From Thiorhodovibrio winogradskyi (GTDB lineage: Bacteria > Pseudomonadota > Gammaproteobacteria > Chromatiales > Chromatiaceae): DNA of 64,000 nt. Below are positions 1 to 64,000 of the stretch, in pieces; within the stretch, counting starts at the first letter, position 1; each line of letters opens with the position of its first letter. Location of the stretch: assembly GCF_036208045.1 (NCBI RefSeq), contig NZ_CP121472.1:186001-250000 (forward strand). Reading direction: 5' to 3'. Under the pieces are notes generated by a model. The model searched no databases. It saw nothing but the letters and a program-made list of their open reading frames with translations, and was not told where the DNA came from. Both the position numbers and the translations under genes were made by a program.

Positions 1-1
1 C

Positions 2-748
2 AGTCGCAAACGCGTTCAGCGTCTCATGGGCGTTTTAGGTTTAGCCGGCATGTTGCCTGGGCCTCATACAAGCAAGCCGCATCCTGAGCACAAAATCTAC
101 CCCTACTTGTTGCGTGGGCTGGCCATTGTACGGCCCAACCACGTCTGGAGCAGTGACATCACCTATGTGCGACTCGCGCATGGATTTGCCTACCTGGTGG
201 CCATCATCGACTGGTACTCACGACGAGTCCTTTCTTGGAGATTGTCGAACACAATGGACACGGGCTTTTGCATCGATTGCTTGGAGGATGCGCTGCGCCA
301 CTATGGGCGCCCGGAGATCTTCAACACCGACCAGGGCGCGCAGTTTACCAGCCTCGCCTTCACCCAGGTGTTGCGTGACGCCGAGGTGGCCATCAGCATG
401 GATGGGCGCGGCAGAGCCCTGGACAACGTCTTCGTCGAGCGTCTGTGGCGCAGCGTCAAATGGGAGGACATTTACCCCAAGGGCTATGAGACGCTCACAG
501 AGCTGTTCATGGGCCTCTCGGCGTATTTCCCCTTCTACAACGGTGAACGCCCTCACCAGGGGCTTGGCTACCGAACGCCGGACGATGTGCATGTGAGCGG
601 CAAAGGAGGTGGTGTCGTGGTTGCTGATCACTTTGGCGATCGCCCGCCAGCGGAGTCGTCGGCTCCGCTACGCTCCGCCGACGACTCCGCTGGCGAAGAA
701 CTGGGGCAGCGCCAATCCGCTGCGACTGAACTGGGCGCGCTAACTTAA
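2..748 (+). CDS. IS3-family transposase OrfB, 5' end outside window
   Basis: This is the catalytic (rve integrase) subunit of an IS3-family element. The frame is open to the left edge and the first visible ATG is position 26, so the N-terminal helper part is missing. Counting from that ATG, the DDE residues are D44 (SSDITYV), D102 (NTDQGAQFTS) and E138 (NVFVERLWRS). The second D and the E are 35 residues apart, as in IS3 transposases. The last 45 residues are low-complexity and contain an 18-bp inverted repeat. The IS right end is probably near 782 (CTTGACATGGGGTCCA). The element appears to have cut off the start of the next reading frame. Confidence 0.9.
   Translation, partial: SRKRVQRLMGVLGLAGMLPGPHTSKPHPEHKIYPYLLRGLAIVRPNHVWSSDITYVRLAHGFAYLVAIIDWYSRRVLSWRLSNTMDTGFCIDCLEDALRHYGRPEIFNTDQGAQFTSLAFTQVLRDAEVAISMDGRGRALDNVFVERLWRSVKWEDIYPKGYETLTELFMGLSAYFPFYNGERPHQGLGYRTPDDVHVSGKGGGVVVADHFGDRPPAESSAPLRSADDSAGEELGQRQSAATELGALT
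645..695. repeat. 18-bp inverted repeat inside transposase 3' end
   Basis: Arms 645-662 and 678-695 are perfect reverse complements (CGCCAGCGGAGTCGTCGG) around a 15-nt loop. They lie in frame within the transposase tail. No T-run follows, so a terminator role is not shown. Confidence 0.75.
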
Positions 749-786
749 ATTCGGGGGAAAACTGTCCTTGACATGGGGTCCACCTC

Positions 787-1074
787 ACCCATGCCGCCCG
801 TCAAGCGCGCTATCGCCAGCGTCAGCGCGAAAAAGTGACGCATCAGGGTTCACCCCCGAGCCCATCCGATCCATGCTCCTGTGAGAACACCTGCGCGCCG
901 GTTGCAGTTTCAGCGTCGCAATCCATGCCCGTTGCGGTCCCGGTTCCAGCGCCGGTAGCGAGCGGCGCGCCGAGCCCCTTAGTGCGCTGTCAGCGCTGCG
1001 GGCGCGAGTGTTCGCCTTTTCTGCGCCAAGGTTTTCTCCGTCGCCGCTCAGGCGTTGCTGGCCGCGACCCCTGA
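787..1074 (+). pseudogene. 5'-truncated small Cys-motif reading frame
   Basis: An open frame with no start codon of its own begins right after the IS3 end. It encodes a basic segment (RQARYRQRQREKVTHQG), a Pro/Ala linker and a CxxC...C motif ([12 protein letters not shown]), ending at TGA 1074. The basic segment looks like the front of a small DNA-associated protein, but I do not recognise the family. The IS3 element probably removed its start. It ends just before istA. Confidence 0.45.
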
Positions 1075-1091
1075 AGCCAACAGGAGCCCCC

Positions 1092-2591
1092 ATGACCATC
1101 CCCACCGAACTCGAAGCCAAGATCCTGCGCTACTTCCATGTCGAGCACTGGCGCGTCGGCACCATCGCCGCGCAGCTCGGCGTGCATCACGCCACCGTTG
1201 ATCGGGTGCTGTCCCAGGCCGGACTGCCCAAGGTCGAGCGCGCCGCGCGTCCCTCGCTGATCGATCCCTATCTGCCCTTTGTCGTGGAGACGCTCAAGAC
1301 CTATCCGCGCCTGAGCGCCAGCCGGCTCTATGCCATGGTGCGTGAGCGCGGTTATCGCGGCGGGCCGGATCATTTCCGCCATCTCATCGCGCATGTGCGC
1401 CCACGCCCGCGGCCGGAGGCCTTTCTGCGCTTAAAGACCCTGCCGGGTGAACAAGCCCAGGTCGACTGGGGCCACTTTGGAAAGCTGACCATCGGTCGGG
1501 CCACCCGCACCCTGATGGCCTTTGTGATGGTGCTGAGTTTCTCCCGGGCGGTGTTTCTACGTTTCTTTCTCGATGCGCAGATGGCCAATTTCCTGCGCGG
1601 ACATGTCGCGGCCTTTGAGCACTGGGGGGGTCTGCCGCGAGTGCTGTTGTATGACAACCTCAAAAGCGCGGTGCTCGAGCGCCAGGGTGAGGCGATTCGC
1701 TTTCATCCGACCTTGCTGGAATTGGCCAGCCACTATCGCTTCGAGCCGCGCCCGGTGGCGGTGGCGCGAGGGAATGAAAAAGGCCGCGTGGAGCGGGCGA
1801 TTCGTTATATCCGCGACAGTTTCTTTGCCGCGCGCACCTTCAGCGATCTGGCGGATTTGAATGCCCAGGCTGATACCTGGTGTCAGGGCCAGGCGGCGGA
1901 TCGACCGTGCCCGGAGGATCGCGCCCGCTCGGTGCGCGCGGTTTTTGAGCAGGAACGCGCGCACTTGTTGGACTTGCCGCCGGTGCCTTTTCCCACCGAC
2001 GAGCAGGTGGCGGTGTCGGTGGGCAAGACGCCCTATGTGCGCTTTGACCGCAACGACTATTCCGTACCCCATACCCAGGTGCGCCGCACGCTCACAGTGG
2101 TGGCTTCCCTGGAGCAGGTGCGGGTGCTCGATGGCGCCACGGTGATCGCCACCCATGCGCGCACCTTCGATGCCGGGGCGCAGGTGGAGGACCCGGCGCA
2201 TGTGGCGGAGTTGGTGGCGCGCAAGCGCGCCGCGCGCCAGCACCGGGGGCAGGATTATCTGGCCCAGGCGGTGCCGATCAGTGCCACCTTGCTGATCAAG
2301 GCCGCTGAGCGCGGGGAGCCCTTGGGGAGCCTGACGGCGGCCTTGCTGCGGCTGCTCGATTCCTATGGGGCGGCGGAGCTGACGGCGGGGATTGAGGAGG
2401 CACTGGCGCGTGAGGTGCCGCACCAGAACGCGGTGCGCCTGGCACTGGAGCGCCGGCGCGAGGCGCGCGGGCTGCCGCCGCCGACCCCTGTCGTGCTGCC
2501 GGCGGATCGGCGCGTGCGGGAGGTGGTGGTGCGCACGCCGGCGTTGGGGGATTACGACCACTTGCACGATGATCCGCCGAAGGAGGTATGA
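1092..2591 (+). CDS. istA: IS21-family transposase IstA
   Basis: IstA is the DDE transposase of IS21 elements. ATG 1092 (499 aa) is chosen over upstream starts because AGGAG at 1082-1086 precedes it. The N-terminal helix-turn-helix ([20 protein letters not shown]) is followed by an rve-type core. That core has an Asp in AQVDWGHF, an Asp in LLYDNLKS and a Glu in [10 protein letters not shown]. The C-terminal part has the beta-barrel-like DYSVPH region seen in IstA proteins. The stop overlaps the start region of istB, as in other IS21 elements, so the two are translationally coupled. Length is normal and there is no frameshift. Confidence 0.95.
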
Positions 2592-2593
2592 GG

Positions 2594-3415
2594 ATGAACG
2601 AGGATGATGAGCAGAGGTTGAAAGCGCGCGCCCAGGCGCTGAAGCTCCATGGGGTGCTGGCGCATTGGTCGGAGGTGGTGGAGGCCCCTTGGCTGGCGGC
2701 GTTGCTGCAGTGGGAGGAGGAGGCACGGGCGCAACGCTCGCTGGAGCGGCGGTTGAAGCAGGCGCAGTTGGGGCGGTTTACGCCGTTGGCGGATTTCGAT
2801 TGGAGTTGGCCGAAGCAGTGCGATCACGCGGCGATCAAGGAGTTGATGGGCCTTGGGTTTGTCGCCGAGGCGATGAATGTGGTGCTGATTGGGCCCAATG
2901 GGGTGGGCAAGACGACGATTGCGCGCAATCTGGCGCAGCAGGCGGTGTTGGCCGGGCGCACGGTGCTGTGCATCACAGCAGCAGCGATGCTCAATGCGCT
3001 GCTGGAGGCCGATGGGGAACGGGCGCTGCGCGCCCGCTTGAATGCCTATTCCCGGGTGCAGGTGTTGCTGATCGATGAGATTGGCTATCTGTCCTATTCC
3101 AACCGCCATGCGGATTTGCTCTTTGAGGTGGTCTCGCGCCGCTATGAGAAGCTCCCGACGCTGGTGACGACCAACCGGCCCTTTGCTGAGTGGGGGGAGG
3201 TGTTTCCCAATGCCGCTTGTGTGGTGTCGCTGATCGATCGGTTGGTCCATCACGCGGAGATTATTCAGATCGATGGGGAGTCTTATCGGCTCAAGGAGGC
3301 GAAGGAGTGCTCGGCTAAGCGGCGCAAGCGCCGTTCGGCTCGCGCTACGCCCGCTCCGTCTTCCCCGCGACAGTCAGGAGGTGAGGATGTATCCACCCCC
3401 GATGATTCCCTCTGA
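2594..3415 (+). CDS. istB: IS21-family helper ATPase IstB
   Basis: IstB is the AAA+ ATPase that assembles on target DNA and stimulates IstA. Walker A is GPNGVGKTT and Walker B is VLLIDEIGYL. Two in-frame ATGs exist, at 2588 (overlapping the istA stop as ATGA) and 2594. AGGAGG at 2581-2586 is 7 nt before 2594 but only 1 nt before 2588, so 2594 is preferred (273 aa). The last 35 residues are a Lys/Arg/Ser-rich tail beyond the usual IstB core and overlap the next small ORF. Confidence 0.95.
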   Translation: MNEDDEQRLKARAQALKLHGVLAHWSEVVEAPWLAALLQWEEEARAQRSLERRLKQAQLGRFTPLADFDWSWPKQCDHAAIKELMGLGFVAEAMNVVLIGPNGVGKTTIARNLAQQAVLAGRTVLCITAAAMLNALLEADGERALRARLNAYSRVQVLLIDEIGYLSYSNRHADLLFEVVSRRYEKLPTLVTTNRPFAEWGEVFPNAACVVSLIDRLVHHAEIIQIDGESYRLKEAKECSAKRRKRRSARATPAPSSPRQSGGEDVSTPDDSL

Positions 3416-3596
3416 CTGGTCGCCCCAGCAGGCGATGGCGGTCGTTGAATGGATGGAGATGCTCTGCGAGGGAATCTATGAGGTCCACGGCCTCGCCATC
3501 GCCGAGGCCCGTGAGCAGCGCTACCAGAAACAACTCGCCGATGCGCGTCAGCTGCAGCTACCGCTTTGGCCTTCCTTCAACGATGATCCGTTCTGA
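3387..3596 (+). CDS. small 69-aa ORF at the end of the IS21 unit
   Basis: It starts at ATG 3387 with AGGAGG at 3376-3381, 5 nt upstream, and overlaps the istB end by 29 nt in another frame. The protein is Trp/Gln-rich (MIPSDWSPQQAMAVVEWMEM, then LPLWPSFNDDPF). The strong ribosome site and overlap suggest a real third gene of this IS21 element. I do not know its function. Confidence 0.6.
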   Translation: MYPPPMIPSDWSPQQAMAVVEWMEMLCEGIYEVHGLAIAEAREQRYQKQLADARQLQLPLWPSFNDDPF

Positions 3597-3761
3597 GTGA
3601 TCCCTCCACAGCGCCGTCCGCTGCCAGCGGGTCGGTAGCTGACGCATCGGGACTCCCGGGACCGTCGCTTTCTCGGCTTCCTCGACTTCACCGTTTATGC
3701 GCAGGTTTGGTCAGCCGCTAACAGGTGGCACCGAAGAGCGCCGCGTGCGGAGAAAATACGC
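3597..3761. other. IS21 right-end region, no gene
   Basis: The likely IS21 right end is near 3724, where the reverse complement reads TGTTAGCGGCTGACCAAACC. TGACGCATC occurs both here (about 3641) and near 835 as a direct repeat. I could not find a matching left terminus, so the left end may be lost. Confidence 0.35.
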
Positions 3762-4052
3762 CTACACCATCTGCGCGTGATCGACGCACATGGGTGCTAG
3801 CCCATCCTCAACGGCAGTCACCAAACGACCATAGCACGCCCTTGCAGCCATCTGATCGCCAGCGTGCAAGGCCTCCTTGAAGTCACGATGGGCTTGGGCG
3901 CAATAAAACGCATAATTGGCGTAATCACGCTGAAAGTCACAAAAACAATCGCGAAGATGCGCCGTTAGCGCGCGGGAACTCGCCTGCACCGCCGACGACC
4001 ACAGCGCCTTCAACAAGCCTCCTAGAGCGCCGATGGGCACGCTGACATCCAC
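3762..4052 (-). CDS. hypothetical protein, 96 aa
   Basis: A GTG start at 4052 follows an AGAGG about 11 nt upstream. The N-terminus is hydrophobic and rich in Gly/Ala/Leu (VPIGALGGLLKALW). The rest is alpha-helical and Cys/Tyr/Ala-rich (CFCDFQRDYANYAFYCAQAH). No known family is recognised. It could be a small helical membrane-associated protein or a chance frame. It stands alone between the IS21 unit and fkbM. Confidence 0.4.
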   Translation of the reverse strand: MDVSVPIGALGGLLKALWSSAVQASSRALTAHLRDCFCDFQRDYANYAFYCAQAHRDFKEALHAGDQMAARACYGRLVTAVEDGLAPMCVDHAQMV

Positions 4053-4267
4053 TGTGTATCAACCTCTTCTTCTCTCTCAGGCCCGATGCCATTAGTTTAG
4101 CCGCCAACCGTTAGTCCGCACCAGCGACTGCAGCCGCGGACCGCCGGCGATGATCTGCCCCCTCGACGGCGTCGACGGCCCTGTTCAAAGGTCAAGCGAC
4201 CGCCAGATCAGTCAGACGAGCCAGCTTTGACGGTCAAGGGCATGGGCGATGGTGGGTGCCTCAGCCT

Positions 4268-5044
4268 TCAAGCGAAGGGATCATCCACCGGCGTGTCGTC
4301 CAGATGCTTGAAGCCATGTTGCCACTTGGGCCAGTGGACCTTGCCCTCGCTGTACTCCCAGGGGCGGAACTTCAGCTCGGCGGCGCGTAGGCGGTTGTTG
4401 ATCATCACCAGGTCGACCAGGGCGAGCTGGCCGTAGTAGTAGGCATTGTCGCAGAGATCGAAGACGCGAAAGCCGAGTTGTTCGAGCAGCGCCGCGCGCC
4501 GGCAGAGGTCTTGCCGGCTGATCGAGGTCTCGATGATGATGAAGGAGGCATTGCGCAGCACCTGTTGGCCGCCGGCGATGATCTGCTCCTCGACGCCATC
4601 GACGTCGAGCTTCACCAGATAGGAGAGGTCCGCCGGCGGCTGTTGCGCGAAGACGGTATCGAGGCGGCGGGTGGGTATCTCCTTGATGCCGACCAGGAAG
4701 GGCATGGCCTCGTCGCGTTCGGGGCGAATCTGGGTATGGGTGACGCGGCCCGAGCCATCGACCGAGGTCTCGTGCAGATGGAGGATGCCGTCGGCATCGG
4801 AGAGCGCGATCTTGTGCAGGGTGTAGTCGACGCCCGCCGCGCGATAATTCTCCTCGAGCTTGGCGTGATAGGCAGGCGATGGCTCGAACAGATGGTGGTG
4901 GCGGTCCGGAAAGACGGCCATCAGAAAGTCAGTCTTCACCTGGACGCCGATATCGATAATCTCCTGCATGGCTTGCGGGGCAATGGTCCGCGCGAGCCGG
5001 AGGGATTGTGACATGACGGGATAGCGCATATGGGGGTTTGTCAT
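4268..5044 (-). CDS. FkbM-family SAM-dependent methyltransferase
   Basis: FkbM-family enzymes O-methylate sugars in polysaccharides and secondary metabolites. The 258-aa protein has a Rossmann entry motif (EIIDIGVQVKTDFLMAVFP), an acidic residue after strand 2 (HLFEPSPAY) and the typical second half (YLVKLDVDGVEEQIIAGG). A CDNAYYYGQLALVDLVMIN segment near the end is also typical. Its length is usual for the family. Together with the gmd, rfbC and methyltransferase genes in this island it points to a former O-antigen or capsule locus. The upstream DNA is taken up by an IS200-like insertion. Confidence 0.85.
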   Translation of the reverse strand: MTNPHMRYPVMSQSLRLARTIAPQAMQEIIDIGVQVKTDFLMAVFPDRHHHLFEPSPAYHAKLEENYRAAGVDYTLHKIALSDADGILHLHETSVDGSGRVTHTQIRPERDEAMPFLVGIKEIPTRRLDTVFAQQPPADLSYLVKLDVDGVEEQIIAGGQQVLRNASFIIIETSISRQDLCRRAALLEQLGFRVFDLCDNAYYYGQLALVDLVMINNRLRAAELKFRPWEYSEGKVHWPKWQHGFKHLDDTPVDDPFA

Positions 5045-5163
5045 CGAGCGTGATTAGGAAAGCGCCGTAAGTAAGGCGGTGGTCAGACATGCATGCGCTG
5101 ATGCAACAGAAAACGGTAGGTTTGAAGGAGTTTTCAGTCAGCGTCTTTTCAATAAAATCAACC

Positions 5164-5276
5164 ACTATGGACTGGAAGTCCATAGTATGAGTTGCGACTG
5201 AAAGTCGCACTTTCGGTTAGAAACCGACTGAAAGTCGACACTGACTTAAGTCAGTTAAATCATGACTCAAAGTCAT
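5164..5276. repeat. array of six short stem-loops at IS200 end, copy 1
   Basis: Stem-loops: 5164-5186 (10-bp stem), 5194-5208 (6 bp), 5213-5227 (6 bp), 5225-5237 (5 bp, overlapping the third), 5241-5254 (6 bp) and 5262-5276 (6 bp). Five of the six have ACT on the left and AGT on the right of a 2-3 nt loop, for example ACT-GAA-AGT. The last one overlaps the tnpA stop codon. Confidence 0.85.
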
Positions 5277-5707
5277 TCAACGGTAAAACCATCATCTTGG
5301 TGATTCGGATGATCTTCGTGATGTTTCAAATATTCTCGGATCATCTCGTCAGTTACATGACCCGAACTAAATGCTGCATACCCAATTGCCCAAAAATGCC
5401 TTCCCCAATAACGCTTACCAAGCTGCGGAAATTCTTCCTGTAATTTGCGTGAGCTACGGCCTTTGAACCATCTAACCAAATCACTTATTGAATATTTTGG
5501 CGGATACGATATATACAGGTGAACATGATCTTTGCTCACTGCACCACTGATAATCTGAACGTCGTTTTGCGCACATACTTGTCGAATAATATCACGCGTA
5601 CGATACCCCACCTCTTTCGTCAATACCGCATAGCGATATTTCGTAACCCAAATTAGGTGAACTTTCAGATCGTGAACTGTATGTGACGATTTTCTGTAAG
5701 ACCTCAT
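5273..5707 (-). CDS. tnpA: IS200-like Y1 (HUH) transposase TnpA, copy 1
   Basis: TnpA is a single-strand DNA nickase and ligase of the IS200/IS605 family. The 144-aa length is typical. The HUH motif is DHVHLYISYPP and the catalytic Tyr lies in MIREYLKHHED. It differs from copy 2 by two residues (RTRDIIRQ against RTREIIRQ, and DLVRWF against DLVKWF), so both are probably intact. No TnpB partner lies in this element. Confidence 0.95.
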   Translation of the reverse strand: MRSYRKSSHTVHDLKVHLIWVTKYRYAVLTKEVGYRTRDIIRQVCAQNDVQIISGAVSKDHVHLYISYPPKYSISDLVRWFKGRSSRKLQEEFPQLGKRYWGRHFWAIGYAAFSSGHVTDEMIREYLKHHEDHPNHQDDGFTVE

Positions 5708-5770
5708 AAATGAGAGTTTACTAAAAGTCTTGCACTAAAGTGCATAGTTTTCACTAAACGGTTGGGACAA

Positions 5771-5795
5771 TAAATCGAACCTGGACCCTTTAATT
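5771..5795 (+). repeat. R1 dispersed repeat
   Basis: TAAATCGAACCTGGACCC followed by TTTAATT. It directly adjoins the IS200 copy 1 end. Confidence 0.7.
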
Positions 5796-6119
5796 GCTTT
5801 AATTGCTCAAGAAACGTTGCCAGCGGCATTCTCGGAATCGCGCTGACTCCCTAAAATCCGGATTGCCAAAGTAACCCGTTAAGTCACACAACTGCTCGAA
5901 CTCAATAAAATGACATTGAGTCTACCGAGCGTTCCAAAATTAACTTGAGCCTGGACCCTTTCATTCGACCACTTCATTCTGGACCATTGAATTCGCATGA
6001 GGGGTCATCTGCCCAAGATGCGCGGCGCGAGCCGGGTCACCTGGGAGCCGATGGCGAAGCTGTCGATGCTGAGCAGAATTGGGTGTTTGAGTCGGTTTTC
6101 GCTGTGCATGGGCAGGTTG
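5796..6119. other. intergenic stretch between R1 copies and small gene pair
   Basis: It holds a second R1 copy (5940-5966). A third partial R1-like string (TTCTGGACCATTGAATTCGC) follows near 5978. A short minus-strand open stretch near 6005-6115 (KHPILLSIDSFAIGSQVTRL) may be the tail of a lost gene. No complete gene is seen. Confidence 0.5.
5940..5966 (+). repeat. R1 dispersed repeat (variant)
   Basis: TTAACTTGAGCCTGGACCC followed by TTTCATTC. It has the same orientation as the copy at 5771, 170 bp away. Confidence 0.6.
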
Positions 6120-6488
6120 TTATGGCTGAAACAGCCAGCCGCGCTGTCTTGCTTGGACTGCGAGTTTTTTTCCGCAACTCTCGACTTTGCTGTTTGCCAG
6201 CCCCCGGAAGTCGATCGAGACATGCTCTTTGTAAGGCACGCCATCAGCGATGACGCCGAGATTGAGTGCGCTGCATTCTTCGCAGGTGACGGCCATCACG
6301 CCGATCGAACGCCCTTGGGTTTGAGTTGTGAAGCGGTCAAAGGCTGCTGCCGCCGTGATTTGGTCGCCATCGTCAACCGACAACAGATGTTGATCTTTGG
6401 GTGTCGGTCGGAAGGCTTGAGATGTGACGCGGTCGCCTTGAGCAAAATTCGGATTGATCTGCCTGAGTAGCAAGGTGTCTGTCTTCAT
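6120..6488 (-). CDS. hypothetical protein B of a two-gene unit, 122 aa
   Basis: The start ATG (6488) overlaps the stop of the preceding gene by 4 nt (ATGA), so the two are translationally coupled. The protein has the stretches QGDRVTSQAFRPTPKDQ and SVDDGDQI, then GVMAVTCEECSALNLGV, a likely HVSIDFRGL strand, and ends in ARQRGWLFQP. I know no function. The compact alpha/beta pattern and pairing with a larger protein could fit a regulator, immunity or antitoxin-like partner, but nothing in the sequence proves that. Confidence 0.6.
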   Translation of the reverse strand: MKTDTLLLRQINPNFAQGDRVTSQAFRPTPKDQHLLSVDDGDQITAAAAFDRFTTQTQGRSIGVMAVTCEECSALNLGVIADGVPYKEHVSIDFRGLANSKVESCGKKLAVQARQRGWLFQP

Positions 6489-7591
6489 TTCAGCGCAGGC
6501 TCCAGCGAACGCAAGGCCTGGTTCAGAAGGCTCCAGCCGTCTTCTGAATCCAGTGCTGCTTGAAACGCCTTGTCAGTCTCGGCAACCAGGTCGAGTGCAT
6601 GAAAAAGCCCACGCTTGGTTTCAAGATCGACGTCTAAAGAAACTTCGTGGTGATCGAATGACCATTCAGCCCTGATCTCTCCCTCAGCCGTGGGGTATAG
6701 ATAGGGAAGCGGGAGATCTGTGTCGTAATAGTGTTCAAAGGCGCCAGCCAGCCAGTGCAATCCTTGCGACGATACTGCCGTCCCGCGCCCGTCTAACCAA
6801 CCTGGTTTCAGCGCTGAGAGTTCTTCGAGTCGAAAAACAACATCGAGTGGATCGAGTATGGTCAGGTCTTCGATCGATTCAATTTTTAGGATTCGATCAT
6901 GGCGATCTTTTTTGACAACGCCTTGCACCGCTACGGCGGTGCCAACTTGGTACTCAAGCAGTCCCTTAAAGGCCACCTCTTGATGTTGCAAGGGGATAGG
7001 TCCGCTGATGCGGGTGCCATCGCGCAGTTCAAGCTCAAAGCAGGATCGTCCGGCTTCAACCTCAGCAATCCGCCCTCGCAAAACGGCGTCTTCTGACCAA
7101 CTTTCGATCTGGGATGCACGAATGAGGTCATGGCGGATCTGTTGATTGTAAACAACCGTTTGGCCATTTGAAGCCGTGAACTCGATACATTCCTCCTCTT
7201 TTAGGCTGCGCCCGAACCGGTCGAAATAGCTGAGTAACTTTGTTGGTATCGCGCAAGGCGACTGCTGCTGCATGGCAAACATCGTATTGATAATTAGATC
7301 GCGCGCACGCTCGAAGTACTGGAGGTTGCTCGCGTGGCTCCCCGGCGACATCGAAAGCGCAATCACTGGAATGGTGCTGCCCTCTTCGATAGCCGTGAGC
7401 GCTAATTGGATACTGCCACTGAAACCGCGGGGTACGCGTTCGCGGTCTTGGTGTGTTTGTAGGTATTGCCATTTGGCGACGGCAACAATCATCTCCTCCA
7501 AGGCCGAAAAATCCTTGAGGACTTCTAGCGGAAGGCGGTGGTGGTCAAAACGACCGCCGAGGAGCTTTGGGCGCAGGTACTCTGATGTCAC
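6485..7591 (-). CDS. hypothetical protein A of a two-gene unit, 368 aa
   Basis: An uncharacterised soluble protein with no signal peptide or membrane segment. The N-terminal region (LGGRFDHHRLPLEVLKDFSALEEMIVAVAKW) is predicted helical. The middle has a beta-rich segment (GRIAEVEAGRSCFELELRDG and GTAVAVQGVVKKDRHDR) like a small OB or SH3 barrel. The C-terminal third (AEGEIRAEWSFDHHEVSLDVDLE) is again beta-rich. It is the first gene of a coupled pair with the 122-aa ORF. The region upstream is repeat DNA. Function unknown. Confidence 0.65.
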   Translation of the reverse strand: MTSEYLRPKLLGGRFDHHRLPLEVLKDFSALEEMIVAVAKWQYLQTHQDRERVPRGFSGSIQLALTAIEEGSTIPVIALSMSPGSHASNLQYFERARDLIINTMFAMQQQSPCAIPTKLLSYFDRFGRSLKEEECIEFTASNGQTVVYNQQIRHDLIRASQIESWSEDAVLRGRIAEVEAGRSCFELELRDGTRISGPIPLQHQEVAFKGLLEYQVGTAVAVQGVVKKDRHDRILKIESIEDLTILDPLDVVFRLEELSALKPGWLDGRGTAVSSQGLHWLAGAFEHYYDTDLPLPYLYPTAEGEIRAEWSFDHHEVSLDVDLETKRGLFHALDLVAETDKAFQAALDSEDGWSLLNQALRSLEPALK

Positions 7592-7611
7592 GTTATTCTC
7601 GTTGGTTTGGG

Positions 7612-7663
7612 AGAAAACCGGGACGGGTCTTGTTTTCAGAAAACCGGGACGGGTCTTGTTTTC
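7612..7663. repeat. 26-bp perfect tandem repeat, two units
   Basis: Units 7612-7637 and 7638-7663 are identical; each starts AGAAAACCGGGACGGGTC. The motif resembles the reverse complement of the R3 core. Confidence 0.85.
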
Positions 7664-7679
7664 CGTTACGGTCAGGTTT

Positions 7680-7756
7680 GCCGGGCTTGGCAGATGCTGC
7701 GCCAGGAGCAGAAAACGTGGTCTGTCCCCGTTTCCCCCTCCCCCCCGTTTCCCCCT
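7680..7756. repeat. R3 repeat, copy i
   Basis: It contains GCCGGGCTTGGCAG, GAAAACGTGGTCTGTCCCCG and C-rich tails. It lies just past the higA stop, with a same-orientation copy on the other side of higBA (8558-8620). Confidence 0.75.
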
Positions 7757-7770
7757 GATTTGATTGGCAC

Positions 7771-8091
7771 TTACACCATCACCACGGTAGTTTGAACCTC
7801 TACCTTCAACGCACGCTTCATGGCGGCGAAGATCGCCGAAATATTGCTCATGGTCGGGTTACCCGAGACCGAGAGCATGCGGTGCAGACTTTTGGCGGGC
7901 TTATGGATTTCTTCGGCGAGGGACTCAAAGCCAACGGTGGCATTCACCAGATCGCGCAGAATGAGTTTGGCCGTGTCGGGCTCACCATCGATGAACAGGG
8001 TGATCGCCTCATCAAGCAGTGCCTGGGCGAACGCCGGATCGCTCTGCACGCGGGCCACAACGGTATCCTTGAAATCACGGGTCAGTCCCAT
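7771..8091 (-). CDS. HigA-like antitoxin / DNA-binding protein
   Basis: A 106-aa protein of the addiction-module antidote type that follows HigB/RelE-like toxins. The C-terminal half carries a helix-turn-helix (PAKSLHRMLSVSGNPTMSNISAIFAAMKRAL). It neutralises the toxin and probably represses the operon. The gene begins 3 nt after the toxin stop. The toxin-first order is typical of higBA. R3 repeats flank the pair. Confidence 0.85.
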   Translation of the reverse strand: MGLTRDFKDTVVARVQSDPAFAQALLDEAITLFIDGEPDTAKLILRDLVNATVGFESLAEEIHKPAKSLHRMLSVSGNPTMSNISAIFAAMKRALKVEVQTTVVMV

Positions 8092-8094
8092 GGA

Positions 8095-8433
8095 TCACGC
8101 TCGCTTGTTGGTTAGTGACTTGCGGCGCTTGTAGTCTTCCCACAGGGCAACCGCTTCATTGATGTCTTTTTGCTGCCGCTTCTTCGTGCCGCCACCGAGC
8201 AGAACAATAATCGTCAGGCCGTCTTTGGCCAGGTAAATGCGGTAGCCCGGCCCCCAGTCGATCCGGTACTCACCAATGCCCCGGAACCACTCCACATTCG
8301 ACAGATTGCCCTGCTCCATCCGTGCCGCAGCAACGCTGACCTTAGCGGCGGCCAGCGGATCGAGTGTCGCAAACCACTCTGCATAAGGGCTGCGCCCATC
8401 GGGCAAGTGCAGTTGCTTGACATGGTAAGTCAT
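8095..8433 (-). CDS. HigB/Gp49-like RelE-superfamily toxin
   Basis: This is probably a ribosome-dependent mRNA endonuclease. ATG 8433 (112 aa) is chosen because the family begins with MTYHVKQL-like residues; longer frames run into R3 and IS DNA. Typical features are FRGIGEYRIDWGPGYRIYL and LLGGGTKKRQQKDINEAVALWEDY. The upstream 335 bp, including the first 49 or so codons, also occurs at 17713-18045 next to a truncated copy. No clear ribosome site is seen. Confidence 0.85.
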   Translation of the reverse strand: MTYHVKQLHLPDGRSPYAEWFATLDPLAAAKVSVAAARMEQGNLSNVEWFRGIGEYRIDWGPGYRIYLAKDGLTIIVLLGGGTKKRQQKDINEAVALWEDYKRRKSLTNKRA

Positions 8434-8483
8434 CGAAGGAATGGTAACACATCCGTTTCCATTCGCCTCAACTGTACAAACAC

Positions 8484-8518
8484 GAAAAACCCCGCCCCGA
8501 ATGAACGGGAGCGGGGTT
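8484..8518 (-). terminator. Rho-independent terminator before higB (minus strand)
   Basis: A stem AACCCCGC/GCGGGGTT with extra inner pairs (8488-8518) is followed on the minus strand by five T. It would stop transcription entering higBA from the right. It is duplicated at 17910-17944. Confidence 0.65.
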
Positions 8519-8557
8519 GGAAAGGGTGCGTGCGTCCTTGCCCTTGCGGTCTGGGGT

Positions 8558-8620
8558 GCCGGGCTTGGCAGGTGCTGCGCCCGGCGCAGAAAACGTGGTC
8601 TGTCCCCGTTTCCCCCCCCG
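8558..8620. repeat. R3 repeat, copy ii
   Basis: It has the same string as copy i (GAAAACGTGGTCTGTCCCCG) and lies upstream of higBA. It is fused directly to an IS1111-type fragment at 8621. Confidence 0.75.
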
Positions 8621-9043
8621 ATGGCCAACAAGCTCGTGCGCATCGCCTGGGCGGTGATGACCACCGGAAAGGCCTTCGATGCAGCGCGCGGCGCGTTAGC
8701 GAAGCCGGCGACCGTTACCGCGTAACGCCTATCGGCCACGAACCATTCTGATTAACCCGCCCTTATAGGGCATCAACCGAGTTCCACACCACGAGTTGCT
8801 AAGAGTGAAAGTCACTGTAATGGCATGAAAGGCACGACCGCCTCGCTGAAAACCTGACGGGGACAGCAGCCAGCTTAAGTTGAGACTGATATACTGATTG
8901 AGGACGGCGAGGTACGCGAATTCCATTAGGGCACGGGATCGACTTCGATGATGATCCTTCAACGATGCCGGATATATGGCCGCAACGTTTCCTTCTACCA
9001 AAAACAGCGATTTTCCTCTTGCATCGCGGGGCGGACCATATAT
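8621..9043 (+). mobile_element. IS1111-type element, right-end fragment
   Basis: It begins at the 35th-last codon of the transposase (MANKLVRIAWAVMTTG) and keeps the complete right noncoding end with the inner repeat GCGGGGCGGACCAT and tip ATAT. It ends in the right half of an R2 repeat (GTCCCCAGAATTCC, 9044-9056). The left part of the IS is missing. Confidence 0.9.
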
Positions 9044-9056
9044 GTCCCCAGAATTC
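9044..9056. repeat. R2 right half next to IS1111-type fragment
   Basis: GTCCCCAGAATTC follows the IS tip directly. Confidence 0.7.
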
Positions 9057-9130
9057 CATGGGTGAATCCTTATGATGAATTCGCTTCTCGGCAGAATTGC
9101 AACCATGTCACGCCAAAGCGAGGCTTATTG
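9057..9130. pseudogene. short fragment homologous to 9439-9500
   Basis: The DNA reads CTTATGATGAATTCGCTTCT and CGCCAAAGCGAGGCTTATTG, close to 9445-9495. It is a remnant of the same lost gene, cut by IS material. No product. Confidence 0.5.
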
Positions 9131-9141
9131 CTGTTGCTGGT

Positions 9142-9166
9142 AATTAAGTATACTGTCCCTGCAATT
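9142..9166 (+). repeat. R2 dispersed repeat, uninterrupted
   Basis: AATTAAGTATACTGTCCC followed by TGCAATT. This is an unsplit copy of the motif into which the 1536-bp IS elements are inserted. Confidence 0.75.
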
Positions 9167-9426
9167 CGAGTTCCACACCACGAGTTGCTAAGAGTGAAAG
9201 TCACTGTAATGGCATGAAAGGTACGACCGCCTCGCTGAAAACCTGACGGGGACAGCAGCCAGCTTAAGCTGAGACTGATATACTGATTGAGGACGGCGAG
9301 GTACGCGAATTCCATTAGGGCACGGGGACCGCAATGCGTCCCGAGATCGATGCCGGATATATGGCCGCAACGTTTCCTTCTACCAAACAGCGATTTTCCT
9401 CTTGCATCGCGGGGCGGACCATATAT
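9167..9426 (+). mobile_element. 260-bp IS1111-type right-end piece without transposase
   Basis: It matches the IS noncoding right end from the CGAGTTCCACACCACG string to the tip ATATAT, then the R2 right half (9427-9438). Between GGGCACGG and GATGCCGG its sequence differs from the full copies and forms its own hairpin (GGGAC 9325-9329 with GTCCC 9338-9342). A 2-nt deletion lies in an A run. Confidence 0.85.
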
Positions 9427-9438
9427 GTCCCCGGAATT
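9427..9438. repeat. R2 right half
   Basis: GTCCCCGGAATT follows the IS tip. Confidence 0.7.
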
Positions 9439-9664
9439 GCTTATGATGATTGGCTTCTCGGCAAAATTGCGTCATGGCATGCCAAAGCGAGGCTTAATTG
9501 CGATGGACTCACCCAAGAGCGCGAGCAGCAGTTCTACCACATGAACCGCGCCGCCCTCGCCCTCGGCAGCGACCAGCGCAAGTTCTTGATTCAGCCACAA
9601 CCCGGAGGCCTGGGCGCTGGCGGATGCGGTGATGGAGATGGCTGCGCTAAGGGACGCCGGTTAA
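9439..9664 (+). pseudogene. C-terminal fragment of an unidentified gene
   Basis: The readable protein is YDDWLLGKIASWHAKARL, then LTQEREQQFYHMNRAALALG and SDQRKFLIQP. After a one-base frameshift it continues PEAWALADAVMEMAALRDAG and stop. The N-terminal part is replaced by IS DNA. A partial second copy lies at 9057-9130. Family not recognised. Confidence 0.5.
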
Positions 9665-9686
9665 TGCTGCCAGCGTGGCCTGCGCC

Positions 9687-10654
9687 TCAGTGGAAGATGG
9701 TCTCGGGGCTCTCGGCGCTGAGGATGCGACCCAGCCAAGTGTCGAGTTGCTCAAGCTCCGCCTGTTCGATACGCTCGCGGTGCGTTTGCACGGCCTCGGG
9801 GCCGAATTTTTGATCGAGCTGACGCAGCAATGTCCTGGCCTCGCCCTGCTGCACTCCCTTCTCAATTCCCGCTCGCTCAACAGTCGTCACGTATGGCATT
9901 TGGTATTGCTCCTCGTAGGCGTAGAGTTCTTGGCGAAATTCTGCTTCCAGCTCTTCAGGCAGACGGATCATCCAATCGATCAGGCGGAAGAGTTCTTCAA
10001 TCAGCGTGCGCTCATAGCCGCGCTCGTACATCAGGCGCATCAAGCGGAATTTCCAGCGTTTCAGGGTCTCGGCGTCATCGGTGACTTTGGCCTGAATTTG
10101 AGCCATCACCACCAGGGCAAAAACATTGTCGCTGGCTTCCAGCTCGGCCCAACGCTCGGGGGTGGTGTAGTCGAGCAGTTTGACCATTGGAAAGTCGAAT
10201 TGCACCCGACAGTCCCACAGCGCCGTGCGGTAGCTGTTGGGGCGGAAACTGCGCTTGGTATCGGCCAGCACCGCCAGACTCGCGACCGGCACTTGGTAGG
10301 CATCGCGGATTTTGTAATTGTAGGTGAACATCCGTTCAGCAAAGTCGCTTTGCGGATCACCTTGCACTTCAACATGGGCTAGCACCCACACCGGCGTGTC
10401 ATTGCGGCGGGTGAGGCCGACGAGCTTATCCGCATAGCGCCGGGTGGTCTTGGCCTCGCGCACAACCCTTAGATGGGCTTGGGCTGGAATTCCTTGTCGA
10501 GAAACTGCACGCCCTTTGACCAGTCGATCTCGGCATGGATGGCCGGGAACAGCAACTCCAGAAACTCCGGAAAGAACTGCTCCAGCGCTTCTTTCCAGGG
10601 GCTGTCGTAGTCGGGTTTGTCGCTGCTGTCGGTGGCTTGGGTGTCGGCTGTCAT
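9687..10654 (-). pseudogene. Rpn-type PD-(D/E)XK nuclease-like gene, frameshifted, copy A
   Basis: Rpn-type proteins are transposase-derived nucleases often found in several copies. The N-terminal 61 codons (10654-10469: DSPWKEALEQFFPEFLELLF) end at a stop. The rest continues in another frame from about 10480 (VVREAKTTRRYADKLVGL, ADTKRSFRPNSY, ALVVMAQI, then SPETIFH). The shift lies near the string CAGCCCAAGCCCATCTAAGG. Copy B at 26240-27219 carries the same shift, so the mutation predates the duplication. A programmed frameshift is possible but less likely. Confidence 0.75.
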
Positions 10655-10710
10655 GGGGTGATTTTAGCCGATTTGGGGCGGGGCTGGGAGCGTTGGGGGC
10701 AGCCCGAAAG

Positions 10711-10724
10711 GAATTAAGTATACT
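10711..10724 (+). repeat. R2 left half, split by IS
   Basis: GAATTAAGTATACT immediately precedes the left IS tip. The matching right half is at 12261-12273. Confidence 0.8.
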
Positions 10725-10823
10725 AATGGGATGGTCCGCCCCGCTCCTACAAACCCGCTGAATCAAGCAAAATAGGCTATCGACAACCATCTAATCGTCA
10801 ACCGAAGACAGCAGAGAAGAGCC

Positions 10824-11942
10824 ATGAAAAAAGCGAAGAAAAAATCCGTAAAGACGTTTAGCAAAGAACCGGTCGTCACTATTGGTATTGATTTAGCCAA
10901 GAACAGCGTACATGTGTTTGGTGTCGACGCCGAGGGTGAAGTGGTGTTCAGCCGCAAGTTGGCACGAAAAGCGTTGAGTCAGTTCATCGCCCAGCAGCCG
11001 ACCTGTCGCATCGCCATGGAAGCCTGTAGTGGTGCCCATCACTGGGCGCGCACCTTCCAGGGGTTTGGCCATGAGGTTGTGTTGATCGCCCCGCAGCATG
11101 TGAAGCCCTTTGTGAAGACGAACAAAAACGATGCCGTCGATGCCGAGGCGATTTGCGAAGCGGCGCCCTGCTCGAAAAGGGGCCCGCGTCAATTGTTCGT
11201 GCCCATCAAGAATGTTGAACAGCAAGATACCCAGGGTACCCACCGCATGCGCTCGATGGTCATTGATCAGCGCACGGCGCTGGTCAATCAGATCCGGGGG
11301 TTGTTGGCCGAATACGGTATTGTCATTGCTCAAGGGCGTGCTGAGCTTATGCGCCGCCTGCCGGACATCCTTGAAGACGCCGAGAATGGACTCAGTGAGC
11401 GGTTTCGCGCTGAATTGAATGTTCTCCTCGAGGAGTTGCGTCACATGGATACGCGGGTCAAGCATTATGATACTCAGATTCAGGCCGTTGCCAACACCAA
11501 TGACTCGGCCCAGCTGTTGATGAGCATCCCTGGCATCGGTCCGCTGGTGGCCACCGCCTTGATCGCCACCTTGGGGGAGAATTGGGGGCTGTTCAATAAT
11601 GGCCGCGCGCTGGCCGCCTGGCTGGGGCTGGTGCCGCGACAGCACTCCACCGGCGGGAAACCACGCTTGCTCGGCATCAGTAAGCGCGGTGATGTGTATA
11701 TGCGCAAACTGCTGATCAACGGGGCGCGTGCCCCTGATCTGAACAATGGGCGCTGGGTTGAGAACAAAGACGACGCCCTCAGTCATTGGGCGCGCGGTCT
11801 CAAGCAGCGCCGTCATGCCAATGTCGCCGTGGTTGCGATGGCCAACAAGCTCGTGCGCATCGCCTGGGCGGTGATGACCACCGGAAAGGCCTTCGATGCA
11901 GCGCGCGGCGCGTTAGCGAAGCCCGCGGCCGTTACCGCGTAA
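10824..11942 (+). CDS. IS110-family (IS1111 group) DEDD transposase, copy A
   Basis: A 372-aa recombinase. The RuvC-like DEDD domain is N-terminal, with Asp in TIGIDLAKNSVHVFGVD, Glu in AMEACSGAHHWA, and Asp residues in KTNKNDAVDAEAI. The transposase_20 domain follows (LLMSIPGIGPLVATALIATL, AAWLGLVPRQHSTGGK, LGISKRGDVYMRKLLING) with the catalytic Ser region. Length is normal and the frame is intact. It differs from copy B by one residue (LPDILED against LPEILED). It should act with a guide RNA made from the noncoding end. Confidence 0.95.
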   Translation: MKKAKKKSVKTFSKEPVVTIGIDLAKNSVHVFGVDAEGEVVFSRKLARKALSQFIAQQPTCRIAMEACSGAHHWARTFQGFGHEVVLIAPQHVKPFVKTNKNDAVDAEAICEAAPCSKRGPRQLFVPIKNVEQQDTQGTHRMRSMVIDQRTALVNQIRGLLAEYGIVIAQGRAELMRRLPDILEDAENGLSERFRAELNVLLEELRHMDTRVKHYDTQIQAVANTNDSAQLLMSIPGIGPLVATALIATLGENWGLFNNGRALAAWLGLVPRQHSTGGKPRLLGISKRGDVYMRKLLINGARAPDLNNGRWVENKDDALSHWARGLKQRRHANVAVVAMANKLVRIAWAVMTTGKAFDAARGALAKPAAVTA

Positions 11943-12260
11943 CGCCTATCGGCCACGAACCATTCTGATTAACCCGCCCTTATAGGGCATCAACCGAGTT
12001 CCACACCACGAGTTGCTAAGAGTGAAAGTCACTGTAATGGCATGAAAGGCACGACCGCCTCGCTGAAAACCTGACGGGGACAGCAGCCAGCTTAAGCTGA
12101 GACTGATATACTGATTGAGGACGGCGAGGTACGCGAATTCCATTAGGGCACGGGATCGACTTCGATGATGATCCTTCAACGATGCCGGATATATGGCCGC
12201 AACGTTTCCTTCTACCAAAAACAGCGATTTTCCTCTTGCATCGCGGGGCGGACCATATAT
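11943..12260 (+). ncRNA. candidate bridge RNA region of IS1111-type element, copy A
   Basis: This is the noncoding right end, identical or nearly so in all copies. A hairpin GCCCT-TAT-AGGGC lies at 11976-11988. Tract 12105-12122 (GATATACTGATTGAGGAC) contains TATACTG, identical to the R2 target across the insertion point, and GAGGAC, 5 of 6 with the complement of the R2 right half. CCATTA (12140-12145) is the complement of the left tip TAATGG, and ATATAT (12189-12194) equals the right tip. A variable hairpin sits between the last two. That IS110-family elements use bridge RNAs is established; the assignment here is inference. Confidence 0.5.
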
Positions 12261-12273
12261 GTCCCCGGAATTC
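12261..12273 (+). repeat. R2 right half, split by IS
   Basis: GTCCCCGGAATTC. Joined to 10711-10724 it restores a full R2 repeat. Confidence 0.8.
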
Positions 12274-12295
12274 CCCAACATGGAGGGGGTTTCCG

Positions 12296-12850
12296 CTATT
12301 CATTGCGCGCAAAGGTGCGGTAGCCGTGCTGTTTGATTAACTCATCGCGCTCGGCTTCCTTGATGTCCTCGCGCACCATCTCCGCCACCATCTCGGCAAA
12401 GGAGATTTTCGGCGTCCAGCCGAGCTGTTCGCGCGCCTTGCGCGGGTCGCCGAGCAGGGTCTCGACCTCGGTGGGGCGGAAGTAGCGCGGGTCGACCGCC
12501 ACCCGGCAGACGCCTGCCTGGTCGAATCCCTGTTCTTCAACGCCCGTGCCGCGCCAGGTCAGGTGTATCCCCAGTTCGGCAGCGGCCAGATTGACAAAAT
12601 CGCGCACGCTGTGCTGTTCGCCGCTGGCGATGACATAGTCCTCGGGCTGCTCTTGCTGGAGCATCAGCCATTGCATCTCGACATAGTCGCGCGCATGGCC
12701 CCAGTCGCGCTGGGCATCAAGATTGCCCAGATACAGGCTGTCTTGCAGGCCGAGCTTGATGCGCGCCAGGGCGCGGGTGATCTTGCGCGTCACAAAGGTC
12801 TCGCCGCGGCGCGGCCCCTCGTGGTTGAACAGGATGCCGTTGCAGGCGTA
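12296..12850 (-). pseudogene. gmd: GDP-mannose 4,6-dehydratase, C-terminal piece of disrupted gmd
   Basis: It encodes [19 protein letters not shown], then [20 protein letters not shown] and the C-terminal [16 protein letters not shown]. This completes the gmd gene whose other parts are at 14661-15014 and 15636-15805. The piece starts at the TAA target copy (12849-12851) next to the ISAzo13-like element. Read alone it has no proper start. The encoded enzyme would convert GDP-mannose to the 4-keto-6-deoxy sugar for GDP-fucose or rhamnose, but this gene cannot make it. Confidence 0.92.
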
Positions 12851-12858
12851 AGGTGATT

Positions 12859-14091
12859 TCAGGAAACAAAGCTACCAGCCCCGAGGGGCTGAATCAGAAT
12901 ATCGTACTTAGGCAGATCAGGATTGCGATCCAGCCGAGCTTCGACGGCTCGCATGGCTTTTTTTGTCAGAGAGATTCCTTTTTCATAGACGGTGGTGCAC
13001 AGATTCACAATCGGTTGGATGCCTTTCCAGGTCATGGTGCGCGCCCAGGCGAGCATGGTCTCGGTATCGACGAGTAGGGCGCCGTTCCAGTGCAGTTCGA
13101 GAATGCCCCAGCACCGCTCAATGGGATTGTATTTGCTGTGATAGGGTGGAAAGTAAAGCAAGTGGATGGGTTTGTTGATTTGATCAGCCCATGCCACGAT
13201 GCGATGAAGAAACTGAGAGCGTACGCCACTGCTTTCAGGCCCGTTATCGATCTTGATCTGAATCAGCGTGGTGGCCTGCCGTTCGGCAAGAGGGAGCCGC
13301 TCCCACCACGCCTGCAAGGCATCGACAATGAAGTCGCTGGTTTTTGCTGAACTTCCGAAGTGGATGGTGAGTTGCCCGGTGTCTTCATCAAGGATGCCGC
13401 AAGGGGGATGCTTTCCGTTATCGCCCATGTCGTGATCACAGGCGCGCTGGTTGCCGCGCGTTAACCCACCGCGCGAGAACGGCCCAAGTTTCACGGTCGC
13501 CTTGCAGTCAACGCTGATGCGTTTGGCGCCCAGCACTTGGTTGGCGGCGTCTTTCTTCTTGATGTTGATGAAGATATCGTTGGTCTGCGGAATCTTTTTT
13601 TTTGGCTTGGCTTTGACAACGCGACGCAAACGATACCCCAGTCGATTGAGGATTCTAGCCAGCGTGCCGCGTGCGGGCAGAGCCTCCTGCGGATAACCGA
13701 GTTCACGCAGCCGCTGGCGCGCTTGTGCCGCCGTCAGCCGGGTAAAGGCCACGGTGCTGGTGAAGCTTGGCTCCTGCTGGGCGTGCTCCTCGGCGAGTCG
13801 ACGCAAATCCGCTGCCGCTTCGGGATAGTTCTCTTCCCAGCGCTTCCTTCCAGTCGTCAAGGGCTTGGCACTCAGACACACGACTCCAGTGCGCGCCTCG
13901 CCGAGACCCGTTTCCACCATCTCGCGCCCCCAGCCAAACAGCGACTCGGCTTTTCGCGCGCTGCCTGCGCAGTATTTCAGGGTCATCTCAGCGACAAAGG
14001 CACGACGCTCGCAACCGTGCATTTTCGAGGCCGCGAATCGGATGTCCGCAACATGTTCGCAGGTGGGCAACGAGTTTGATGGTAGCGCCAT
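12859..14091 (-). CDS. ISAzo13-family transposase
   Basis: A 410-aa DDE-type transposase. The N-terminal DNA-binding half ([60 protein letters not shown]) leads into the catalytic core. The core has Asp in [27 protein letters not shown], Asp-Asn in [17 protein letters not shown] and Glu in [13 protein letters not shown]. The frame is complete. The stop lies 7 nt from the element end. It may be active, but the element is now part of a rearranged unit. Confidence 0.9.
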
Positions 14092-14660
14092 TTCTTAAAA
14101 ACTCTCCAACAATCAGAAAGGCTTCCATTATTACCCATGTTCTGAGTCAGAAAAAGCCTTCAAGAGGCTAAATTATGGTAGCTTTATTAGTTGAAATCAC
14201 CTAAAGGCCACGGTGCTGGTGAAGCTTGGCTCCTGCTGGGCGTGCTCCTCGGCGAGTCGACGCAAATCCGCTGCCGCTTCGGGATAGTTCTCTTCCCAGC
14301 GCTTCCTTCCAGTCGTCAAGGGCTTGGCACTCAGACACACGACTCCAGCGCGCGCCTCGCCGAGACCCGTTTCCACCATCTCGCGCCCCCAGCCAAACAG
14401 CGACTCGGCTTTTCGCGCGCTGCCTGCGCAGTATTTCAGGGTCATCTCAGCGACAAAGGCACGACGCTCGCAACCGTGCATTTTCGAGGCCGCGAATCGG
14501 ATGTCCGCAACATGTTCGCAGGTGGGCAACGAGTTTGATGGTAGCGCCATTTCTTAAAAACTCTCCAACAATCAGAAAGGCTTCCATTATTACCCATGTT
14601 CTGAGTCAGAAAAAGCCTTCAAGAGGCTAAATTATGGTAGCTTTATTAGTTGAAATCACC
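13743..14660. repeat. 459-bp tandem duplication within the ISAzo13-like element
   Basis: Positions 13743-14201 and 14202-14660 are identical except for at least one base (GACTCCAGTGCGC against GACTCCAGCGCGC). The join is TAA, the same trinucleotide as the target duplication, fused to internal AGGCCACGG. Confidence 0.9.
14197..14550 (-). pseudogene. duplicated N-terminal part of ISAzo13-family transposase
   Basis: It repeats the first 115 or so residues of the transposase ([19 protein letters not shown]...) with one substitution (TGVVCL to AGVVCL). It then runs into the end of the complete copy. It lacks the catalytic core. Confidence 0.9.
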
Positions 14661-15014
14661 TAAATGCCATAGGCTTCGCGGTAGTTGACCGTGATCCAGT
14701 AGGCGTAGAGCTTGGCCACCGCATAGGGTGAGCGCGGGTAGAAGGGAGTGCGCTCGGTTTGGGGAATTTCCTGCACCAGACCGTAGAGTTCGGAGGTCGA
14801 GGCTTGGTAGAATCGGGTCTTGCGTTCCAGCCCGAGGATGCGGATGGCTTCGATCAGGCGCAGGGCGCCGAGGGCGTCGGAGTTTGCGGTGTATTCGGGT
14901 TCTTCGAAGGATACCGCGACATGGCTCTGGGCGGCCAGATTGTAGAGTTCATCCGGCTGCACCTGCTGCATGATGCGGATGAGACTGGATGAATCGGTCA
15001 AATCGCCATGATGC
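14661..15014 (-). pseudogene. gmd: gmd, middle piece
   Basis: It encodes [40 protein letters not shown] and the active-site region [14 protein letters not shown] with [12 protein letters not shown] (the YxxxK pair of the SDR family). It ends at REAYGI where the ISAzo13-like element begins. The other edge is the IS200-like copy 2. It lacks the cofactor-binding N-terminus and the C-terminus. Confidence 0.92.
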
Positions 15015-15024
15015 AAAATCAACC

Positions 15025-15137
15025 ACTATGGACTGGAAGTCCATAGTATGGATTGCGACTGAAAGTCGCAATTTCGGTTAGAAACCGACTGAAAGCCGAG
15101 ACTGACTGAAGTCAGTTAAATCATGACTCAAAGTCAT
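15025..15137. repeat. array of six short stem-loops at IS200 end, copy 2
   Basis: It has the same layout as copy 1. The second stem is longer here (ATTGCGACT/AGTCGCAAT, 9 bp), and the fifth keeps its stem with a GA instead of a TA loop. The fourth has one broken pair (AGCCG). Confidence 0.85.
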
Positions 15138-15568
15138 TCAACGGTAAAACCATCATCTTGATGGTTCGGATGATCTTCGTGATGTTTCAAATATTCTCGG
15201 ATCATCTCGTCAGTTACATGACCCGAACTAAATGCCGCATACCCAATCGCCCAGAAATGCCTTCCCCAATAACGCTTACCAAGCTGCGGAAATTCTTCCT
15301 GTAATTTACGTGAACTACGGCCTTTAAACCATTTGACCAGATCACTTATTGAGTATTTTGGCGGATACGATATATACAGGTGAACATGATCCTTGCTCAC
15401 TGCACCACTGATAATCTGAACGTCGTTTTGCGCACATACTTGCCGGATAATTTCACGCGTACGATACCCCACCTCTTTCGTCAACACCGCATAGCGATAT
15501 TTCGTTACCCAAATCAGGTGAACTTTCAGGTCGTGAACTGTATGTGACGATTTTCTGTAAGACCTCAT
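15134..15568 (-). CDS. tnpA: IS200-like Y1 (HUH) transposase TnpA, copy 2
   Basis: A 144-aa protein with the HUH motif DHVHLYISYPP and catalytic Tyr region MIREYLKHHED. Residue differences from copy 1 are RTREIIRQ and DLVKWF. The gene lies in the same orientation as the gmd gene it interrupts. Confidence 0.95.
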   Translation of the reverse strand: MRSYRKSSHTVHDLKVHLIWVTKYRYAVLTKEVGYRTREIIRQVCAQNDVQIISGAVSKDHVHLYISYPPKYSISDLVKWFKGRSSRKLQEEFPQLGKRYWGRHFWAIGYAAFSSGHVTDEMIREYLKHHEDHPNHQDDGFTVE

Positions 15569-15598
15569 AAATGAGAGTTTACTAAAAGTCTTGCACTA

Positions 15599-15841
<243 letters not shown>

Positions 15842-16822
15842 TCAGTGGTGTAAGGCGTCGAGTTCCGCGAGGGTCATCTCCCGGATCAAAGCGGCAAAGT
15901 CGGTCTCCGGCTCCCAGCCCAACACCGTGCGCGCCTTGGTGGCATCGCCAACCAAGTGGAGCGGCTCGGCGGGACGCATCAGGTGTGGATCGGTCTCCAC
16001 ATAGTCCTGCCAGTGCAGGCCGTGGGCATGGAAGGCCAGTTCCAGCACATCCTGCACCCGGTGCAGGCGCCCGGTGGCAAAGATGTAGTCATCCGGGGTG
16101 TCATGCTGCAAGGCCAGCCACATGCCCCGCACGGTATCGCGCGCGTGGCCCCAGTCGCGTTGAGCGCTGGTGTCACCCAGCTTGAGTGTGTGTTGTCGTC
16201 CGGCCTTAATCTCTGCGGCGGCGCGACAGATTTTGCGCGTCACAAAGCCCTCGCCGCGCCGGGGTGATTCATGGTTGTAGAGGATGCCGTTGACCGCAAA
16301 CAGCCCGTGCGCCTCGCGATACACCTTGACTAACTGGGTGGCGAACGCCTTGGCGCAGCCATAGGGATTGACGGGGGCGAAAGGGGTGCTTTCGGTCTGC
16401 GGCGACTCCGTGGGGCGGCCAAAGAGTTCCGATGAGGTGGCATGGAAAAAGCGCGGCATTGCGGGCAGATCACGCAGGATTTCGAGCAGCCGCAGGGTGC
16501 CCATGGCAGTGAATTCGCAGGTGGTTTCCGGGATCTCGAAGCTCAGGCCCACGTGACTTTGTCCGGCCAGGTGGTTGACCTCCTGGGGCGCGACCTTGTG
16601 CAGCACCCGGCGTAAGGTGGTGGGGTCGTCGAGGTCGGCGTAGTGCAGGAACAGGCGGCGGTTATGGATGCTGGCATCATGGTAGAGATGCGCGAGCCGA
16701 CTGCGCTCCAGGGAGCTGGTGCGGCGCACGGTGCCATGGACTTCATAGCCTTGCGCGAGCAGCAGCTCGGTGAGATAGGAGCCATCCTGGCCGGTGATGC
16801 CGGTAATGAGGGCGCTTGGCAT
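15842..16822 (-). CDS. gmd: GDP-mannose 4,6-dehydratase paralogue
   Basis: An intact 326-aa extended SDR enzyme that makes GDP-4-keto-6-deoxymannose from GDP-mannose. Features are NAD(P)-binding [16 protein letters not shown], the catalytic set HATSSELFG with NPYGCAKAF (YxxxK), and substrate-side NHESPRRGEGFVTRK and QRDWGHARD. It shares only moderate identity with the broken gmd beside it, so it is a diverged second gene, not a recent copy. It may have made the first gmd dispensable. It lies in the same direction, upstream of the broken gene. Confidence 0.93.
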   Translation of the reverse strand: MPSALITGITGQDGSYLTELLLAQGYEVHGTVRRTSSLERSRLAHLYHDASIHNRRLFLHYADLDDPTTLRRVLHKVAPQEVNHLAGQSHVGLSFEIPETTCEFTAMGTLRLLEILRDLPAMPRFFHATSSELFGRPTESPQTESTPFAPVNPYGCAKAFATQLVKVYREAHGLFAVNGILYNHESPRRGEGFVTRKICRAAAEIKAGRQHTLKLGDTSAQRDWGHARDTVRGMWLALQHDTPDDYIFATGRLHRVQDVLELAFHAHGLHWQDYVETDPHLMRPAEPLHLVGDATKARTVLGWEPETDFAALIREMTLAELDALHH

Positions 16823-16929
16823 AGTGAATAACCTATAGAAGTCGGCGCGAGCAAGCCAAGGTTGATGGCCTGGGCGAGATTAATTCATGCGAACGGGGCG
16901 GGCGGTATGGCAGCCTATGAGAAAAATAT

Positions 16930-16980
16930 CAAATCGAACCCAGCCCCTTGGAATTAACTGGAACCCGGTTCCTTTGATTC
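16930..16980 (+). repeat. two R1-like repeats in tandem
   Basis: AAATCGAACCCAGCCCC followed by TTGGAATT, then AACTGGAACCCGGTTCC followed by TTTGATT. They lie just past the 3' end of the PIN-type TA pair. Confidence 0.65.
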
Positions 16981-17002
16981 CCCGGCTTTCCGTCGGTGGT
17001 TG

Positions 17003-17242
17003 TTAAATCTGATCGAAGCCTTCAGGCACGACATCGGGAACCGCTGATAAAGCTGCTCGAAACTTTTCTTCCGACGCGCGTTGAGATCGCTCCTGCAGAT
17101 ACGCTTCTGTCGTTAAGGCGGCAAGTTTTTCTGCCACCGCCGTCGCTATAAATTGCTCAATCGGGATTGAATCTTCTCCCGCCGCTTTTTGCAGCATTTG
17201 GTGAAGGGAATCTGGTAGACAAACAGAGACGAACGCCATCAC
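17003..17242 (-). CDS. antitoxin-like protein, partner of PIN toxin
   Basis: A 79-aa protein with a short N-terminal strand and helices like ribbon-helix-helix regulators (VSVCLPDSLHQMLQKAAGED then IPIEQFIATAVAEKLAAL) and an unstructured acidic tail that would wrap the toxin. It overlaps the toxin stop by 4 nt. The toxin-first order is unusual for vapBC but common for this PIN subgroup. The pair is enclosed by R1 repeats. Confidence 0.75.
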   Translation of the reverse strand: MMAFVSVCLPDSLHQMLQKAAGEDSIPIEQFIATAVAEKLAALTTEAYLQERSQRASEEKFRAALSAVPDVVPEGFDQI

Positions 17243-17658
17243 AATATCCCCAAACGAACGAGAAAAGTACGCGGATTCATCACCTGGATCCCAAATGACT
17301 CTGCTTTCTTAAAATCACGCTCGTTCCACGTAATAATTTGCGATTGAGAAGAGACAGCGAGTTCAAGCACAAAATCATCATTAGCGTCCCGCAATGTAGG
17401 ACGCCAAAGGTAGAAAATTTTATGGTAATGAGAGCTTGCGCATATAAAATCGATAATATCGTCGATTTGCGTATCGGATAAGGATAGATTTTCACGTTTG
17501 AGAACTGACTCATACTCCGCGACTAACGGAACTGAAACATGTGGAGTAAACAAGTTACTCCCAATGAGTCTCAACAGACGAAAAGAACTACCCTTAGAAG
17601 ACTTCAGAGCAGCTAGAAGAACATTTGTATCAATAACAATATTTTGTGTTCCATTCAT
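17239..17658 (-). CDS. PIN-domain toxin (PF13470-like)
   Basis: A 139-aa putative ribonuclease. Acidic metal-binding residues are visible in NIVIDTNVLLAALKSS, in VAEYESVL and in DANDDFVLELAVSS, with the C-terminal IITWNERDFKKAESFGIQV. AT-rich codon use compared with neighbours suggests recent acquisition. It forms an operon with the downstream antitoxin and lies between two same-orientation R1 repeats. Confidence 0.85.
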   Translation of the reverse strand: MNGTQNIVIDTNVLLAALKSSKGSSFRLLRLIGSNLFTPHVSVPLVAEYESVLKRENLSLSDTQIDDIIDFICASSHYHKIFYLWRPTLRDANDDFVLELAVSSQSQIITWNERDFKKAESFGIQVMNPRTFLVRLGIL

Positions 17659-17685
17659 TTGAGGTCACACCTTATGGGGTTCAAA

Positions 17686-17712
17686 ATTAAATCGAACCTG
17701 ACCCCTTTGATT
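17686..17712 (+). repeat. R1 dispersed repeat
   Basis: ATTAAATCGAACCTGACCCC followed by TTTGATT. It is upstream of the PIN toxin and fused to the higB fragment at 17713. Confidence 0.8.
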
Positions 17713-17859
17713 CCACTCCACATTCGACAGATTGCCCTGCTCCATCCGTGCCGCAGCAACGCTGACCTTAGCGGCGGCCAGCGGATCGAGTGTCGCAAAC
17801 CACTCTGCATAAGGGCTGCGCCCATCGGGCAAGTGCAGTTGCTTGACATGGTAAGTCAT
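17713..17859 (-). pseudogene. truncated higB-like toxin, 49 codons
   Basis: It is identical to the first 49 codons of the toxin at 8095-8433 (MTYHVKQLHLPDGRSPYAEW up to LSNVEW), then runs into R1. It lacks the catalytic C-terminal part and has no antitoxin gene. Confidence 0.9.
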
Positions 17860-19577
17860 CGAAGGAATGGTAACACATCCGTTTCCATTCGCCTCAACTG
17901 TACAAACACGAAAAACCCCGCCCCGAATGAACGGGAGCGGGGTTGGAAAGGGTGCGTGCGTCCTTGCCCTTGCGGTCTGGGGTGCCGGGCTTGGCAGGTG
18001 CTGCGCCCGGCGCAGAAAACGTGGTCTGTCCCCGTTTCCCCCCCGTTTCCCCCCTCGCGGTCAGGCCGCTGAGCGATGGGCGCCGTCGCGGCAGGTTGCG
18101 GGGCCTCGGGCTCGGCCTCCGCTTGCGGCTCAATCATCATCCGCACCTCCAACCAACCGGGGCGCGCTGCCGGCGCGGTGGATGTGGCGCTGGCGAGCCT
18201 GGGCAGCAGGAGTTGCGGATCAGTCCCCAGGCTGTCGAGGATCAGCTCGGGCTCGGTCGTGAGCGGCTGGGCATCGCCTTTCAGGGTCAGCGCGGCCAAG
18301 GCCTCGGGCGTCTCGGCGCTGTACAGCAACGCATCGGTCTCGGCCGCGCGCAGCCGCAGCGCGGCGATGTGCACCCGCACCGGGCGGTCAGCGGGGTCCA
18401 GGCGCAAGGGCTGCTGGCTGAGATCCAGCCCTTCGGGCAGCGCAAAGCGCAGCTCGACCCATTGGCCTGGCTTCAACCAGTGTAAGGTCGAGGCAGCTTC
18501 GCGGTAGGTTGGCGGCTGCGGTTGCGGAAAGTACAGTTGGACCTTCACCGGCGCGCCGAGCACCCGCAGGTTCAGCCCACAGCGCCCGATGCCCTCCTCC
18601 GCCCGCCCGGCATACTCGGCCTCGGCGGCGGCCAGCGCGGGCTTGAGTGGCGCGAGGGCGACGCGCACCTGGGCCACCGACCAAGCCTCGGCCTTGGCCT
18701 GCTTGAGCACCGCGACCAGCTCCGCCACCAACGCATGGTCAGACGGGATCGCGCCTTCGCGGGGAAGCACCGCCGGCGGCGGTGGACCACTGTTGAGATG
18801 TCGACGCACCTCGGCGGCGTAGCTCGCCTCCAGCACCCGATCCCGCGGGTCGAGCCCGGCGATCAGCAGCAGGCCGGTGGTGTGGGCATTGAGTGCAAGC
18901 AGCGTCAGCTCGGGGCGGCAGTCGCGCAAAATTCGGTGAAGTTTCCAGATGTCACCGGTCCAGGCACCGCTGCGCCGATGGCGCTCGGCCTGGGTGGGAT
19001 GGCAGGGGTAGATATCATCGATGGCGACCAGCGTATGCGGCGCGGCATGGCGCTCTACGTTGATCAGGTCGCGTAGGGCGAACTCGAACAGGTGCATGCC
19101 ATCGATGAACACCAGATCCGGCGGTTGTTGCAGCACCGTCTTGGCCTGGTCGCGGAAGAAGGCGTCGCTGCTGCAGGTGAGGATCCGCGCTTGCTCACTC
19201 AGAGGGGCTTGCAGCAGGAGATCGGGACGTGGGTCGATGCCGCGTGCTCGGCCGGGCGCGCGCGCCAGGCTCAGGCCGGCATCGACGCCAATCTCCAGGT
19301 ACTGCTCGGTGCCAAGCTGGGCATGCAGCCAGGCCAGCACATCGTGCTTGTGGCAGTCGCCCCAGGTGCGGTTTTCCTCAGGCGTACCGCCGAAGCCTTG
19401 GTGGTTGCAGGCCATGGCCTCGCCAAGGCGCTGATAGACGGACTCTGGGGTCTGTTCCTGCAATCGATCCGCCAGGTCCTGCCAACATTTCAAGATGCTG
19501 TCTTTGGTGTCGGGGCTGCCGAAGATACCGCCATCGAAGAGCGGAGCCAAACCACAGCACTGTACTACCCGCAGCAT
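17856..19577 (-). CDS. Methyltransf_24-like protein with chimeric C-terminus
   Basis: The first 507 or so residues are native. A TPR-like start (DSILKCWQDLADRLQEQTPE, SVYQRLGEAMACNHQGFGG) is followed by a SAM-binding methyltransferase fold (QYLEIGVDAGLSLARAPG, LVFIDGMHLFEFALRDLINV, VAIDDIYPCHPTQAERHRR). A beta-rich domain follows (VQLYFPQPQPPTYREAASTL). The last 65 residues come from the R3 repeat and the duplicated higB upstream region, so the true C-terminus is lost. The start is uncertain and the TPR part may also be shortened, judging from the related fragment at 31980-32536. Likely role: polysaccharide methylation. Confidence 0.7.
   Translation of the reverse strand: MLRVVQCCGLAPLFDGGIFGSPDTKDSILKCWQDLADRLQEQTPESVYQRLGEAMACNHQGFGGTPEENRTWGDCHKHDVLAWLHAQLGTEQYLEIGVDAGLSLARAPGRARGIDPRPDLLLQAPLSEQARILTCSSDAFFRDQAKTVLQQPPDLVFIDGMHLFEFALRDLINVERHAAPHTLVAIDDIYPCHPTQAERHRRSGAWTGDIWKLHRILRDCRPELTLLALNAHTTGLLLIAGLDPRDRVLEASYAAEVRRHLNSGPPPPAVLPREGAIPSDHALVAELVAVLKQAKAEAWSVAQVRVALAPLKPALAAAEAEYAGRAEEGIGRCGLNLRVLGAPVKVQLYFPQPQPPTYREAASTLHWLKPGQWVELRFALPEGLDLSQQPLRLDPADRPVRVHIAALRLRAAETDALLYSAETPEALAALTLKGDAQPLTTEPELILDSLGTDPQLLLPRLASATSTAPAARPGWLEVRMMIEPQAEAEPEAPQPAATAPIAQRPDREGGNGGETGTDHVFCAGRSTCQARHPRPQGQGRTHPFQPRSRSFGAGFFVFVQLRRMETDVLPFLR
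17910..17944 (-). terminator. duplicated Rho-independent terminator
   Basis: It is the same hairpin as at 8484-8518, followed by five T on the minus strand. Here it would terminate the gene at 19577-17856. Confidence 0.6.
17984..18055. repeat. R3 repeat, copy iii
   Basis: GAAAACGTGGTCTGTCCCCG with C-rich tails. It is fused to the 3' coding end of the methyltransferase-like gene. Confidence 0.75.
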
Positions 19578-19650
19578 CTCTGGTTTGCGCTATACTGCAC
19601 CAATAGTATGAATATCAGTGTTTTCTGAAGGTAACTCAGGAGATTGCGCC

Positions 19651-19896
19651 ATGGGAACCGTCCGTAAGACCATCACATTGACGATGCAGCAAGACAGCTG
19701 GATAGCAGCCCAAATCAGCGCAGGAAACTACACCAATGACAGCGAGTACATCCGCGACCTGATCCGACGTGAGCAAGAGCGCAGCGCGGAGACCACAGCG
19801 ATCCGATCTGCCCTGATCGAAGGAGAAACCAGCGGCGAACCCCGGCGTTTCGACGCTGCTACGTTCAAACAAAGGGTGCGAACATCGCATGGCTGA
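19651..19896 (+). CDS. parD: ParD-like antitoxin
   Basis: An 81-aa ribbon-helix-helix protein. ATG 19651 is chosen because AGGAG (19638-19642) precedes it at 8 nt. The N-terminal VRKTITLTMQQDSWIAAQIS and NYTNDSEYIRDLIRREQER are the usual ParD dimerisation and DNA-binding part. The C-terminal tail binds the toxin. It overlaps parE by 8 nt. Confidence 0.92.
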   Translation: MGTVRKTITLTMQQDSWIAAQISAGNYTNDSEYIRDLIRREQERSAETTAIRSALIEGETSGEPRRFDAATFKQRVRTSHG

Positions 19897-20179
19897 GTAT
19901 CGCCTGACACCTGCGGCCGAGGGTGACCTAGAATCGATCTGGAATTACACGGCTGGGCAATGGGGTATCGAGCAGGCGGATCGTTACATCGACTTTCTTA
20001 CGGAGGCGTTTGCAGAATTAGCGGACACTCCAAAGATCGCTCCAAGCTGTGAGCACATCCGACCAGGCTATCGCCGATTGGCTGTTGAGCGCCACATCAT
20101 TTACTTTCGTGTGACCGACTACGGCATTGCCGTTATTCGAGTATTGCACGACCGAATGGATGCATCACGACACCTTTAG
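19889..20179 (+). CDS. parE: ParE-like toxin
   Basis: A 96-aa RelE/ParE-superfamily toxin; ParE proteins poison DNA gyrase. Typical motifs are YRLTPAAEGDLESIWNYTAG, PGYRRLAVERHIIYFRV and VIRVLHDRMDASRHL at the C-terminus. It is complete and in operon with parD. An R2-like repeat follows 55 nt downstream. Confidence 0.92.
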   Translation: MAEYRLTPAAEGDLESIWNYTAGQWGIEQADRYIDFLTEAFAELADTPKIAPSCEHIRPGYRRLAVERHIIYFRVTDYGIAVIRVLHDRMDASRHL

Positions 20180-20228
20180 CTCAATGGATTTGCGCTGTCT
20201 CGCCCGTCGCTCTAAAAGCTGCGGCGCC

Positions 20229-21182
20229 CTACGAGTTAAGTAAACTGTCCCTGGAATTCCCCGAATTCCCCTGGAATTCCCTGGAATTCCTGAGCCGATC
20301 CTCGGCATCAAGCCCCTTGAGCCGGTCCTCGGGATCGTAGCGATTGAGCACCACGTCGGCATCAAGCCCCTTGAGCCGGTCCTCGGCATCAAGCCCCTTG
20401 AGCCGATCCTCAGGATCGAAGCGCTTGAGAATCGATTCGGGGTCGCTGCGGATGGCCTCGTCAATGGCCATCTCGTGGGTGTCGCGGATGAATTCTTCCA
20501 TCGTGTAGGCCATGATCGGTGCCTCGTGTCGGTAGAGGAGGTAGAGGTGTTCCAATAAATCCCAGTGCCCGCGTCGCCTGGGGTCGCGATGGCGCGCGCG
20601 GTAGTGCTCTAGACCACAACGCATCCGATCCTGTTCGCTGGCGAACAGTTCCCAGGGGGCGTTACGCGGGTGTTTGGCAATGGCGTTGAGCACGATCACC
20701 CGCACCACATGCGCGCCCCAGGGGAGATCATAGACGCCGTCCCAGGCGGTGGTTTGCAGCCCATGGCGCCGCGCGAGTCCCTCGGGTGAGCGGGTGGCAA
20801 CAGCATAGAGGCCGAAGACATCGGGCGGCTGGAGTTTCCCCTCGCCATCGATCTTGTGCTTGCGATAGTTAACGTAGTGGCCGATGAGTTCGTCCAGCAC
20901 CCAGGGGGTGAGGGCTTCGTGATGGGATTTGTAGGTCAGCAGGTTGTGGGCACGCAAGCGCTCCAGTCCGTCGGGCAGTTCGGGTGTCGGCTGGCGCGGA
21001 TCAGGCGGCCCGGTCGAATCGATGATGGCCACATCCAGCAGTTGGCTTTTCAGGGCCAGTTCCACTTCGAGTTCCACCGTCCAGGGCGCCCCGGCAAACA
21101 CATCCATCAGCGCAATGCCGAAGGCGCGGTGCCATTGACGCAGCGGGGCTTTGGCGGGGGTGTCGGGACGATCGCCTGTCAT
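20229..21182 (-). CDS. PD-(D/E)XK-like protein with Leu/Asp repeat tail, copy 1 (3'-altered)
   Basis: A 317-aa protein of unknown function, possibly of the Rpn/PD-(D/E)XK type, with an Asp in SQLLDVAIID and a Lys in LLTYKSHHEAL. The middle is helical (VLDELIGHYVNYRKHKIDGE). The C-terminal tail has 12-residue repeats of the form FDPEDRLKGLDA. Compared with copy 2 it has one extra repeat unit. Its last 20 or so residues come from R2 DNA, so the natural end is lost. The family assignment is tentative. Confidence 0.6.
   Translation of the reverse strand: MTGDRPDTPAKAPLRQWHRAFGIALMDVFAGAPWTVELEVELALKSQLLDVAIIDSTGPPDPRQPTPELPDGLERLRAHNLLTYKSHHEALTPWVLDELIGHYVNYRKHKIDGEGKLQPPDVFGLYAVATRSPEGLARRHGLQTTAWDGVYDLPWGAHVVRVIVLNAIAKHPRNAPWELFASEQDRMRCGLEHYRARHRDPRRRGHWDLLEHLYLLYRHEAPIMAYTMEEFIRDTHEMAIDEAIRSDPESILKRFDPEDRLKGLDAEDRLKGLDADVVLNRYDPEDRLKGLDAEDRLRNSREFQGNSGNSRDSLLNS
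20234..20290 (+). repeat. R2-like repeat with GGAATTCC expansions
   Basis: AGTTAAGTAAACTGTCCC followed by TGGAATTCC, then further CTGGAATTCC units to 20290. It replaces the true 3' end of the gene on the minus strand. Confidence 0.7.
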
Positions 21183-22321
21183 GGTGGGAAGTCTAGCCGA
21201 TGCGCGCCTGGAGGTGGGAGGGGCTTCGCCGGCGCCTTCGCGATTTGGAGCGCATTGAAGGCTTGACTGAGGAAAATCATTCGCGGCCCCTTTGGATGCC
21301 TTTCTCAGGCCAGGACAGATGACTTTCCCTCAGTGGTCCCGCCGCAGTTTGGCCAGCCAGGCTTCGATGGTGGCTGGATCAAGCCCCTTGAGCCGGTCCT
21401 CGGGATCGTAGCGATTGAGCACCACGTCGGCATCAAGTCCCTTGAGCCGGTCCTCGGGATCGAAGCGCTTGAGAATCGATTCGGGGTCGCTGCGGATGGC
21501 CTCGTCAATGGCCATCTCGTGGGTGTCGCGGATGAATTCTTCCATCGTGTAGGCCATGATCGGTGCCTCGTGTCGGTAGAGGAGGTAGAGGTGTTCCAAT
21601 AAATCCCAGTGCCCGCGTCGCCTGGGGTCGCGATGGCGCGCGCGGTAGTGCTCTAGACCACAACGCATCCGATCCTGTTCGCTGGCGAACAGTTCCCAGG
21701 GGGCGTTACGCGGGTGTTTGGCAATGGCGTTGAGCACGATCACCCGCACCACATGCGCGCCCCAGGGGAGATCATAGACGCCGTCCCAGGCGGTGGTTTG
21801 CAGCCCATGGCGCCGCGCGAGTCCCTCGGGTGAGCGGGTGGCAACAGCATAGAGGCCGAAGACATCGGGCGGCTGGAGTTTCCCCTCGCCATCGATCTTG
21901 TGCTTGCGATAGTTAACGTAGTGGCCGATGAGTTCGTCCAGCACCCAGGGGGTGAGGGCTTCGTGATGGGATTTGTAGGTCAGCAGGTTGTGGGCACGCA
22001 AGCGCTCCAGTCCGTCGGGCAGTTCGGGTGTCGGCTGGCGCTGATCAGGCGGCCCGGTCGAATCGATGATGGCCACATCCAGCAGTTGGCTTTTCAGGGC
22101 CAGTTCCACTTCGAGTTCCACCGTCCAGGGCGCCCCGGCAAACACATCCATCAGCGCAATGCCGAAGGCGCGGTGCCATTGACGCAGCGGGGCTTTGGCG
22201 GGGGTGTCGGGACGATCGCCTGTCATGGTGGGAAGTCTAGCCGATGCGCGCCTGGAGGTGGGAGGGGCTTCGCCGGCGCCTTCGCGATTGGGAGCGCATT
22301 GAAGGCTTGACTGAGGAAAAT
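20297..22321. repeat. tandem gene duplication, unit about 1.04 kb
   Basis: Copy 1 (20297-21277) and copy 2 (about 21377-22321) match to the string GAGGAAAAT at the right. A 36-bp coding unit is present one extra time in copy 1. Beyond copy 2 an R1 repeat begins at once. Confidence 0.85.
21330..22226 (-). CDS. PD-(D/E)XK-like protein with Leu/Asp repeat tail, copy 2 (intact)
   Basis: A 298-aa tandem copy of the gene at 20229-21182, offset 1044 bp. It is nearly identical (DQRQPTP against DPRQPTP). The tail ends naturally as RLKGLDPATIEAWLAKLRRD. Candidate catalytic residues are the same. Two near-identical copies in tandem imply recent duplication. Confidence 0.7.
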   Translation of the reverse strand: MTGDRPDTPAKAPLRQWHRAFGIALMDVFAGAPWTVELEVELALKSQLLDVAIIDSTGPPDQRQPTPELPDGLERLRAHNLLTYKSHHEALTPWVLDELIGHYVNYRKHKIDGEGKLQPPDVFGLYAVATRSPEGLARRHGLQTTAWDGVYDLPWGAHVVRVIVLNAIAKHPRNAPWELFASEQDRMRCGLEHYRARHRDPRRRGHWDLLEHLYLLYRHEAPIMAYTMEEFIRDTHEMAIDEAIRSDPESILKRFDPEDRLKGLDADVVLNRYDPEDRLKGLDPATIEAWLAKLRRDH

Positions 22322-22346
22322 AAATCGAGCCTAGCCCCTTTTATTC
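22318..22346 (+). repeat. R1 dispersed repeat
   Basis: AAATAAATCGAGCCTAGCCCC followed by TTTTATTC has the R1 form. It truncates the toxin-like gene on its right and ends the tandem duplication on its left. Confidence 0.7.
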
Positions 22347-22469
22347 ACCATCGTCCTGCATTTCTCTACGCAGGAAACCCTCAACAACAGTAATACACAT
22401 TTCTTTAGTCAGGTACGGACGTTTTGCGATCACCTTTTTCTCAAAGTAATCTGTGAAACGATATTTCAT
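22341..22469 (-). pseudogene. truncated small toxin-like gene, 42 codons
   Basis: It encodes MKYRFTDYFEKKVIAKRPYL, then TKEMCITVVEGFLRREMQDD, and stops inside the R1 repeat. It looks like the N-terminal half of a RelE-fold type protein (the DUF4258-like start). R1 copies lie on both sides (22318 and 22488). Confidence 0.55.
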
Positions 22470-22487
22470 TCTTCAAGTCACTCGCAG

Positions 22488-22515
22488 AAATAAATCAGAC
22501 CTGTCCCCTTTAATT
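22488..22515 (+). repeat. R1 dispersed repeat
   Basis: AAATAAATCAGACCTGTCCCC followed by TTTAATT has the R1 form. It lies upstream of the truncated toxin gene. Confidence 0.75.
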
Positions 22516-22597
22516 ACCCCTTTAATTCTATCCCGCAAACCAAACTCCGTCGCGGGCACCAGAATCAGATGCACATGATTGGGCATGAAGCAGTAGG
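22516..22597 (-). pseudogene. RAYT / Y1 transposase remnant with HUH motif
   Basis: The minus strand reads AYCFMPNHVHLILVPATEFG, the HUH motif region of REP-associated tyrosine transposases. Both ends are missing. On one side is R1, on the other a DDE-type element. Confidence 0.75.
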
Positions 22598-24529
22598 CTA
22601 GGTAGTTCAATTTCCCCTAAAAACGCCTTCAGCGGTCCATGCAGAATCTATGCTTAGCATCCAAACCCGATGTCAGGCTTGAACGAAGGGACTCAAGTAG
22701 CGACAATCCTTTGGTCTGTGAGCAAAATACCACGGCGATCTCGCTGGGTACCCGACCTGAGAGTTTCCCGCATGAAGGACTTCAAAAGCTCCGCCGCGCG
22801 CCTGGCGCGGTTCTTTCAAGACTCGCGTGACAAATGGAAAGCCAGGGCCGCCGAGGTGCAGAAACGCTGGCGCGCGGCGCAGGTGCGCATTCGCGACTTG
22901 GAGAACAGTCGCGCCTACTGGAAAGCGCGTGCCTTGGCCGCCGAACAGGAACAAGCCACGCGCGTCTGCACAGACAAGCCGCGCGAGGGCGAAGACACCC
23001 CCAGCGCGCCCCTGCTCGCCACACCGGTGGCCAACCACCACTACTCCCTGGAAGTCATGGAACTGTGCTTGCAGATGTATCTGCACACCAGTATCGGTTG
23101 TCGCGGGGTCAGCTGGGTGATGCAGCTGTTTGGAAACCACCTGCCCGTGGGCGTGCCGGCCTACACCACCGTACTGAACTGGGTCTACCGCCTGGGTCTG
23201 GCGGTGCTGCAACATCCGTTGCCGCGCCGTGATGATTGGATTTTCATCCTCGATAACACCATCGCCCTGGGGGAATTGAAATGCCTGGTGGTCTTGGGCA
23301 TCCCCGCCAGTCGCTTGGCCGAGACCGGCTATTCGCCCAGCCATCGCGACATGACGGTGCTGGCGGTAGAGATCACCGCCAACAGCACGGGTGTGTGGGT
23401 AGAGGCGGTGTTGCGACACGTGGCCGCGCGCACTGGCGAGCCGGTGCAGATTGTCTCCGACCATGGCAGCGACTTGCGCAAGGGCATCGCGCTGTATCGC
23501 CAGCAGGCGCCCAGCTGCGTGGAGACCTATGACATCTCCCATGCCATCGCCACCGCACTGAAAGCCCACTGGCGCGAGGACAGCACCTGGCAGGCATTCC
23601 TGAAACAGGCCAGCGCCACCTTGAGCCGCTTCCAACAGACCGACCTGGCGTTTCTGCTGCCGCCCAGCCTGCGCACCAAGGCGCGCTACATGGCCATTGA
23701 GGCCCATATCGACTGGGTTCTGCGGGTGCTCGCCTACTATGACCGAGGGGACTTCAGCGCCATTGGGCGCCCCACTGTCTTTAGCGCCATGGCCTGGAAG
23801 TCGCTGCGCAAGGGTTGGACCAACAGCGCTGTGGCGCCCTTGCGGGCACTGATCGGCACGCCTTATCCCAGCCGCGCGGCCTTGTGCGAGGCACTGCGTG
23901 AGCAGGTGGCCAGTGCCGACGTCACCGCGCTGGAGGAGCATCTCGATGACGCCTTCTGGCGTTTGGCCGACCGGGGCTATGGGCGCTTTCTCGAAGCCTT
24001 TGAATGGGTGCTGGCCTATCGCGACAGTGTGCCAGAATGGACGCAGACCAGCGCGGTGTCCAAAACCATTCAGACGGTCGTGAAAACCAAAGGCCTCGCG
24101 CGCACCACAGCCGATGCGGTGAAGGCCGCGCTGGCCGAACTGGGACCGCTGTCGCCGCCGGTGGAGGCGTTTCAAACCCAGATGCTGACACACCTCCAAG
24201 GCGAAGCGGCCAAGCTGCCCGAGGGGGCGACCTGGTTGGGATCTTCCGACATCATCGAATCGGTTTTTGGGCATTACAAAGCCTTCACCGCTCGCGGGCC
24301 ACTGAAAGAGATCGGTAAACTGGTGCTCACGATTCCGGCGTTCCTGAGCGATTTGACCGCGCCAGTGATTCGCAACGCGATGGAGTCAGTGCGCACCATT
24401 GATGTGGAACACTGGGTCGAGACGCATCTGGGTGATTCGATGCTCAAGCGCCGGCGACAGGCCCTGATACCGACATAAAAACTGCATGAGCGGTTTGGGG
24501 CTGATTCTTGGGAGACTGAACTACCTAGC
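22597..24529 (+). mobile_element. 1.9-kb DDE-type transposable element, family uncertain
   Basis: The ends are inverted repeats: GCTAGGTAGTTCAATTTCCC at 22597 and the complement of GGGAGACTGAACTACCTAGC ending 24529, with two mismatches in 20. Homology continues inwards (CCATGCAG and CTGCATGAG). It carries one gene and is bordered by RAYT remnants on both sides. Confidence 0.75.
22772..24478 (+). CDS. DDE-type transposase, about 568 aa
   Basis: The start ATG 22772 (MKDFKSSAARLARFFQDSRD) is preferred; an in-frame ATG at 22670 would add 34 residues. A coiled-coil N-terminus (KARAAEVQKRWRAAQVRIRD) is followed by MYLHTSIGCRGVSWVMQLF and a catalytic core. Candidate DDE residues are D in WIFILDNTIALG, D in QIVSDHGSDLRKGI and E in SSDIIESVFGHYKAFT. 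The gene is intact. I cannot name the IS family with confidence. Confidence 0.75.
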   Translation: MKDFKSSAARLARFFQDSRDKWKARAAEVQKRWRAAQVRIRDLENSRAYWKARALAAEQEQATRVCTDKPREGEDTPSAPLLATPVANHHYSLEVMELCLQMYLHTSIGCRGVSWVMQLFGNHLPVGVPAYTTVLNWVYRLGLAVLQHPLPRRDDWIFILDNTIALGELKCLVVLGIPASRLAETGYSPSHRDMTVLAVEITANSTGVWVEAVLRHVAARTGEPVQIVSDHGSDLRKGIALYRQQAPSCVETYDISHAIATALKAHWREDSTWQAFLKQASATLSRFQQTDLAFLLPPSLRTKARYMAIEAHIDWVLRVLAYYDRGDFSAIGRPTVFSAMAWKSLRKGWTNSAVAPLRALIGTPYPSRAALCEALREQVASADVTALEEHLDDAFWRLADRGYGRFLEAFEWVLAYRDSVPEWTQTSAVSKTIQTVVKTKGLARTTADAVKAALAELGPLSPPVEAFQTQMLTHLQGEAAKLPEGATWLGSSDIIESVFGHYKAFTARGPLKEIGKLVLTIPAFLSDLTAPVIRNAMESVRTIDVEHWVETHLGDSMLKRRRQALIPT

Positions 24530-24620
24530 GCGAGCGATCCGCTGCTCTCCCCGCATGCGCTGTATCTGGATCTGGGCGACTCGCCCGAGGCCAGACAAGC
24601 AGCCTATCGGGAGCTGTTTC
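24527..24620 (+). pseudogene. RAYT C-terminal fragment
   Basis: It reads ASDPLLSPHALYLDLGDSPE then ARQAAYRELF, matching the intact RAYT at 28173-28270 (SLCLELGDAPEARQAAYRELF). It is cut by the DDE element on the left and R2 plus IS on the right. Confidence 0.8.
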
Positions 24621-24633
24621 GAATTCCGGGGAC
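24621..24633 (-). repeat. R2 right half, split by IS copy B
   Basis: GAATTCCGGGGAC on the plus strand, immediately before the IS tip. Confidence 0.8.
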
Positions 24634-24951
24634 ATATATGGTCCGCCCCGCGATGCAAGAGGAAAATCGCTGTTTTTGGTAGAAGGAAACGTTGCGGCCA
24701 TATATCCGGCATCGTTGAAGGATCATCATCGAAGTCGATCCCGTGCCCTAATGGAATTCGCGTACCTCGCCGTCCTCAATCAGTATATCAGTCTCAACTT
24801 AAGCTGGCTGCTGTCCCCGTCAGGTTTTCAGCGAGGCGGTCGTGCCTTTCATGCCATTACAGTGACTTTCACTCTTAGCAACTCGTGGTGTGGAACTCGG
24901 TTGATGCCCTATAAGGGCGGGTTAATCAGAATGGTTCGTGGCCGATAGGCG
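24634..24951 (-). ncRNA. candidate bridge RNA region, copy B
   Basis: This is the noncoding end after the transposase stop. Its target-like and tip-like tracts are identical to copy A, as is the variable hairpin (GGATC...GATCC). There is at least one substitution outside the tracts (CTTAAGTTG against CTTAAGCTG). Confidence 0.5.
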
Positions 24952-26070
24952 TTACGCGGTAACGGCCGCGGGCTTCGCTAACGCGCCGCGCGCTGCATCG
25001 AAGGCCTTTCCGGTGGTCATCACCGCCCAGGCGATGCGCACGAGCTTGTTGGCCATCGCAACCACGGCGACATTGGCATGACGGCGCTGCTTGAGACCGC
25101 GCGCCCAATGACTGAGGGCGTCGTCTTTGTTCTCAACCCAGCGCCCATTGTTCAGATCAGGGGCACGCGCCCCGTTGATCAGCAGTTTGCGCATATACAC
25201 ATCACCGCGCTTACTGATGCCGAGCAAGCGTGGTTTCCCGCCGGTGGAGTGCTGTCGCGGCACCAGCCCCAGCCAGGCGGCCAGCGCGCGGCCATTATTG
25301 AACAGCCCCCAATTCTCCCCCAAGGTGGCGATCAAGGCGGTGGCCACCAGCGGACCGATGCCAGGGATGCTCATCAACAGCTGGGCCGAGTCATTGGTGT
25401 TGGCAACGGCCTGAATCTGAGTATCATAATGCTTGACCCGCGTATCCATGTGACGCAACTCCTCGAGGAGAACATTCAATTCAGCGCGAAACCGCTCACT
25501 GAGTCCATTCTCGGCGTCTTCAAGGATTTCCGGCAGGCGGCGCATAAGCTCAGCACGCCCTTGAGCAATGACAATACCGTATTCGGCCAACAACCCCCGG
25601 ATCTGATTGACCAGCGCCGTGCGCTGATCAATGACCATCGAGCGCATGCGGTGGGTACCCTGGGTATCTTGCTGTTCAACATTCTTGATGGGCACGAACA
25701 ATTGACGCGGGCCCCTTTTCGAGCAGGGCGCCGCTTCGCAAATCGCCTCGGCATCGACGGCATCGTTTTTGTTCGTCTTCACAAAGGGCTTCACATGCTG
25801 CGGGGCGATCAACACAACCTCATGGCCAAACCCCTGGAAGGTGCGCGCCCAGTGATGGGCACCACTACAGGCTTCCATGGCGATGCGACAGGTCGGCTGC
25901 TGGGCGATGAACTGACTCAACGCTTTTCGTGCCAACTTGCGGCTGAACACCACTTCACCCTCGGCGTCGACACCAAACACATGTACGCTGTTCTTGGCTA
26001 AATCAATACCAATAGTGACGACCGGTTCTTTGCTAAACGTCTTTACGGATTTTTTCTTCGCTTTTTTCAT
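24952..26070 (-). CDS. IS110-family (IS1111 group) DEDD transposase, copy B
   Basis: A 372-aa protein, identical to copy A except for Glu in LPEILED. It shows the RuvC-like DEDD residues and the transposase_20 domain noted for copy A. Intact. Confidence 0.95.
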   Translation of the reverse strand: MKKAKKKSVKTFSKEPVVTIGIDLAKNSVHVFGVDAEGEVVFSRKLARKALSQFIAQQPTCRIAMEACSGAHHWARTFQGFGHEVVLIAPQHVKPFVKTNKNDAVDAEAICEAAPCSKRGPRQLFVPIKNVEQQDTQGTHRMRSMVIDQRTALVNQIRGLLAEYGIVIAQGRAELMRRLPEILEDAENGLSERFRAELNVLLEELRHMDTRVKHYDTQIQAVANTNDSAQLLMSIPGIGPLVATALIATLGENWGLFNNGRALAAWLGLVPRQHSTGGKPRLLGISKRGDVYMRKLLINGARAPDLNNGRWVENKDDALSHWARGLKQRRHANVAVVAMANKLVRIAWAVMTTGKAFDAARGALAKPAAVTA

Positions 26071-26169
26071 GGCTCTTCTCTGCTGTCTTCGGTTGACGAT
26101 TAGATGGTTGTCGATAGCCTATTTTGCTTGATTCAGCGGGTTTGTAGGAGCGGGGCGGACCATCCCATT

Positions 26170-26183
26170 AGTATACTTAATTC
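26170..26183 (-). repeat. R2 left half, split by IS copy B
   Basis: AGTATACTTAATTC directly follows the IS tip CCCATT. Confidence 0.8.
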
Positions 26184-26239
26184 CTTTCGGGCTGCCCCCA
26201 ACGCTCCCAGCCCCGCCCCAAATCGGCTAAAATCACCCC

Positions 26240-27219
26240 ATGACAGCCGACACCCAAGCCACCGACAGCAGCGACAAACCCGACTACGACAGCCCCTGGA
26301 AAGAAGCGCTGGAGCAGTTCTTTCCGGAGTTTCTGGAGTTGCTGTTCCCGGCCATCCATGCCGAGATCGACTGGTCAAAGGGCGTGCAGTTTCTCGACAA
26401 GGAATTCCAGCCCAAGCCCATCTAAGGGTTGTGCGCGAGGCCAAGACCACCCGGCGCTATGCGGATAAGCTCGTCGGCCTCACCCGCCGCAATGACACGC
26501 CGGTGTGGGTGCTAGCCCATGTTGAAGTGCAAGGTGATCCGCAAAGCGACTTTGCTGAACGGATGTTCACCTACAATTACAAAATCCGCGATGCCTACCA
26601 AGTGCCGGTCGCGAGTCTGGCGGTGCTGGCCGATACCAAGCGCAGTTTCCGCCCCAACAGCTACCGCACGGCGCTGTGGGACTGTCGGGTGCAATTCGAC
26701 TTTCCAATGGTCAAACTGCTCGACTACACCACCCCCGAGCGTTGGGCCGAGCTGGAAGCCAGCGACAATGTTTTTGCCCTGGTGGTGATGGCTCAAATCC
26801 GGGCCAAGGTCACCAACGATGCCGAGACACTGAAACGCTGGAAATTCCGCTTGATGCGCCTGATGTATGAGCGCGGCTATGAGCGCACGCTGATTGAAGA
26901 ACTCTTCCGCCTGATCGATTGGATGATCCGCCTACCCGAAGAGCTAGAAGCGGAGTTTCGCCAAGAACTTTATGCCTACGAGGAGCAATTCCAAATGCCA
27001 TACGTGACGACTGTTGAGCGAGCGGGGATTGAGAAGGGGAAGACGCTGGGCATGCAGCAGGGCGAGGCCACCATCTTGATGCGCCAGTTCGCGCGGAAAT
27101 TCGGCACGGATTCGGCCGAGACCTACCGCCCGCGCATTGAATCCGCCGAGCCCGAGCAGCTCGAAGCCTGGTCCGAGCGCATCCTCAGCGCCGACAGCCC
27201 CGAGACCATCTTTCACTGA
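26240..27219 (+). pseudogene. Rpn-type PD-(D/E)XK nuclease-like gene, frameshifted, copy B
   Basis: The N-terminal part 26240-26425 (DSPWKEALEQFFPEFLELLF) ends in a stop. The remainder is open in another frame to 27219 (SPETIFH). The shift is the same as in copy A. The C-terminal 60 residues differ (GKTLGMQQGEATILMRQFAR) from copy A (GVQQGEARTLLRQLDQKF), which suggests recombination with a third gene copy elsewhere. Confidence 0.75.
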
Positions 27220-27264
27220 GGTGCAGGCCACGCTAGCAACATCAACCAACGTCCCTTAGCGAAT

Positions 27265-27425
27265 TAAAGAAACGATGTAGGACATCCAAGTCTAAGTCTC
27301 GACACGAACCACGAGCAACGAGGAGACCCAACATGACGACGCAAACCGAAAAAACGCCCAAGACCACCCTCTACCTGGCCCTCGAACTGAGCAACAAAAC
27401 CTGGAAACTTGGCTTCAGCAACATC
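27265..27425 (+). mobile_element. second-type IS110 element, left-end fragment
   Basis: AAAGAAACGATGTAGGACAT and AAGTCTAAGTCTCGACA match the leader of the element at 32526. The transposase N-terminus MTTQTEKTPKTTLYLALELS (ATG 27333) runs to KLGFSN and is then cut. Confidence 0.8.
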
Positions 27426-27625
27426 GTGCCGTACTGAAACAGATTGATGGCTGGTGGATTGGTCGGCTGGTGGATTTGCCGGGTGTTAATGCGCAGGAGC
27501 GAAACCGCGAAGACCGTCTGGAGTCGCTGCGCATTGGCGCGGAGGATATGCTCTCGTTGCCAGTCGATGCCGACGCTGAGGCGATCTTGACTTATGTTGA
27601 TGTGCCAGAGCGCTGTGCGGCCTGA
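27422..27625 (+). pseudogene. HicB/DUF1902-like antitoxin fragment
   Basis: The open frame, fused to the IS fragment, reads HRAVLKQIDGWWIGRLVDLP then GVNAQERNREDRLESLRIGA. This is the HicB-like fold that also occurs in DUF1902 proteins. The N-terminal few residues are lost and no toxin gene follows. Confidence 0.6.
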
Positions 27626-27689
27626 TCTTGTCGTGACATAGAAAGAATAAGCGGGTGGTGAAATCGCCCCTTGCTACAACGGTGGGTAC

Positions 27690-27713
27690 AATTAAAGGGG
27701 CCAGGTTCAATTT
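27690..27713 (-). repeat. R1 dispersed repeat in front of RAYT gene
   Basis: ATTAAAGGGGCCAGGTTCAATTT (reverse orientation) lies 21 nt before the RAYT start codon. Confidence 0.75.
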
Positions 27714-27734
27714 TTTTTCTGCTATACTTATGGC

Positions 27735-28466
27735 ATGCCACGACGTTCCCGCCTGCACATCGCCGACTACCCGCATCACATCGTCCAGCGCGGTCATAAC
27801 CGTGCGGCCTGCTTTTTTGCCGAGGAAGACGATCAGACCTATCGGCACTGGCTTGGCGAGGCGCTGGCGAACACCGGCGCGGCTTTGCATGCCTATGTGC
27901 TGATGACCAATCATGTCCATCTGCTGGTCACGCCCAAGGCGGCTGAGGATATTCCCCGGCTGGTCATGGCCATCGGTCGGCACTACGTTCAGGCCATCAA
28001 CAAAACCTACCGCCGCACCGGAACCCTGTGGGACAGTCGCTACAAGTCCTCGCTGATCCAAACCGACACCTATCTGCTGCGCTGCCAACGCTACATTGAG
28101 CTAAACCCGGTGCGCGCGGACATGGTGCGCGATCCAGGGGAGTATCCTTGGAGTAGCTATCGGGCCAACGGCCTGGGCGCGAGCGATCCGCTGCTCTCGC
28201 CGCATTCTCTGTGTCTGGAGCTGGGCGACGCGCCCGAGGCCAGACAAGCGGCCTATCGAGAACTGTTTCGCACCGGGCTGGATGATGCCGCGCTCGCGGA
28301 GTTGCGCCTGGCGATTCAGCAGTCCCAGCCCATCGGCAGCGAGCGTTTCTTGCGGCAGATCGAGCAGATGACCGGCCAGCGGCGCGATGCGCGCCCACGC
28401 GGGCGACCGCGTCTGGAGCCGGATGGGCCGGTGGTGTTGCCGGGGCAGATGGAGTTGGGACTTTGA
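27735..28466 (+). CDS. REP-associated tyrosine transposase (RAYT)
   Basis: A single-strand DNA transposase of the Y1 HUH family, usually single-copy and linked to REP palindromes. The 243-aa protein begins PRRSRLHIADYPHHIVQRGH, with the HUH motif MTNHVHLLVTP and catalytic Tyr region CQRYIELNPVRADMV. It has the usual WSSYRAN motif and a basic C-terminus. It is intact, with R1 directly upstream. C-terminal remnants of a close relative are at 24527-24620. Confidence 0.93.
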   Translation: MPRRSRLHIADYPHHIVQRGHNRAACFFAEEDDQTYRHWLGEALANTGAALHAYVLMTNHVHLLVTPKAAEDIPRLVMAIGRHYVQAINKTYRRTGTLWDSRYKSSLIQTDTYLLRCQRYIELNPVRADMVRDPGEYPWSSYRANGLGASDPLLSPHSLCLELGDAPEARQAAYRELFRTGLDDAALAELRLAIQQSQPIGSERFLRQIEQMTGQRRDARPRGRPRLEPDGPVVLPGQMELGL

Positions 28467-28520
28467 GTGCTGAAAGTTACTTGATATCTTTATCAATCGA
28501 ATCAGTAGGGCAAACGCACT

Positions 28521-28997
28521 TTGAAACCGCTGGTCTATATCGAAACATCAGTGATTTCTTATCTGACGGCACGACCCAGCCGGAATATACTCACGGCGGC
28601 GCGACAGGTTTGGACGCGTGACTGGTGGGATCAAGCCGATCAATACTGGAGAAGAGCGATTTCCGAGTTGGTGATCGATGAAGCCTCGAAAGGCAACTCT
28701 GAGGCTGCGCAGCAAAGACTTGATGCCGTGAGGATAATTGACATTCTCAGGATCAATCCCGAGTGCCAAAAATTGGCTCAACAGATCATTGAGGCCGGCG
28801 CAATTCCCGCATCACAACCAGAAGATGCGTTGCATGTGGCGTTGGCCACCTACCATGGCGCCTGTTATCTGTTGAGCTGGAATTTTGCCCATCTTGTCGG
28901 ACCAGAACAAAAACACAGGTTAATCCATACCATCAAATCACTTGGCCAGACACCCGCATTGCTGACAACGCCCGAAGAACTTCTTGAGGACACATAA
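28521..28997 (+). CDS. PIN-domain toxin-like protein
   Basis: A 158-aa protein with PIN features: an N-terminal acidic site (PLVYIETSVISYLTARPSR), a second acidic pair (ASQPEDALHVALATYHG) and LLSWNFAHLVGPEQ. A Glu replaces the usual first Asp (YIETS instead of YIDTS), as in one PIN subgroup. TTG start; the stop overlaps the next ATG by one base (TAATG). Probably an RNase toxin. Confidence 0.82.
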   Translation: MKPLVYIETSVISYLTARPSRNILTAARQVWTRDWWDQADQYWRRAISELVIDEASKGNSEAAQQRLDAVRIIDILRINPECQKLAQQIIEAGAIPASQPEDALHVALATYHGACYLLSWNFAHLVGPEQKHRLIHTIKSLGQTPALLTTPEELLEDT

Positions 28998-29188
28998 TGA
29001 AACAGCTAACATCAACTCAACCTAGAGTCGCACCTGATCCTATTCTCGCTGAACTGTGGGAGGTCAAGCGTCAGTTGAATGAATCTGCCCACTATCGTAT
29101 CGATGAACGAGCGCGGATGGCACATGAGGCCGCGAAGCAGGTGGAAGCACACTGGCAGAAACAAGATACATTGCCCCGTTTCGAATGA
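28997..29188 (+). CDS. antitoxin-like partner, 63 aa
   Basis: A small protein downstream of and coupled to the PIN gene. DPILAELWEVKRQLNESAHY followed by helical RIDERARMAHEAAKQVEAHW looks like the toxin-wrapping half of an antitoxin. No DNA-binding domain is obvious. Confidence 0.75.
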   Translation: MKQLTSTQPRVAPDPILAELWEVKRQLNESAHYRIDERARMAHEAAKQVEAHWQKQDTLPRFE

Positions 29189-29283
29189 TGTCAAGCGCCG
29201 AAAGACTGGAAAGTTGTTTGGGCAAAAAGGGCCAGGGTAAAATGAAAACGGCCTGGGTCGGTTAAATTTTTCAAGATCTGGCC

Positions 29284-30408
29284 ATGTATACTCGTATTTT
29301 GCAATCCATCCAAAATCTCGGCTTCGGGCTGGAAACAACCGGCAAAGCAACGATTCACATCCCCATGGCCTATGGCACCATCGCCATGGCCGCCGCCCTT
29401 CATGGCGATGAACAAACAGCGCGAGCGGCGGCGGATTGGCTGTGTTCCAACTCAACCTCAACCCACAAAACCGGCTGGAGACTCAACTGGGCGTGGGTTG
29501 CCTTTGCCAATGGGGTCATCAACCCGGCCGATACCCTTTATGGCGTGACCATTGCCATCGCCGTCGATGGTTTGTACCGAACCTACCAACTCACCGGCGA
29601 TCAGCGCTACCTCGACACCGTAGTCAAGGCACTGCATGACTATGCCGAACAGCACAGTCAGCAAGCTGACGACGCGATCTATTTTCACTACAGTGACCAA
29701 GCCGCCGATCACGGCTATCGCGTCGCTAACATCACCGCCATGCTCATGGCCCAATATGCTACCCTCGGCGCCGCGACGCATCACTCAGAATGGATTGCGC
29801 TTGCCGACCACGCTTATCGGGGATTGATGGCCGATGCGCTGCACACTGAGGCGGCTGTGTCTTGGCACTATCTTGGCAACGCGCCAAAACCCCGTGACAA
29901 TGATCCCGGCGTTAGAACCTTTGCAACCTTTTATGCTGATGTTGTTGTTGGGCATCTTGGCGAGGGTGATTTTTCTCGTATTCAAAGACTCGCACATTAC
30001 CTGGACGATTTGATTTCGAGACTATCGAAAGAAAAGAATAAGCAGCGTCAAAGAAGAATGCGAATGGCCGCAGCACGAATGCGCGATAAAATCAAACACT
30101 TGATTGATGAATTGCATCACAAAGTGGCGCATTTCTTGGTTAAGAATTTTGATTGTATTTTGCTGCCGACTTTTGAGACTTCGCAAATGGCGGCAAAAGC
30201 AAAGCGCAAAATTCGCAGTAAAACGGTGCGTAATCTTTTGACATTTGCGCATTATCGTTTCAAGCAGTTTTTGAAACATAAAGCGCAAGAATACGGAAAA
30301 ATCGTGCTGGATGTTTGCGAAGCCTATACCAGTAAGACACATCCCGAAACGGGAGTGCTTCACAAGATCGACAGCGCAAAGCGCATTCGACTGACCAATG
30401 GGCAATGA
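29284..30408 (+). CDS. chimeric ORF: alpha-toroid protein N-part fused to TnpB RuvC part
   Basis: Residues 1 to about 204 resemble an alpha/alpha-barrel enzyme like those acting on uronate polysaccharides (MAYGTIAMAAALHGDEQTAR, GVTIAIAVDGLYRTYQLTGD, EAAVSWHYLGNAPKPRDN). From DPGVRTFATFYADVVVGHLG on it is a TnpB RuvC domain (EAYTSKTHPETGVLHK near the end). The frame passes through the joint without a break. The TnpB N-terminal half and the enzyme C-terminal half are missing. The ORF may be expressed, but both halves are incomplete. Fusion by transposition-linked deletion is the likely cause. Confidence 0.65.
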   Translation: MYTRILQSIQNLGFGLETTGKATIHIPMAYGTIAMAAALHGDEQTARAAADWLCSNSTSTHKTGWRLNWAWVAFANGVINPADTLYGVTIAIAVDGLYRTYQLTGDQRYLDTVVKALHDYAEQHSQQADDAIYFHYSDQAADHGYRVANITAMLMAQYATLGAATHHSEWIALADHAYRGLMADALHTEAAVSWHYLGNAPKPRDNDPGVRTFATFYADVVVGHLGEGDFSRIQRLAHYLDDLISRLSKEKNKQRQRRMRMAAARMRDKIKHLIDELHHKVAHFLVKNFDCILLPTFETSQMAAKAKRKIRSKTVRNLLTFAHYRFKQFLKHKAQEYGKIVLDVCEAYTSKTHPETGVLHKIDSAKRIRLTNGQ

Positions 30409-30507
30409 ATCAATCGTGATGAAGTCGGCGCGCGGAACATTTTGCTCCGCGCCTTGGTAGATACACCCGACAATTTTGTTATCGCAGTTGCCAATCGCGC
30501 ATTTTGA
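29902..30507 (+). pseudogene. tnpB: TnpB (IS200/IS605 or IS607 type) remnant with in-frame stop
   Basis: It holds RuvC motif I (DPGVRTFATF), motif II Glu (DVCEAYTSKT) and, after TGA at 30406, INRDEVGARNILLRALVDTP, which is motif III. The TGA stands where a Trp-like codon would fit (TNGQ-stop-INRD). The EAYTSKT...NGARNI type without zinc-binding Cys is the branch closer to IS607 TnpB and Fanzor. The N-terminal REC/WED part is absent. An RNA-guide segment could remain in the 3' part. Confidence 0.75.
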
Positions 30508-30641
30508 GCTTTTGGTAAGAAAAAAGTATCGGAATGTAGGTTTTCATTCTTACAATTGAAGCGGAATATACTATTCATATATCCCTTGGCTGGAATTAGA
30601 GTGGGATATCCGAATTGTATATACATTAAGAGGCGCAAGCG

Positions 30642-30872
30642 GTGGAACGAGTAAGCATTTTCAAAAGCAATAAAGGTCAGGCGTTACGACTCCCAAAGCC
30701 CGTAGCTTACCCTGAGACGGTTAAGCAGGTGGACATTGTTATCCAGGGCCGCGCCAGGATCATTATTCCGGCTGGCGAGTCATGGGATACCTGGTTCGAT
30801 GACGACGGCGTTTCCGAGGATTTCATGGCAAGTCGTGAGCAGCCGGGCCACCAAGAGCGTGAGTCTCTTTGA
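30642..30872 (+). CDS. vapB: VapB-like antitoxin
   Basis: A 76-aa AbrB/MazE-fold antitoxin with a GTG start (30642) after AGAGG (30629-30633). The N-terminal MERVSIFKSNKGQALRLPKP is the DNA-binding swapped hairpin. The tail (SWDTWFDDDGVSEDFMASRE) contacts the toxin. The stop TGA overlaps the vapC ATG (TGATG). Confidence 0.92.
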   Translation: MERVSIFKSNKGQALRLPKPVAYPETVKQVDIVIQGRARIIIPAGESWDTWFDDDGVSEDFMASREQPGHQERESL

Positions 30873-31273
30873 TGCTGAAGTACATGCTCGATACGAATAT
30901 CGCTATTTATACCATCAAAAATCGCCCACAGCAGGTTCGAGAGGCCTTTAAGGCGCATGACGGTCAAATGTGTATTTCGGCCGTCTCCCTGATGGATCTG
31001 ATATACGGTGCGGAGGCTTCTGCGGCTGTTGATCGAAACTTACGCGACATAGAGGGGTTTGCCACTCGCCTTGAAGTCTTGCCCTATGACAACAGCGCGG
31101 CTGTGCATACAGGGCAGCTTCGGGCTGAGCTTAGGAAAATGGGCCGACCTATTGGGCCATACGATGAAATGATAGCTGGCCACGCCCGCTCAAAGGGTTT
31201 GGTTGTTGTTACGAACAACACAAAGCAGTTTGAAAACGTGCCCGGCATACGCTTGGTAAACTGGGTAAATTAA
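30872..31273 (+). CDS. vapC: VapC-like PIN ribonuclease toxin
   Basis: A 133-aa protein with LKYMLDTNIAIYTIKNRPQQ, SLMDLIYGAEASAAVDRNLR and IGPYDEMIAGHARSKGLVVV, and with TNNTKQFENVPGIRLVNWV at the end. The PIN acidic residues D, E, D and D are all present. VapC of this type usually cuts initiator tRNA. An R1 repeat begins at the stop codon. Confidence 0.93.
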   Translation: MLKYMLDTNIAIYTIKNRPQQVREAFKAHDGQMCISAVSLMDLIYGAEASAAVDRNLRDIEGFATRLEVLPYDNSAAVHTGQLRAELRKMGRPIGPYDEMIAGHARSKGLVVVTNNTKQFENVPGIRLVNWVN

Positions 31274-31275
31274 TT

Positions 31276-31305
31276 AATCAAAGGGTCCAGGCTCGGTTCA
31301 GTTTT
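31276..31305 (-). repeat. R1 dispersed repeat
   Basis: AATCAAAGGGTCCAGGCTCG followed by GTTCAGTTTT. It adjoins the vapC stop. Confidence 0.7.
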
Positions 31306-31337
31306 CAAGGTAATGCCGTGTATTCCCATATATTGCG

Positions 31338-31366
31338 GAATCAAAGGGGTCAGGCACGAATTAAAT
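31338..31366 (-). repeat. R1 dispersed repeat
   Basis: GAATCAAAGGGGTCAGGCACG followed by AATTAAAT has the R1 form. It is the second copy in 90 bp, before rfbC. Confidence 0.75.
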
Positions 31367-31409
31367 TCACAAGTCAACTCTGAATAATTCTCCTCATAGG
31401 ATGTTGCCA

Positions 31410-31970
31410 ATGCCACCTGTCGTCGAATCACTCGCCATCCCCGCCGTCAAGCTGATCCACCCGCAAAAACACGGCGACGCACGCGGTTTTTTCTCCGAGA
31501 CCTACAGCCAAGGCGACCTCGCCACCGCCGGCATCGACATCCACTTCGTGCAAGACAACCATGCCTTCTCCGTCGAACGCGGCACCCTGCGCGGCCTGCA
31601 CTTCCAGACCCCGCCCTTCGCCCAACACAAACTGATCCGCGTCATCCGTGGCGCCATCCTGGATGTTGCCGTCGACCTGCGCACCTGCTCGCCGACCTAC
31701 GGCCAGCACGTCTCAGCCATGATCTCCGCCGAGGCCTGGAACCAACTCCTCGTCCCCATCGGCTTCGCCCATGGCCTGATGACCCTCGAACCCAACACCG
31801 AAGTGCTCTACAAGGTCTCGAGCAGCTACTCCCCCGAACACGACAAAGGCCTGCTGTGGAACGACCCCGCCCTGGCCATCGACTGGCCACTTGTTCCCGA
31901 TGCCGCCATCCTCTCCGATAAAGATCGGCGCCAACCGACCCTGGCCGAACTCCCGGCCTATTTTGAATAG
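31410..31970 (+). CDS. rfbC: dTDP-4-dehydrorhamnose 3,5-epimerase
   Basis: A cupin enzyme of dTDP-L-rhamnose synthesis. ATG 31410 (186 aa) is chosen over 31401 because AGGAT lies about 9 nt upstream. Typical motifs are HGDARGFFSETYSQGDLAT, the catalytic His and surroundings VQDNHAFSVERGTLRGLHFQ, and VPIGFAHGLMTLEPNTEVLY with the YSPEHDKGLLWNDPALAIDW end. It is complete. The other rml genes are not in the window, so the rhamnose pathway is split or the gene is a leftover of the polysaccharide locus. Confidence 0.93.
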   Translation: MPPVVESLAIPAVKLIHPQKHGDARGFFSETYSQGDLATAGIDIHFVQDNHAFSVERGTLRGLHFQTPPFAQHKLIRVIRGAILDVAVDLRTCSPTYGQHVSAMISAEAWNQLLVPIGFAHGLMTLEPNTEVLYKVSSSYSPEHDKGLLWNDPALAIDWPLVPDAAILSDKDRRQPTLAELPAYFE

Positions 31971-31979
31971 ACGCGACCA

Positions 31980-32525
31980 GGGTGAATGCCTCGGAACCCA
32001 CCCTCGCCGCGCCCATGGCCAAGAACGGCTATGGCCGCTATTTGCTTGACCTGCTGACGGATGCACCACCCATCACCGCGCATGCCACCGACTCCGTCTG
32101 ACCCCAACACCCCCCAAGCCGCCCTGTGGCTCTGGCGCGCCGCCCTGGCCATTGACGCCGGCGACCTCCCGCGCGCGCGGGCCATGACCCGTCATGCGCT
32201 GCGCGGCGGCTATGATCGGGCGCGCATGGCGCGCACGCTGATCGGCGAGCTGAGCCACGCGCCCGCCGTCCGCTCCCCGACCCATCGGCACCGCCACCCC
32301 TCCACCCACGACTTCCGCCTGGGGCTAGAATTCGGCTTCCCGCCCGGGCAGGCGCCCGCCACCCCAGCCTGACCCGCGAAGCCGAGCACCACCACCAGGC
32401 CGGGCGCTATCGCGAGGCGGCGCAGTGCTGGCAGGATGTCGCGGATTTGTTGCAGGAAGACACCCCGGATCACATCTACTAGCGCCTCGGCGAAGCCATG
32501 GCCGGCAACCTCGAGGGCTGGAAAA
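31980..32525 (+). pseudogene. decayed TPR/methyltransferase-type gene
   Basis: Fragments in several frames: MAKNGYGRYLLDLLTDAPPI, ALWLWRAALAIDAGDLPRAR, then AGRYREAAQCWQDVADLLQE and, after a stop, RLGEAMAGNLEGW. The last part matches the N-terminus of the gene at 17856-19577 (LKCWQDLADRLQEQTPESVY, RLGEAMACNHQGF). It is cut off by the IS110 element at 32526. Confidence 0.6.
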
Positions 32526-32594
32526 TCAAAGAAACTATGTAGGCCATCCAAGTCTAAGCCTCGACATTAACCCCGAGCCACGAGGAGACCGAAC

Positions 32595-33722
32595 ATGACC
32601 ACTGCCGCTGTCCAAACGCCGAAGACCACCCTCTATCTGGCCCTCGAGCTGAGCAACAAGACCTGGAAGCTTGGCTTCAGCAACGGCGAGAAGATCCGGA
32701 TCAAGACCATCGAAGCGCGGGATCTTCCCGCGTTGCGCGAGCAGATCGAGATCGCCCAGGGGAAGCTTGGACTCAGCGCGGATTGTGTCATTGAAAGCGT
32801 TTACGAAGCCGGGCGGGATGGCTTCTGGATTCATCGCATCTTGGAATCCTGGGGGATTCACAGCCGTGTGGTCGACTCGGCCAGCATCCAGGTCAACCGC
32901 AAGAAGCGGCGCGTGAAGACCGACCGGGTCGACGTCGAAGCCCTGCTGGTGCAGCTCATGCGTTATCTTGGCGGAGAGAAAAAAGCCCTCGCGGTGGTGA
33001 ACGTCCCCAGTGCCGAGGCCGAGGATCGGATGCGAGTTGATCGCGAGCGCGAGCGGCTGATCCACGAACGTGGCGCCCACAGCTCACGGATGAAATCCCT
33101 GTTCGTCGCCCAAGGACTGGTCATCGAGCGCCTCAACGACTCGCTGATCGAAAACCTCGATCACCTATGCACCGCCACCGGCGAGCCCCTCGGCGCCGAC
33201 CTCAAAGAAGAGATCCGCCGCGAATATCAGCGCTATTGCTTGGCTGATGAGCAAATCCGCGCCATCGAGCAAGAACAAAAGCGCCGCGTCGAGCAAGCCA
33301 CCGACGCGGCCTATGAGCAAATCGCGCGCATGCTCGAGCTCAAAGGCATCGGCTGGGTTTCGAGCTGGGTCTTGGTCATGGAATTCTTCAGCTGGCGCGG
33401 CTTTCGCAACCGCCAGCAGCTGGCCGCCTGTGCCGGGCTGACCCCCACGCCCTATGCCAGTGGTGATGACCAGCGCGACCAAGGCATCAGCAAGGCTGGC
33501 AACCGACGCATCCGTGCCCTCATGGTCGAGCTGTCCTGGCTATGGCTGCGCTACCAGCCCGACAGCGCCCTGAGTCGCTGGTACCGCGAGCGCTTTGCCA
33601 AGGGCGGCAAACGCATGCGGCGCATCGGCATCGTCGCCCTGGCGCGCAAGCTGCTCATCGCCCTGTGGCGCTATCTCGAACAGGGCGAGATCCCGGACGG
33701 CGCGGTGCTCAAAGCCGGCTAA
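32595..33722 (+). CDS. IS110-family transposase, second type
   Basis: A 375-aa DEDD recombinase unrelated in detail to the IS1111-type one. The RuvC-like part has TLYLALELSNKTWKLGFSN (Glu in place of the first Asp), CVIESVYEAGRDGFWIHRIL and VKTDRVDVEALLVQLMRYL. The transposase_20 part has MLELKGIGWVSSWVLVMEFF, LAACAGLTPTPYASGDDQRD and QGISKAGNRRIRALMVELSW. The frame is intact. It interrupts a TPR/methyltransferase-type pseudogene. Confidence 0.92.
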   Translation: MTTAAVQTPKTTLYLALELSNKTWKLGFSNGEKIRIKTIEARDLPALREQIEIAQGKLGLSADCVIESVYEAGRDGFWIHRILESWGIHSRVVDSASIQVNRKKRRVKTDRVDVEALLVQLMRYLGGEKKALAVVNVPSAEAEDRMRVDRERERLIHERGAHSSRMKSLFVAQGLVIERLNDSLIENLDHLCTATGEPLGADLKEEIRREYQRYCLADEQIRAIEQEQKRRVEQATDAAYEQIARMLELKGIGWVSSWVLVMEFFSWRGFRNRQQLAACAGLTPTPYASGDDQRDQGISKAGNRRIRALMVELSWLWLRYQPDSALSRWYRERFAKGGKRMRRIGIVALARKLLIALWRYLEQGEIPDGAVLKAG

Positions 33723-34346
33723 GGCCCGCCGCCCGCGGAAGACATCCAGTCACCCCCAAACGGCCGAGCACAGCGCCAACGCCCGAGGAGAGAGCAACGC
33801 GACGGATCACGGTCAAGGTTGTCGAAAGCGCCCGACAGGCCCCTGGGCTGACCCCTGGTCATGCCGTTTTAAAAGAAGGGGCGCTTTCCTTTTCAATCGG
33901 TTTCAGCGGCGAACATCGCATGCAATTTCAGGTGACCGGGCTTCCCGGCACGGATAGAAGGTGGAGCGGATTCGCACAGAATCTGTCGGCTTTCAAACCG
34001 AGACAACCCATGGCTGTCATAACGCTCGCAATGCTCATGACACCGAGCAAAACGCGCTGACCAAACGGCCGCCATCGCCAAGGAGAACGAATAAGCTAGT
34101 GACGATTCAAAGTGAGTGATCAGGCTATTTGAAAGCGTTTGAACAGCGCCCGACGGCCTTGCCATGCACGAGCGTTTCGATAAACCACGCCCGCCCCTTC
34201 GGGGAGAGAGAAGCGCGGCATGGCGGCTGGTCTGCGCAATCATGCAATGCGATAATGAATGTAACATTCTGATTTGCGATGTTGGCGCTGAACAAAATAA
34301 TCTCTCGAAAAAAGGGCTTGACAAAAACGCCTCATAGAAGGGGCCA
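33723..34346. other. noncoding region downstream of IS110-type transposase
   Basis: No convincing gene. A hairpin-forming purine/pyrimidine run (AAAAGAAGGGGCGCTTTCCTTTT) lies near 33872. It probably belongs to the IS right end. Confidence 0.4.
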
Positions 34347-34861
34347 GTGCGGCCTGGCAAGGCCGCGTGTTCTAGCGGGTTAGAGTCCCGCCTGGGTCAT
34401 CGTGAGCCGCGAGCCCAGTATCAAGTCTTGCGGCGCGAAGGGTAACTGACGCGACGATGCGTAGGCGTGAAAACAGGCGAGGTGCAAAGGTAACGGGTGA
34501 AGCCGACCCTGAAGGTGTAGAGCCCCGAAAATTACGTTGGAGAGTGCCGACGGGTTTGGCCCCCCGGCAGGCAACAATGCATGTCGCGTCACTGGTCAGT
34601 GGCATGGATACTCCCCGGGGTCCGAGGCCGTGTCGAGCCTTATATTGAGAGCACGTGGTAACCAGGGAGATCCGTGCATCGGTCCGCTGGAGGCGGGCAC
34701 CGGCGAACAAGTGTAAAAAGCGAGGACGCCGGCGGTGGTGCACGGAAGTCGGAGCCACTCGTAAGAGCGATGACGCCCGGTAATGCGGGTCGAGCATAAG
34801 GGGTGGCGGTCTGAGATAACGTGACAGTGACACACGTCCCTACGCTGAGAGGACTAAGAGC

Positions 34862-36226
34862 GTGACAACCAAACTGAAACGTTTCACACTGAAGGCGCGC
34901 GAGGAACTGCGCACGCGGTTCACCTCCCTGATGGGGTTGTTGTTTGATCCCGAGGGGTTGCTTGATGAGCTTCGGACGCCAAGACGGACGCCCCGATTGG
35001 GCACAGGGCGCCCGGAGTTGATGGGGTAAGAAAGGAGGACTATGCCAAGGGCCTATTGGCTCGCTTGGAGGACTTGTCGGCACGGATACGCCGACTGGGC
35101 TATCGGCCGCAACCGGTGCGGCGAACCTACATCCCGAAAGGGGACGGACGCATGCGTCCGCTGGGTGTTCCGAGTTTTGAGGACCGTCTGGTGCAGGATC
35201 GCCTCAGCCAAATCTTGCAGGCCATCTGGGAGCCGGAGTTTCTGGACTGCTCCTATGGCTTTCGCCCTGGGCGCAGTGCGCATGATGCGCTACGTCGGGT
35301 CGCGGAGGTCATCACCAACGAACGGACGTTGCGGGGTGGTTGAAGCTGACATCAAAGGCTTCTTCGACCACGTCTCCCATGCCCACCTGCTGCGCTTTCT
35401 AGAACATCGCATCGGCGATCCGAACCTTCCACGGATCATCGAGCGGTTTCTGAAAGCCGGCATCATGGAAGATGGCGTATTTGCAGCCAGCGTCGAAGGG
35501 ACGCCGCAAGGCGGATTGGTCTCGCCCGTACTGAGTAATATCTACCTGCACTACGTGCTCGACCTTTGGTTCGAGAAGCGTTTTGCAAAGCAGTGCGCGG
35601 GCAAGGCCTACCTGATTCGCTACGCCGATGACTATGTGGCCTGCTTCACGCACGAGGTCGACGCCCGCGCCTTTCTCACCGAAATGCAAAAGCGCTTGGC
35701 CGAGTTCGATCTGGAGATCGAGCCGAGCAAGACGGCGCTGCTGCAAGTTGGCAGTGCCCTGTTGACATCAAGAGGGCTTGGACGCTCGCGGGTGCAATAC
35801 CAAGGACCACGCACCTTCAGCTTCCTCGGCTTCACCCATTATGTGGGTCGGAGTCGGACGGGGCGCTTCGTTGTTGGTCGCAAAACCGACGGCAAGCGCC
35901 TGCGCAAGAAGCTCAAGGCCCTCAACGACCGCCTGCGGGAGATGCGTACTGAGGGAGGGAACGCCATGGTGGCGTTTCTTGCGAGGCATCTGCAAGGACA
36001 CATTCAGTACTATGGTGTCAGCGGTAACAGTCGCGGGCTGTCGAGCTACATCTACTTTGCCCAACGGCTGCTGTTTACGTGGCTAAACAGGCGAAGCCAG
36101 AAGCGCTCGCTTAACTGGAAGCAATTCTCGGTCTACATACGCCGCCTCCTGCCCAAGGCAGAAATTCGCCACAACCTTTACCCCGTCCCTTGGTGGATGA
36201 CTCAGACTGGGAGCCGGATGGTGTAA
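34862..36226 (+). pseudogene. group II intron reverse transcriptase/maturase, frameshifted
   Basis: The GTG-started N-terminus TTKLKRFTLKAREELRTRFT then LMGLLFDPEGLLDE is followed by shifts near 34967 and 35015. RT blocks 0-2 (RRLGYRPQPVRRTYIPKGDG, MRPLGVPSFEDRLVQDRLSQ, FLDCSYGFRPGRSAHDALRR) lie at 35056-35340. After a third shift at GCGGGGTGG come VVEADIKGFFDHVSHAHLLR, GTPQGGLVSPVLSNIYLHYV, the catalytic RYADDYVACF and a maturase region. Three frameshifts make it inactive unless they are sequencing errors. Confidence 0.85.
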
Positions 36227-36243
36227 CACTCCAAGTCCGGTTC
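36211..36243 (+). ncRNA. group II intron domain V
   Basis: GAGCCGGAT pairs with GTCCGGTTC around an inner stem GGTGT/ACACTCC, the 33-34 nt catalytic hairpin. The maturase stop codon lies within it. Confidence 0.8.
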
Positions 36244-36365
36244 TGCGAGGAGCCGGGTAACAAAGCTGCGCATGGTCATAATATTGTGGCACCGCCGGGA
36301 AACCAGGCGGAAACAGAGAAAACAAACCTTGACCTAAACGCGGACAAGTTCCCGGCTTACTCTCC

Positions 36366-36426
36366 GGCTCGGTTTAATTTTCAGCAAAGGAATTCAAAGG
36401 AATTCTGGGGACGGTATACTTAATTC
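36366..36426 (-). repeat. R1-like fragment and R2 repeat
   Basis: GGCTCGGTTTAATTTT (36366-36381) resembles the reverse of R1. GGAATTCTGGGGACGGTATA followed by CTTAATTC (36399-36426) is a full R2 in reverse orientation without an insertion. Confidence 0.65.
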
Positions 36427-36602
36427 TAGACGAAGAACGCCAAATGGGGTTACAGTTTTACCAAGGCGTTTGTGACGGTTGAGAAATTGTCGGGTAACTA
36501 CTCCCCCCTCCCGAGCACCCCCACGCCGCCGCGCTAATCGCTTGACATCATAGCGGCGGCGACCTATGCCGCGGGTCCAAGATAGTGAGACGGACCGACA
36601 GC

Positions 36603-37271
36603 ATGGGCAGTTACTTTGGCTCTAAGGCCACCTTTGGGTTGTGTCAGCCGATCATCGCGCTGATGCCCCCGCATGACTCCTACATCGAGACGCATCTTGG
36701 CGGCGGGGCCATTATGCAGCGCAAGCCCCCGGCGTTGCGCAACATTGCCATCGAGCGCAATGCCCGGGTGCTGGAGCGGTTCCGCTGCGACTATCCGGTG
36801 GAGCGCGTCCATGGCTGCGCGCATGCGTTTCTCGCCGATTACCCCTTCAGCGGCCGCGAGCTGATCTACAGCGACCCGCCCTATCTGCACAGCACGCGCA
36901 GCTCCTCGCGACGCTACCGCTACGATTACAGCGAGCAAGATCACCGCGACCTGCTCGCCCTGCTCAAGTCACTGCCCTGCGCGGTGATCCTCTCCGGCTA
37001 TCCCTCGGACCTCTACGACCAACAGCTCGGCGACTGGCAGAGCCTGGAATTGCAGGTCATGAACCACGCTGGAGTCCGCACCGAGAAGCTGTGGTTGAAC
37101 TTCACCCCCGAGCGTCTGCACTGGGCGCGCTCTGCGGGAAAGAACTTCACCGACCGCCAGCGCATCAAACGCAAAGCCGAGACCTGGGCGCGGCGCTATC
37201 ACGCCATGCCCCCGGCGGAGCGCTTGGCGGTACTGGGGGCTGTGATGGCGGTGGAGGCCGAGCGCGCCTGA
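36603..37271 (+). CDS. DNA adenine methyltransferase (D12/Dam type)
   Basis: A 222-aa N6-adenine methyltransferase. ATG 36603 (MGSYFGSKATFG) puts the SAM-binding motif at the N-terminus, as in D12-class enzymes. Motif IV is YSDPPYLHSTR. Other parts are IETHLGGGAIMQRKPPALRN and the C-terminal VILSGYPSDLYDQQL. The target specificity is unknown and no partner restriction enzyme is seen. It lies within the terminal repeats of the IS66-like element, directly upstream of the transposase, so it looks like a passenger gene. Confidence 0.88.
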   Translation: MGSYFGSKATFGLCQPIIALMPPHDSYIETHLGGGAIMQRKPPALRNIAIERNARVLERFRCDYPVERVHGCAHAFLADYPFSGRELIYSDPPYLHSTRSSSRRYRYDYSEQDHRDLLALLKSLPCAVILSGYPSDLYDQQLGDWQSLELQVMNHAGVRTEKLWLNFTPERLHWARSAGKNFTDRQRIKRKAETWARRYHAMPPAERLAVLGAVMAVEAERA

Positions 37272-37286
37272 GCGCTGGCGATCGCC

Positions 37287-38695
37287 ATGCCCAGCGTCAA
37301 CAAGGCCTCCTAAGCGCGAGGAATTCGCCAGCCTGAAAACGCAGTTCGAGCAGCACTGCGCCGCCGGGCAGGTCAGCGAGGAGGTGCGTGCCTTGGTCGA
37401 GGCGTTGCTGATGCTCTTTGAGTTGCTGATGGCGGTGTTCATGGAGAAAACCACCACCAAGACCAGCCGCAACTCCGGGGTGCCACCGTCGCAGACCGAT
37501 CAGGATGAGGACTCAGCGAATGGCTCCCGATCCGGCTCGCGTGCCAAAGGCCACGACCCTGCTCACAACCGCGGCCCCAACACCCGCACCATTGAGACGG
37601 TCACCAGGCTCCCCGTCGCGCAGTGTGGGCACTGCGCGGCGGATTTAAGCCAAACCCCCAGTCAGGGGGTTGAGCGACGCACGCGCATCGATATCGTCTT
37701 CGAGAAGACCGTCGATCACCTGGATGCCGAGATCAAGGACTGCCCGCACTGCGGGCAGCGCACCAAAGCACCTTTCCCCTCGGCATTCGCCGGGCCGGTG
37801 CAATACGGCTTGGGCCTGCGCGCCTCTGTGATCAATCTGCTGGTGGCGCAGATGGTCTCGCTCAAGCGGGTGGTGCAGTTGCTCAACACCTTGATCGAGC
37901 AGGTGGTCTCACAAGCGACCCTGCTCGGCTCTGTCATGCAGTTGCATCTGGCCCTGGCCCGCTGGGAGCAGGAGGCCATTGCGGCGCTGCTCGAACTCCC
38001 GGCCATCCATGTCGATGAGACCTCTCTCAAGGTCGAGCGTACCAAGTCTTGGATCCATGTCTACGCCGGCGGGGAGATCACGCTGAAGTTCCGCCGTTCC
38101 CAAACGCGGGGCCCAAACGCGGACGCGAGGCGATTGAGGCGATCAACATCATTCCCCGCTATGGTGGGGTCACCATCCATGACTTTGGGCGTCGTATTTG
38201 TCCTATGACCATTGCGACCATGGGCTGTGCGGTGCGCATCTGGTCCGCGAGCTGACCTTTGTGGTGGAGACCAACGGCTATCGCTGGGCGGCGCGGATGA
38301 AGGACTTGCTGCTCGACACCGCCAAGCAGGTGGCCAACAGCCCACACCCGTGCCTCTCGGAGGATGCGTATCGCAAGCTGACCAAGCGCTATCGCGTCAT
38401 CCTCGCCCGGGGCGCGAAGGAGTTGCCACCCATCCCGCCACGCCAGGATGGCAAGCGCGGGCGGGTGGCGAAGTCTGATGCCCATAACCTCTGGGAGCGC
38501 TTGGAGCGCCATGAGACGGCGGTGCTGCTGTTCGCCAAGCGCCCGGAGGTGGCCTTTACCAATAACCGCGCGGAGCGGGACTTGCGCATGAGCAAGGTCA
38601 AGCAGAAGGTCTCCGGTTGCTTTCGAACCCGCCAGTACGCCGAAGCCTATTGCCGTATCTCCAGCTATCTCCAGACCATGGCCTATCGCGGCTAG
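37287..38695 (+). pseudogene. tnpC: IS66-family transposase TnpC, frameshifted
   Basis: ATG 37287 starts MPSVNKAS, then a one-base insertion. The frame from KREEFASLKTQFEQHCAAGQ runs to about 38095 with CGHCAADL and CPHCGQRT zinc motifs and the first catalytic Asp (AIHVDETSLKVER). A 13-bp tandem insertion (CCAAACGCGGGGC) and a lost T near 38190 shift the frame twice. The end reads CGAHLVRELTFVVETNGYRW to NNRAERDLRMSKVKQKVSG with the last Glu. It is inactive as read. Confidence 0.85.
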
Positions 38696-38814
38696 AATCC
38701 CCTGGTGGCCATCCAAATGGCGCTGTTTGGGGAGATCTATGCTGGAGGGGGGTGAGTAGTTACGCCATTGCTTTTTGAGAAGTTACGCGCTTGCTCTGTA
38801 AGTCTATGATTTTA

Positions 38815-38889
38815 TGGTGGGCGCGGCGGGTTTCGAACCTGCGACCCCTGCCGTGTGAAGGCAGTGCTCTCCCACTGAGCTACGCGCCC
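38815..38889 (-). tRNA. tRNA-Val(CAC), CCA encoded
   Basis: The cloverleaf is visible: acceptor GGGCGCG/CGCGCCC (7 bp), D arm GCTC...GAGC, anticodon stem CTGCC/GGCAG with loop TTCACAC (anticodon CAC), and T arm GCAGG-TTCGAAA-CCCGC with one mismatch. The CCA is encoded. The 3' end faces the accessory region, whose last IS ends 51 nt away. Confidence 0.95.
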
Positions 38890-39015
38890 CGCGTTTGGCG
38901 AGTACCCTGAAGTCTAGCGGTTGCTTGCTGCGTGGTCAAATGGCGTGACGGCGGTGCGGCTATCCCGGTGGAAGCCGCGACCACCGGGGCTGTCGTCATG
39001 GCGACGGATGTTTCG

Positions 39016-39729
39016 TTACCAGGGAATGGTCTGGCCGTCGCGGAAGAAGCCGCCGCTGGGGCCATCTTCGGGCAGGGTGGCGGCCCAGACGATGCCCTGG
39101 GCGCCTTCCTCGATGGAACGTGTGGCGTTGTTGCCACCCATCTGGGTGCGCACCCAGCCGGGGCAGACTGAGTTAATCTTGATGCCAGTGTTTTTGAGTT
39201 CGTCGGCGAAGATACGGGTGACGGCGTTCATGGCGGTCTTGGATAGGCGGTAGGCAGGGGCGAAGCCGTTCATGTCGCTGAGTTGGCCCATGCCGGATGA
39301 GACGTTGACCACGCACCCAGTTCCCTGCATGAGAGGGATCAAGCATTGGCACAGGCGCAAGGCGGAGAGGGTGTTGGTCTCGAAGGCGCTGCGCAGGTCG
39401 CTGAGGTCGGCATCAAAAATGCTGGAACCTGGGGTGCCGGGTTGTGGGTCGGGGAAAATGCCGGCGTTGTTGACCAGGACGTCGATGCGACCGAATTCCT
39501 TGCCGAGATAGTCGCGCAGGGCCAGCACCGAGGGTTCTTCGGTGACATGCAGTGGCTGGAAGCGCACATCCAGGCCTTCTGCGGCGAGTTTGCCGGCGGC
39601 GGTTTGGCCCTCGGCCTCACGGCGTGCGGTCAGTACAACGCGATGGCCGCGTGCGGCCAGTTGGCGGCAGGTTTCAAGCCCTAGTCCGCGATAGGCGCCG
39701 GTCACGACGGCGACGGGTTCGGTAGCCAT
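39016..39729 (-). CDS. SDR-family oxidoreductase
   Basis: A 237-aa classical short-chain dehydrogenase. The cofactor motif is TGAYRGLG with Arg residues after strand 2 (LTARREAEG) that favour NADP. Further features are [11 protein letters not shown], catalytic Ser in [10 protein letters not shown], Tyr-xxx-Lys in YRLSKTAMN, and [10 protein letters not shown]. It resembles carbonyl-reductase-like members. The substrate is unknown. First core gene after the tRNA, divergent to uvrA. Confidence 0.92.
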
Positions 39730-39915
39730 GGGCGATCTCCTTTATTGTGGTGCCATTTGCTGGTCTGGCTAGCCTCTGGGCTAGAACGCCAGTATAGCAG
39801 CCGCATCTTTAAGGCATGGTTGATTGAATTGGGTACTATAGCGATCCACTACATGGCCTTTTTTGCGAGGATCTTTTTTGCAAGCTCTTTTTGCAAGGAG
39901 TCGTCACTTCACCTG

Positions 39916-42753
<2,838 letters not shown>

Positions 42754-42915
42754 CTGATCGGGTGAATCTATTCGTCCGCCAAGTCGATCTTCGGCGACGC
42801 ATGGCCGGGTTGCACAAAGTTGCGAGTCAGGTAAGCTTAGATACGAACCAAAAAACCTCCTGGTTTCGTGCGGTATTGACGGCGAAACAGGATGCAGCCC
42901 CAAAGGAGAAAGTCC

Positions 42916-43380
42916 ATGATTGATCAAAAACGTAGAAAGCTTTTGAAAGGTTCCCTGGGTGTTGGCCTGGTGGCGGGTGCCGGCCTGCTGAGCCCGCAAG
43001 CGCTGCTGGCAGCCTGGCCCGAGGCGGCTTTTACGGCGGAAGACAAGGCCGCCGCAATGAAGGATCTGCTCGGTTCCGAGACCTTCGAGAACAGTGATGC
43101 CGTCAAGATTGAAGCACCACCCGTTGCCGAGAACAGCGCGGCAGTGCGGGTGACCGTCTCGACGGATCTTGAGGATGCCAAGTCAATCACGATTTTCGCG
43201 GCCGGAAATCAGAGACCGCTTATTGCCTCCTTCGAGTTGCCCGAGCATGCCGTGCCCTATGTGTCGCTGAATATCAAGATGGCGGAGACCGCGGATGTGA
43301 TCGCCGTGGTGCAAACGCCAAAGGGACTTTTCGGTGCCGCGAGGATGGTGGAAGTGACCGCTGGCGGATGCGGTGCGTGA
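42916..43380 (+). CDS. soxY: sulfur carrier protein SoxY
   Basis: SoxY is the periplasmic carrier to which thiosulfate is bound during Sox oxidation. ATG 42916 has AGGAG 7 nt upstream. A Tat signal (RRKLLKGSLGVGLVAGAGLL) ends near ALLA-AW. The C-terminal GGCGA carries the swinging-arm Cys, a variant of the usual GGCGG ending. The gene pairs with soxZ downstream. No soxAX or soxB lies nearby, which fits purple sulfur bacteria where sox genes are split among loci. Confidence 0.95.
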   Translation: MIDQKRRKLLKGSLGVGLVAGAGLLSPQALLAAWPEAAFTAEDKAAAMKDLLGSETFENSDAVKIEAPPVAENSAAVRVTVSTDLEDAKSITIFAAGNQRPLIASFELPEHAVPYVSLNIKMAETADVIAVVQTPKGLFGAARMVEVTAGGCGA

Positions 43381-43525
43381 GGCGCGGTCGCTCCAGCCCA
43401 GACGGGACTCCGGGTTGGCTCCGGGGTGAATGGCGAGTAACCCCGTTTCCGACGTGACATTCAGACACAAGACCAAATCAGATTAGCGACAAGCGCCTAA
43501 AGCTTGTGCGAGAGGTAATGAAATC

Positions 43526-43843
43526 ATGGCTAGCAGCATTCGAATCCGCGCCAAACTAGAAAATGGCGTGACCACGGTGAAGACACTGATGACGCATCCG
43601 ATGGAAACCGGTCTGCGCAAGGACGAAGAAACCGATGAAACCATTCCCGCGCACTTTATCCAGGAAGTCACGGGCAAATGGAGGGATCAGGTGGTCATGA
43701 AGGGCCAGTGGAGTGGTGGCGTCTCCAAAAATCCCTATCTGTCCTTTCAGTTCAAAGGGGGTGAGCCGGGCGACGCCATTGAGATCAGCTGGATGGATAG
43801 TCAAGGCAACAGCGACAGCGCCACGACCAAGATAGCCGATTAA
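43526..43843 (+). CDS. soxZ: SoxZ, partner of SoxY
   Basis: A 105-aa protein that forms the SoxYZ heterodimer. The immunoglobulin-like beta fold is suggested by SSIRIRAKLENGVTTVKTLM, THPMETGLRKDEETDETIPA and LSFQFKGGEPGDAIEISWMD. A GAGAGGTAA string precedes the ATG. There is no signal peptide; it is co-exported with SoxY. 145 nt separate the genes. Confidence 0.96.
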   Translation: MASSIRIRAKLENGVTTVKTLMTHPMETGLRKDEETDETIPAHFIQEVTGKWRDQVVMKGQWSGGVSKNPYLSFQFKGGEPGDAIEISWMDSQGNSDSATTKIAD

Positions 43844-44019
43844 TCCAGGGCTTGGCGAGGGGGTGAGGGGGCGGTTTCTGATCCGCTCTCTCATCCGCTA
43901 TATCGTCCCACCCGTTTTGGCGCTCCTCCATGACCCTGCCCCTCCTATGACCCTGGTTTTGGAATCGCCCATCGCGCGTGCCGGCTTGATTTTGCTTTGG
44001 CGGCGAGCGCCCACTTCCT

Positions 44020-45051
44020 TCAAGATTCCGTCTCGGATGTCTTGAGCTTTGAAAGCCGCGCTCTTAGCTGCTTGACCTGCCGCCAGGCGGCGCTGTCGGA
44101 TAATTGTCCGGCGTAAAACCTTGGCAGCCCCTCGGGTCGTTCACGAAAGCGCCGGTAGGGCCAGAGGTACTGTTCCGGGCAGACGCGCACGCACTCGGCA
44201 ATTCCCTGATTCAATGCCGCGGCGGCTGCTTCATCGTCATCCGATGCGACGGCCTCGGGTGCTCTGAGGCAGTGGACGCGATAGCCCCGTCCCTGGTCAA
44301 GACGTTCCGCAAATAAAAAAACAACGGGCGCGCCTGTTTTGCGCGCTAGCCGGTTGACCAGCAGCATGGTGTAGGCAGGGATGCCAAAAAAGGGTGCGAA
44401 TACGGCACCCTTGTCCGCCCGTGGTGCCTGGTCGGGCAGGATGCCGACATAGTCCCCGCGCTGTAGTGCCTGCACCAGGACACGGATACCTCTTGCGGTG
44501 ATGGGCGCAAGCGTCGCGCCGCCGCGCTTGCGCGCGGTAAGAATCAAGTCATCCAGATATTTTTGCGGTTTGTAGAAAATCGCCGTGGGCCCCTGAGCCG
44601 CCAGATACTGGCCGGCAAGTTCCCAGGCGCCCAGGTGCGGGGAGAGAACGATCAGTCCGGTGCCGGGTTGACGCGCGAGCAACTCGGTGCCCCTGGTCTC
44701 GCGCACCAGGCGAAGTACCTCATCATTGGGGCGTAGCCAAAGATGCGCGATTTCCGCGTAGGTCTTGCCGAATTCGCGCAGGCAGTTGTCGCGCAGGGCG
44801 GTGGCCTGGTCCCGGCCGAGGCCCGGCAGGCATAGGCCAATGTTGATCAGCGTGTTGCGACGCTGGCGGTTGGGGAGCCAGGCAACCAGTGTGCCGACGG
44901 TGCCGCCGAGGCGATGGACGATCGGCAATGGCAGTCGGGCGAGCAGTTGCATCAGCGCGCGGGCGATGCGCTCGAGCCAGGCCCTTTTGTCGAGCCTTTT
45001 GTCGCTTATTTTTTCAAACAAAGTGTTGCGTTCAGTCGTGGGGGCGGCCAT
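44020..45051 (-). CDS. lpxL: LpxL/HtrB-type lipid A acyltransferase
   Basis: It adds a secondary acyl chain to lipid A at the inner membrane. The 343-aa protein has the catalytic HX4E motif (LSPHLGAWELAGQY), IFYKPQKYLDDLILTARKRG, VGILPDQAPRADKGAVFAPF and the CPEQYLWPYRRFRERPEG end. One hydrophobic segment lies near the N-terminus. It follows iscR on the same strand at 77 nt, across a short tandem repeat. The symbol is by family; lpxM is possible. Confidence 0.88.
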   Translation of the reverse strand: MAAPTTERNTLFEKISDKRLDKRAWLERIARALMQLLARLPLPIVHRLGGTVGTLVAWLPNRQRRNTLINIGLCLPGLGRDQATALRDNCLREFGKTYAEIAHLWLRPNDEVLRLVRETRGTELLARQPGTGLIVLSPHLGAWELAGQYLAAQGPTAIFYKPQKYLDDLILTARKRGGATLAPITARGIRVLVQALQRGDYVGILPDQAPRADKGAVFAPFFGIPAYTMLLVNRLARKTGAPVVFLFAERLDQGRGYRVHCLRAPEAVASDDDEAAAAALNQGIAECVRVCPEQYLWPYRRFRERPEGLPRFYAGQLSDSAAWRQVKQLRARLSKLKTSETES

Positions 45052-45067
45052 GAGGTGCGGACGACAT

Positions 45068-45103
45068 TGATCCTGAGACTGATCCTGAGACTGATCCTGA
45101 TAC
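45068..45103. repeat. 12-bp tandem repeat, three units
   Basis: TGATCCTGAGAC occurs twice, followed by TGATCCTGATAC, just upstream of lpxL. Confidence 0.85.
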
Positions 45104-45128
45104 CGGGCTGGGATGTGGAGGCATCCGC

Positions 45129-45623
45129 TCAGGCGCTTGCCGGAAGCTGGCTGGGCTGGGCTTTTGACCTTGCCATAACGGGCTCTTGCCCGATCCGCGT
45201 TTGCTCGGCGTCGGTGGGCTGACCGCGACGCTCGACCAGGTCTTTCAGACTGATCTTATTGAGATACTCGTAGATGCTGTGGCTTAAATCCAGCCACAGA
45301 TCATGGGTCAGGCAGGGGCCATCGTTATAGCAATCGCCAGCGCCACCGCATTTGGTGGCATCGACATGCTCATCGACCGCCGCAATGATTTCCGCCACCT
45401 TGATTTCATCGGTTTCTCGCGCCAGGTTGTAACCCCCTCCCGGACCCCGCACGCTGCAAACCAGTCGTTGTCGGCGTAGTTTCGCAAACAACTGCTCAAG
45501 ATAGGACAGGGAGATGCCCTGGCGGCGGGCGATGTCCGCCAGCGCGATCGGACCCTGGCCCTGGTGGATGGCCAGATCGAGTACGGCGGTCACCGCGTAA
45601 CGGCCTTTGGTGGTCAATCTCAT
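45129..45623 (-). CDS. iscR: Rrf2-family Fe-S regulator IscR
   Basis: IscR is the [2Fe-2S] sensor repressor of Fe-S assembly. The 164-aa protein has a winged helix ([39 protein letters not shown]) and cluster-ligand Cys at 92, 98 and 104, the same numbering as in E. coli. AAGGAG lies 9 nt before the ATG. It follows trmJ-cysE as in many gammaproteobacteria, but no iscSUA genes follow; lpxL does. A probable IscR box precedes it. Confidence 0.95.
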
Positions 45624-45667
45624 GCGTGGCGACTCCTTGCGATGGAAAACGATAAGACATCCTACGA

Positions 45668-45692
45668 TAGCTGAGTAAATCCATCAATTTTT
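45668..45692 (-). promoter_or_regulatory. possible IscR type 1 site upstream of iscR
   Basis: ATAGCTGAGTAAATCCATCA followed by ATTTT matches about 19-20 of 25 positions of the type 1 IscR motif I recall. It lies 45-69 nt before the iscR ATG, fitting autorepression. Confidence 0.4.
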
Positions 45693-45759
45693 CGCCGAGG
45701 GTCGCTGGCTGAGGCTGGCAGGAGCTGTTTGCCTCTGGCGGAGACTGTCATGGCGAACA

Positions 45760-46527
45760 TCAGACACTGTGCTGTTCGGTGGCGGATTCCATCTCGCAGT
45801 TATCAAGATCATCGAGATGCTCGAAATGACGGGTCAGGCCATGCTCCTCCAAGGTGCGGGATAGCGTCTCGACGCGCTGGTCCAGCACATGAATGTGATC
45901 AAGCATGCGGTTGATGGCGTTGGCGACCGGATCCGGCACATCGCGGGTGGCGCCATAGGCATCAAAGCCAATGCGCTTGGCGGTATCGGCGCGGCGGCGG
46001 CTGGCGGCATCGGCGGGGCGTTCGATGACCCGGCCTGGCACGCCGATGACGGTGCAACCGGCGGGCACCGGCTTCACGACCACGGCATTGGAGCCGATGC
46101 GCGCGCCAGCGCCAATCTCAATGGGGCCGAGGACCTTGGCGCCGGCGCCGACCACCACATCCCTCCCCAGGGTCGGGTGGCGCTTGCCTTTCTGCCAGCT
46201 GGTGCCGCCCAGGGTGACCCCGTGGTAAAGGGTGCAGTCATCACCCACAACGGCGGTCTCGCCGATGACCACACCCATGCCATGATCGATGAAAAAGCGC
46301 CGGCCGATGTCGGCACCGGGGTGAATCTCGATGCCGGTGAACAGTCGGGCAATGTTTGATAACAGACGCGCCAGCCAGAACAAACGCGCCTGCCACAAGC
46401 GGTGCGAGAGTCTGTGCATGAGCACCGCGTGCAGGCCGGGATAGGTGGTAAGCACTTCGAAACTGTTGCGCGCGGCTGGGTCGCGCTCGAAGACGCAATG
46501 AATGTCTTCGCGAAGTCGTTGGAGCAT
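45760..46527 (-). CDS. cysE: serine O-acetyltransferase
   Basis: It makes O-acetylserine for cysteine synthesis. The 255-aa protein is a left-handed beta-helix enzyme (hexapeptide repeats in [20 protein letters not shown] and [20 protein letters not shown]), with catalytic His in [13 protein letters not shown] and [20 protein letters not shown]. It begins 23 nt after trmJ and precedes iscR. A C-terminal extension of about 70 residues follows the helix. Confidence 0.95.
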
Positions 46528-46550
46528 GATGGCGGGTTGAGCAGGGTGGT

Positions 46551-47357
46551 TTAATTGTTGTTGGCGGCGGTATTGTCGGCGTCGGCGGCGCGCCCGAGTG
46601 CCTTGAGCATGCCGCGCAGAATATTCAGCTCGGTGCGGTCGGGGCGGGCGCGGTTGAACAGGCGTCGCAGCCGCCGCAGCAGCTTGTGTGATTGCTCGGG
46701 CTTGGCGAAGCCGACCCGAATCAGGGTCTCGCGCAGATGCTCGAAGAACCCGGCCATGTCCTCGGCGCTGGCGGTATCCAATGTCTCCCGCGCCGCGGTT
46801 GGCGGGGCATCGGGGGCAGTGTCGTGTGCGGCGTTCTCGGCCAGCCAGGCCTGGCGAATCTCGTAGGCGAACACCTGAGCGGCGGCGGCCAGATTCAGCG
46901 AGCTGAAGGCTGGATTCGCTGGAATTTGGGTCAGGTAATGGCAGTGGGCCAGCTCATCGTTACTGAGCCCGGAGCTTTCGCGGCCCAGCACCAGCGCGAC
47001 CGGCCCTCGCGCGGCCTCCTCGAGCAAGTGCCGGGCGGCGGCGGCTGGGCTGAGCAGGGGCCACTCGATTGCACGGCGGCGCGCGCTTGCGCCGATCACC
47101 AGTCGGCAATCGCCGAGCGCGCCCGGCAGGCTGTCATGAATGCGCGTCCGCTGCAGGATGTCATCGGCACCGGCGGCGCGGGCCAGGGCCTCGGCATCGG
47201 GGGCGTGGCGCGGATTCACCAATGCGAGCTGTTCCAGCCCCATGGTTTTCATGGCTCGCGCCACCGCGCCCTGATTGCCGGTCAGACTGGTTTCCACCAA
47301 AACGAAGCGAATACGCGCCAAGGCGGTCAACCCTGGGCTCAGGTCGTCATCTGTCAT
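46551..47357 (-). CDS. trmJ: tRNA (cytidine/uridine-2'-O-)-methyltransferase TrmJ
   Basis: A SPOUT methylase of tRNA position 32. The 268-aa protein has [35 protein letters not shown], the SAM-knot motifs [20 protein letters not shown] and [20 protein letters not shown], and a C-terminal helical extension ([20 protein letters not shown]). It heads the trmJ-cysE-iscR cluster. Confidence 0.94.
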
Positions 47358-47420
47358 GGGAGCGGAGGCGCGGAGGGTGATTTTGCGTCAGCTGGGACTG
47401 GTCGGGCGAAGTGGTCCCTA

Positions 47421-48296
47421 TCATGCGCCTTGGATCCACTCGAAGCTTTGCACCACCATAATGCCCTGGTCCGCGGCCGCCTTGAGCTGCGGTGGTTCGG
47501 CAAAGTGGGTGACCAGGACCGGAATGGCTGGCAGCTTGTAGTGTCGCTCGGCCAATTGCAGGTGGCGCTCGAGCTGGCCAAATTTGGAATTGTCATCCAG
47601 GCGCACGACCGACTCCCCGACCACGATGACGTCTTCGCCATCGCGCACGGCGGGAGCGAGCAGGTTAATCTCTCGGCCGTCGATGGTCCCGCGAATGATG
47701 CGATCCTTGACTTGAATGCCATGCGTGGCCAAAAAACGGGGAAGCTCACGGTAGGCTTCGTTTTCCAGGGAATAGGCCAGGCTGCGCGAGAGTCCGCCGA
47801 TCTGTGAACGCGAGGATTCGTCGTGGCGCACCAGTATCCCCAGCGTCTCGCGGATTTCCTGCATTGATTGTTCGCCGCGGTCCTGGGCCGCGGTGAGCCT
47901 GTCGAGCGCCTGTTCGGTGCGGTCCTGTGCCGCGGTGAGTCTGTCGAGAGCCTGTTCGTGGCGATCCAGAGCCGCGTCGGTTTTGCGCTGGAATTCCTGC
48001 AGGGACTGCTCGGTGCGATTCTGAGCCTCGGTGAGGCGATCCAGAGCCGCGTCGGTTTTGTGTTGGAATTCCTGCAGGGACTGCTCGGTGCGATTCTGAG
48101 CCTCGGTGAGGCGGTCCAGAGCCTGATCGGTTTTTTTCTGATTCTCGAGGATCTCGGCTCGCAGGTCGGCGAAATCATGGCGAGTGACGCTCTGCTCGCG
48201 ATGGCGCTCGATTTCCTCGAGCATGGCGAACAGCACGATGCGCAGGCCGGGCTCAACGGTGTCGAGCTTTTTGATGAGTTCGAGGCTAAATGACAT
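47421..48296 (-). CDS. coiled-coil protein with DUF3782/PD-(D/E)XK-like C-terminus
   Basis: The start at 48296 (MSFSLELIKKLDTVEPGLRI) is chosen by position. Residues 55-160 or so form a long coiled coil of repeated units (DAALDRLTEAQNRTEQSLQE). The C-terminal part (LPRFLATHGIQVKDRIIRGT, REINLLAPAVRDGEDVIVVG) looks like the nuclease-like domain of DUF3782 proteins. Function unknown. It lies between trmJ and suhB, which are neighbours in many relatives, so it may be an insertion there. Confidence 0.65.
   Translation of the reverse strand: MSFSLELIKKLDTVEPGLRIVLFAMLEEIERHREQSVTRHDFADLRAEILENQKKTDQALDRLTEAQNRTEQSLQEFQHKTDAALDRLTEAQNRTEQSLQEFQRKTDAALDRHEQALDRLTAAQDRTEQALDRLTAAQDRGEQSMQEIRETLGILVRHDESSRSQIGGLSRSLAYSLENEAYRELPRFLATHGIQVKDRIIRGTIDGREINLLAPAVRDGEDVIVVGESVVRLDDNSKFGQLERHLQLAERHYKLPAIPVLVTHFAEPPQLKAAADQGIMVVQSFEWIQGA
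47960..48120. repeat. coding tandem repeat, 75-bp units
   Basis: Two units of about 75 bp differ by only two or so bases and encode the coiled-coil 25-mers; shorter units follow. Confidence 0.7.
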
Positions 48297-48532
48297 GGCG
48301 TTTGGGATGCGGAGGCCACGCTCTGGCAAACACGCGAATGAATATAAAATTTCCCGGACAGTGCGGGGTTGCGTCTATGAATGATAAAGCATCCTTGCCA
48401 GCTTAGCACCGCGCCATTGGGCGGCCAACTTGGACAGGCGTGACTGAAAACCAGCAAGTCGTGCCTCTGCCCGATGGTATGCGGGCAAGACAACGGGTGC
48501 CATTCCGGGCGCTCTTGGAGTATTCTGAGTCC

Positions 48533-49330
48533 ATGGACCCCATGCTTCATATCGCCATTCGCGCCGCACGCTCCGCCGCGCGCGTTATCATGCGCTCTTT
48601 TGAGCGGCGTGACGAACTCACCATCACCACCAAGCAGCCGAATGACTTTGTCACCGAGGTTGACCGCGCCGCCGAGGCAGCCATTCTGCAGGAAATCCGT
48701 GGTAAGTACCCCAACCACGCGATTCTTGCCGAGGAAAGCGGCCAGCAGGCAGGCAATGAGTTCGAGTGGGTGATCGACCCGCTCGACGGCACCACCAATT
48801 ATCTGCACGGTTTTCCGCAGTTTGCCATTTCCATCGGGCTGCGCTATCGCGGCCAGATGCAGCAGGCGGTGGTCTATGACCCGCTGCGCGAGGAATTGTT
48901 CACCGCCAGTCGCGGCGGCGGCGCGCTGCTCAATGACCGGCGCCTGCGCGTCAGCAGCAGGCGCGATCTGCGTGGTGCATTGCTTGGCACCGGCGTCCCC
49001 TTCAAGGACCAGGCGCAACTCGAGTTGTTTCTCGAGACCCTGCGGGTGCTGGTGCCAGAGACCGCCGGCGTGCGACGCCCTGGCTCGGCGGCGCTGGATT
49101 TTGCCTATTTGGCCGCCGGGCGCATCGACGGCTTCTGGGAGTTCGGCCTTTCGCCCTGGGATTTCGCCGCTGGTGCCCTGCTGGTGCTCGAGGCCGGCGG
49201 CACAGTGACCGACATGGCCGGTGGTGATCGTTTTTTCGACACCGGCAATGTCCTGGCCGGAAATCTGCGCGTCCATCAGGGCATGCTCGAGCGCCTGAAG
49301 CCCGTGCTCAGCGGTCGCCTGAAGGCCTGA
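48533..49330 (+). CDS. suhB: inositol-1-monophosphatase family protein SuhB
   Basis: A Mg-dependent phosphatase; in enterics it also joins rRNA antitermination complexes. Start 48533 (MDPMLHIAIRAARSAARVIM) gives 265 aa as in E. coli. Motifs are FVTEVDRAAEAAIL, ILAEESG, IDPLDGTTNYLHGFPQFAIS and WEFGLSPWDFAAGALLVLEA. It is divergent from the preceding gene. Confidence 0.95.
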   Translation: MDPMLHIAIRAARSAARVIMRSFERRDELTITTKQPNDFVTEVDRAAEAAILQEIRGKYPNHAILAEESGQQAGNEFEWVIDPLDGTTNYLHGFPQFAISIGLRYRGQMQQAVVYDPLREELFTASRGGGALLNDRRLRVSSRRDLRGALLGTGVPFKDQAQLELFLETLRVLVPETAGVRRPGSAALDFAYLAAGRIDGFWEFGLSPWDFAAGALLVLEAGGTVTDMAGGDRFFDTGNVLAGNLRVHQGMLERLKPVLSGRLKA

Positions 49331-49453
49331 TAGCCCTCCCAGCTTGATGATGTCTGATGCCTTGGTTCCAGTGCTCTGGGGCTGAAGCGGAATAATCTGG
49401 TGCCAGGTCGCGCCTGTCGCAATGGCGCTGGCCCGGGCCGAAGCGAGAAGTGA

Positions 49454-51190
49454 ATGTCTGATTGTTATCAATCCTGCGCCATCACCGGCTCGGGCGGGAG
49501 CGGCGCCGTCACCGCCGGCATGCTGGTGCTCGAGGCGGCGGCGCGCGCCGGTAACCATGGCTTGATGACCCGCTCCGCTGGCCCGCAGATTCGCGGTGGT
49601 GAGTCGGCCGCCATGCTGCGCTTTGGCCCCGCGCCCGTGACCTGCATGGGGGACAGCTTCAGTATCCTGGCCGCGCTCGACTGGGGGAATTTCGCCCGCT
49701 TTGCCGGCGAGATTCCGCTCACGGCCGAGACCCTCATCCTGGCGGATCCCGGCGCCGGAAAACTGCCCCCCGAGCTCGAAGCCTATCGCGCGCAAACACG
49801 ATGGATCAATCTGCGCGAACTCGCCGATGCACTCCCTGGCGGGCGCTTCAACATGGTGGCGGTCGGCGCCATTGCGGCTTGCGCCGCCTTGCCGCTCAAG
49901 GCGGTGCTCGACGCCGCTGCCGCGATTCTGAACACCAAAGGGCCAGAGGTCACAGAGACAGCGCATGGGTGCATTCGCCTTGGTTACCAGCAGTTGCCAA
50001 CGGATGGGCGTTCACGCTCCGCACTGCCCGAGGTGCCGCGCCGTTGGAGTCTGAGCGGAAACGAGGCCGCCGGGTTGGGCGCGCTACGCGGTGGCGTGCG
50101 TTTTGTGGCTGCCTATCCCATCACCCCGGCCACCGAGGTTCTAGAGTGGCTGGCCCCGCGCCTCGCGCGTTTGGGCGGGGCGCTGTTGCAGGCCGAGGAC
50201 GAGCTGGCCTCCATCAATATGATTATCGGCAGCTCCTTTGGCGGTGTGCCCTCGATGACAGCCACCTCTGGTCCTGGGCTCAGCCTGATGATGGAGGGAA
50301 TTGGGCTTGCGGTGGCGAGCGAAACCCCCATCGTGGTGGTCAATGTGATGCGCGGCGGGCCGAGCACCGGTATCCCAACCAAGTCCGAGCAGGCGGATCT
50401 GAACATCGCCCTCCATGGGCTCCATGGTGACGCGCCCCACCTGGTGCTGGCCGCGCTGGACATTGCCGACTGTGTGCTGACCCTGCACTGGGCCACGCGA
50501 CTGGCCGAGCATCTGCAAACCGCCGCCATTGTCTTGTCTGATCAGTTGCTGGGGCAGTCACGCTCCATTGTCGACCCGCCCGAGATGCCCGATCTGCCCA
50601 ATTTACCCCTTGGCCGTCGCTGCGCTGAAGCCGTTCCGGGAAGTGATTACCGGCGCTACCAGCTCACTGAGGATGGCATCTCGCCAATCAGCGCTCCCGG
50701 GCTGTCGGGTCTCAGCTACACCGCCGATGGGCTTGAGCACAACGAATCGGGCACCCCTTCGAGCATGGCCGCCGACCATGGCGCGCAGTTGGCCAAGCGG
50801 CGCGATAAGCTGACGCATTTCGATGTTGGCTCGCTCTGGGCCGAGATCACTGGTGAGATGACGGGCGCGGGCGATCTTTGTCTGCTCACCTGGGGGTCAA
50901 GTCATGGTGCCGTGCTCGAGGCGGCCGCCAGGCTCAGGGCCAGCGGTCGTCCAACCCGCGTGATTGGTGTGCGGCTGATCGCTCCGCTGCAGCGTGAGGC
51001 ACTGCGTGCCGCCACGGCCGGTGCTAGCGTCTGGGTGGTGGAGCTCAATCAGGACGGGCAGTTATTCCATTACCTGCGCTCCGAGGCGGCCCTGCCAGAG
51101 GGGGCCAGGTCTTTTTCCCGCTCGGGACCGCTGCCGCTGCGCCCGGCGGAGATTCTCGACGCCATTGCCGCGGAGTCCGCCGATGACTAA
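49454..51190 (+). CDS. korA: 2-oxoacid:acceptor oxidoreductase, gamma-alpha fused subunit
   Basis: It oxidises a 2-oxoacid, probably 2-oxoglutarate, with CoA and reduces ferredoxin, or runs in reverse for CO2 fixation. Residues 1-190 are the gamma domain (SGGSGAVTAGMLVLEAAARA, RSAGPQIRGGESAAMLRFG). The alpha domain follows (AAYPITPATEVLEWLAPRLA, SINMIIGSSFGGVPSMTATS, VNVMRGGPSTGIPTKSEQAD). The 578-aa length fits. It overlaps korB by 8 nt. The substrate cannot be settled from the sequence. Confidence 0.93.
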   Translation: MSDCYQSCAITGSGGSGAVTAGMLVLEAAARAGNHGLMTRSAGPQIRGGESAAMLRFGPAPVTCMGDSFSILAALDWGNFARFAGEIPLTAETLILADPGAGKLPPELEAYRAQTRWINLRELADALPGGRFNMVAVGAIAACAALPLKAVLDAAAAILNTKGPEVTETAHGCIRLGYQQLPTDGRSRSALPEVPRRWSLSGNEAAGLGALRGGVRFVAAYPITPATEVLEWLAPRLARLGGALLQAEDELASINMIIGSSFGGVPSMTATSGPGLSLMMEGIGLAVASETPIVVVNVMRGGPSTGIPTKSEQADLNIALHGLHGDAPHLVLAALDIADCVLTLHWATRLAEHLQTAAIVLSDQLLGQSRSIVDPPEMPDLPNLPLGRRCAEAVPGSDYRRYQLTEDGISPISAPGLSGLSYTADGLEHNESGTPSSMAADHGAQLAKRRDKLTHFDVGSLWAEITGEMTGAGDLCLLTWGSSHGAVLEAAARLRASGRPTRVIGVRLIAPLQREALRAATAGASVWVVELNQDGQLFHYLRSEAALPEGARSFSRSGPLPLRPAEILDAIAAESADD

Positions 51191-52067
51191 TCCCAGAACA
51201 AATTGGGCCAGAACAAATCGGGCTAGCACGGAGCGCGCCGGGCATCCTTCGACAACCTTGGGAGCCAAGGACTACAAGTCCGAGATCAAGCCGGTCTGGT
51301 GCCCGGGGTGCGGACATTTTGGTGTGCTGGCGGCCCTGACCAAGGCCTTTGCCTATCTCGGGTTGCCGAAAGATGAAGTGGTCACTGTCTCCGGCATCGG
51401 CTGCTCCTCGCGCATCCCGGCCTATATCGACGGCTATGGTTTTCATGGGGTGCATGGGCGCGCTTTGGCGCTGGCAGCCGGGCTCAAGGCGGCGCGACCG
51501 GATCTCACCTTGGTGGTCACCGGCGGCGACGGGGATGGCTTTTCCATCGGTGGCAATCATTTCCTGCACGCCTGCCGGCGTAACATGGACATGACCTATA
51601 TCGTGATGGACAACGAGGTCTATGGCATGACCAAGGGCCAGGCCTCGCCCACGACCCAGCCCGACTGGTCACACAGTAAACTCACCCCGCGAGGCACGGG
51701 CGTGCCCAGGTTTCACCCGGCAGCCATTGCATTGGCCGCCGGCGCCAGCTTTATCGCCCGGGGCTTTGCCGGCTCTCCCAATGAACTGGTGCGTTTGTTG
51801 GTACAGGCGCTGGAGCATCCTGGCTTCGCGCTGGTGCAGGTGCTGAGCCCTTGCCAGACCTTTCGCCCAGAGCAGAAGGCCTGGAAGCAGGCCGTGCATA
51901 CCATTGCCGAGCCCGCGCCGGCGGACCCAAGCGAAGCCGCGCGACTCATTCAGGGTGACGACGGTCTGGCGCTTGGTGTGCTCTATGCCCAGCGAGCACC
52001 TGTCTATCAGCCGCGCAACCAGGTCGAGGCTGAACTGGCGGACATCGAGGCTGAGTTTCTGCTATGA
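51183..52067 (+). CDS. korB: 2-oxoacid:acceptor oxidoreductase, beta subunit
   Basis: This is the TPP-binding subunit of the same enzyme. The start 51183 overlaps korA. An N-terminal extension of about 30 residues (TNPRTNWARTNRASTERA) precedes the core. Motifs are KPVWCPGCGHFGVLAALTKA (CxxC for the cluster), GIGCSSRIPAYIDGYGFHGV, the TPP and Mg site VVTGGDGDGFSIGGNHFLHA, and MDNEVYGMTKGQASPTTQ. 294 aa. Only one cluster is expected. Confidence 0.93.
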   Translation: MTNPRTNWARTNRASTERAGHPSTTLGAKDYKSEIKPVWCPGCGHFGVLAALTKAFAYLGLPKDEVVTVSGIGCSSRIPAYIDGYGFHGVHGRALALAAGLKAARPDLTLVVTGGDGDGFSIGGNHFLHACRRNMDMTYIVMDNEVYGMTKGQASPTTQPDWSHSKLTPRGTGVPRFHPAAIALAAGASFIARGFAGSPNELVRLLVQALEHPGFALVQVLSPCQTFRPEQKAWKQAVHTIAEPAPADPSEAARLIQGDDGLALGVLYAQRAPVYQPRNQVEAELADIEAEFLL

Positions 52068-52612
52068 ACCAAAGCGCATCCAAACAAGCATCGCAGTCAT
52101 CGCAATCAATTGATTCGCTGGAAGAACTCTGCGCCCACGCAGTGGAATTGGAACACGAGTCAGCCGGGCGCTTCCACCAATTGGCCGACAGCATGGAGGT
52201 GCATCACAATGCCGAGGTGGCGGGCCTGTTCCGCGAACTCGCCCAGCTGAGCGAGGCGCATGCCGCCGCCATCGAGGCGCGCGCCCATGGGCTTGCGTTG
52301 CCGCGGATTCCGCCCTGGGAATTCAAATGGAACTGCCCGGACGGGCCCGAGAGCCATTGTCTGGACGAAGAGGTCAATTACTTGATGACAGCCACCCAGG
52401 CGCTGCGGGTGGCGTTGTTCAACGAGGAACAGGCGCGGGCCTTTTATCAGGGCATTGCCGATCACACCGGGGATGTCCGGGTGCGCGACCTGGCGGCGGA
52501 AATGGCCGCCGAGGAAAGGGAGCATGTCCGCCTGCTCAATGAGTGGCTGGAGCGGCAACCGCCGGACCTTGAACCCGCCGATGATCTCGATCCGCCGAAT
52601 GTGCCTGAGTAG
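52064..52612 (+). CDS. ferritin-like / rubrerythrin-type diiron protein
   Basis: A 182-aa four-helix protein whose start overlaps the korB stop (ATGA). Metal-ligand candidates are Glu/His in AVELEHESAGRFHQLAD, LSEAHAAAIEAR, ALFNEEQARAFYQGIAD and AEEREHVRLLNEWLERQ. The rubredoxin domain of true rubrerythrin is absent. The position after an oxygen-sensitive enzyme suggests peroxide or oxygen protection, which is inference. Confidence 0.8.
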   Translation: MNQSASKQASQSSQSIDSLEELCAHAVELEHESAGRFHQLADSMEVHHNAEVAGLFRELAQLSEAHAAAIEARAHGLALPRIPPWEFKWNCPDGPESHCLDEEVNYLMTATQALRVALFNEEQARAFYQGIADHTGDVRVRDLAAEMAAEEREHVRLLNEWLERQPPDLEPADDLDPPNVPE

Positions 52613-52683
52613 GGGCGAATTGATTTGCTCTGGCAGTCAGTTAAGCGAATCCATTCGTCCCGGTAGGCTCCAAGGCGGCACGC

Positions 52684-52710
52684 AAAAAGGCCGGCACCAT
52701 GGCCGGCCTT
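52684..52710 (-). terminator. terminator of the sulfur globule gene (minus strand)
   Basis: A 9-bp stem AAGGCCGGC/GCCGGCCTT (52687-52695 with 52702-52710) and five T on the minus strand, 72 nt after the sgp stop. It may also stop korAB transcription, but no T-run exists on that strand. Confidence 0.75.
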
Positions 52711-52781
52711 CGGGTTCCGAAAGTCTAGATTTCGAGCCGGCCGCCAAGCGCCGGTAACGAACTGAACTGGATCAGGCGAAC

Positions 52782-53147
52782 TTACTGCTTTTCGGCTGGC
52801 TGCTGTGGGGCAGGTACGCCATAGGGGGCTGGGGCACCATAAGGAGCCGGGGCGCCGTATGGAGCGACGGGCGCGCCATAGGGGTGGCCGTAAGGACCGC
52901 CGTAGTAGTAGGGGGCATCATAGCCATAGCCACGACCATAACCGCGACCAGTGCCGCGACCGCGACCACCGCCGCTGAAGCTCATGTTGAAGTCGCCATA
53001 GCCATCGCCGAACATGTCGTTCCAGAAATCGCCGACGCCATCATTGTAGCCGGGGCCGTAACCATTGCCGGGACCCCACCAGGCGCTGGCGGTTGCTGAA
53101 ACACCCAGAAGTGCGGCCACGGCCGCCGCGGTAGCAAGCTTTTTCAT
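52782..53147 (-). CDS. sgp: sulfur globule protein (Gly/Tyr/Pro-rich)
   Basis: Sulfur globule proteins form the envelope of periplasmic sulfur droplets in Chromatiaceae. ATG 53147 is preceded by GGAGACGAGAAA; an upstream in-frame start has no support. A Sec signal ([20 protein letters not shown]) ends at ASA-WW. The mature part is low-complexity: [40 protein letters not shown], then YGAPAPYG repeats. 121 aa. It is a single gene with its own strong promoter. Which of the Sgp types it is remains open. Confidence 0.88.
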
Positions 53148-53208
53148 TTTCTCGTCTCCGTCAGTATTGTGATCTCGAGTTGACGCCGGTGTGGCGACAA
53201 CGAAGTTC

Positions 53209-53236
53209 ATTATATTAGCATTTACTAATGTGTCAA
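53209..53236 (-). promoter_or_regulatory. consensus sigma-70 promoter of sgp
   Basis: On the minus strand a perfect TTGACA (53236-53231) and a perfect TATAAT (53214-53209) are 16 nt apart. The spacer holds a palindrome ATTAG-TAAATG-CTAAT, a possible operator. The untranslated leader would be about 55 nt. Confidence 0.8.
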
Positions 53237-53412
53237 CCGAGAAATCACGCCTGAGATAGATTGCGAGTCGTCAATCCGACGAACGGTCGGTCCGCGCGCG
53301 GAATGCGAGCGCCCTATTTGGTGCCTGTGCCTGTGCCGCGCCGACGCTAGTCTTTAAGCCTCGAGTCCCAGGTATGCGTTAGCTGATACGAGGGGAGTTG
53401 AAGCTGGCGCGG

Positions 53413-54129
53413 CTAATCTGAATCCGACGCTTGATCTCGGACCTGACCCAGGCGTAAGCCAAGGGCATGAGTGACACGCTCGGCAAGTGCATCCGGGGTG
53501 GGCAAAATGACCTCGGCCGGGATCTCGTGGCGCAGATGCAGCCGCTCGAAGTCCTCAAACCCATAAGACACCATGAAAGGATGCATGCCGGTGCCGACGG
53601 CGGCGCGGTAGTCCTTCACCTCATCACCGCAGGCATAGGCACGTGCCGGATTGATCTTGAAGCGTTCGCGCAGTTGGCGAAAATACGGCAACTTATGCTC
53701 GCTCAATGGCAGGTGCACCAGAAAGTCGAGCATGCCGTGGTCCAGCCCATGGCGCTCGAACAGCCGATGCAGGGTGCTCAGTGGATCATTGGTAATGTTG
53801 CGGGTGACGATGCCGACTTTGACATCCGGGGCCTCGGCGAGCGCATGGATGAGATGCTCGATACCATCGAACATGCGCGCTTCCTCGCGGTAGACCTCGG
53901 TGAGGGTGGCAACCAGCTTGGTGCGCTTCCGCCAGCCAATCTGCTGGCGCAGATTTTGCGGCATCTCTTTGAAGCCACCAAGGTACTTAAAGATGTTGCG
54001 CCGTTTCTGAAAGCGTGCCAGCGGACCTATGTCCATGCTGTGATGGTTGAAGGTTTTTTCGATCGCGCGAAAGGCATCGATGGTGGTGCCATCGGCATCG
54101 AGGATCACCAGTCGGTCGTGGCTGTACAT
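53413..54129 (-). CDS. HAD-superfamily hydrolase, phosphoglycolate-phosphatase-like
   Basis: A 238-aa phosphatase. Motif I is VILDADGTTIDAFRAIEKTF (DxDGT, with Asp as nucleophile and acid). Motif II Thr is in KVGIVTRNITND, motif III Lys probably in LSEHKLPYFRQL, and motif IV is AYACGDEVKDYRAAVGTGMH. The cap is helical. The substrate is unknown. It is next to pyrD on the same strand. Confidence 0.85.
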   Translation of the reverse strand: MYSHDRLVILDADGTTIDAFRAIEKTFNHHSMDIGPLARFQKRRNIFKYLGGFKEMPQNLRQQIGWRKRTKLVATLTEVYREEARMFDGIEHLIHALAEAPDVKVGIVTRNITNDPLSTLHRLFERHGLDHGMLDFLVHLPLSEHKLPYFRQLRERFKINPARAYACGDEVKDYRAAVGTGMHPFMVSYGFEDFERLHLRHEIPAEVILPTPDALAERVTHALGLRLGQVRDQASDSD

Positions 54130-54267
54130 GGGTGTCGACTTCCGGCAGGCAGGCGCTTGCGGTGGCCTGCAAGTTACGCCTGCCGATTCGAGCGGGACAG
54201 CATCCGGCGGGCGCGGTTTCAGGGTGGCGAAATGATCCGCAAGCGCGCCTTCCGGTGCAAGAAGTTT

Positions 54268-55332
54268 TCACTCTCCCGATGCCCGTGGTTCCAGGTCTTG
54301 CTCAAGGATGCGTCGCACCAATGCGGGTCCGTGGTAAATCAGTCCGGTATAGAGCTGGATCAGGTCGGCGCCGGCGTTGAACTTCGCCACGGCATCCTCG
54401 GGTGAGAAGATACCCCCGACACCAATCAACACCGGTTTTTCACCCAGTTCCGCTCGCAGCGTGGCGAGCAACTCGGTACTGCGAGCCAACACAGGTCTGC
54501 CGGAAAGACCTCCGCTCAGTCCGGCGGGCGGGTCGGGCAGGGCCGAGAAGTCGATGGTGGTATTGGTCAGAATCAAGCCCGCGCAGCCTTCGTCCAGGGC
54601 CGCCCGGGCGCAGTCGATGGCGTCCCCGTCAGTCAGGTCTGGCGCCAGTTTGACCAAGAGCGGCCGAGGCGAGGCGAGGCCCTGATTGGCGGTCTGCAAC
54701 GCCGAGATGATGCGCCTGACGTCCTGGATGCTTTGGAGATTGCGCAGTCCGGGCGTGTTGGGGCTGGAGATATTGACCGTGACATAGTCCGCCCATTCGC
54801 CAAGGACGTTAAAGCTCTGGCGATAGTCAGCCGCGGCCTCCGCCGGGCTGGCACTTTTGGATTTTCCAATATTGACACCCAGCGGCACACGCAGACATCC
54901 GCCATGGCGCAGCGTGCGCAGCCTACGCGCCATTTGCTCCGCCCCCAGGTTGTTGAATCCCATGCGATTGACCAAGGCGCCCTGGTGCGGAAAGCGAAAA
55001 AGCCGCGGGCGCGGATTGCCTGGCTGCGGATGTGCCGTGACCGTGCCGACCTCGACAAAACCAAAGCCCATGCGCTGCCAGGTCTGCACCGCGGTGGCAT
55101 CCTTGTCCAACCCGGCCGCCAGTCCGACTGGGTTGGGAAATGTCAGGCCCATCAGGCGTCGAGCTCCAGTTTGGTCAGCTGGCTTTGGGCGCGAGGGCAC
55201 CTTCAAGCGGTCCAGGGTGCGCGACCAGGAGCCGGCCAAGACGAGGGTTAGGCGATGGGCCAACTCCGGATCGAGCCGGAACAAGAGCGGGCGCAACAGA
55301 CGCCAACTTCCGGTGGTGGGTTCATGGGTCAT
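54268..55332 (-). CDS. pyrD: dihydroorotate dehydrogenase (quinone), class 2
   Basis: It oxidises dihydroorotate to orotate at the membrane with quinone. 354 aa. It has the N-terminal helices for membrane contact (LRPLLFRLDPELAHRLTLVL), TFPNPVGLAAGLDKDATAVQ, NRMGFNNLGAEQM, VNISSPNTPGLRNLQ with the catalytic Ser, and LVKLAPDLTDGD. The FMN phosphate region IGVGGIFSPEDAVAKFNAGA is near the end. Complete. Confidence 0.96.
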   Translation of the reverse strand: MTHEPTTGSWRLLRPLLFRLDPELAHRLTLVLAGSWSRTLDRLKVPSRPKPADQTGARRLMGLTFPNPVGLAAGLDKDATAVQTWQRMGFGFVEVGTVTAHPQPGNPRPRLFRFPHQGALVNRMGFNNLGAEQMARRLRTLRHGGCLRVPLGVNIGKSKSASPAEAAADYRQSFNVLGEWADYVTVNISSPNTPGLRNLQSIQDVRRIISALQTANQGLASPRPLLVKLAPDLTDGDAIDCARAALDEGCAGLILTNTTIDFSALPDPPAGLSGGLSGRPVLARSTELLATLRAELGEKPVLIGVGGIFSPEDAVAKFNAGADLIQLYTGLIYHGPALVRRILEQDLEPRASGE

Positions 55333-55374
55333 AATGCAAGGGGGTTAAGTAGCCAACGGCAGTGAGAGTATGGC

Positions 55375-56826
55375 ATGGAGTTGATTGTTCAGCTTGAACA
55401 TCTGGGGCTGCAACTTGTGCTCACGGCCCAAATGATCGCGGTGATTCTGACCACGGCGCATATATTGCTGGGCAACCGGGATGTGGCGTCCACCGTGGGT
55501 TGGACCGGACTAGTCTGGCTTGCGCCTCTGATTGGCTTGCTGATTTACTGGACATTTGGCGTTAACCGCATTCAGCGCAAGGCGCACCGCTTGCGGCCCC
55601 AGGCTTCGGCACAGAGCGAGTCGGCGCGGATCGCGTCCGAGGATCGAGCACATCATCTGCTCGAGCAGCGCTACCCCGACTGGGTGCCGCTGGGACACCT
55701 TGGCGATGCCCTGACGCAGTCGGTGCTTGAATCCGGTAACCGGGTGTGCGCCTTGATCAATGGCGATCAGGCTTATCCGCAGATGCTGCGTGCCATTGAT
55801 GGGGCCCAGCATAGCCTTGCCCTCGCGACCTATATTTTCGATATCGATGCCGCGGGACGCCAGTTTGTTGCCGCGCTTGAGCGCGCCCAAAGTCGCGGCG
55901 TCCAGGTGCGGGTGTTGATCGATGCCGTTGGTCAGCGTTACAGCCGTCCGCGCGCACCGCGCTTGCTGGGACGCTTGGGGGTGCCGGTGGCGGTGTTTCT
56001 TGAGTCCCTGCTGCCGATTCGCAGTCAGTATCTAAATCTGCGCAATCATCGCAAAATCCTGGTCGTTGATGGGCGCGTCGGCTTCACCGGGGGGTTGAAT
56101 ATCCGCGGTGGCTGCCTGCTGGCCAACTGTCCGCGCCGGCCGGTGCGAGATCTGCATTTTCAGCTTGAGGGGCCGGTGGTGCGTGGACTGATGAATGCCT
56201 TCGAGGTGGACTGGCATTTCACCACCGGCGAGCGCCTGAGCGGCGATACCTGGTTTCCGCGACTGGTTCCAGTGGCGGACAGCCTGGCGCGCTGCCTGCC
56301 AGATGGACCCGATGAGGACTTTGATGTGATCCGCCGCATGATGCTCGGCGCTCTGGCTCAGGCGCGCGAGCGGGTGTGCATTATCTCCCCCTATTTCTTG
56401 CCCGATCAGGTCTTGCTGACGGCGCTTAATGTCACCGCGTTACGTGGTGTCGAGGTACGAATTTTGCTTCCTGGACGGAACAATCTGAGATTCGTCGAAT
56501 GGGCCGCCCAAGGGCAGGCGGAGCAGATTCTCGCCGGCGGCTGCCGAGTCTTTCTCTCACCACCGCCCTTTGATCACACCAAGCTGATGTTGGTGGATGA
56601 TCTTTGGAGCTTTTTTGGATCCTCCAACTGGGATCCGCGCAGCTTGCGACTCAATTTTGAGCTCAATGTGGAGGTATATGATCGTCCACTTGCGTGTCAG
56701 CTTCAGCAGTTGTTCGATACCAAGCTGCAAGCGGCAACGGAGATGAGCGCGCGGCAGATGCGCGCCCGCCCGGTGCCGATCAAACTGCGTGATGGCGCCG
56801 CGCGGCTGTTGAGTCCTTATCTTTAA
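55375..56826 (+). CDS. cls: cardiolipin synthase (phospholipase D family)
   Basis: It joins two phosphatidylglycerols to cardiolipin at the inner membrane. 483 aa. Two N-terminal membrane segments (LEHLGLQLVLTAQMIAVILT and VGWTGLVWLAPLIGLLIYWT) are followed by two HxKxxxxD sites, NHRKILVVDGRVGFTGGLNI and FDHTKLMLVDDLWSFFGSSN. It ends PIKLRDGAARLLSPYL. Divergent to pyrD. Confidence 0.94.
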   Translation: MELIVQLEHLGLQLVLTAQMIAVILTTAHILLGNRDVASTVGWTGLVWLAPLIGLLIYWTFGVNRIQRKAHRLRPQASAQSESARIASEDRAHHLLEQRYPDWVPLGHLGDALTQSVLESGNRVCALINGDQAYPQMLRAIDGAQHSLALATYIFDIDAAGRQFVAALERAQSRGVQVRVLIDAVGQRYSRPRAPRLLGRLGVPVAVFLESLLPIRSQYLNLRNHRKILVVDGRVGFTGGLNIRGGCLLANCPRRPVRDLHFQLEGPVVRGLMNAFEVDWHFTTGERLSGDTWFPRLVPVADSLARCLPDGPDEDFDVIRRMMLGALAQARERVCIISPYFLPDQVLLTALNVTALRGVEVRILLPGRNNLRFVEWAAQGQAEQILAGGCRVFLSPPPFDHTKLMLVDDLWSFFGSSNWDPRSLRLNFELNVEVYDRPLACQLQQLFDTKLQAATEMSARQMRARPVPIKLRDGAARLLSPYL

Positions 56827-56863
56827 AACAGACTGTTCTTGAACCAGCATCTGGGAAACGACC

Positions 56864-57119
56864 ATGAAAACACTGCTGATCGCCAACGCGTGCGGTCAAC
56901 GAGGGGCGTCAATATGATGCCGATATCTACCTCCGTGACGGACGTATCGCAGCCATTGGCGGTGATTTGCAGTCACGTCCGGCTGATCGGATTCTCGACG
57001 CCCAGGGTCGGCTCCTGCTGCCGGGCATGATCGATGACTAGGTGCATTTTCTAGAGCCGGGGCTGAATTGATGTCATTGCCACCGACCACGCTTCCCATT
57101 CAGTTCGGGGCGACGCGCT
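56864..57119 (+). pseudogene. pyrC: dihydroorotase remnant
   Basis: MKTLLIANA is followed by a frameshift, then VNEGRQYDADIYLRDGRIAA, ADRILDAQGRLLLPGMIDD, a stop in place of the next residue, and VHFLEPGL. After a deletion of most of the barrel only IDVIATDHASHSVRGD remains. Class I dihydroorotases have DDQVHFREPGL and TDHAPH here. Expression is not expected. Confidence 0.8.
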
Positions 57120-57375
57120 GAGGGATTGAGTTCATCGATCAGTGAGATAAGGTCGCGGCATGTTGATACAAGCAGGACTGCCTGTCAGCGACATGTCCGC
57201 AGCTGCGATCAAAGGGGATGTTTGCAGCAAACACGATGCCGCGGGGGGTGGCTCGAGCGGTCTGCGCTTCTGCGCTTCTGCGCTTCTGCGCTTGGCAGCA
57301 GAAATAATCTCTGCTGAAGCCGCTTGTGCCGGATGTCTACCACATCGTATTTGGCGACAAGGATTCGTTCACGAC
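57120..57375. other. intergenic stretch with octamer repeat
   Basis: Four units of the octamer TGCGCTTC lie at about 57263-57294. No supported gene; short open frames here have no recognisable features. Confidence 0.6.
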
Positions 57376-57765
57376 TCACTCATCGCAAGATAGCCCGTGT
57401 GCGATCAGGCCTTCCTCCAGGTGGTCGGAGATCATCGGGTGGCCCAGTATGTATTCGCAGGCGCGCAGACTGAAATCACCCAGCGCCTGGTCGACGCATT
57501 CTTCCCATTCGTCGATGCTGTAGTCGCCGCGCCCCAGCCACATGAGCGCGACCAACTCGGCGCGTTGGCGCTCGCCCATTTCGGCAATGCTCTGGCGCAG
57601 TTGGTTCAGGCTGTAATCCTCGCTGTGGTCAGCCAGGATTTGCAGCGCCCAGTCCTCGGTCGGGGCGGCTGGTGAATCTGGTATCACCACCTCCTCCTTG
57701 GCCTGGAACTCGCGTGCCAGGGCGATGATGCAGCAGAGTGTTTCGAGCCGGATATGCAGTCGCAT
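57376..57765 (-). CDS. DUF3775-like small protein
   Basis: ATG 57765 is preceded by GGGGAGG at 3 nt. The 129-aa protein has AALI-type N-terminal helices (LETLCCIIALAREFQAKEEV) and the typical NQLRQSIAEMGERQRAELVA with LMWLGRGDYSIDEWEECVDQ. It then has ILGHPMISDHLEEGLIAHGL. These match my memory of DUF3775 proteins, whose function is unknown. It stands alone and transcribes away from the signalling genes. Confidence 0.75.
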   Translation of the reverse strand: MRLHIRLETLCCIIALAREFQAKEEVVIPDSPAAPTEDWALQILADHSEDYSLNQLRQSIAEMGERQRAELVALMWLGRGDYSIDEWEECVDQALGDFSLRACEYILGHPMISDHLEEGLIAHGLSCDE

Positions 57766-57908
57766 GACCTCCCCCTGTGGGTTGTTGTTGTTTCCGGTGC
57801 GGGATGCCGGTTTGTTATTGGTTGTTGGTACCAGTCTACTACGCCGGCAGCCGCGGTTGTCTGACAGGGCGCAACGGAAGCGGCCATGCGTGCCGGATCT
57901 CCATCCGA

Positions 57909-58859
57909 TCAGGCTGACTTTGTCGCGGCCGCTGGTTGAGTGTGCATCCCTTCCTCGAGTTGGTCGATCGCATGGCGATTGCGTCCTTGGGATTTGGCCA
58001 GATAGAGTTGCTTGTCGGCGGCGGCGGTGAACTGCTCGGGTTGCAGGTTTTGGGTGCAATAGCCTGTGACCACGCCGAGGCTGATGGTGACATGGGGGGC
58101 GGTGGGGGAGGTCTGGTGCGGGATGGCGAGCGCCATGATGTTCTCGCGGATGCGCTCGGCGATGGCCGTGACCTCCTCGGTGTTGCCGGTATCGGGTAGG
58201 ATGCATGCAAATTCCTCGCCGCCGTAGCGAGCGGCCAGGTCGGTGGTGCGCAACAGGGAGTCGCGAATGCGGGTGGCGATGGCGCGCAGGCAATCGTCGC
58301 CGCGCAGATGGCCATAAGTGTCGTTGTAGGTTTTGAAGTGGTCGATGTCGAGCATGATGATGGTAAGGGGCGCGCCACTGCGTCTGTGGCGTTGCACCTC
58401 GCGCTCGAGCACCTCGTCATAGCGCCGGCGGTTGGCCAGTCCGGTCAGACCATCGGTGGCGGCGAGTTGGGTGAGGCGATCGCGGGCACGCTTGAGTTCG
58501 ATGTGATTGCTCACTCGCATGCGCACGATTTGGGGGTTGATGGGCTTGGTGATGTAATCCACGGCACCCAGGGCAAGGCCGCTTGTCTCGGTCTCGATAT
58601 CATCGCGGCCAGTGATGAAAATGATCGGAATCTCGGTAGTGTGGGGCTCGGCCTTGAGGCGCGCGCAGATCTCGAAGCCGTCCATCCCGGGCAGGATGAC
58701 GTCAAGCAGAATCAGGTCCGGGTTGGCGGTGGCGGCCAGTTCCAGTGCCTTGGCGCCATCGGTGGCGAAGAGCACCTCGTGATCATCCATGAAGATTTCG
58801 GCGATCAGCTCAATGTTGCTGGTCTCGTCATCAACGATCAGGATGCGTGGCTGGTTCAT
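57909..58859 (-). CDS. response regulator with diguanylate cyclase domain
   Basis: A PleD-like cyclic-di-GMP synthase of 316 aa. The receiver domain (residues 5-120) has acidic pocket DD at 10-11, phospho-Asp 53 (LILLDVILPGMDG) and Lys in DYITKPINP. The GGDEF domain (about 145-300) has LDIDHFKTYNDTYGHLRGDD and the active GGEEF, with an inhibitory RxxD site (RTTD) five residues before it. Start ATG 58859 overlaps the kinase stop, so it is probably the kinase's output. Confidence 0.95.
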   Translation of the reverse strand: MNQPRILIVDDETSNIELIAEIFMDDHEVLFATDGAKALELAATANPDLILLDVILPGMDGFEICARLKAEPHTTEIPIIFITGRDDIETETSGLALGAVDYITKPINPQIVRMRVSNHIELKRARDRLTQLAATDGLTGLANRRRYDEVLEREVQRHRRSGAPLTIIMLDIDHFKTYNDTYGHLRGDDCLRAIATRIRDSLLRTTDLAARYGGEEFACILPDTGNTEEVTAIAERIRENIMALAIPHQTSPTAPHVTISLGVVTGYCTQNLQPEQFTAAADKQLYLAKSQGRNRHAIDQLEEGMHTQPAAATKSA

Positions 58860-61800
58860 CTGTTTGGGGTTGGACTGCTTGAGGTGGATGAATCGACGTC
58901 AGTGCGGACTAGCGGCTCCTCGAAGGTGGCGGCATCGAGCTGGCGCAGGGCGTCGGCGAAATCCAGCCGTTCGAGCGCCGCACCCAGGTCAGCGAGCGCG
59001 AGCGGATCGGTGCCCCGCGCCAGCAGCGGACGGAGATCGGCAAAGGTGCGTCGCGCGTTCAATTGGTTGGCGGCGAGCTGATCGCGCAGCTGCATCAGCC
59101 GTGGGCGGATGATGGTTTTCGAGCTGAGGCCTGCATCCAGTGCTTGCTCTTCTTCGGGTTGTTGGCGCCTACCTTGCCGCTGAGGCGGTGCAGGCGACCA
59201 CTTGCTCAACGCTCGCGCGGCCAGTAGTGCCTCGGCGAGTTCCTGGCTCAAGCGCTCCAGGGCTAAATCGTCGCTCGGATCGTTGATAGAGAAATTACCC
59301 GCGCCGTCCGACTCCGGGGTGCGGGCGGACAGGGACTTTTCCAGACCGGCGGCGGTGCTGGCCAATGCGCTGAGCCCCAGGGTAGCGGCGTTGCTTTTCA
59401 ATGAGTGAAGACGCTGACCCGCTCCCTCGGTATCGCCGGTGGCCAGGGCGTTGCGGATGCCCAGGTCAGCTTGATCGAAGCTCTCGGCAAAGGTGGCGAT
59501 GAGTCGCCGTAACAGCCGCTGATTGCCATTGCAGCGGGCACAGGCCGCTTGCAGATCGAAGGGCGGCCACTTGGGCGGCAGCAGGCTGGTCGCACGGGGA
59601 GCTGAGTCGGGGCACCTGGGTCGGGGCGGTGGCTCGGCCTCGGGTGTTCGCTCAAGATCGATTCGCGGGCGCGCTGGCGTGGGCGGCAGCCAGCGCCGCA
59701 GCAGGGCGAGCAGGCGCTCCGGGTTGATCGGCTTGGTCAGATGTTCGTTCATGCCGGCGGCCAGGCTTTTCTCACGATCATCGGGGAGTGCATGGGCGGT
59801 CATGGCAATGATGGGCGGGCTGGGCCTTGCCTCTGGCGCGGACTGGACCGGCCGCCCCGATTGCCGCGCCTGCTCGGCGCGGCGGATGCGGCGGGTTGCC
59901 TCCAGGCCATCGAGTTCTGGCATCTGAATATCCATCAGCACCAGATCGAAGGCTTGGGACAGCGCCAGATCCACTCCTGTGAGTCCGTCGGTTGCCGTGG
60001 TGACGCTGATGCCCAGTTCGTCCAGCAGTGCGCAGGCCAATTGCAGGTTGAGCTTGTTGTCTTCAACCACCAGCACATGGCGGCCGCGAAAGTGCATGGA
60101 ACTTGGACTTGATTGCTCGGGTGCCGGGTGCTCAGAGCCCGTTTTGGCCGGCCAGCCAGTACCGCCTAGGTCGGGTGTCAGGTTCGTCTTGGGTCGGTTC
60201 GGGGCCGCATTGAGATCCAGGCGCTGGCGCAGGCTAAAGCTGAAACGGCTCCCTTGGCCGGGGGTGCTCTCGACCTCGATCCGACCGCCCATGCGCTCGA
60301 TCAGGCTTTTGCTGATGGCGAGTCCGAGTCCGGTGCCGCCGTGGCGCCGGGTGGTGGAGCTGTCGCCTTGGGAGAACACCTTGAACAGTCGCCCAAGCTG
60401 CTGGGGGTCGATGCCAATGCCGGTGTCCCAGACCTCGCAGCGCAGCCTGATCTTCCCTTCCTCGACCGCGTCTGGCAGGGCTTGGATGCGCACGCCGACC
60501 TCGCCGCGCTCGGTGAACTTCACCGCATTGCTGGCGAGGTTGGTCAGCACCTGGCCCAGGCGCAGGGGGTCGCCGATCAGGCGGGTCGGGGTGTCGGGTG
60601 CGATCTCGACGCGTAGCGCGAGCCCCTTGCGCCCGGCCGGCTCGCGGATCATGGCGCTCAGGGTGTCGAGCAGATGGTCAAGCGCGAAGGGGCGCTCTTC
60701 CAGGTCCAGGCGACCGGCCTCGATTTTGGAAAAGTCGAGTATGTCGTTCAAAATCGCGAGCAGTTGCCGAGCGGCGGTCAGGGTCATGTCGAGCTGCTCG
60801 CGCTGTTCGGGATCCACCGCCTTACGCTGGGCCAGATAGGTCATGCCGATCACGGCATTCATGGGGGTACGTATTTCGTGGCTCATGTTGGCGAGGAAAC
60901 GGCTTTTGGCCTGGTTCGCCGCATCGGCTTCCGCCGCCATGGCATTCGCGTGCTCGATCGACTGATTAAGTGCCCGGTTTAGGCGTTCCTGCGCCTCGCG
61001 TGCCTGGCGCTCGCCCAGATACTGTCGGTGGCGGGCGAGGGTGGCGGCAAAGTTATCGGCCGCGAGTTGCAAAAGCGCGCGCTCGGTCGAACTAAAGGAA
61101 CGCTCGCGCTCGGTGTCGTCAAAACCGATAAAGCCGATCAGTTCGCCATCGACGCGCATGGGTTGCATGACGCAGGCTTTAATGGACTGTGCCGCGAGCG
61201 CCTCGCGCACGGGGGTCATGGGCGCCGGCAAGGCATCGACGGAGCGGATGAAGAGCGCATCACCGGCGAGGAATTGTTCAATTAGACCGGGAAAGCTCTC
61301 GAAGGGGATATCCTGGAGTGCCTGGAGCTGGGAGCTGACCCCCGCGCGGCACCACTCGTGCGAGTTTGACCAAGTGCGCGCCACCAAGTCGTTGCTAAAA
61401 ATATAGGCGCGCCCCGCGTTGAGATAAGTCCCGAGAATGCTCAGGCAACGGGTCAGACCCTCGTCGATGGCGTCGATGCGCAAGTTGGCATTGGCCAACG
61501 CGAGGCGCGAGGCGATGGCGTGGAAGTCCTTGAGTTCGCGCAGGCGGGCCTCCGCCTGTTTACGCTCGGTGATATTGACGATAATGCCATCAAGCCACTC
61601 GAGCTGGCCATCCGCGCCATGGCTGCCGCGGCCGGTCTCCTGCACCCAGAGGATGTGGCCGTCGCTATGGCGGATACGATAGCTGATCTCGAACGGCTCG
61701 TGCGCCGCTGTTGCCCATTGGATCCGCTCAAAGACACTGTCCCTGTCCTCGGGGAAAATGAGATCCGTGTAGCTGCGCTGGCAGGGCGCGAGGAACTCCG

Positions 61801-63001
61801 CCGCCGGATAGCCGCTGAGCCTCTCGATGCCGTCGCTGATGTAGTCCATGGTCCAACGCGGCTCATTCAGGCAGCGATAGACCACGCCGGGTACATTCTG
61901 CGCCAGCGAGCGGAACTTGTGCTCGCTCTCGCGCAAGGCCTGCTCCTTGGCGCGGGTCAGCCGCAGATTGGCCGAGAGCGCCGTCGCCGCCTGGGCCTGA
62001 CGGCGCAGCAAGTGCAACAGGCTCGCGAGCAGGGCGCTCACCACCAGGGCCACCAGGCTCCAGCTCAGCATCTGCTGGTGCTTGTGGCTGGCGATGCCGA
62101 CCATCACCGGGCCGATCTCTTCCTCGACCATCACCGCTAGGGGCCAGTCCCGCAGAAGACGCACCGACACCATGCGCGCAGCCTCATTGCCAGACTCGAA
62201 CACGCGAGAGTTCAGGCTGCCGTCGGCCTCCGCCAAGGCGACGACCTCGGGTGCGATCAGACCCACCATGCGCTGCTCGCTCGGTTGTTGCACGATCATC
62301 TGTCCGTCATGGGTGGCAATGGTCACCGAGGTGCGTGCAAGCCGGTCGGCGATTGCTAGCGCCTCGGCCAACCAGTCGACATCCATGATGGCCACCACGG
62401 CACCGGCGAACTGGCCCTGCTGATCAAGCACCGGACGGCTCAGGGCCAGGAAATGATGATCGGGGTAGATGCGCGAGTCCAGCAACTCGGAGAGGAGTGG
62501 CTGGTCACGCGGGTCCGCGCGATGGCGGAGAAAATAGCTGCGATCAGCTACCATGGGCGGGTCGCCATCGGACGCCCAGGCACGTATGCGCCCGTCGCGG
62601 TCGAGGAGCAGAAAATCAAGCAACACCGGGACCTGATCGCTGCGGGGTCGCAGTACCGCCGCCGCCATGGCCGGCCCATCGGTCATGGGGCGGATTTGGC
62701 GGATCTGAATGAGCGCGCGGTCAAGCTCGGCCAGGCGCGCGAGTACCAGGGACTCTTCGGTGAGTGCCAAGCCCTCGGTGCGGGCGCGCGCACTCTGCAA
62801 CAGGTGATCCGCGAAGTCGCGGGTGTCGACCAGATACTGACTGACGGCCAGACCGAGCAACAGCAGCCAGAGAAGCAGGATCGCGAGGAAGGACAGTCGT
62901 TCTCCGCGCAGGCGCGGATCAGCTGTCCCGCCCCTTGCCGCCAGCGGCGGTGAGGAATAGAGTGGGGTTGCCGGGATGGATTTGGATGCTAGAGGTTCCA
63001 C
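58856..63001 (-). CDS. hybrid sensor histidine kinase with receiver and HPt domains
   Basis: A 1381-aa membrane phosphorelay protein. TM segments lie at about 36-56 and 311-331 with a periplasmic Cache-like sensor between. A PAS domain is at 360-480 (DGHILWVQETGRGSHG) and a GAF domain at about 495-655. HisKA has His708 (FLANMSHEIRTPMN). HATPase motifs are NLASNAVKFTERGE and DTGIGI with GGTGLGLAIS. The receiver has Asp1024 (LVLMDIQMPELDG). HPt has His1199 (RLHSLKSNAATLG). The last 120 residues after HPt are low in known motifs. It is coupled to the GGDEF regulator. Confidence 0.95.
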   Translation of the reverse strand: MEPLASKSIPATPLYSSPPLAARGGTADPRLRGERLSFLAILLLWLLLLGLAVSQYLVDTRDFADHLLQSARARTEGLALTEESLVLARLAELDRALIQIRQIRPMTDGPAMAAAVLRPRSDQVPVLLDFLLLDRDGRIRAWASDGDPPMVADRSYFLRHRADPRDQPLLSELLDSRIYPDHHFLALSRPVLDQQGQFAGAVVAIMDVDWLAEALAIADRLARTSVTIATHDGQMIVQQPSEQRMVGLIAPEVVALAEADGSLNSRVFESGNEAARMVSVRLLRDWPLAVMVEEEIGPVMVGIASHKHQQMLSWSLVALVVSALLASLLHLLRRQAQAATALSANLRLTRAKEQALRESEHKFRSLAQNVPGVVYRCLNEPRWTMDYISDGIERLSGYPAAEFLAPCQRSYTDLIFPEDRDSVFERIQWATAAHEPFEISYRIRHSDGHILWVQETGRGSHGADGQLEWLDGIIVNITERKQAEARLRELKDFHAIASRLALANANLRIDAIDEGLTRCLSILGTYLNAGRAYIFSNDLVARTWSNSHEWCRAGVSSQLQALQDIPFESFPGLIEQFLAGDALFIRSVDALPAPMTPVREALAAQSIKACVMQPMRVDGELIGFIGFDDTERERSFSSTERALLQLAADNFAATLARHRQYLGERQAREAQERLNRALNQSIEHANAMAAEADAANQAKSRFLANMSHEIRTPMNAVIGMTYLAQRKAVDPEQREQLDMTLTAARQLLAILNDILDFSKIEAGRLDLEERPFALDHLLDTLSAMIREPAGRKGLALRVEIAPDTPTRLIGDPLRLGQVLTNLASNAVKFTERGEVGVRIQALPDAVEEGKIRLRCEVWDTGIGIDPQQLGRLFKVFSQGDSSTTRRHGGTGLGLAISKSLIERMGGRIEVESTPGQGSRFSFSLRQRLDLNAAPNRPKTNLTPDLGGTGWPAKTGSEHPAPEQSSPSSMHFRGRHVLVVEDNKLNLQLACALLDELGISVTTATDGLTGVDLALSQAFDLVLMDIQMPELDGLEATRRIRRAEQARQSGRPVQSAPEARPSPPIIAMTAHALPDDREKSLAAGMNEHLTKPINPERLLALLRRWLPPTPARPRIDLERTPEAEPPPRPRCPDSAPRATSLLPPKWPPFDLQAACARCNGNQRLLRRLIATFAESFDQADLGIRNALATGDTEGAGQRLHSLKSNAATLGLSALASTAAGLEKSLSARTPESDGAGNFSINDPSDDLALERLSQELAEALLAARALSKWSPAPPQRQGRRQQPEEEQALDAGLSSKTIIRPRLMQLRDQLAANQLNARRTFADLRPLLARGTDPLALADLGAALERLDFADALRQLDAATFEEPLVRTDVDSSTSSSPTPNR

Positions 63002-63168
63002 CCCTCGATTCTAGACCTAACCCGGACTTCGCGCTCAAGGCCAAGCGTGCACCAGCGATACCAAATTTCGTTATCCAGCGTCCGGTTGTTGGCCCGATTA
63101 TCTATACCAGAGCGACACCCAAATTTGGAATTGCTGGGTGCGCACGCTGGCTTTGAGCCGAAGTCGCG
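63002..63168. other. intergenic, no gene
   Basis: Between the malic enzyme stop and the kinase start. I see no terminator or gene. Confidence 0.5.
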
Positions 63169-63999
63169 CTAAGACATCGCGGCAACCCCGCTATCAATGG
63201 CGGCATGGGCCACGGCCTGGGGGACGCGTTCGCGCAGGCGCGGGTCGAAGGGCTTGGGGATGATGTAGTCGGGGCCGAATTCCAGTGCCTCCAACTCATA
63301 GGCTTTGAGCACCTCATCCGGCACTGATTCGCGCGCGATGCTTCGCAACGCCTCGACCGCGGCGATTTGCATCGCCTGGTTGATGCGCGAGGCACGCACA
63401 TCGAGCGCACCGCGAAAAATGAAGGGAAAACCAAGCACATTGTTGACCTGATTGGGATAATCCGAGCGGCCGGTGGCCATGATCAGATCATCGCGCACCT
63501 TGAACGCCTGGGTGGGGCGGATCTCCGGAATAGGATTGGACAGCGCGAACACAATGGGCTTGGGCGCCATGGAGGCAAGCATGGCGTCGCTGACCAGATC
63601 CGGACCAGACACGCCAATAAAGACATCGGCATCTCGCATGGCGTCAGCGAGCGTGCGCTTGTCGGTCGCGTTGGCGATCTCGGCCTTGAATGTGTTGAGA
63701 TCATCGCGGCCTGGGTGTATCACCCCTTTACGATCAAGGGTAAAGATGTTCTCGAGCCGCGCACCCAGGCTGATCAGCAGGTGAATGGCGGCGATGCCGG
63801 CGGCCCCGGCGCCGAGAATGACGATCTTGGCATCTTGTAGCGTTTTGCCCTGGAGCTCGAGTGCGTTCAGCAGACCGGCCGCGATAATGATGGCGGTGCC
63901 GTGCTGGTCGTCGTGAAAGACCGGAATGTCCAGCCGTTCGATCAGCCGCCGCTCGATGTCGAAACAATGGGGCGCGGCGATGTCCTCGAGATTGATGCC
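63169..63999 (-). CDS. malic enzyme, 3' part (5' end outside window)
   Basis: It decarboxylates malate to pyruvate with NAD(P) reduction. The frame is open to the window edge with [39 protein letters not shown], the NAD(P) site [35 protein letters not shown] and [20 protein letters not shown]. The metal-ligand and active-site residues of the two-domain bacterial type are present. It ends at 63169, where the phosphotransacetylase domain of MaeB would begin, so it is the short form. Confidence 0.93.
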
Positions 64000-64000
64000 G

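Follow-up and report, generated by a model that had tools for sequence, protein, structure and literature searches.

Structure and ends of the insertion sequence

The analyzed window, a 64,000-nt stretch of the Thiorhodovibrio winogradskyi genome, contains a complete insertion sequence (IS) of the IS1111 group. Its full extent, set by the subterminal repeats, is 1536 bp (10724–12259), and its flanks GAATTAAGTATAC and TGTCCCCGGAATTC join into one copy of a dispersed repeat, R2, which agrees with the sequence-only reading of a 1536-bp element splitting R2. The features of the locus are summarized in Table 1. The subterminal inverted repeats are perfect and 14 bp long, with extensions of 7 bp on the left (TAATGGG) and 3 bp on the right (ATA). 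According to the sections of PMC11187229 considered here, IS1111 elements usually carry repeats of 11–13 bp with extensions of the same 7-bp and 3-bp lengths. As is typical of this group, the noncoding region downstream of the transposase gene is the longer one: 314 nt separate the stop codon from the end of the right inverted repeat, and 79 nt lie between the left repeat and the start codon. The joined flanks equal uninterrupted R2; thus, target duplication is absent, as in other IS1111 insertions.

Table 1. Features of the IS1111-group element and related copies in the window
Feature	Position	Strand	Evidence or remark
3' IS fragment (span includes R2 right half)	8619..9056	+	Bridge RNA 8816–8980
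3' IS fragment	9167..9438	+	Bridge RNA 9205–9365; preceded by R2 copy 9141–9167 (3 mismatches)
Left half of R2 target, GAATTAAGTATAC	10711..10723	+	R2-like half beside six full copies; R2 uninterrupted elsewhere
Left IS tip TAATGGG (7-bp extension)	10724..10730	+	IS-end comparison; first T shared with target
Left subterminal inverted repeat, ATGGTCCGCCCCGC	10731..10744	+	
IS1111/IS110 DEDD transposase (recombinase), 372 aa	10824..11942	+	PF01548 and PF02371; NF033542; conserved columns
Predicted bridge RNA (seekRNA)	12013..12202	+	Outer helix 12013–12016 with 12199–12202; modelled core 12033–12197
Right target guide, CGGGGACAG	12075..12083	+	Exact complement of top-strand CTGTCCCCG
Left target guide TATACTG	12107..12113	+	Identical to top strand across insertion point
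GAGGAC, conserved scaffold, not a guide	12117..12122	+	12118–12120 pair with 12070–12072
Right donor guide CCATTA	12140..12145	+	Complement of left tip TAATGG; predicted pairing with 12035–12040
Left donor guide ATATAT	12189..12194	+	Matches right tip plus shared T
TTGCAT, -35-like	12236..12241	+	16 bp from the TATAAT that would arise at a circle junction
Right subterminal inverted repeat, GCGGGGCGGACCAT	12243..12256	+	
Right IS tip ATA (3-bp extension)	12257..12259	+	
Right half of R2 target, TGTCCCCGGAATTC	12260..12273	+	Flank comparison
Second full IS copy, in R2 (span includes R2 halves)	24621..26183	-	Bridge RNA match 24697–24861

The transposase matched both Pfam domains in a profile search and scored 353 bits against NF033542 (cutoff 140). 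A sequence search also found the recombinase structures of IS621 (2.3e-10) and ISCro4 (2.6e-10), in both cases matching the C-terminal part. The catalytic residues D23, E66, D103, D106, and S286 were each retained in 24 or all 25 of the sequences aligned; S286, part of an HSTGG motif, was conserved in all 25. The protein has the domain composition of the IS1111 group, with a DEDD RuvC-like N-terminal domain and a C-terminal Transposase_20 domain bearing the S(T)G motif. In host copies L001, L003, L005, and L006, the C-terminal domain contains a PDLNNG stretch, which is missing from the six closest relatives shown; therefore, present-day activity of the host transposase is uncertain. An additional stretch, PCSKRG or PCSNRG, follows CEAA in L001, L003, and L005 and is absent from L006. 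In plasmids, at least 5000 records matched the transposase, and all among the matches listed were below 60% identity.

Two further features of the window were recorded: a group II intron match (RF02005, 119 bits) at 34382–34630, and a 410-aa open reading frame at 12859–14091, with a partial tandem copy at 14197–14550. The 410-aa product is a putative ISAzo13-type transposase.

R2 as a REP-like target repeat

The sequence of R2 is GAATTAAGTATACTGTCCCCGGAATTC, and the IS is inserted between C and T. In the host genome (5.48 Mb), its 22-nt core was matched at 54 sites with up to 3 mismatches (0 for a reversed-pattern control), and 48 of the 54 copies are on one strand. The 27-nt repeat was found three times in the window, against a mean of 0.00 in shuffles. 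Among other genomes, the core was found eight times in G028, of the same genus, and twice in G004, of the same family as the host; a genome search of G031 found none.

A sequence search located the IS in at least 22 places in the host genome; it scored 40 of 112 first-look candidates, and the counts may therefore be low. All six full copies among the matches listed had R2-like halves on both sides, so that copies in non-R2 sites, the outcome that the sequence-only reading named as damaging to it, were not encountered among them. The right-end fragments in this genome (n = 12) were followed by TGTCCCC in seven cases and by related but different letters in five. Two copies, L004 and L005 (3.94–3.95 Mb), lie 4.8 kb apart with identical 40-bp flanks and look like one duplicated locus. 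Their left target guide is changed to TAGTCTG, yet the site is R2-like; L004 also carries an in-frame TAG. A 3' fragment at host positions 174963–175248 (L176) has R2 guides, but its right flank is TGGCCCC; the sequence after the fragment, TGGCCCCTTT, belongs to the other repeat class described below. It may reflect off-target insertion or a rearrangement.

R2 was located within 2 kb of 8 of 23 matches to PF01797 (RAYT-like), where 0.5 would be expected; 4 of 5000 circular shifts reached 8. The other 15 matches had no R2 within this distance. In two cases the offset between R2 and the RAYT-like gene was identical (137 bp). R2 is accordingly a dispersed REP-like repeat near RAYT-like genes, as judged from its genomic distribution, REP elements being short dispersed repeats linked to RAYT (Y1 transposase) genes. 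Of the tagged palindromic hairpin that a REP element mobilised by a RAYT would have, the outer arms GAATT...AATTC were recognized by eye. In three R2-rich stretches (4.40–4.42, 0.127–0.142, and 0.513–0.523 Mb of the host genome; L185, L186, and L187), the 29 sites compared all lie on one strand; their left flanks can be grouped into about seven families, and their right flanks are mostly unique. Therefore, R2 seems to form the 3' border of a variety of dispersed units, of which some include RAYT genes. Several truncated IS copies (L174–L180 and window 8500–9700) have 5' breakpoints that, by eye, lie at or beside the 3' ends of REP-like repeats, with endings such as GGAATTC, AATTC, GTTAC, and GTTTTC. 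It appears as if units ending in REP-like repeats had inserted into, or been joined to, the IS.

Conserved fold of the predicted bridge RNA

The noncoding regions of 33 elements including the host IS, picked from 70 partly for readable guides, were aligned. The consensus fold comprised an outer helix, a long helix whose sequence varies (12058–12065 with 12122–12129), a short helix closing the target loop (12070–12072 with 12118–12120), an apical helix, and a donor part. Standard pairs occupied 94.7% of the pair cells, in comparison with 77.4% in column shuffles, and doubly changed cells numbered 182 versus 56.8; neither value was reached in 500 shuffles. When the consensus structure was slid by 1 to 3 columns, pairing dropped to 30–43% (maximum 42.6%).

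A check proposed in the sequence-only reading, a covariance model search of the noncoding end, was carried out with a model of 27 relatives at no more than 66% transposase identity. This model, from which L001, L006, L120, L167, L122, and L052 (the host IS and its closest kin) were excluded, detected the RNA at 12033–12197 with an E value of 6.2e-19. The three other matches in the window each corresponded to an IS copy or fragment. In the host genome, at least 13 matches were obtained, and those listed all lie in the IS places located above; 150 of 1911 first-look candidates were scored, and this count may also be low. A search of 11943–12260 against Rfam 15 gave no family at the gathering score and none to E 5. 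In the relative L121 (Rhabdochromatium, 91%; the stretch is shared with L039), the bridge RNA region is split at about 1911–2041 by an insert of ~130 bp, whose inverted ends GGCCTTGATCA...TGATCAAGGCC were recognized by eye.

Target guides vary with the insertion site

The four tracts pointed out in the sequence-only reading (TATACTG, GAGGAC, CCATTA, and ATATAT) are all in place. TATACTG, proposed there as a target tract, holds as the left target guide. The right target guide, CGGGGACAG, had been overlooked; it lies on the opposite side of the target loop. The guides are ordered right then left for both target and donor. For the target, this is the published IS1111 order, the complement of the top strand coming first, and not the IS110 order of the earlier layout. 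The conserved fold, the target loop, and the succession of a top-strand match and a bottom-strand match correspond to those of a seekRNA.

The relation between guides and targets was evaluated across relatives. Of 152 loci examined, 92 had a near full-length transposase match, and the rest were fragments, other genes, or unmatched. Removal of 8 repeat views of own copies and of 10 loci without a recognized subterminal repeat (L039, L045, L076, L078, L092, L100, L121, L136, L141, and L182) left 74 elements. Four of these had no usable flank, and from the remaining 70, removal of targets within 4 mismatches of 14 gave 36 elements, including the host IS, with distinct targets. The combined exact match of the guides to the own site, scored with a gap window of 8–40 that was fixed after the layout of the host IS was known, averaged 14.0, versus 9.9 for swapped sites (0 of 20000 permutations), which bears out the expectation of the sequence-only reading that the target tracts covary with the target. 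The own site was strictly the best for 19 of the 36 elements, and its score was at least 13 in 26 and below 13 in 10; clear guides are not visible in every element. For the host IS, the own score was 16, tied by one swapped target. When the noncoding region was shuffled 3000 times by dinucleotides, a score of 16 for right and left guides in the published order was reached once. The earlier set of four tracts, defined post hoc, occurred in 0 of 3000.

Relatives of the element illustrate this variation. Two copies in G028 (93% identity) have R2 guides. The third G028 copy, L167 (80%), occupies the site GAACA/TGGACCCTT (insertion point at the slash), its right guide AAGGGTCCA being exact and its left guide GAACCTG having one mismatch. 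In G031, L122 (75%) has the guides AAGGGGCC and GAGCC at the site GAGCC/AGGCCCCTT, and L147 (65%) has TTACACA and GACTTG, which match its site. Thus, close relatives appear, from their changed guides, to have been re-aimed at other sites.

A repeat class represented by GAGCCNGGCCCCTTTAATT occurred 33 times in the host, 20 times in G028, and 4 times in G031 at up to 2 mismatches (control 0). It lies 81–86 bp before three PF01797 matches in the host, the genome in which the RAYT link was examined. The 22-nt target of L167 had seven matches in G028 and two in the host, each at 3 mismatches, and none in G031; the 21-nt target of L147 had no match in the three genomes. Based on these counts, the guides of L167 and L122 point to sites resembling a second repeat class, and those of L147 do not. 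The target of L147 being unrepeated, the assumption that the lineage inserts exclusively into repeats was rejected.

Donor guides follow the ends of the element

CCATTA and ATATAT, which the sequence-only reading had matched to the left and right tips, were retained as the right and left donor guides, respectively. Donor tracts matching the IS ends are a further property of bridge RNAs (seekRNAs). For the 27 distinct end pairs compared, donor matching averaged 12.0 with own ends and 9.66 with swapped ends (0 of 20000 permutations). Among the 74 elements, near-duplicates kept, the right tip ACA was accompanied by the left donor guide ATACAT in 25 of 25 cases, ATA by ATATA(T/A/C) in 32 of 33, AGA by ATAGAT in 7 of 10, and GTA by ATGTA(A/C) in 3 of 3; in single elements with the right tips TTA, GCA, and CCA, the guide does not fit. 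The matches of the right donor guide are short (4–8 nt). CCATTA is predicted to pair with 12035–12040 in a conserved helix, of which it is the 3' strand; the letters of 12035–12040 equal the left-tip part TAATGG, and this helix would have to open for donor binding. In 65 of 73 elements, the left tip and the right flank begin with the same base, which is what a shared core base would produce.

Alternative explanations

The insertion into R2 might be explained by a transposase protein that itself reads the repeat, with coincidental RNA-like tracts. The individual matches (6–9 nt) are indeed weak singly, and the shuffle and swapped-target results given above for the host IS leave some space for coincidence. 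However, the guides vary with 36 distinct targets on a kept scaffold, including in the close relatives L167, L122, and L147, which makes this explanation extremely unlikely. The conserved structured region might instead control the transposase gene, as a regulatory RNA or an attenuator; the transposase of ISPpu9 is regulated by two small RNAs, as reported in the part of PMC8450116 considered. Since the letters of the loops follow both the insertion site and the ends of the IS, for which a regulator has no reason, we find it very unlikely that the region is a regulator instead of a guide. The RNA may have an additional regulatory role alongside guiding.

That the R2 halves are ends of the IS, as terminal repeats or duplications, could be suspected from the nearly identical letters flanking the six full copies. 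It is next to impossible, because the R2 core is uninterrupted at 54 places, and L167, L122, and L147 combine other flanks with IS ends identical or almost identical to those of the host IS. An exceedingly improbable alternative concerns the layout of the guides. The sequence-only reading had assigned the right half of the target to GAGGAC, giving a left guide (TATACTG) 5' of the right one, as in the IS110 type. GAGGAC adjoins TATACTG and is complementary to GTCCCC except for one of its six letters. However, it is kept in relatives with unrelated targets and is largely paired in a conserved scaffold helix, and it was rejected as the right target guide; in addition, an exact 9-nt tract is available in the IS1111 order, and the IS110 order gave a weaker gain (11.6 for own sites versus 9.8 for swapped sites).

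At the level of sequence, then, the ends of the IS, the transposase family, the repeated R2-like insertion, the RNA fold, and the covariation of the guides with target and donor are demonstrated, and it is highly probable that the 3' noncoding region of this complete IS1111-group element encodes a bridge RNA (seekRNA) that guides insertion into R2. Weighing against it are the elements whose own site scores low or is not strictly best, the tie for the host IS, the altered left guide of L004 and L005, the L176 fragment, the right-end fragments lacking TGTCCCC, the short and internally paired right donor guide, and the PDLNNG stretch of the host transposases. The earlier proposal, in which a natural guide RNA of the IS110 family carries both target and donor tracts and is directed at a family of short repeats, is supported in its essentials by the copies in R2-like sites, the covariance model match, and the covariation with targets and end pairs.

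Proposed mechanism and comparison with known systems

When joined, the ends of the IS give TTGCAT, a 16-bp spacer, and TATAAT, the -10 box spanning the joint. We infer that the ends would join into a circle whose junction forms a promoter, and the junction transcript would be processed to the bridge RNA, which the recombinase would carry. CGGGGACAG and TATACTG would recognize R2, CCATTA and ATATAT in the donor part would pair with the circle junction, and strand exchange at the shared T would integrate the IS in a single orientation and leave the target unduplicated.

The element itself is new; the guide-RNA mechanism was published in 2024, with the position, guide order, programmability, and natural redirection of IS1111/IS110 guide RNAs described in the portions of PMC11187229 and PMC11208160 covered here, on which the following comparisons are based. 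The host IS shares with ISEc11, ISKpn4, ISPa11, and ISPst6 (Siddiquee et al., 2024; PMC11187229) the transposase type, the 7/3 subterminal repeats, the RNA in the 3' noncoding region, a top-strand match located 5' of the bottom-strand match, and overlapping matches in the target. A junction promoter, reported for ISEc11 and predicted here from sequence, and the lack of target duplication are also common to them. Natural redirection between relatives was described there for ISEc11/ISXne4 and appears to have occurred here among relatives of the host IS. The host IS differs from the ISEc11 group in its target, R2, and in its host. Donor guides and their covariation, derived here from sequence, are not part of PMC11187229 as far as covered. 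The bridge RNAs of Durrant et al. (2024; PMC11208160) are likewise two-loop RNAs with left and right target and donor guides and donor letters in a multi-loop. In that work, IS1111 bridge RNAs were predicted in the right end, where the RNA of the host IS is found, whereas in IS110-group members such as IS621 the RNA is mostly in the left end. The IS110 type also has the reverse order of target guides (PMC11187229), in contrast to right then left in the host IS.

REP elements are the targets of IS621 (PMC11208160), and the host IS targets REP-like R2. Insertion of IS110-family elements in REP repeats was described in 2006 (Tobes and Pareja, 2006; PMC1525189, in the part considered): ISPa11, ISPpu9, ISPpu10, ISRm19, and IS621 share with the host IS a fixed insertion point in a dispersed short repeat, which in the host IS lies near RAYT-like genes. 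A literature search gave nothing specific to the host IS or its host group among the matches listed and no paper combining 'purple sulfur' and 'IS1111'.

Visual inspection leads to a wrong guide assignment, which the analysis sets right. The donor guides and the shared core base follow the IS ends across the 27 distinct end pairs. The element and its relatives form a natural series, in which transposases 65–100% identical and one scaffold are combined with at least four different guide sets, and this series distinguishes the letters that are replaced for a new target from those that are retained. To a further interpretation we give slightly less than an even chance: the IS lineage may live on the repeats of another mobile system, its bridge RNA being re-aimed between RAYT-associated classes (R2 and GAGCCNGGCCCCTTTAATT) within one family while the transposase, scaffold, and donor guides are kept, so that guide turnover would track the repeat landscape of the host.
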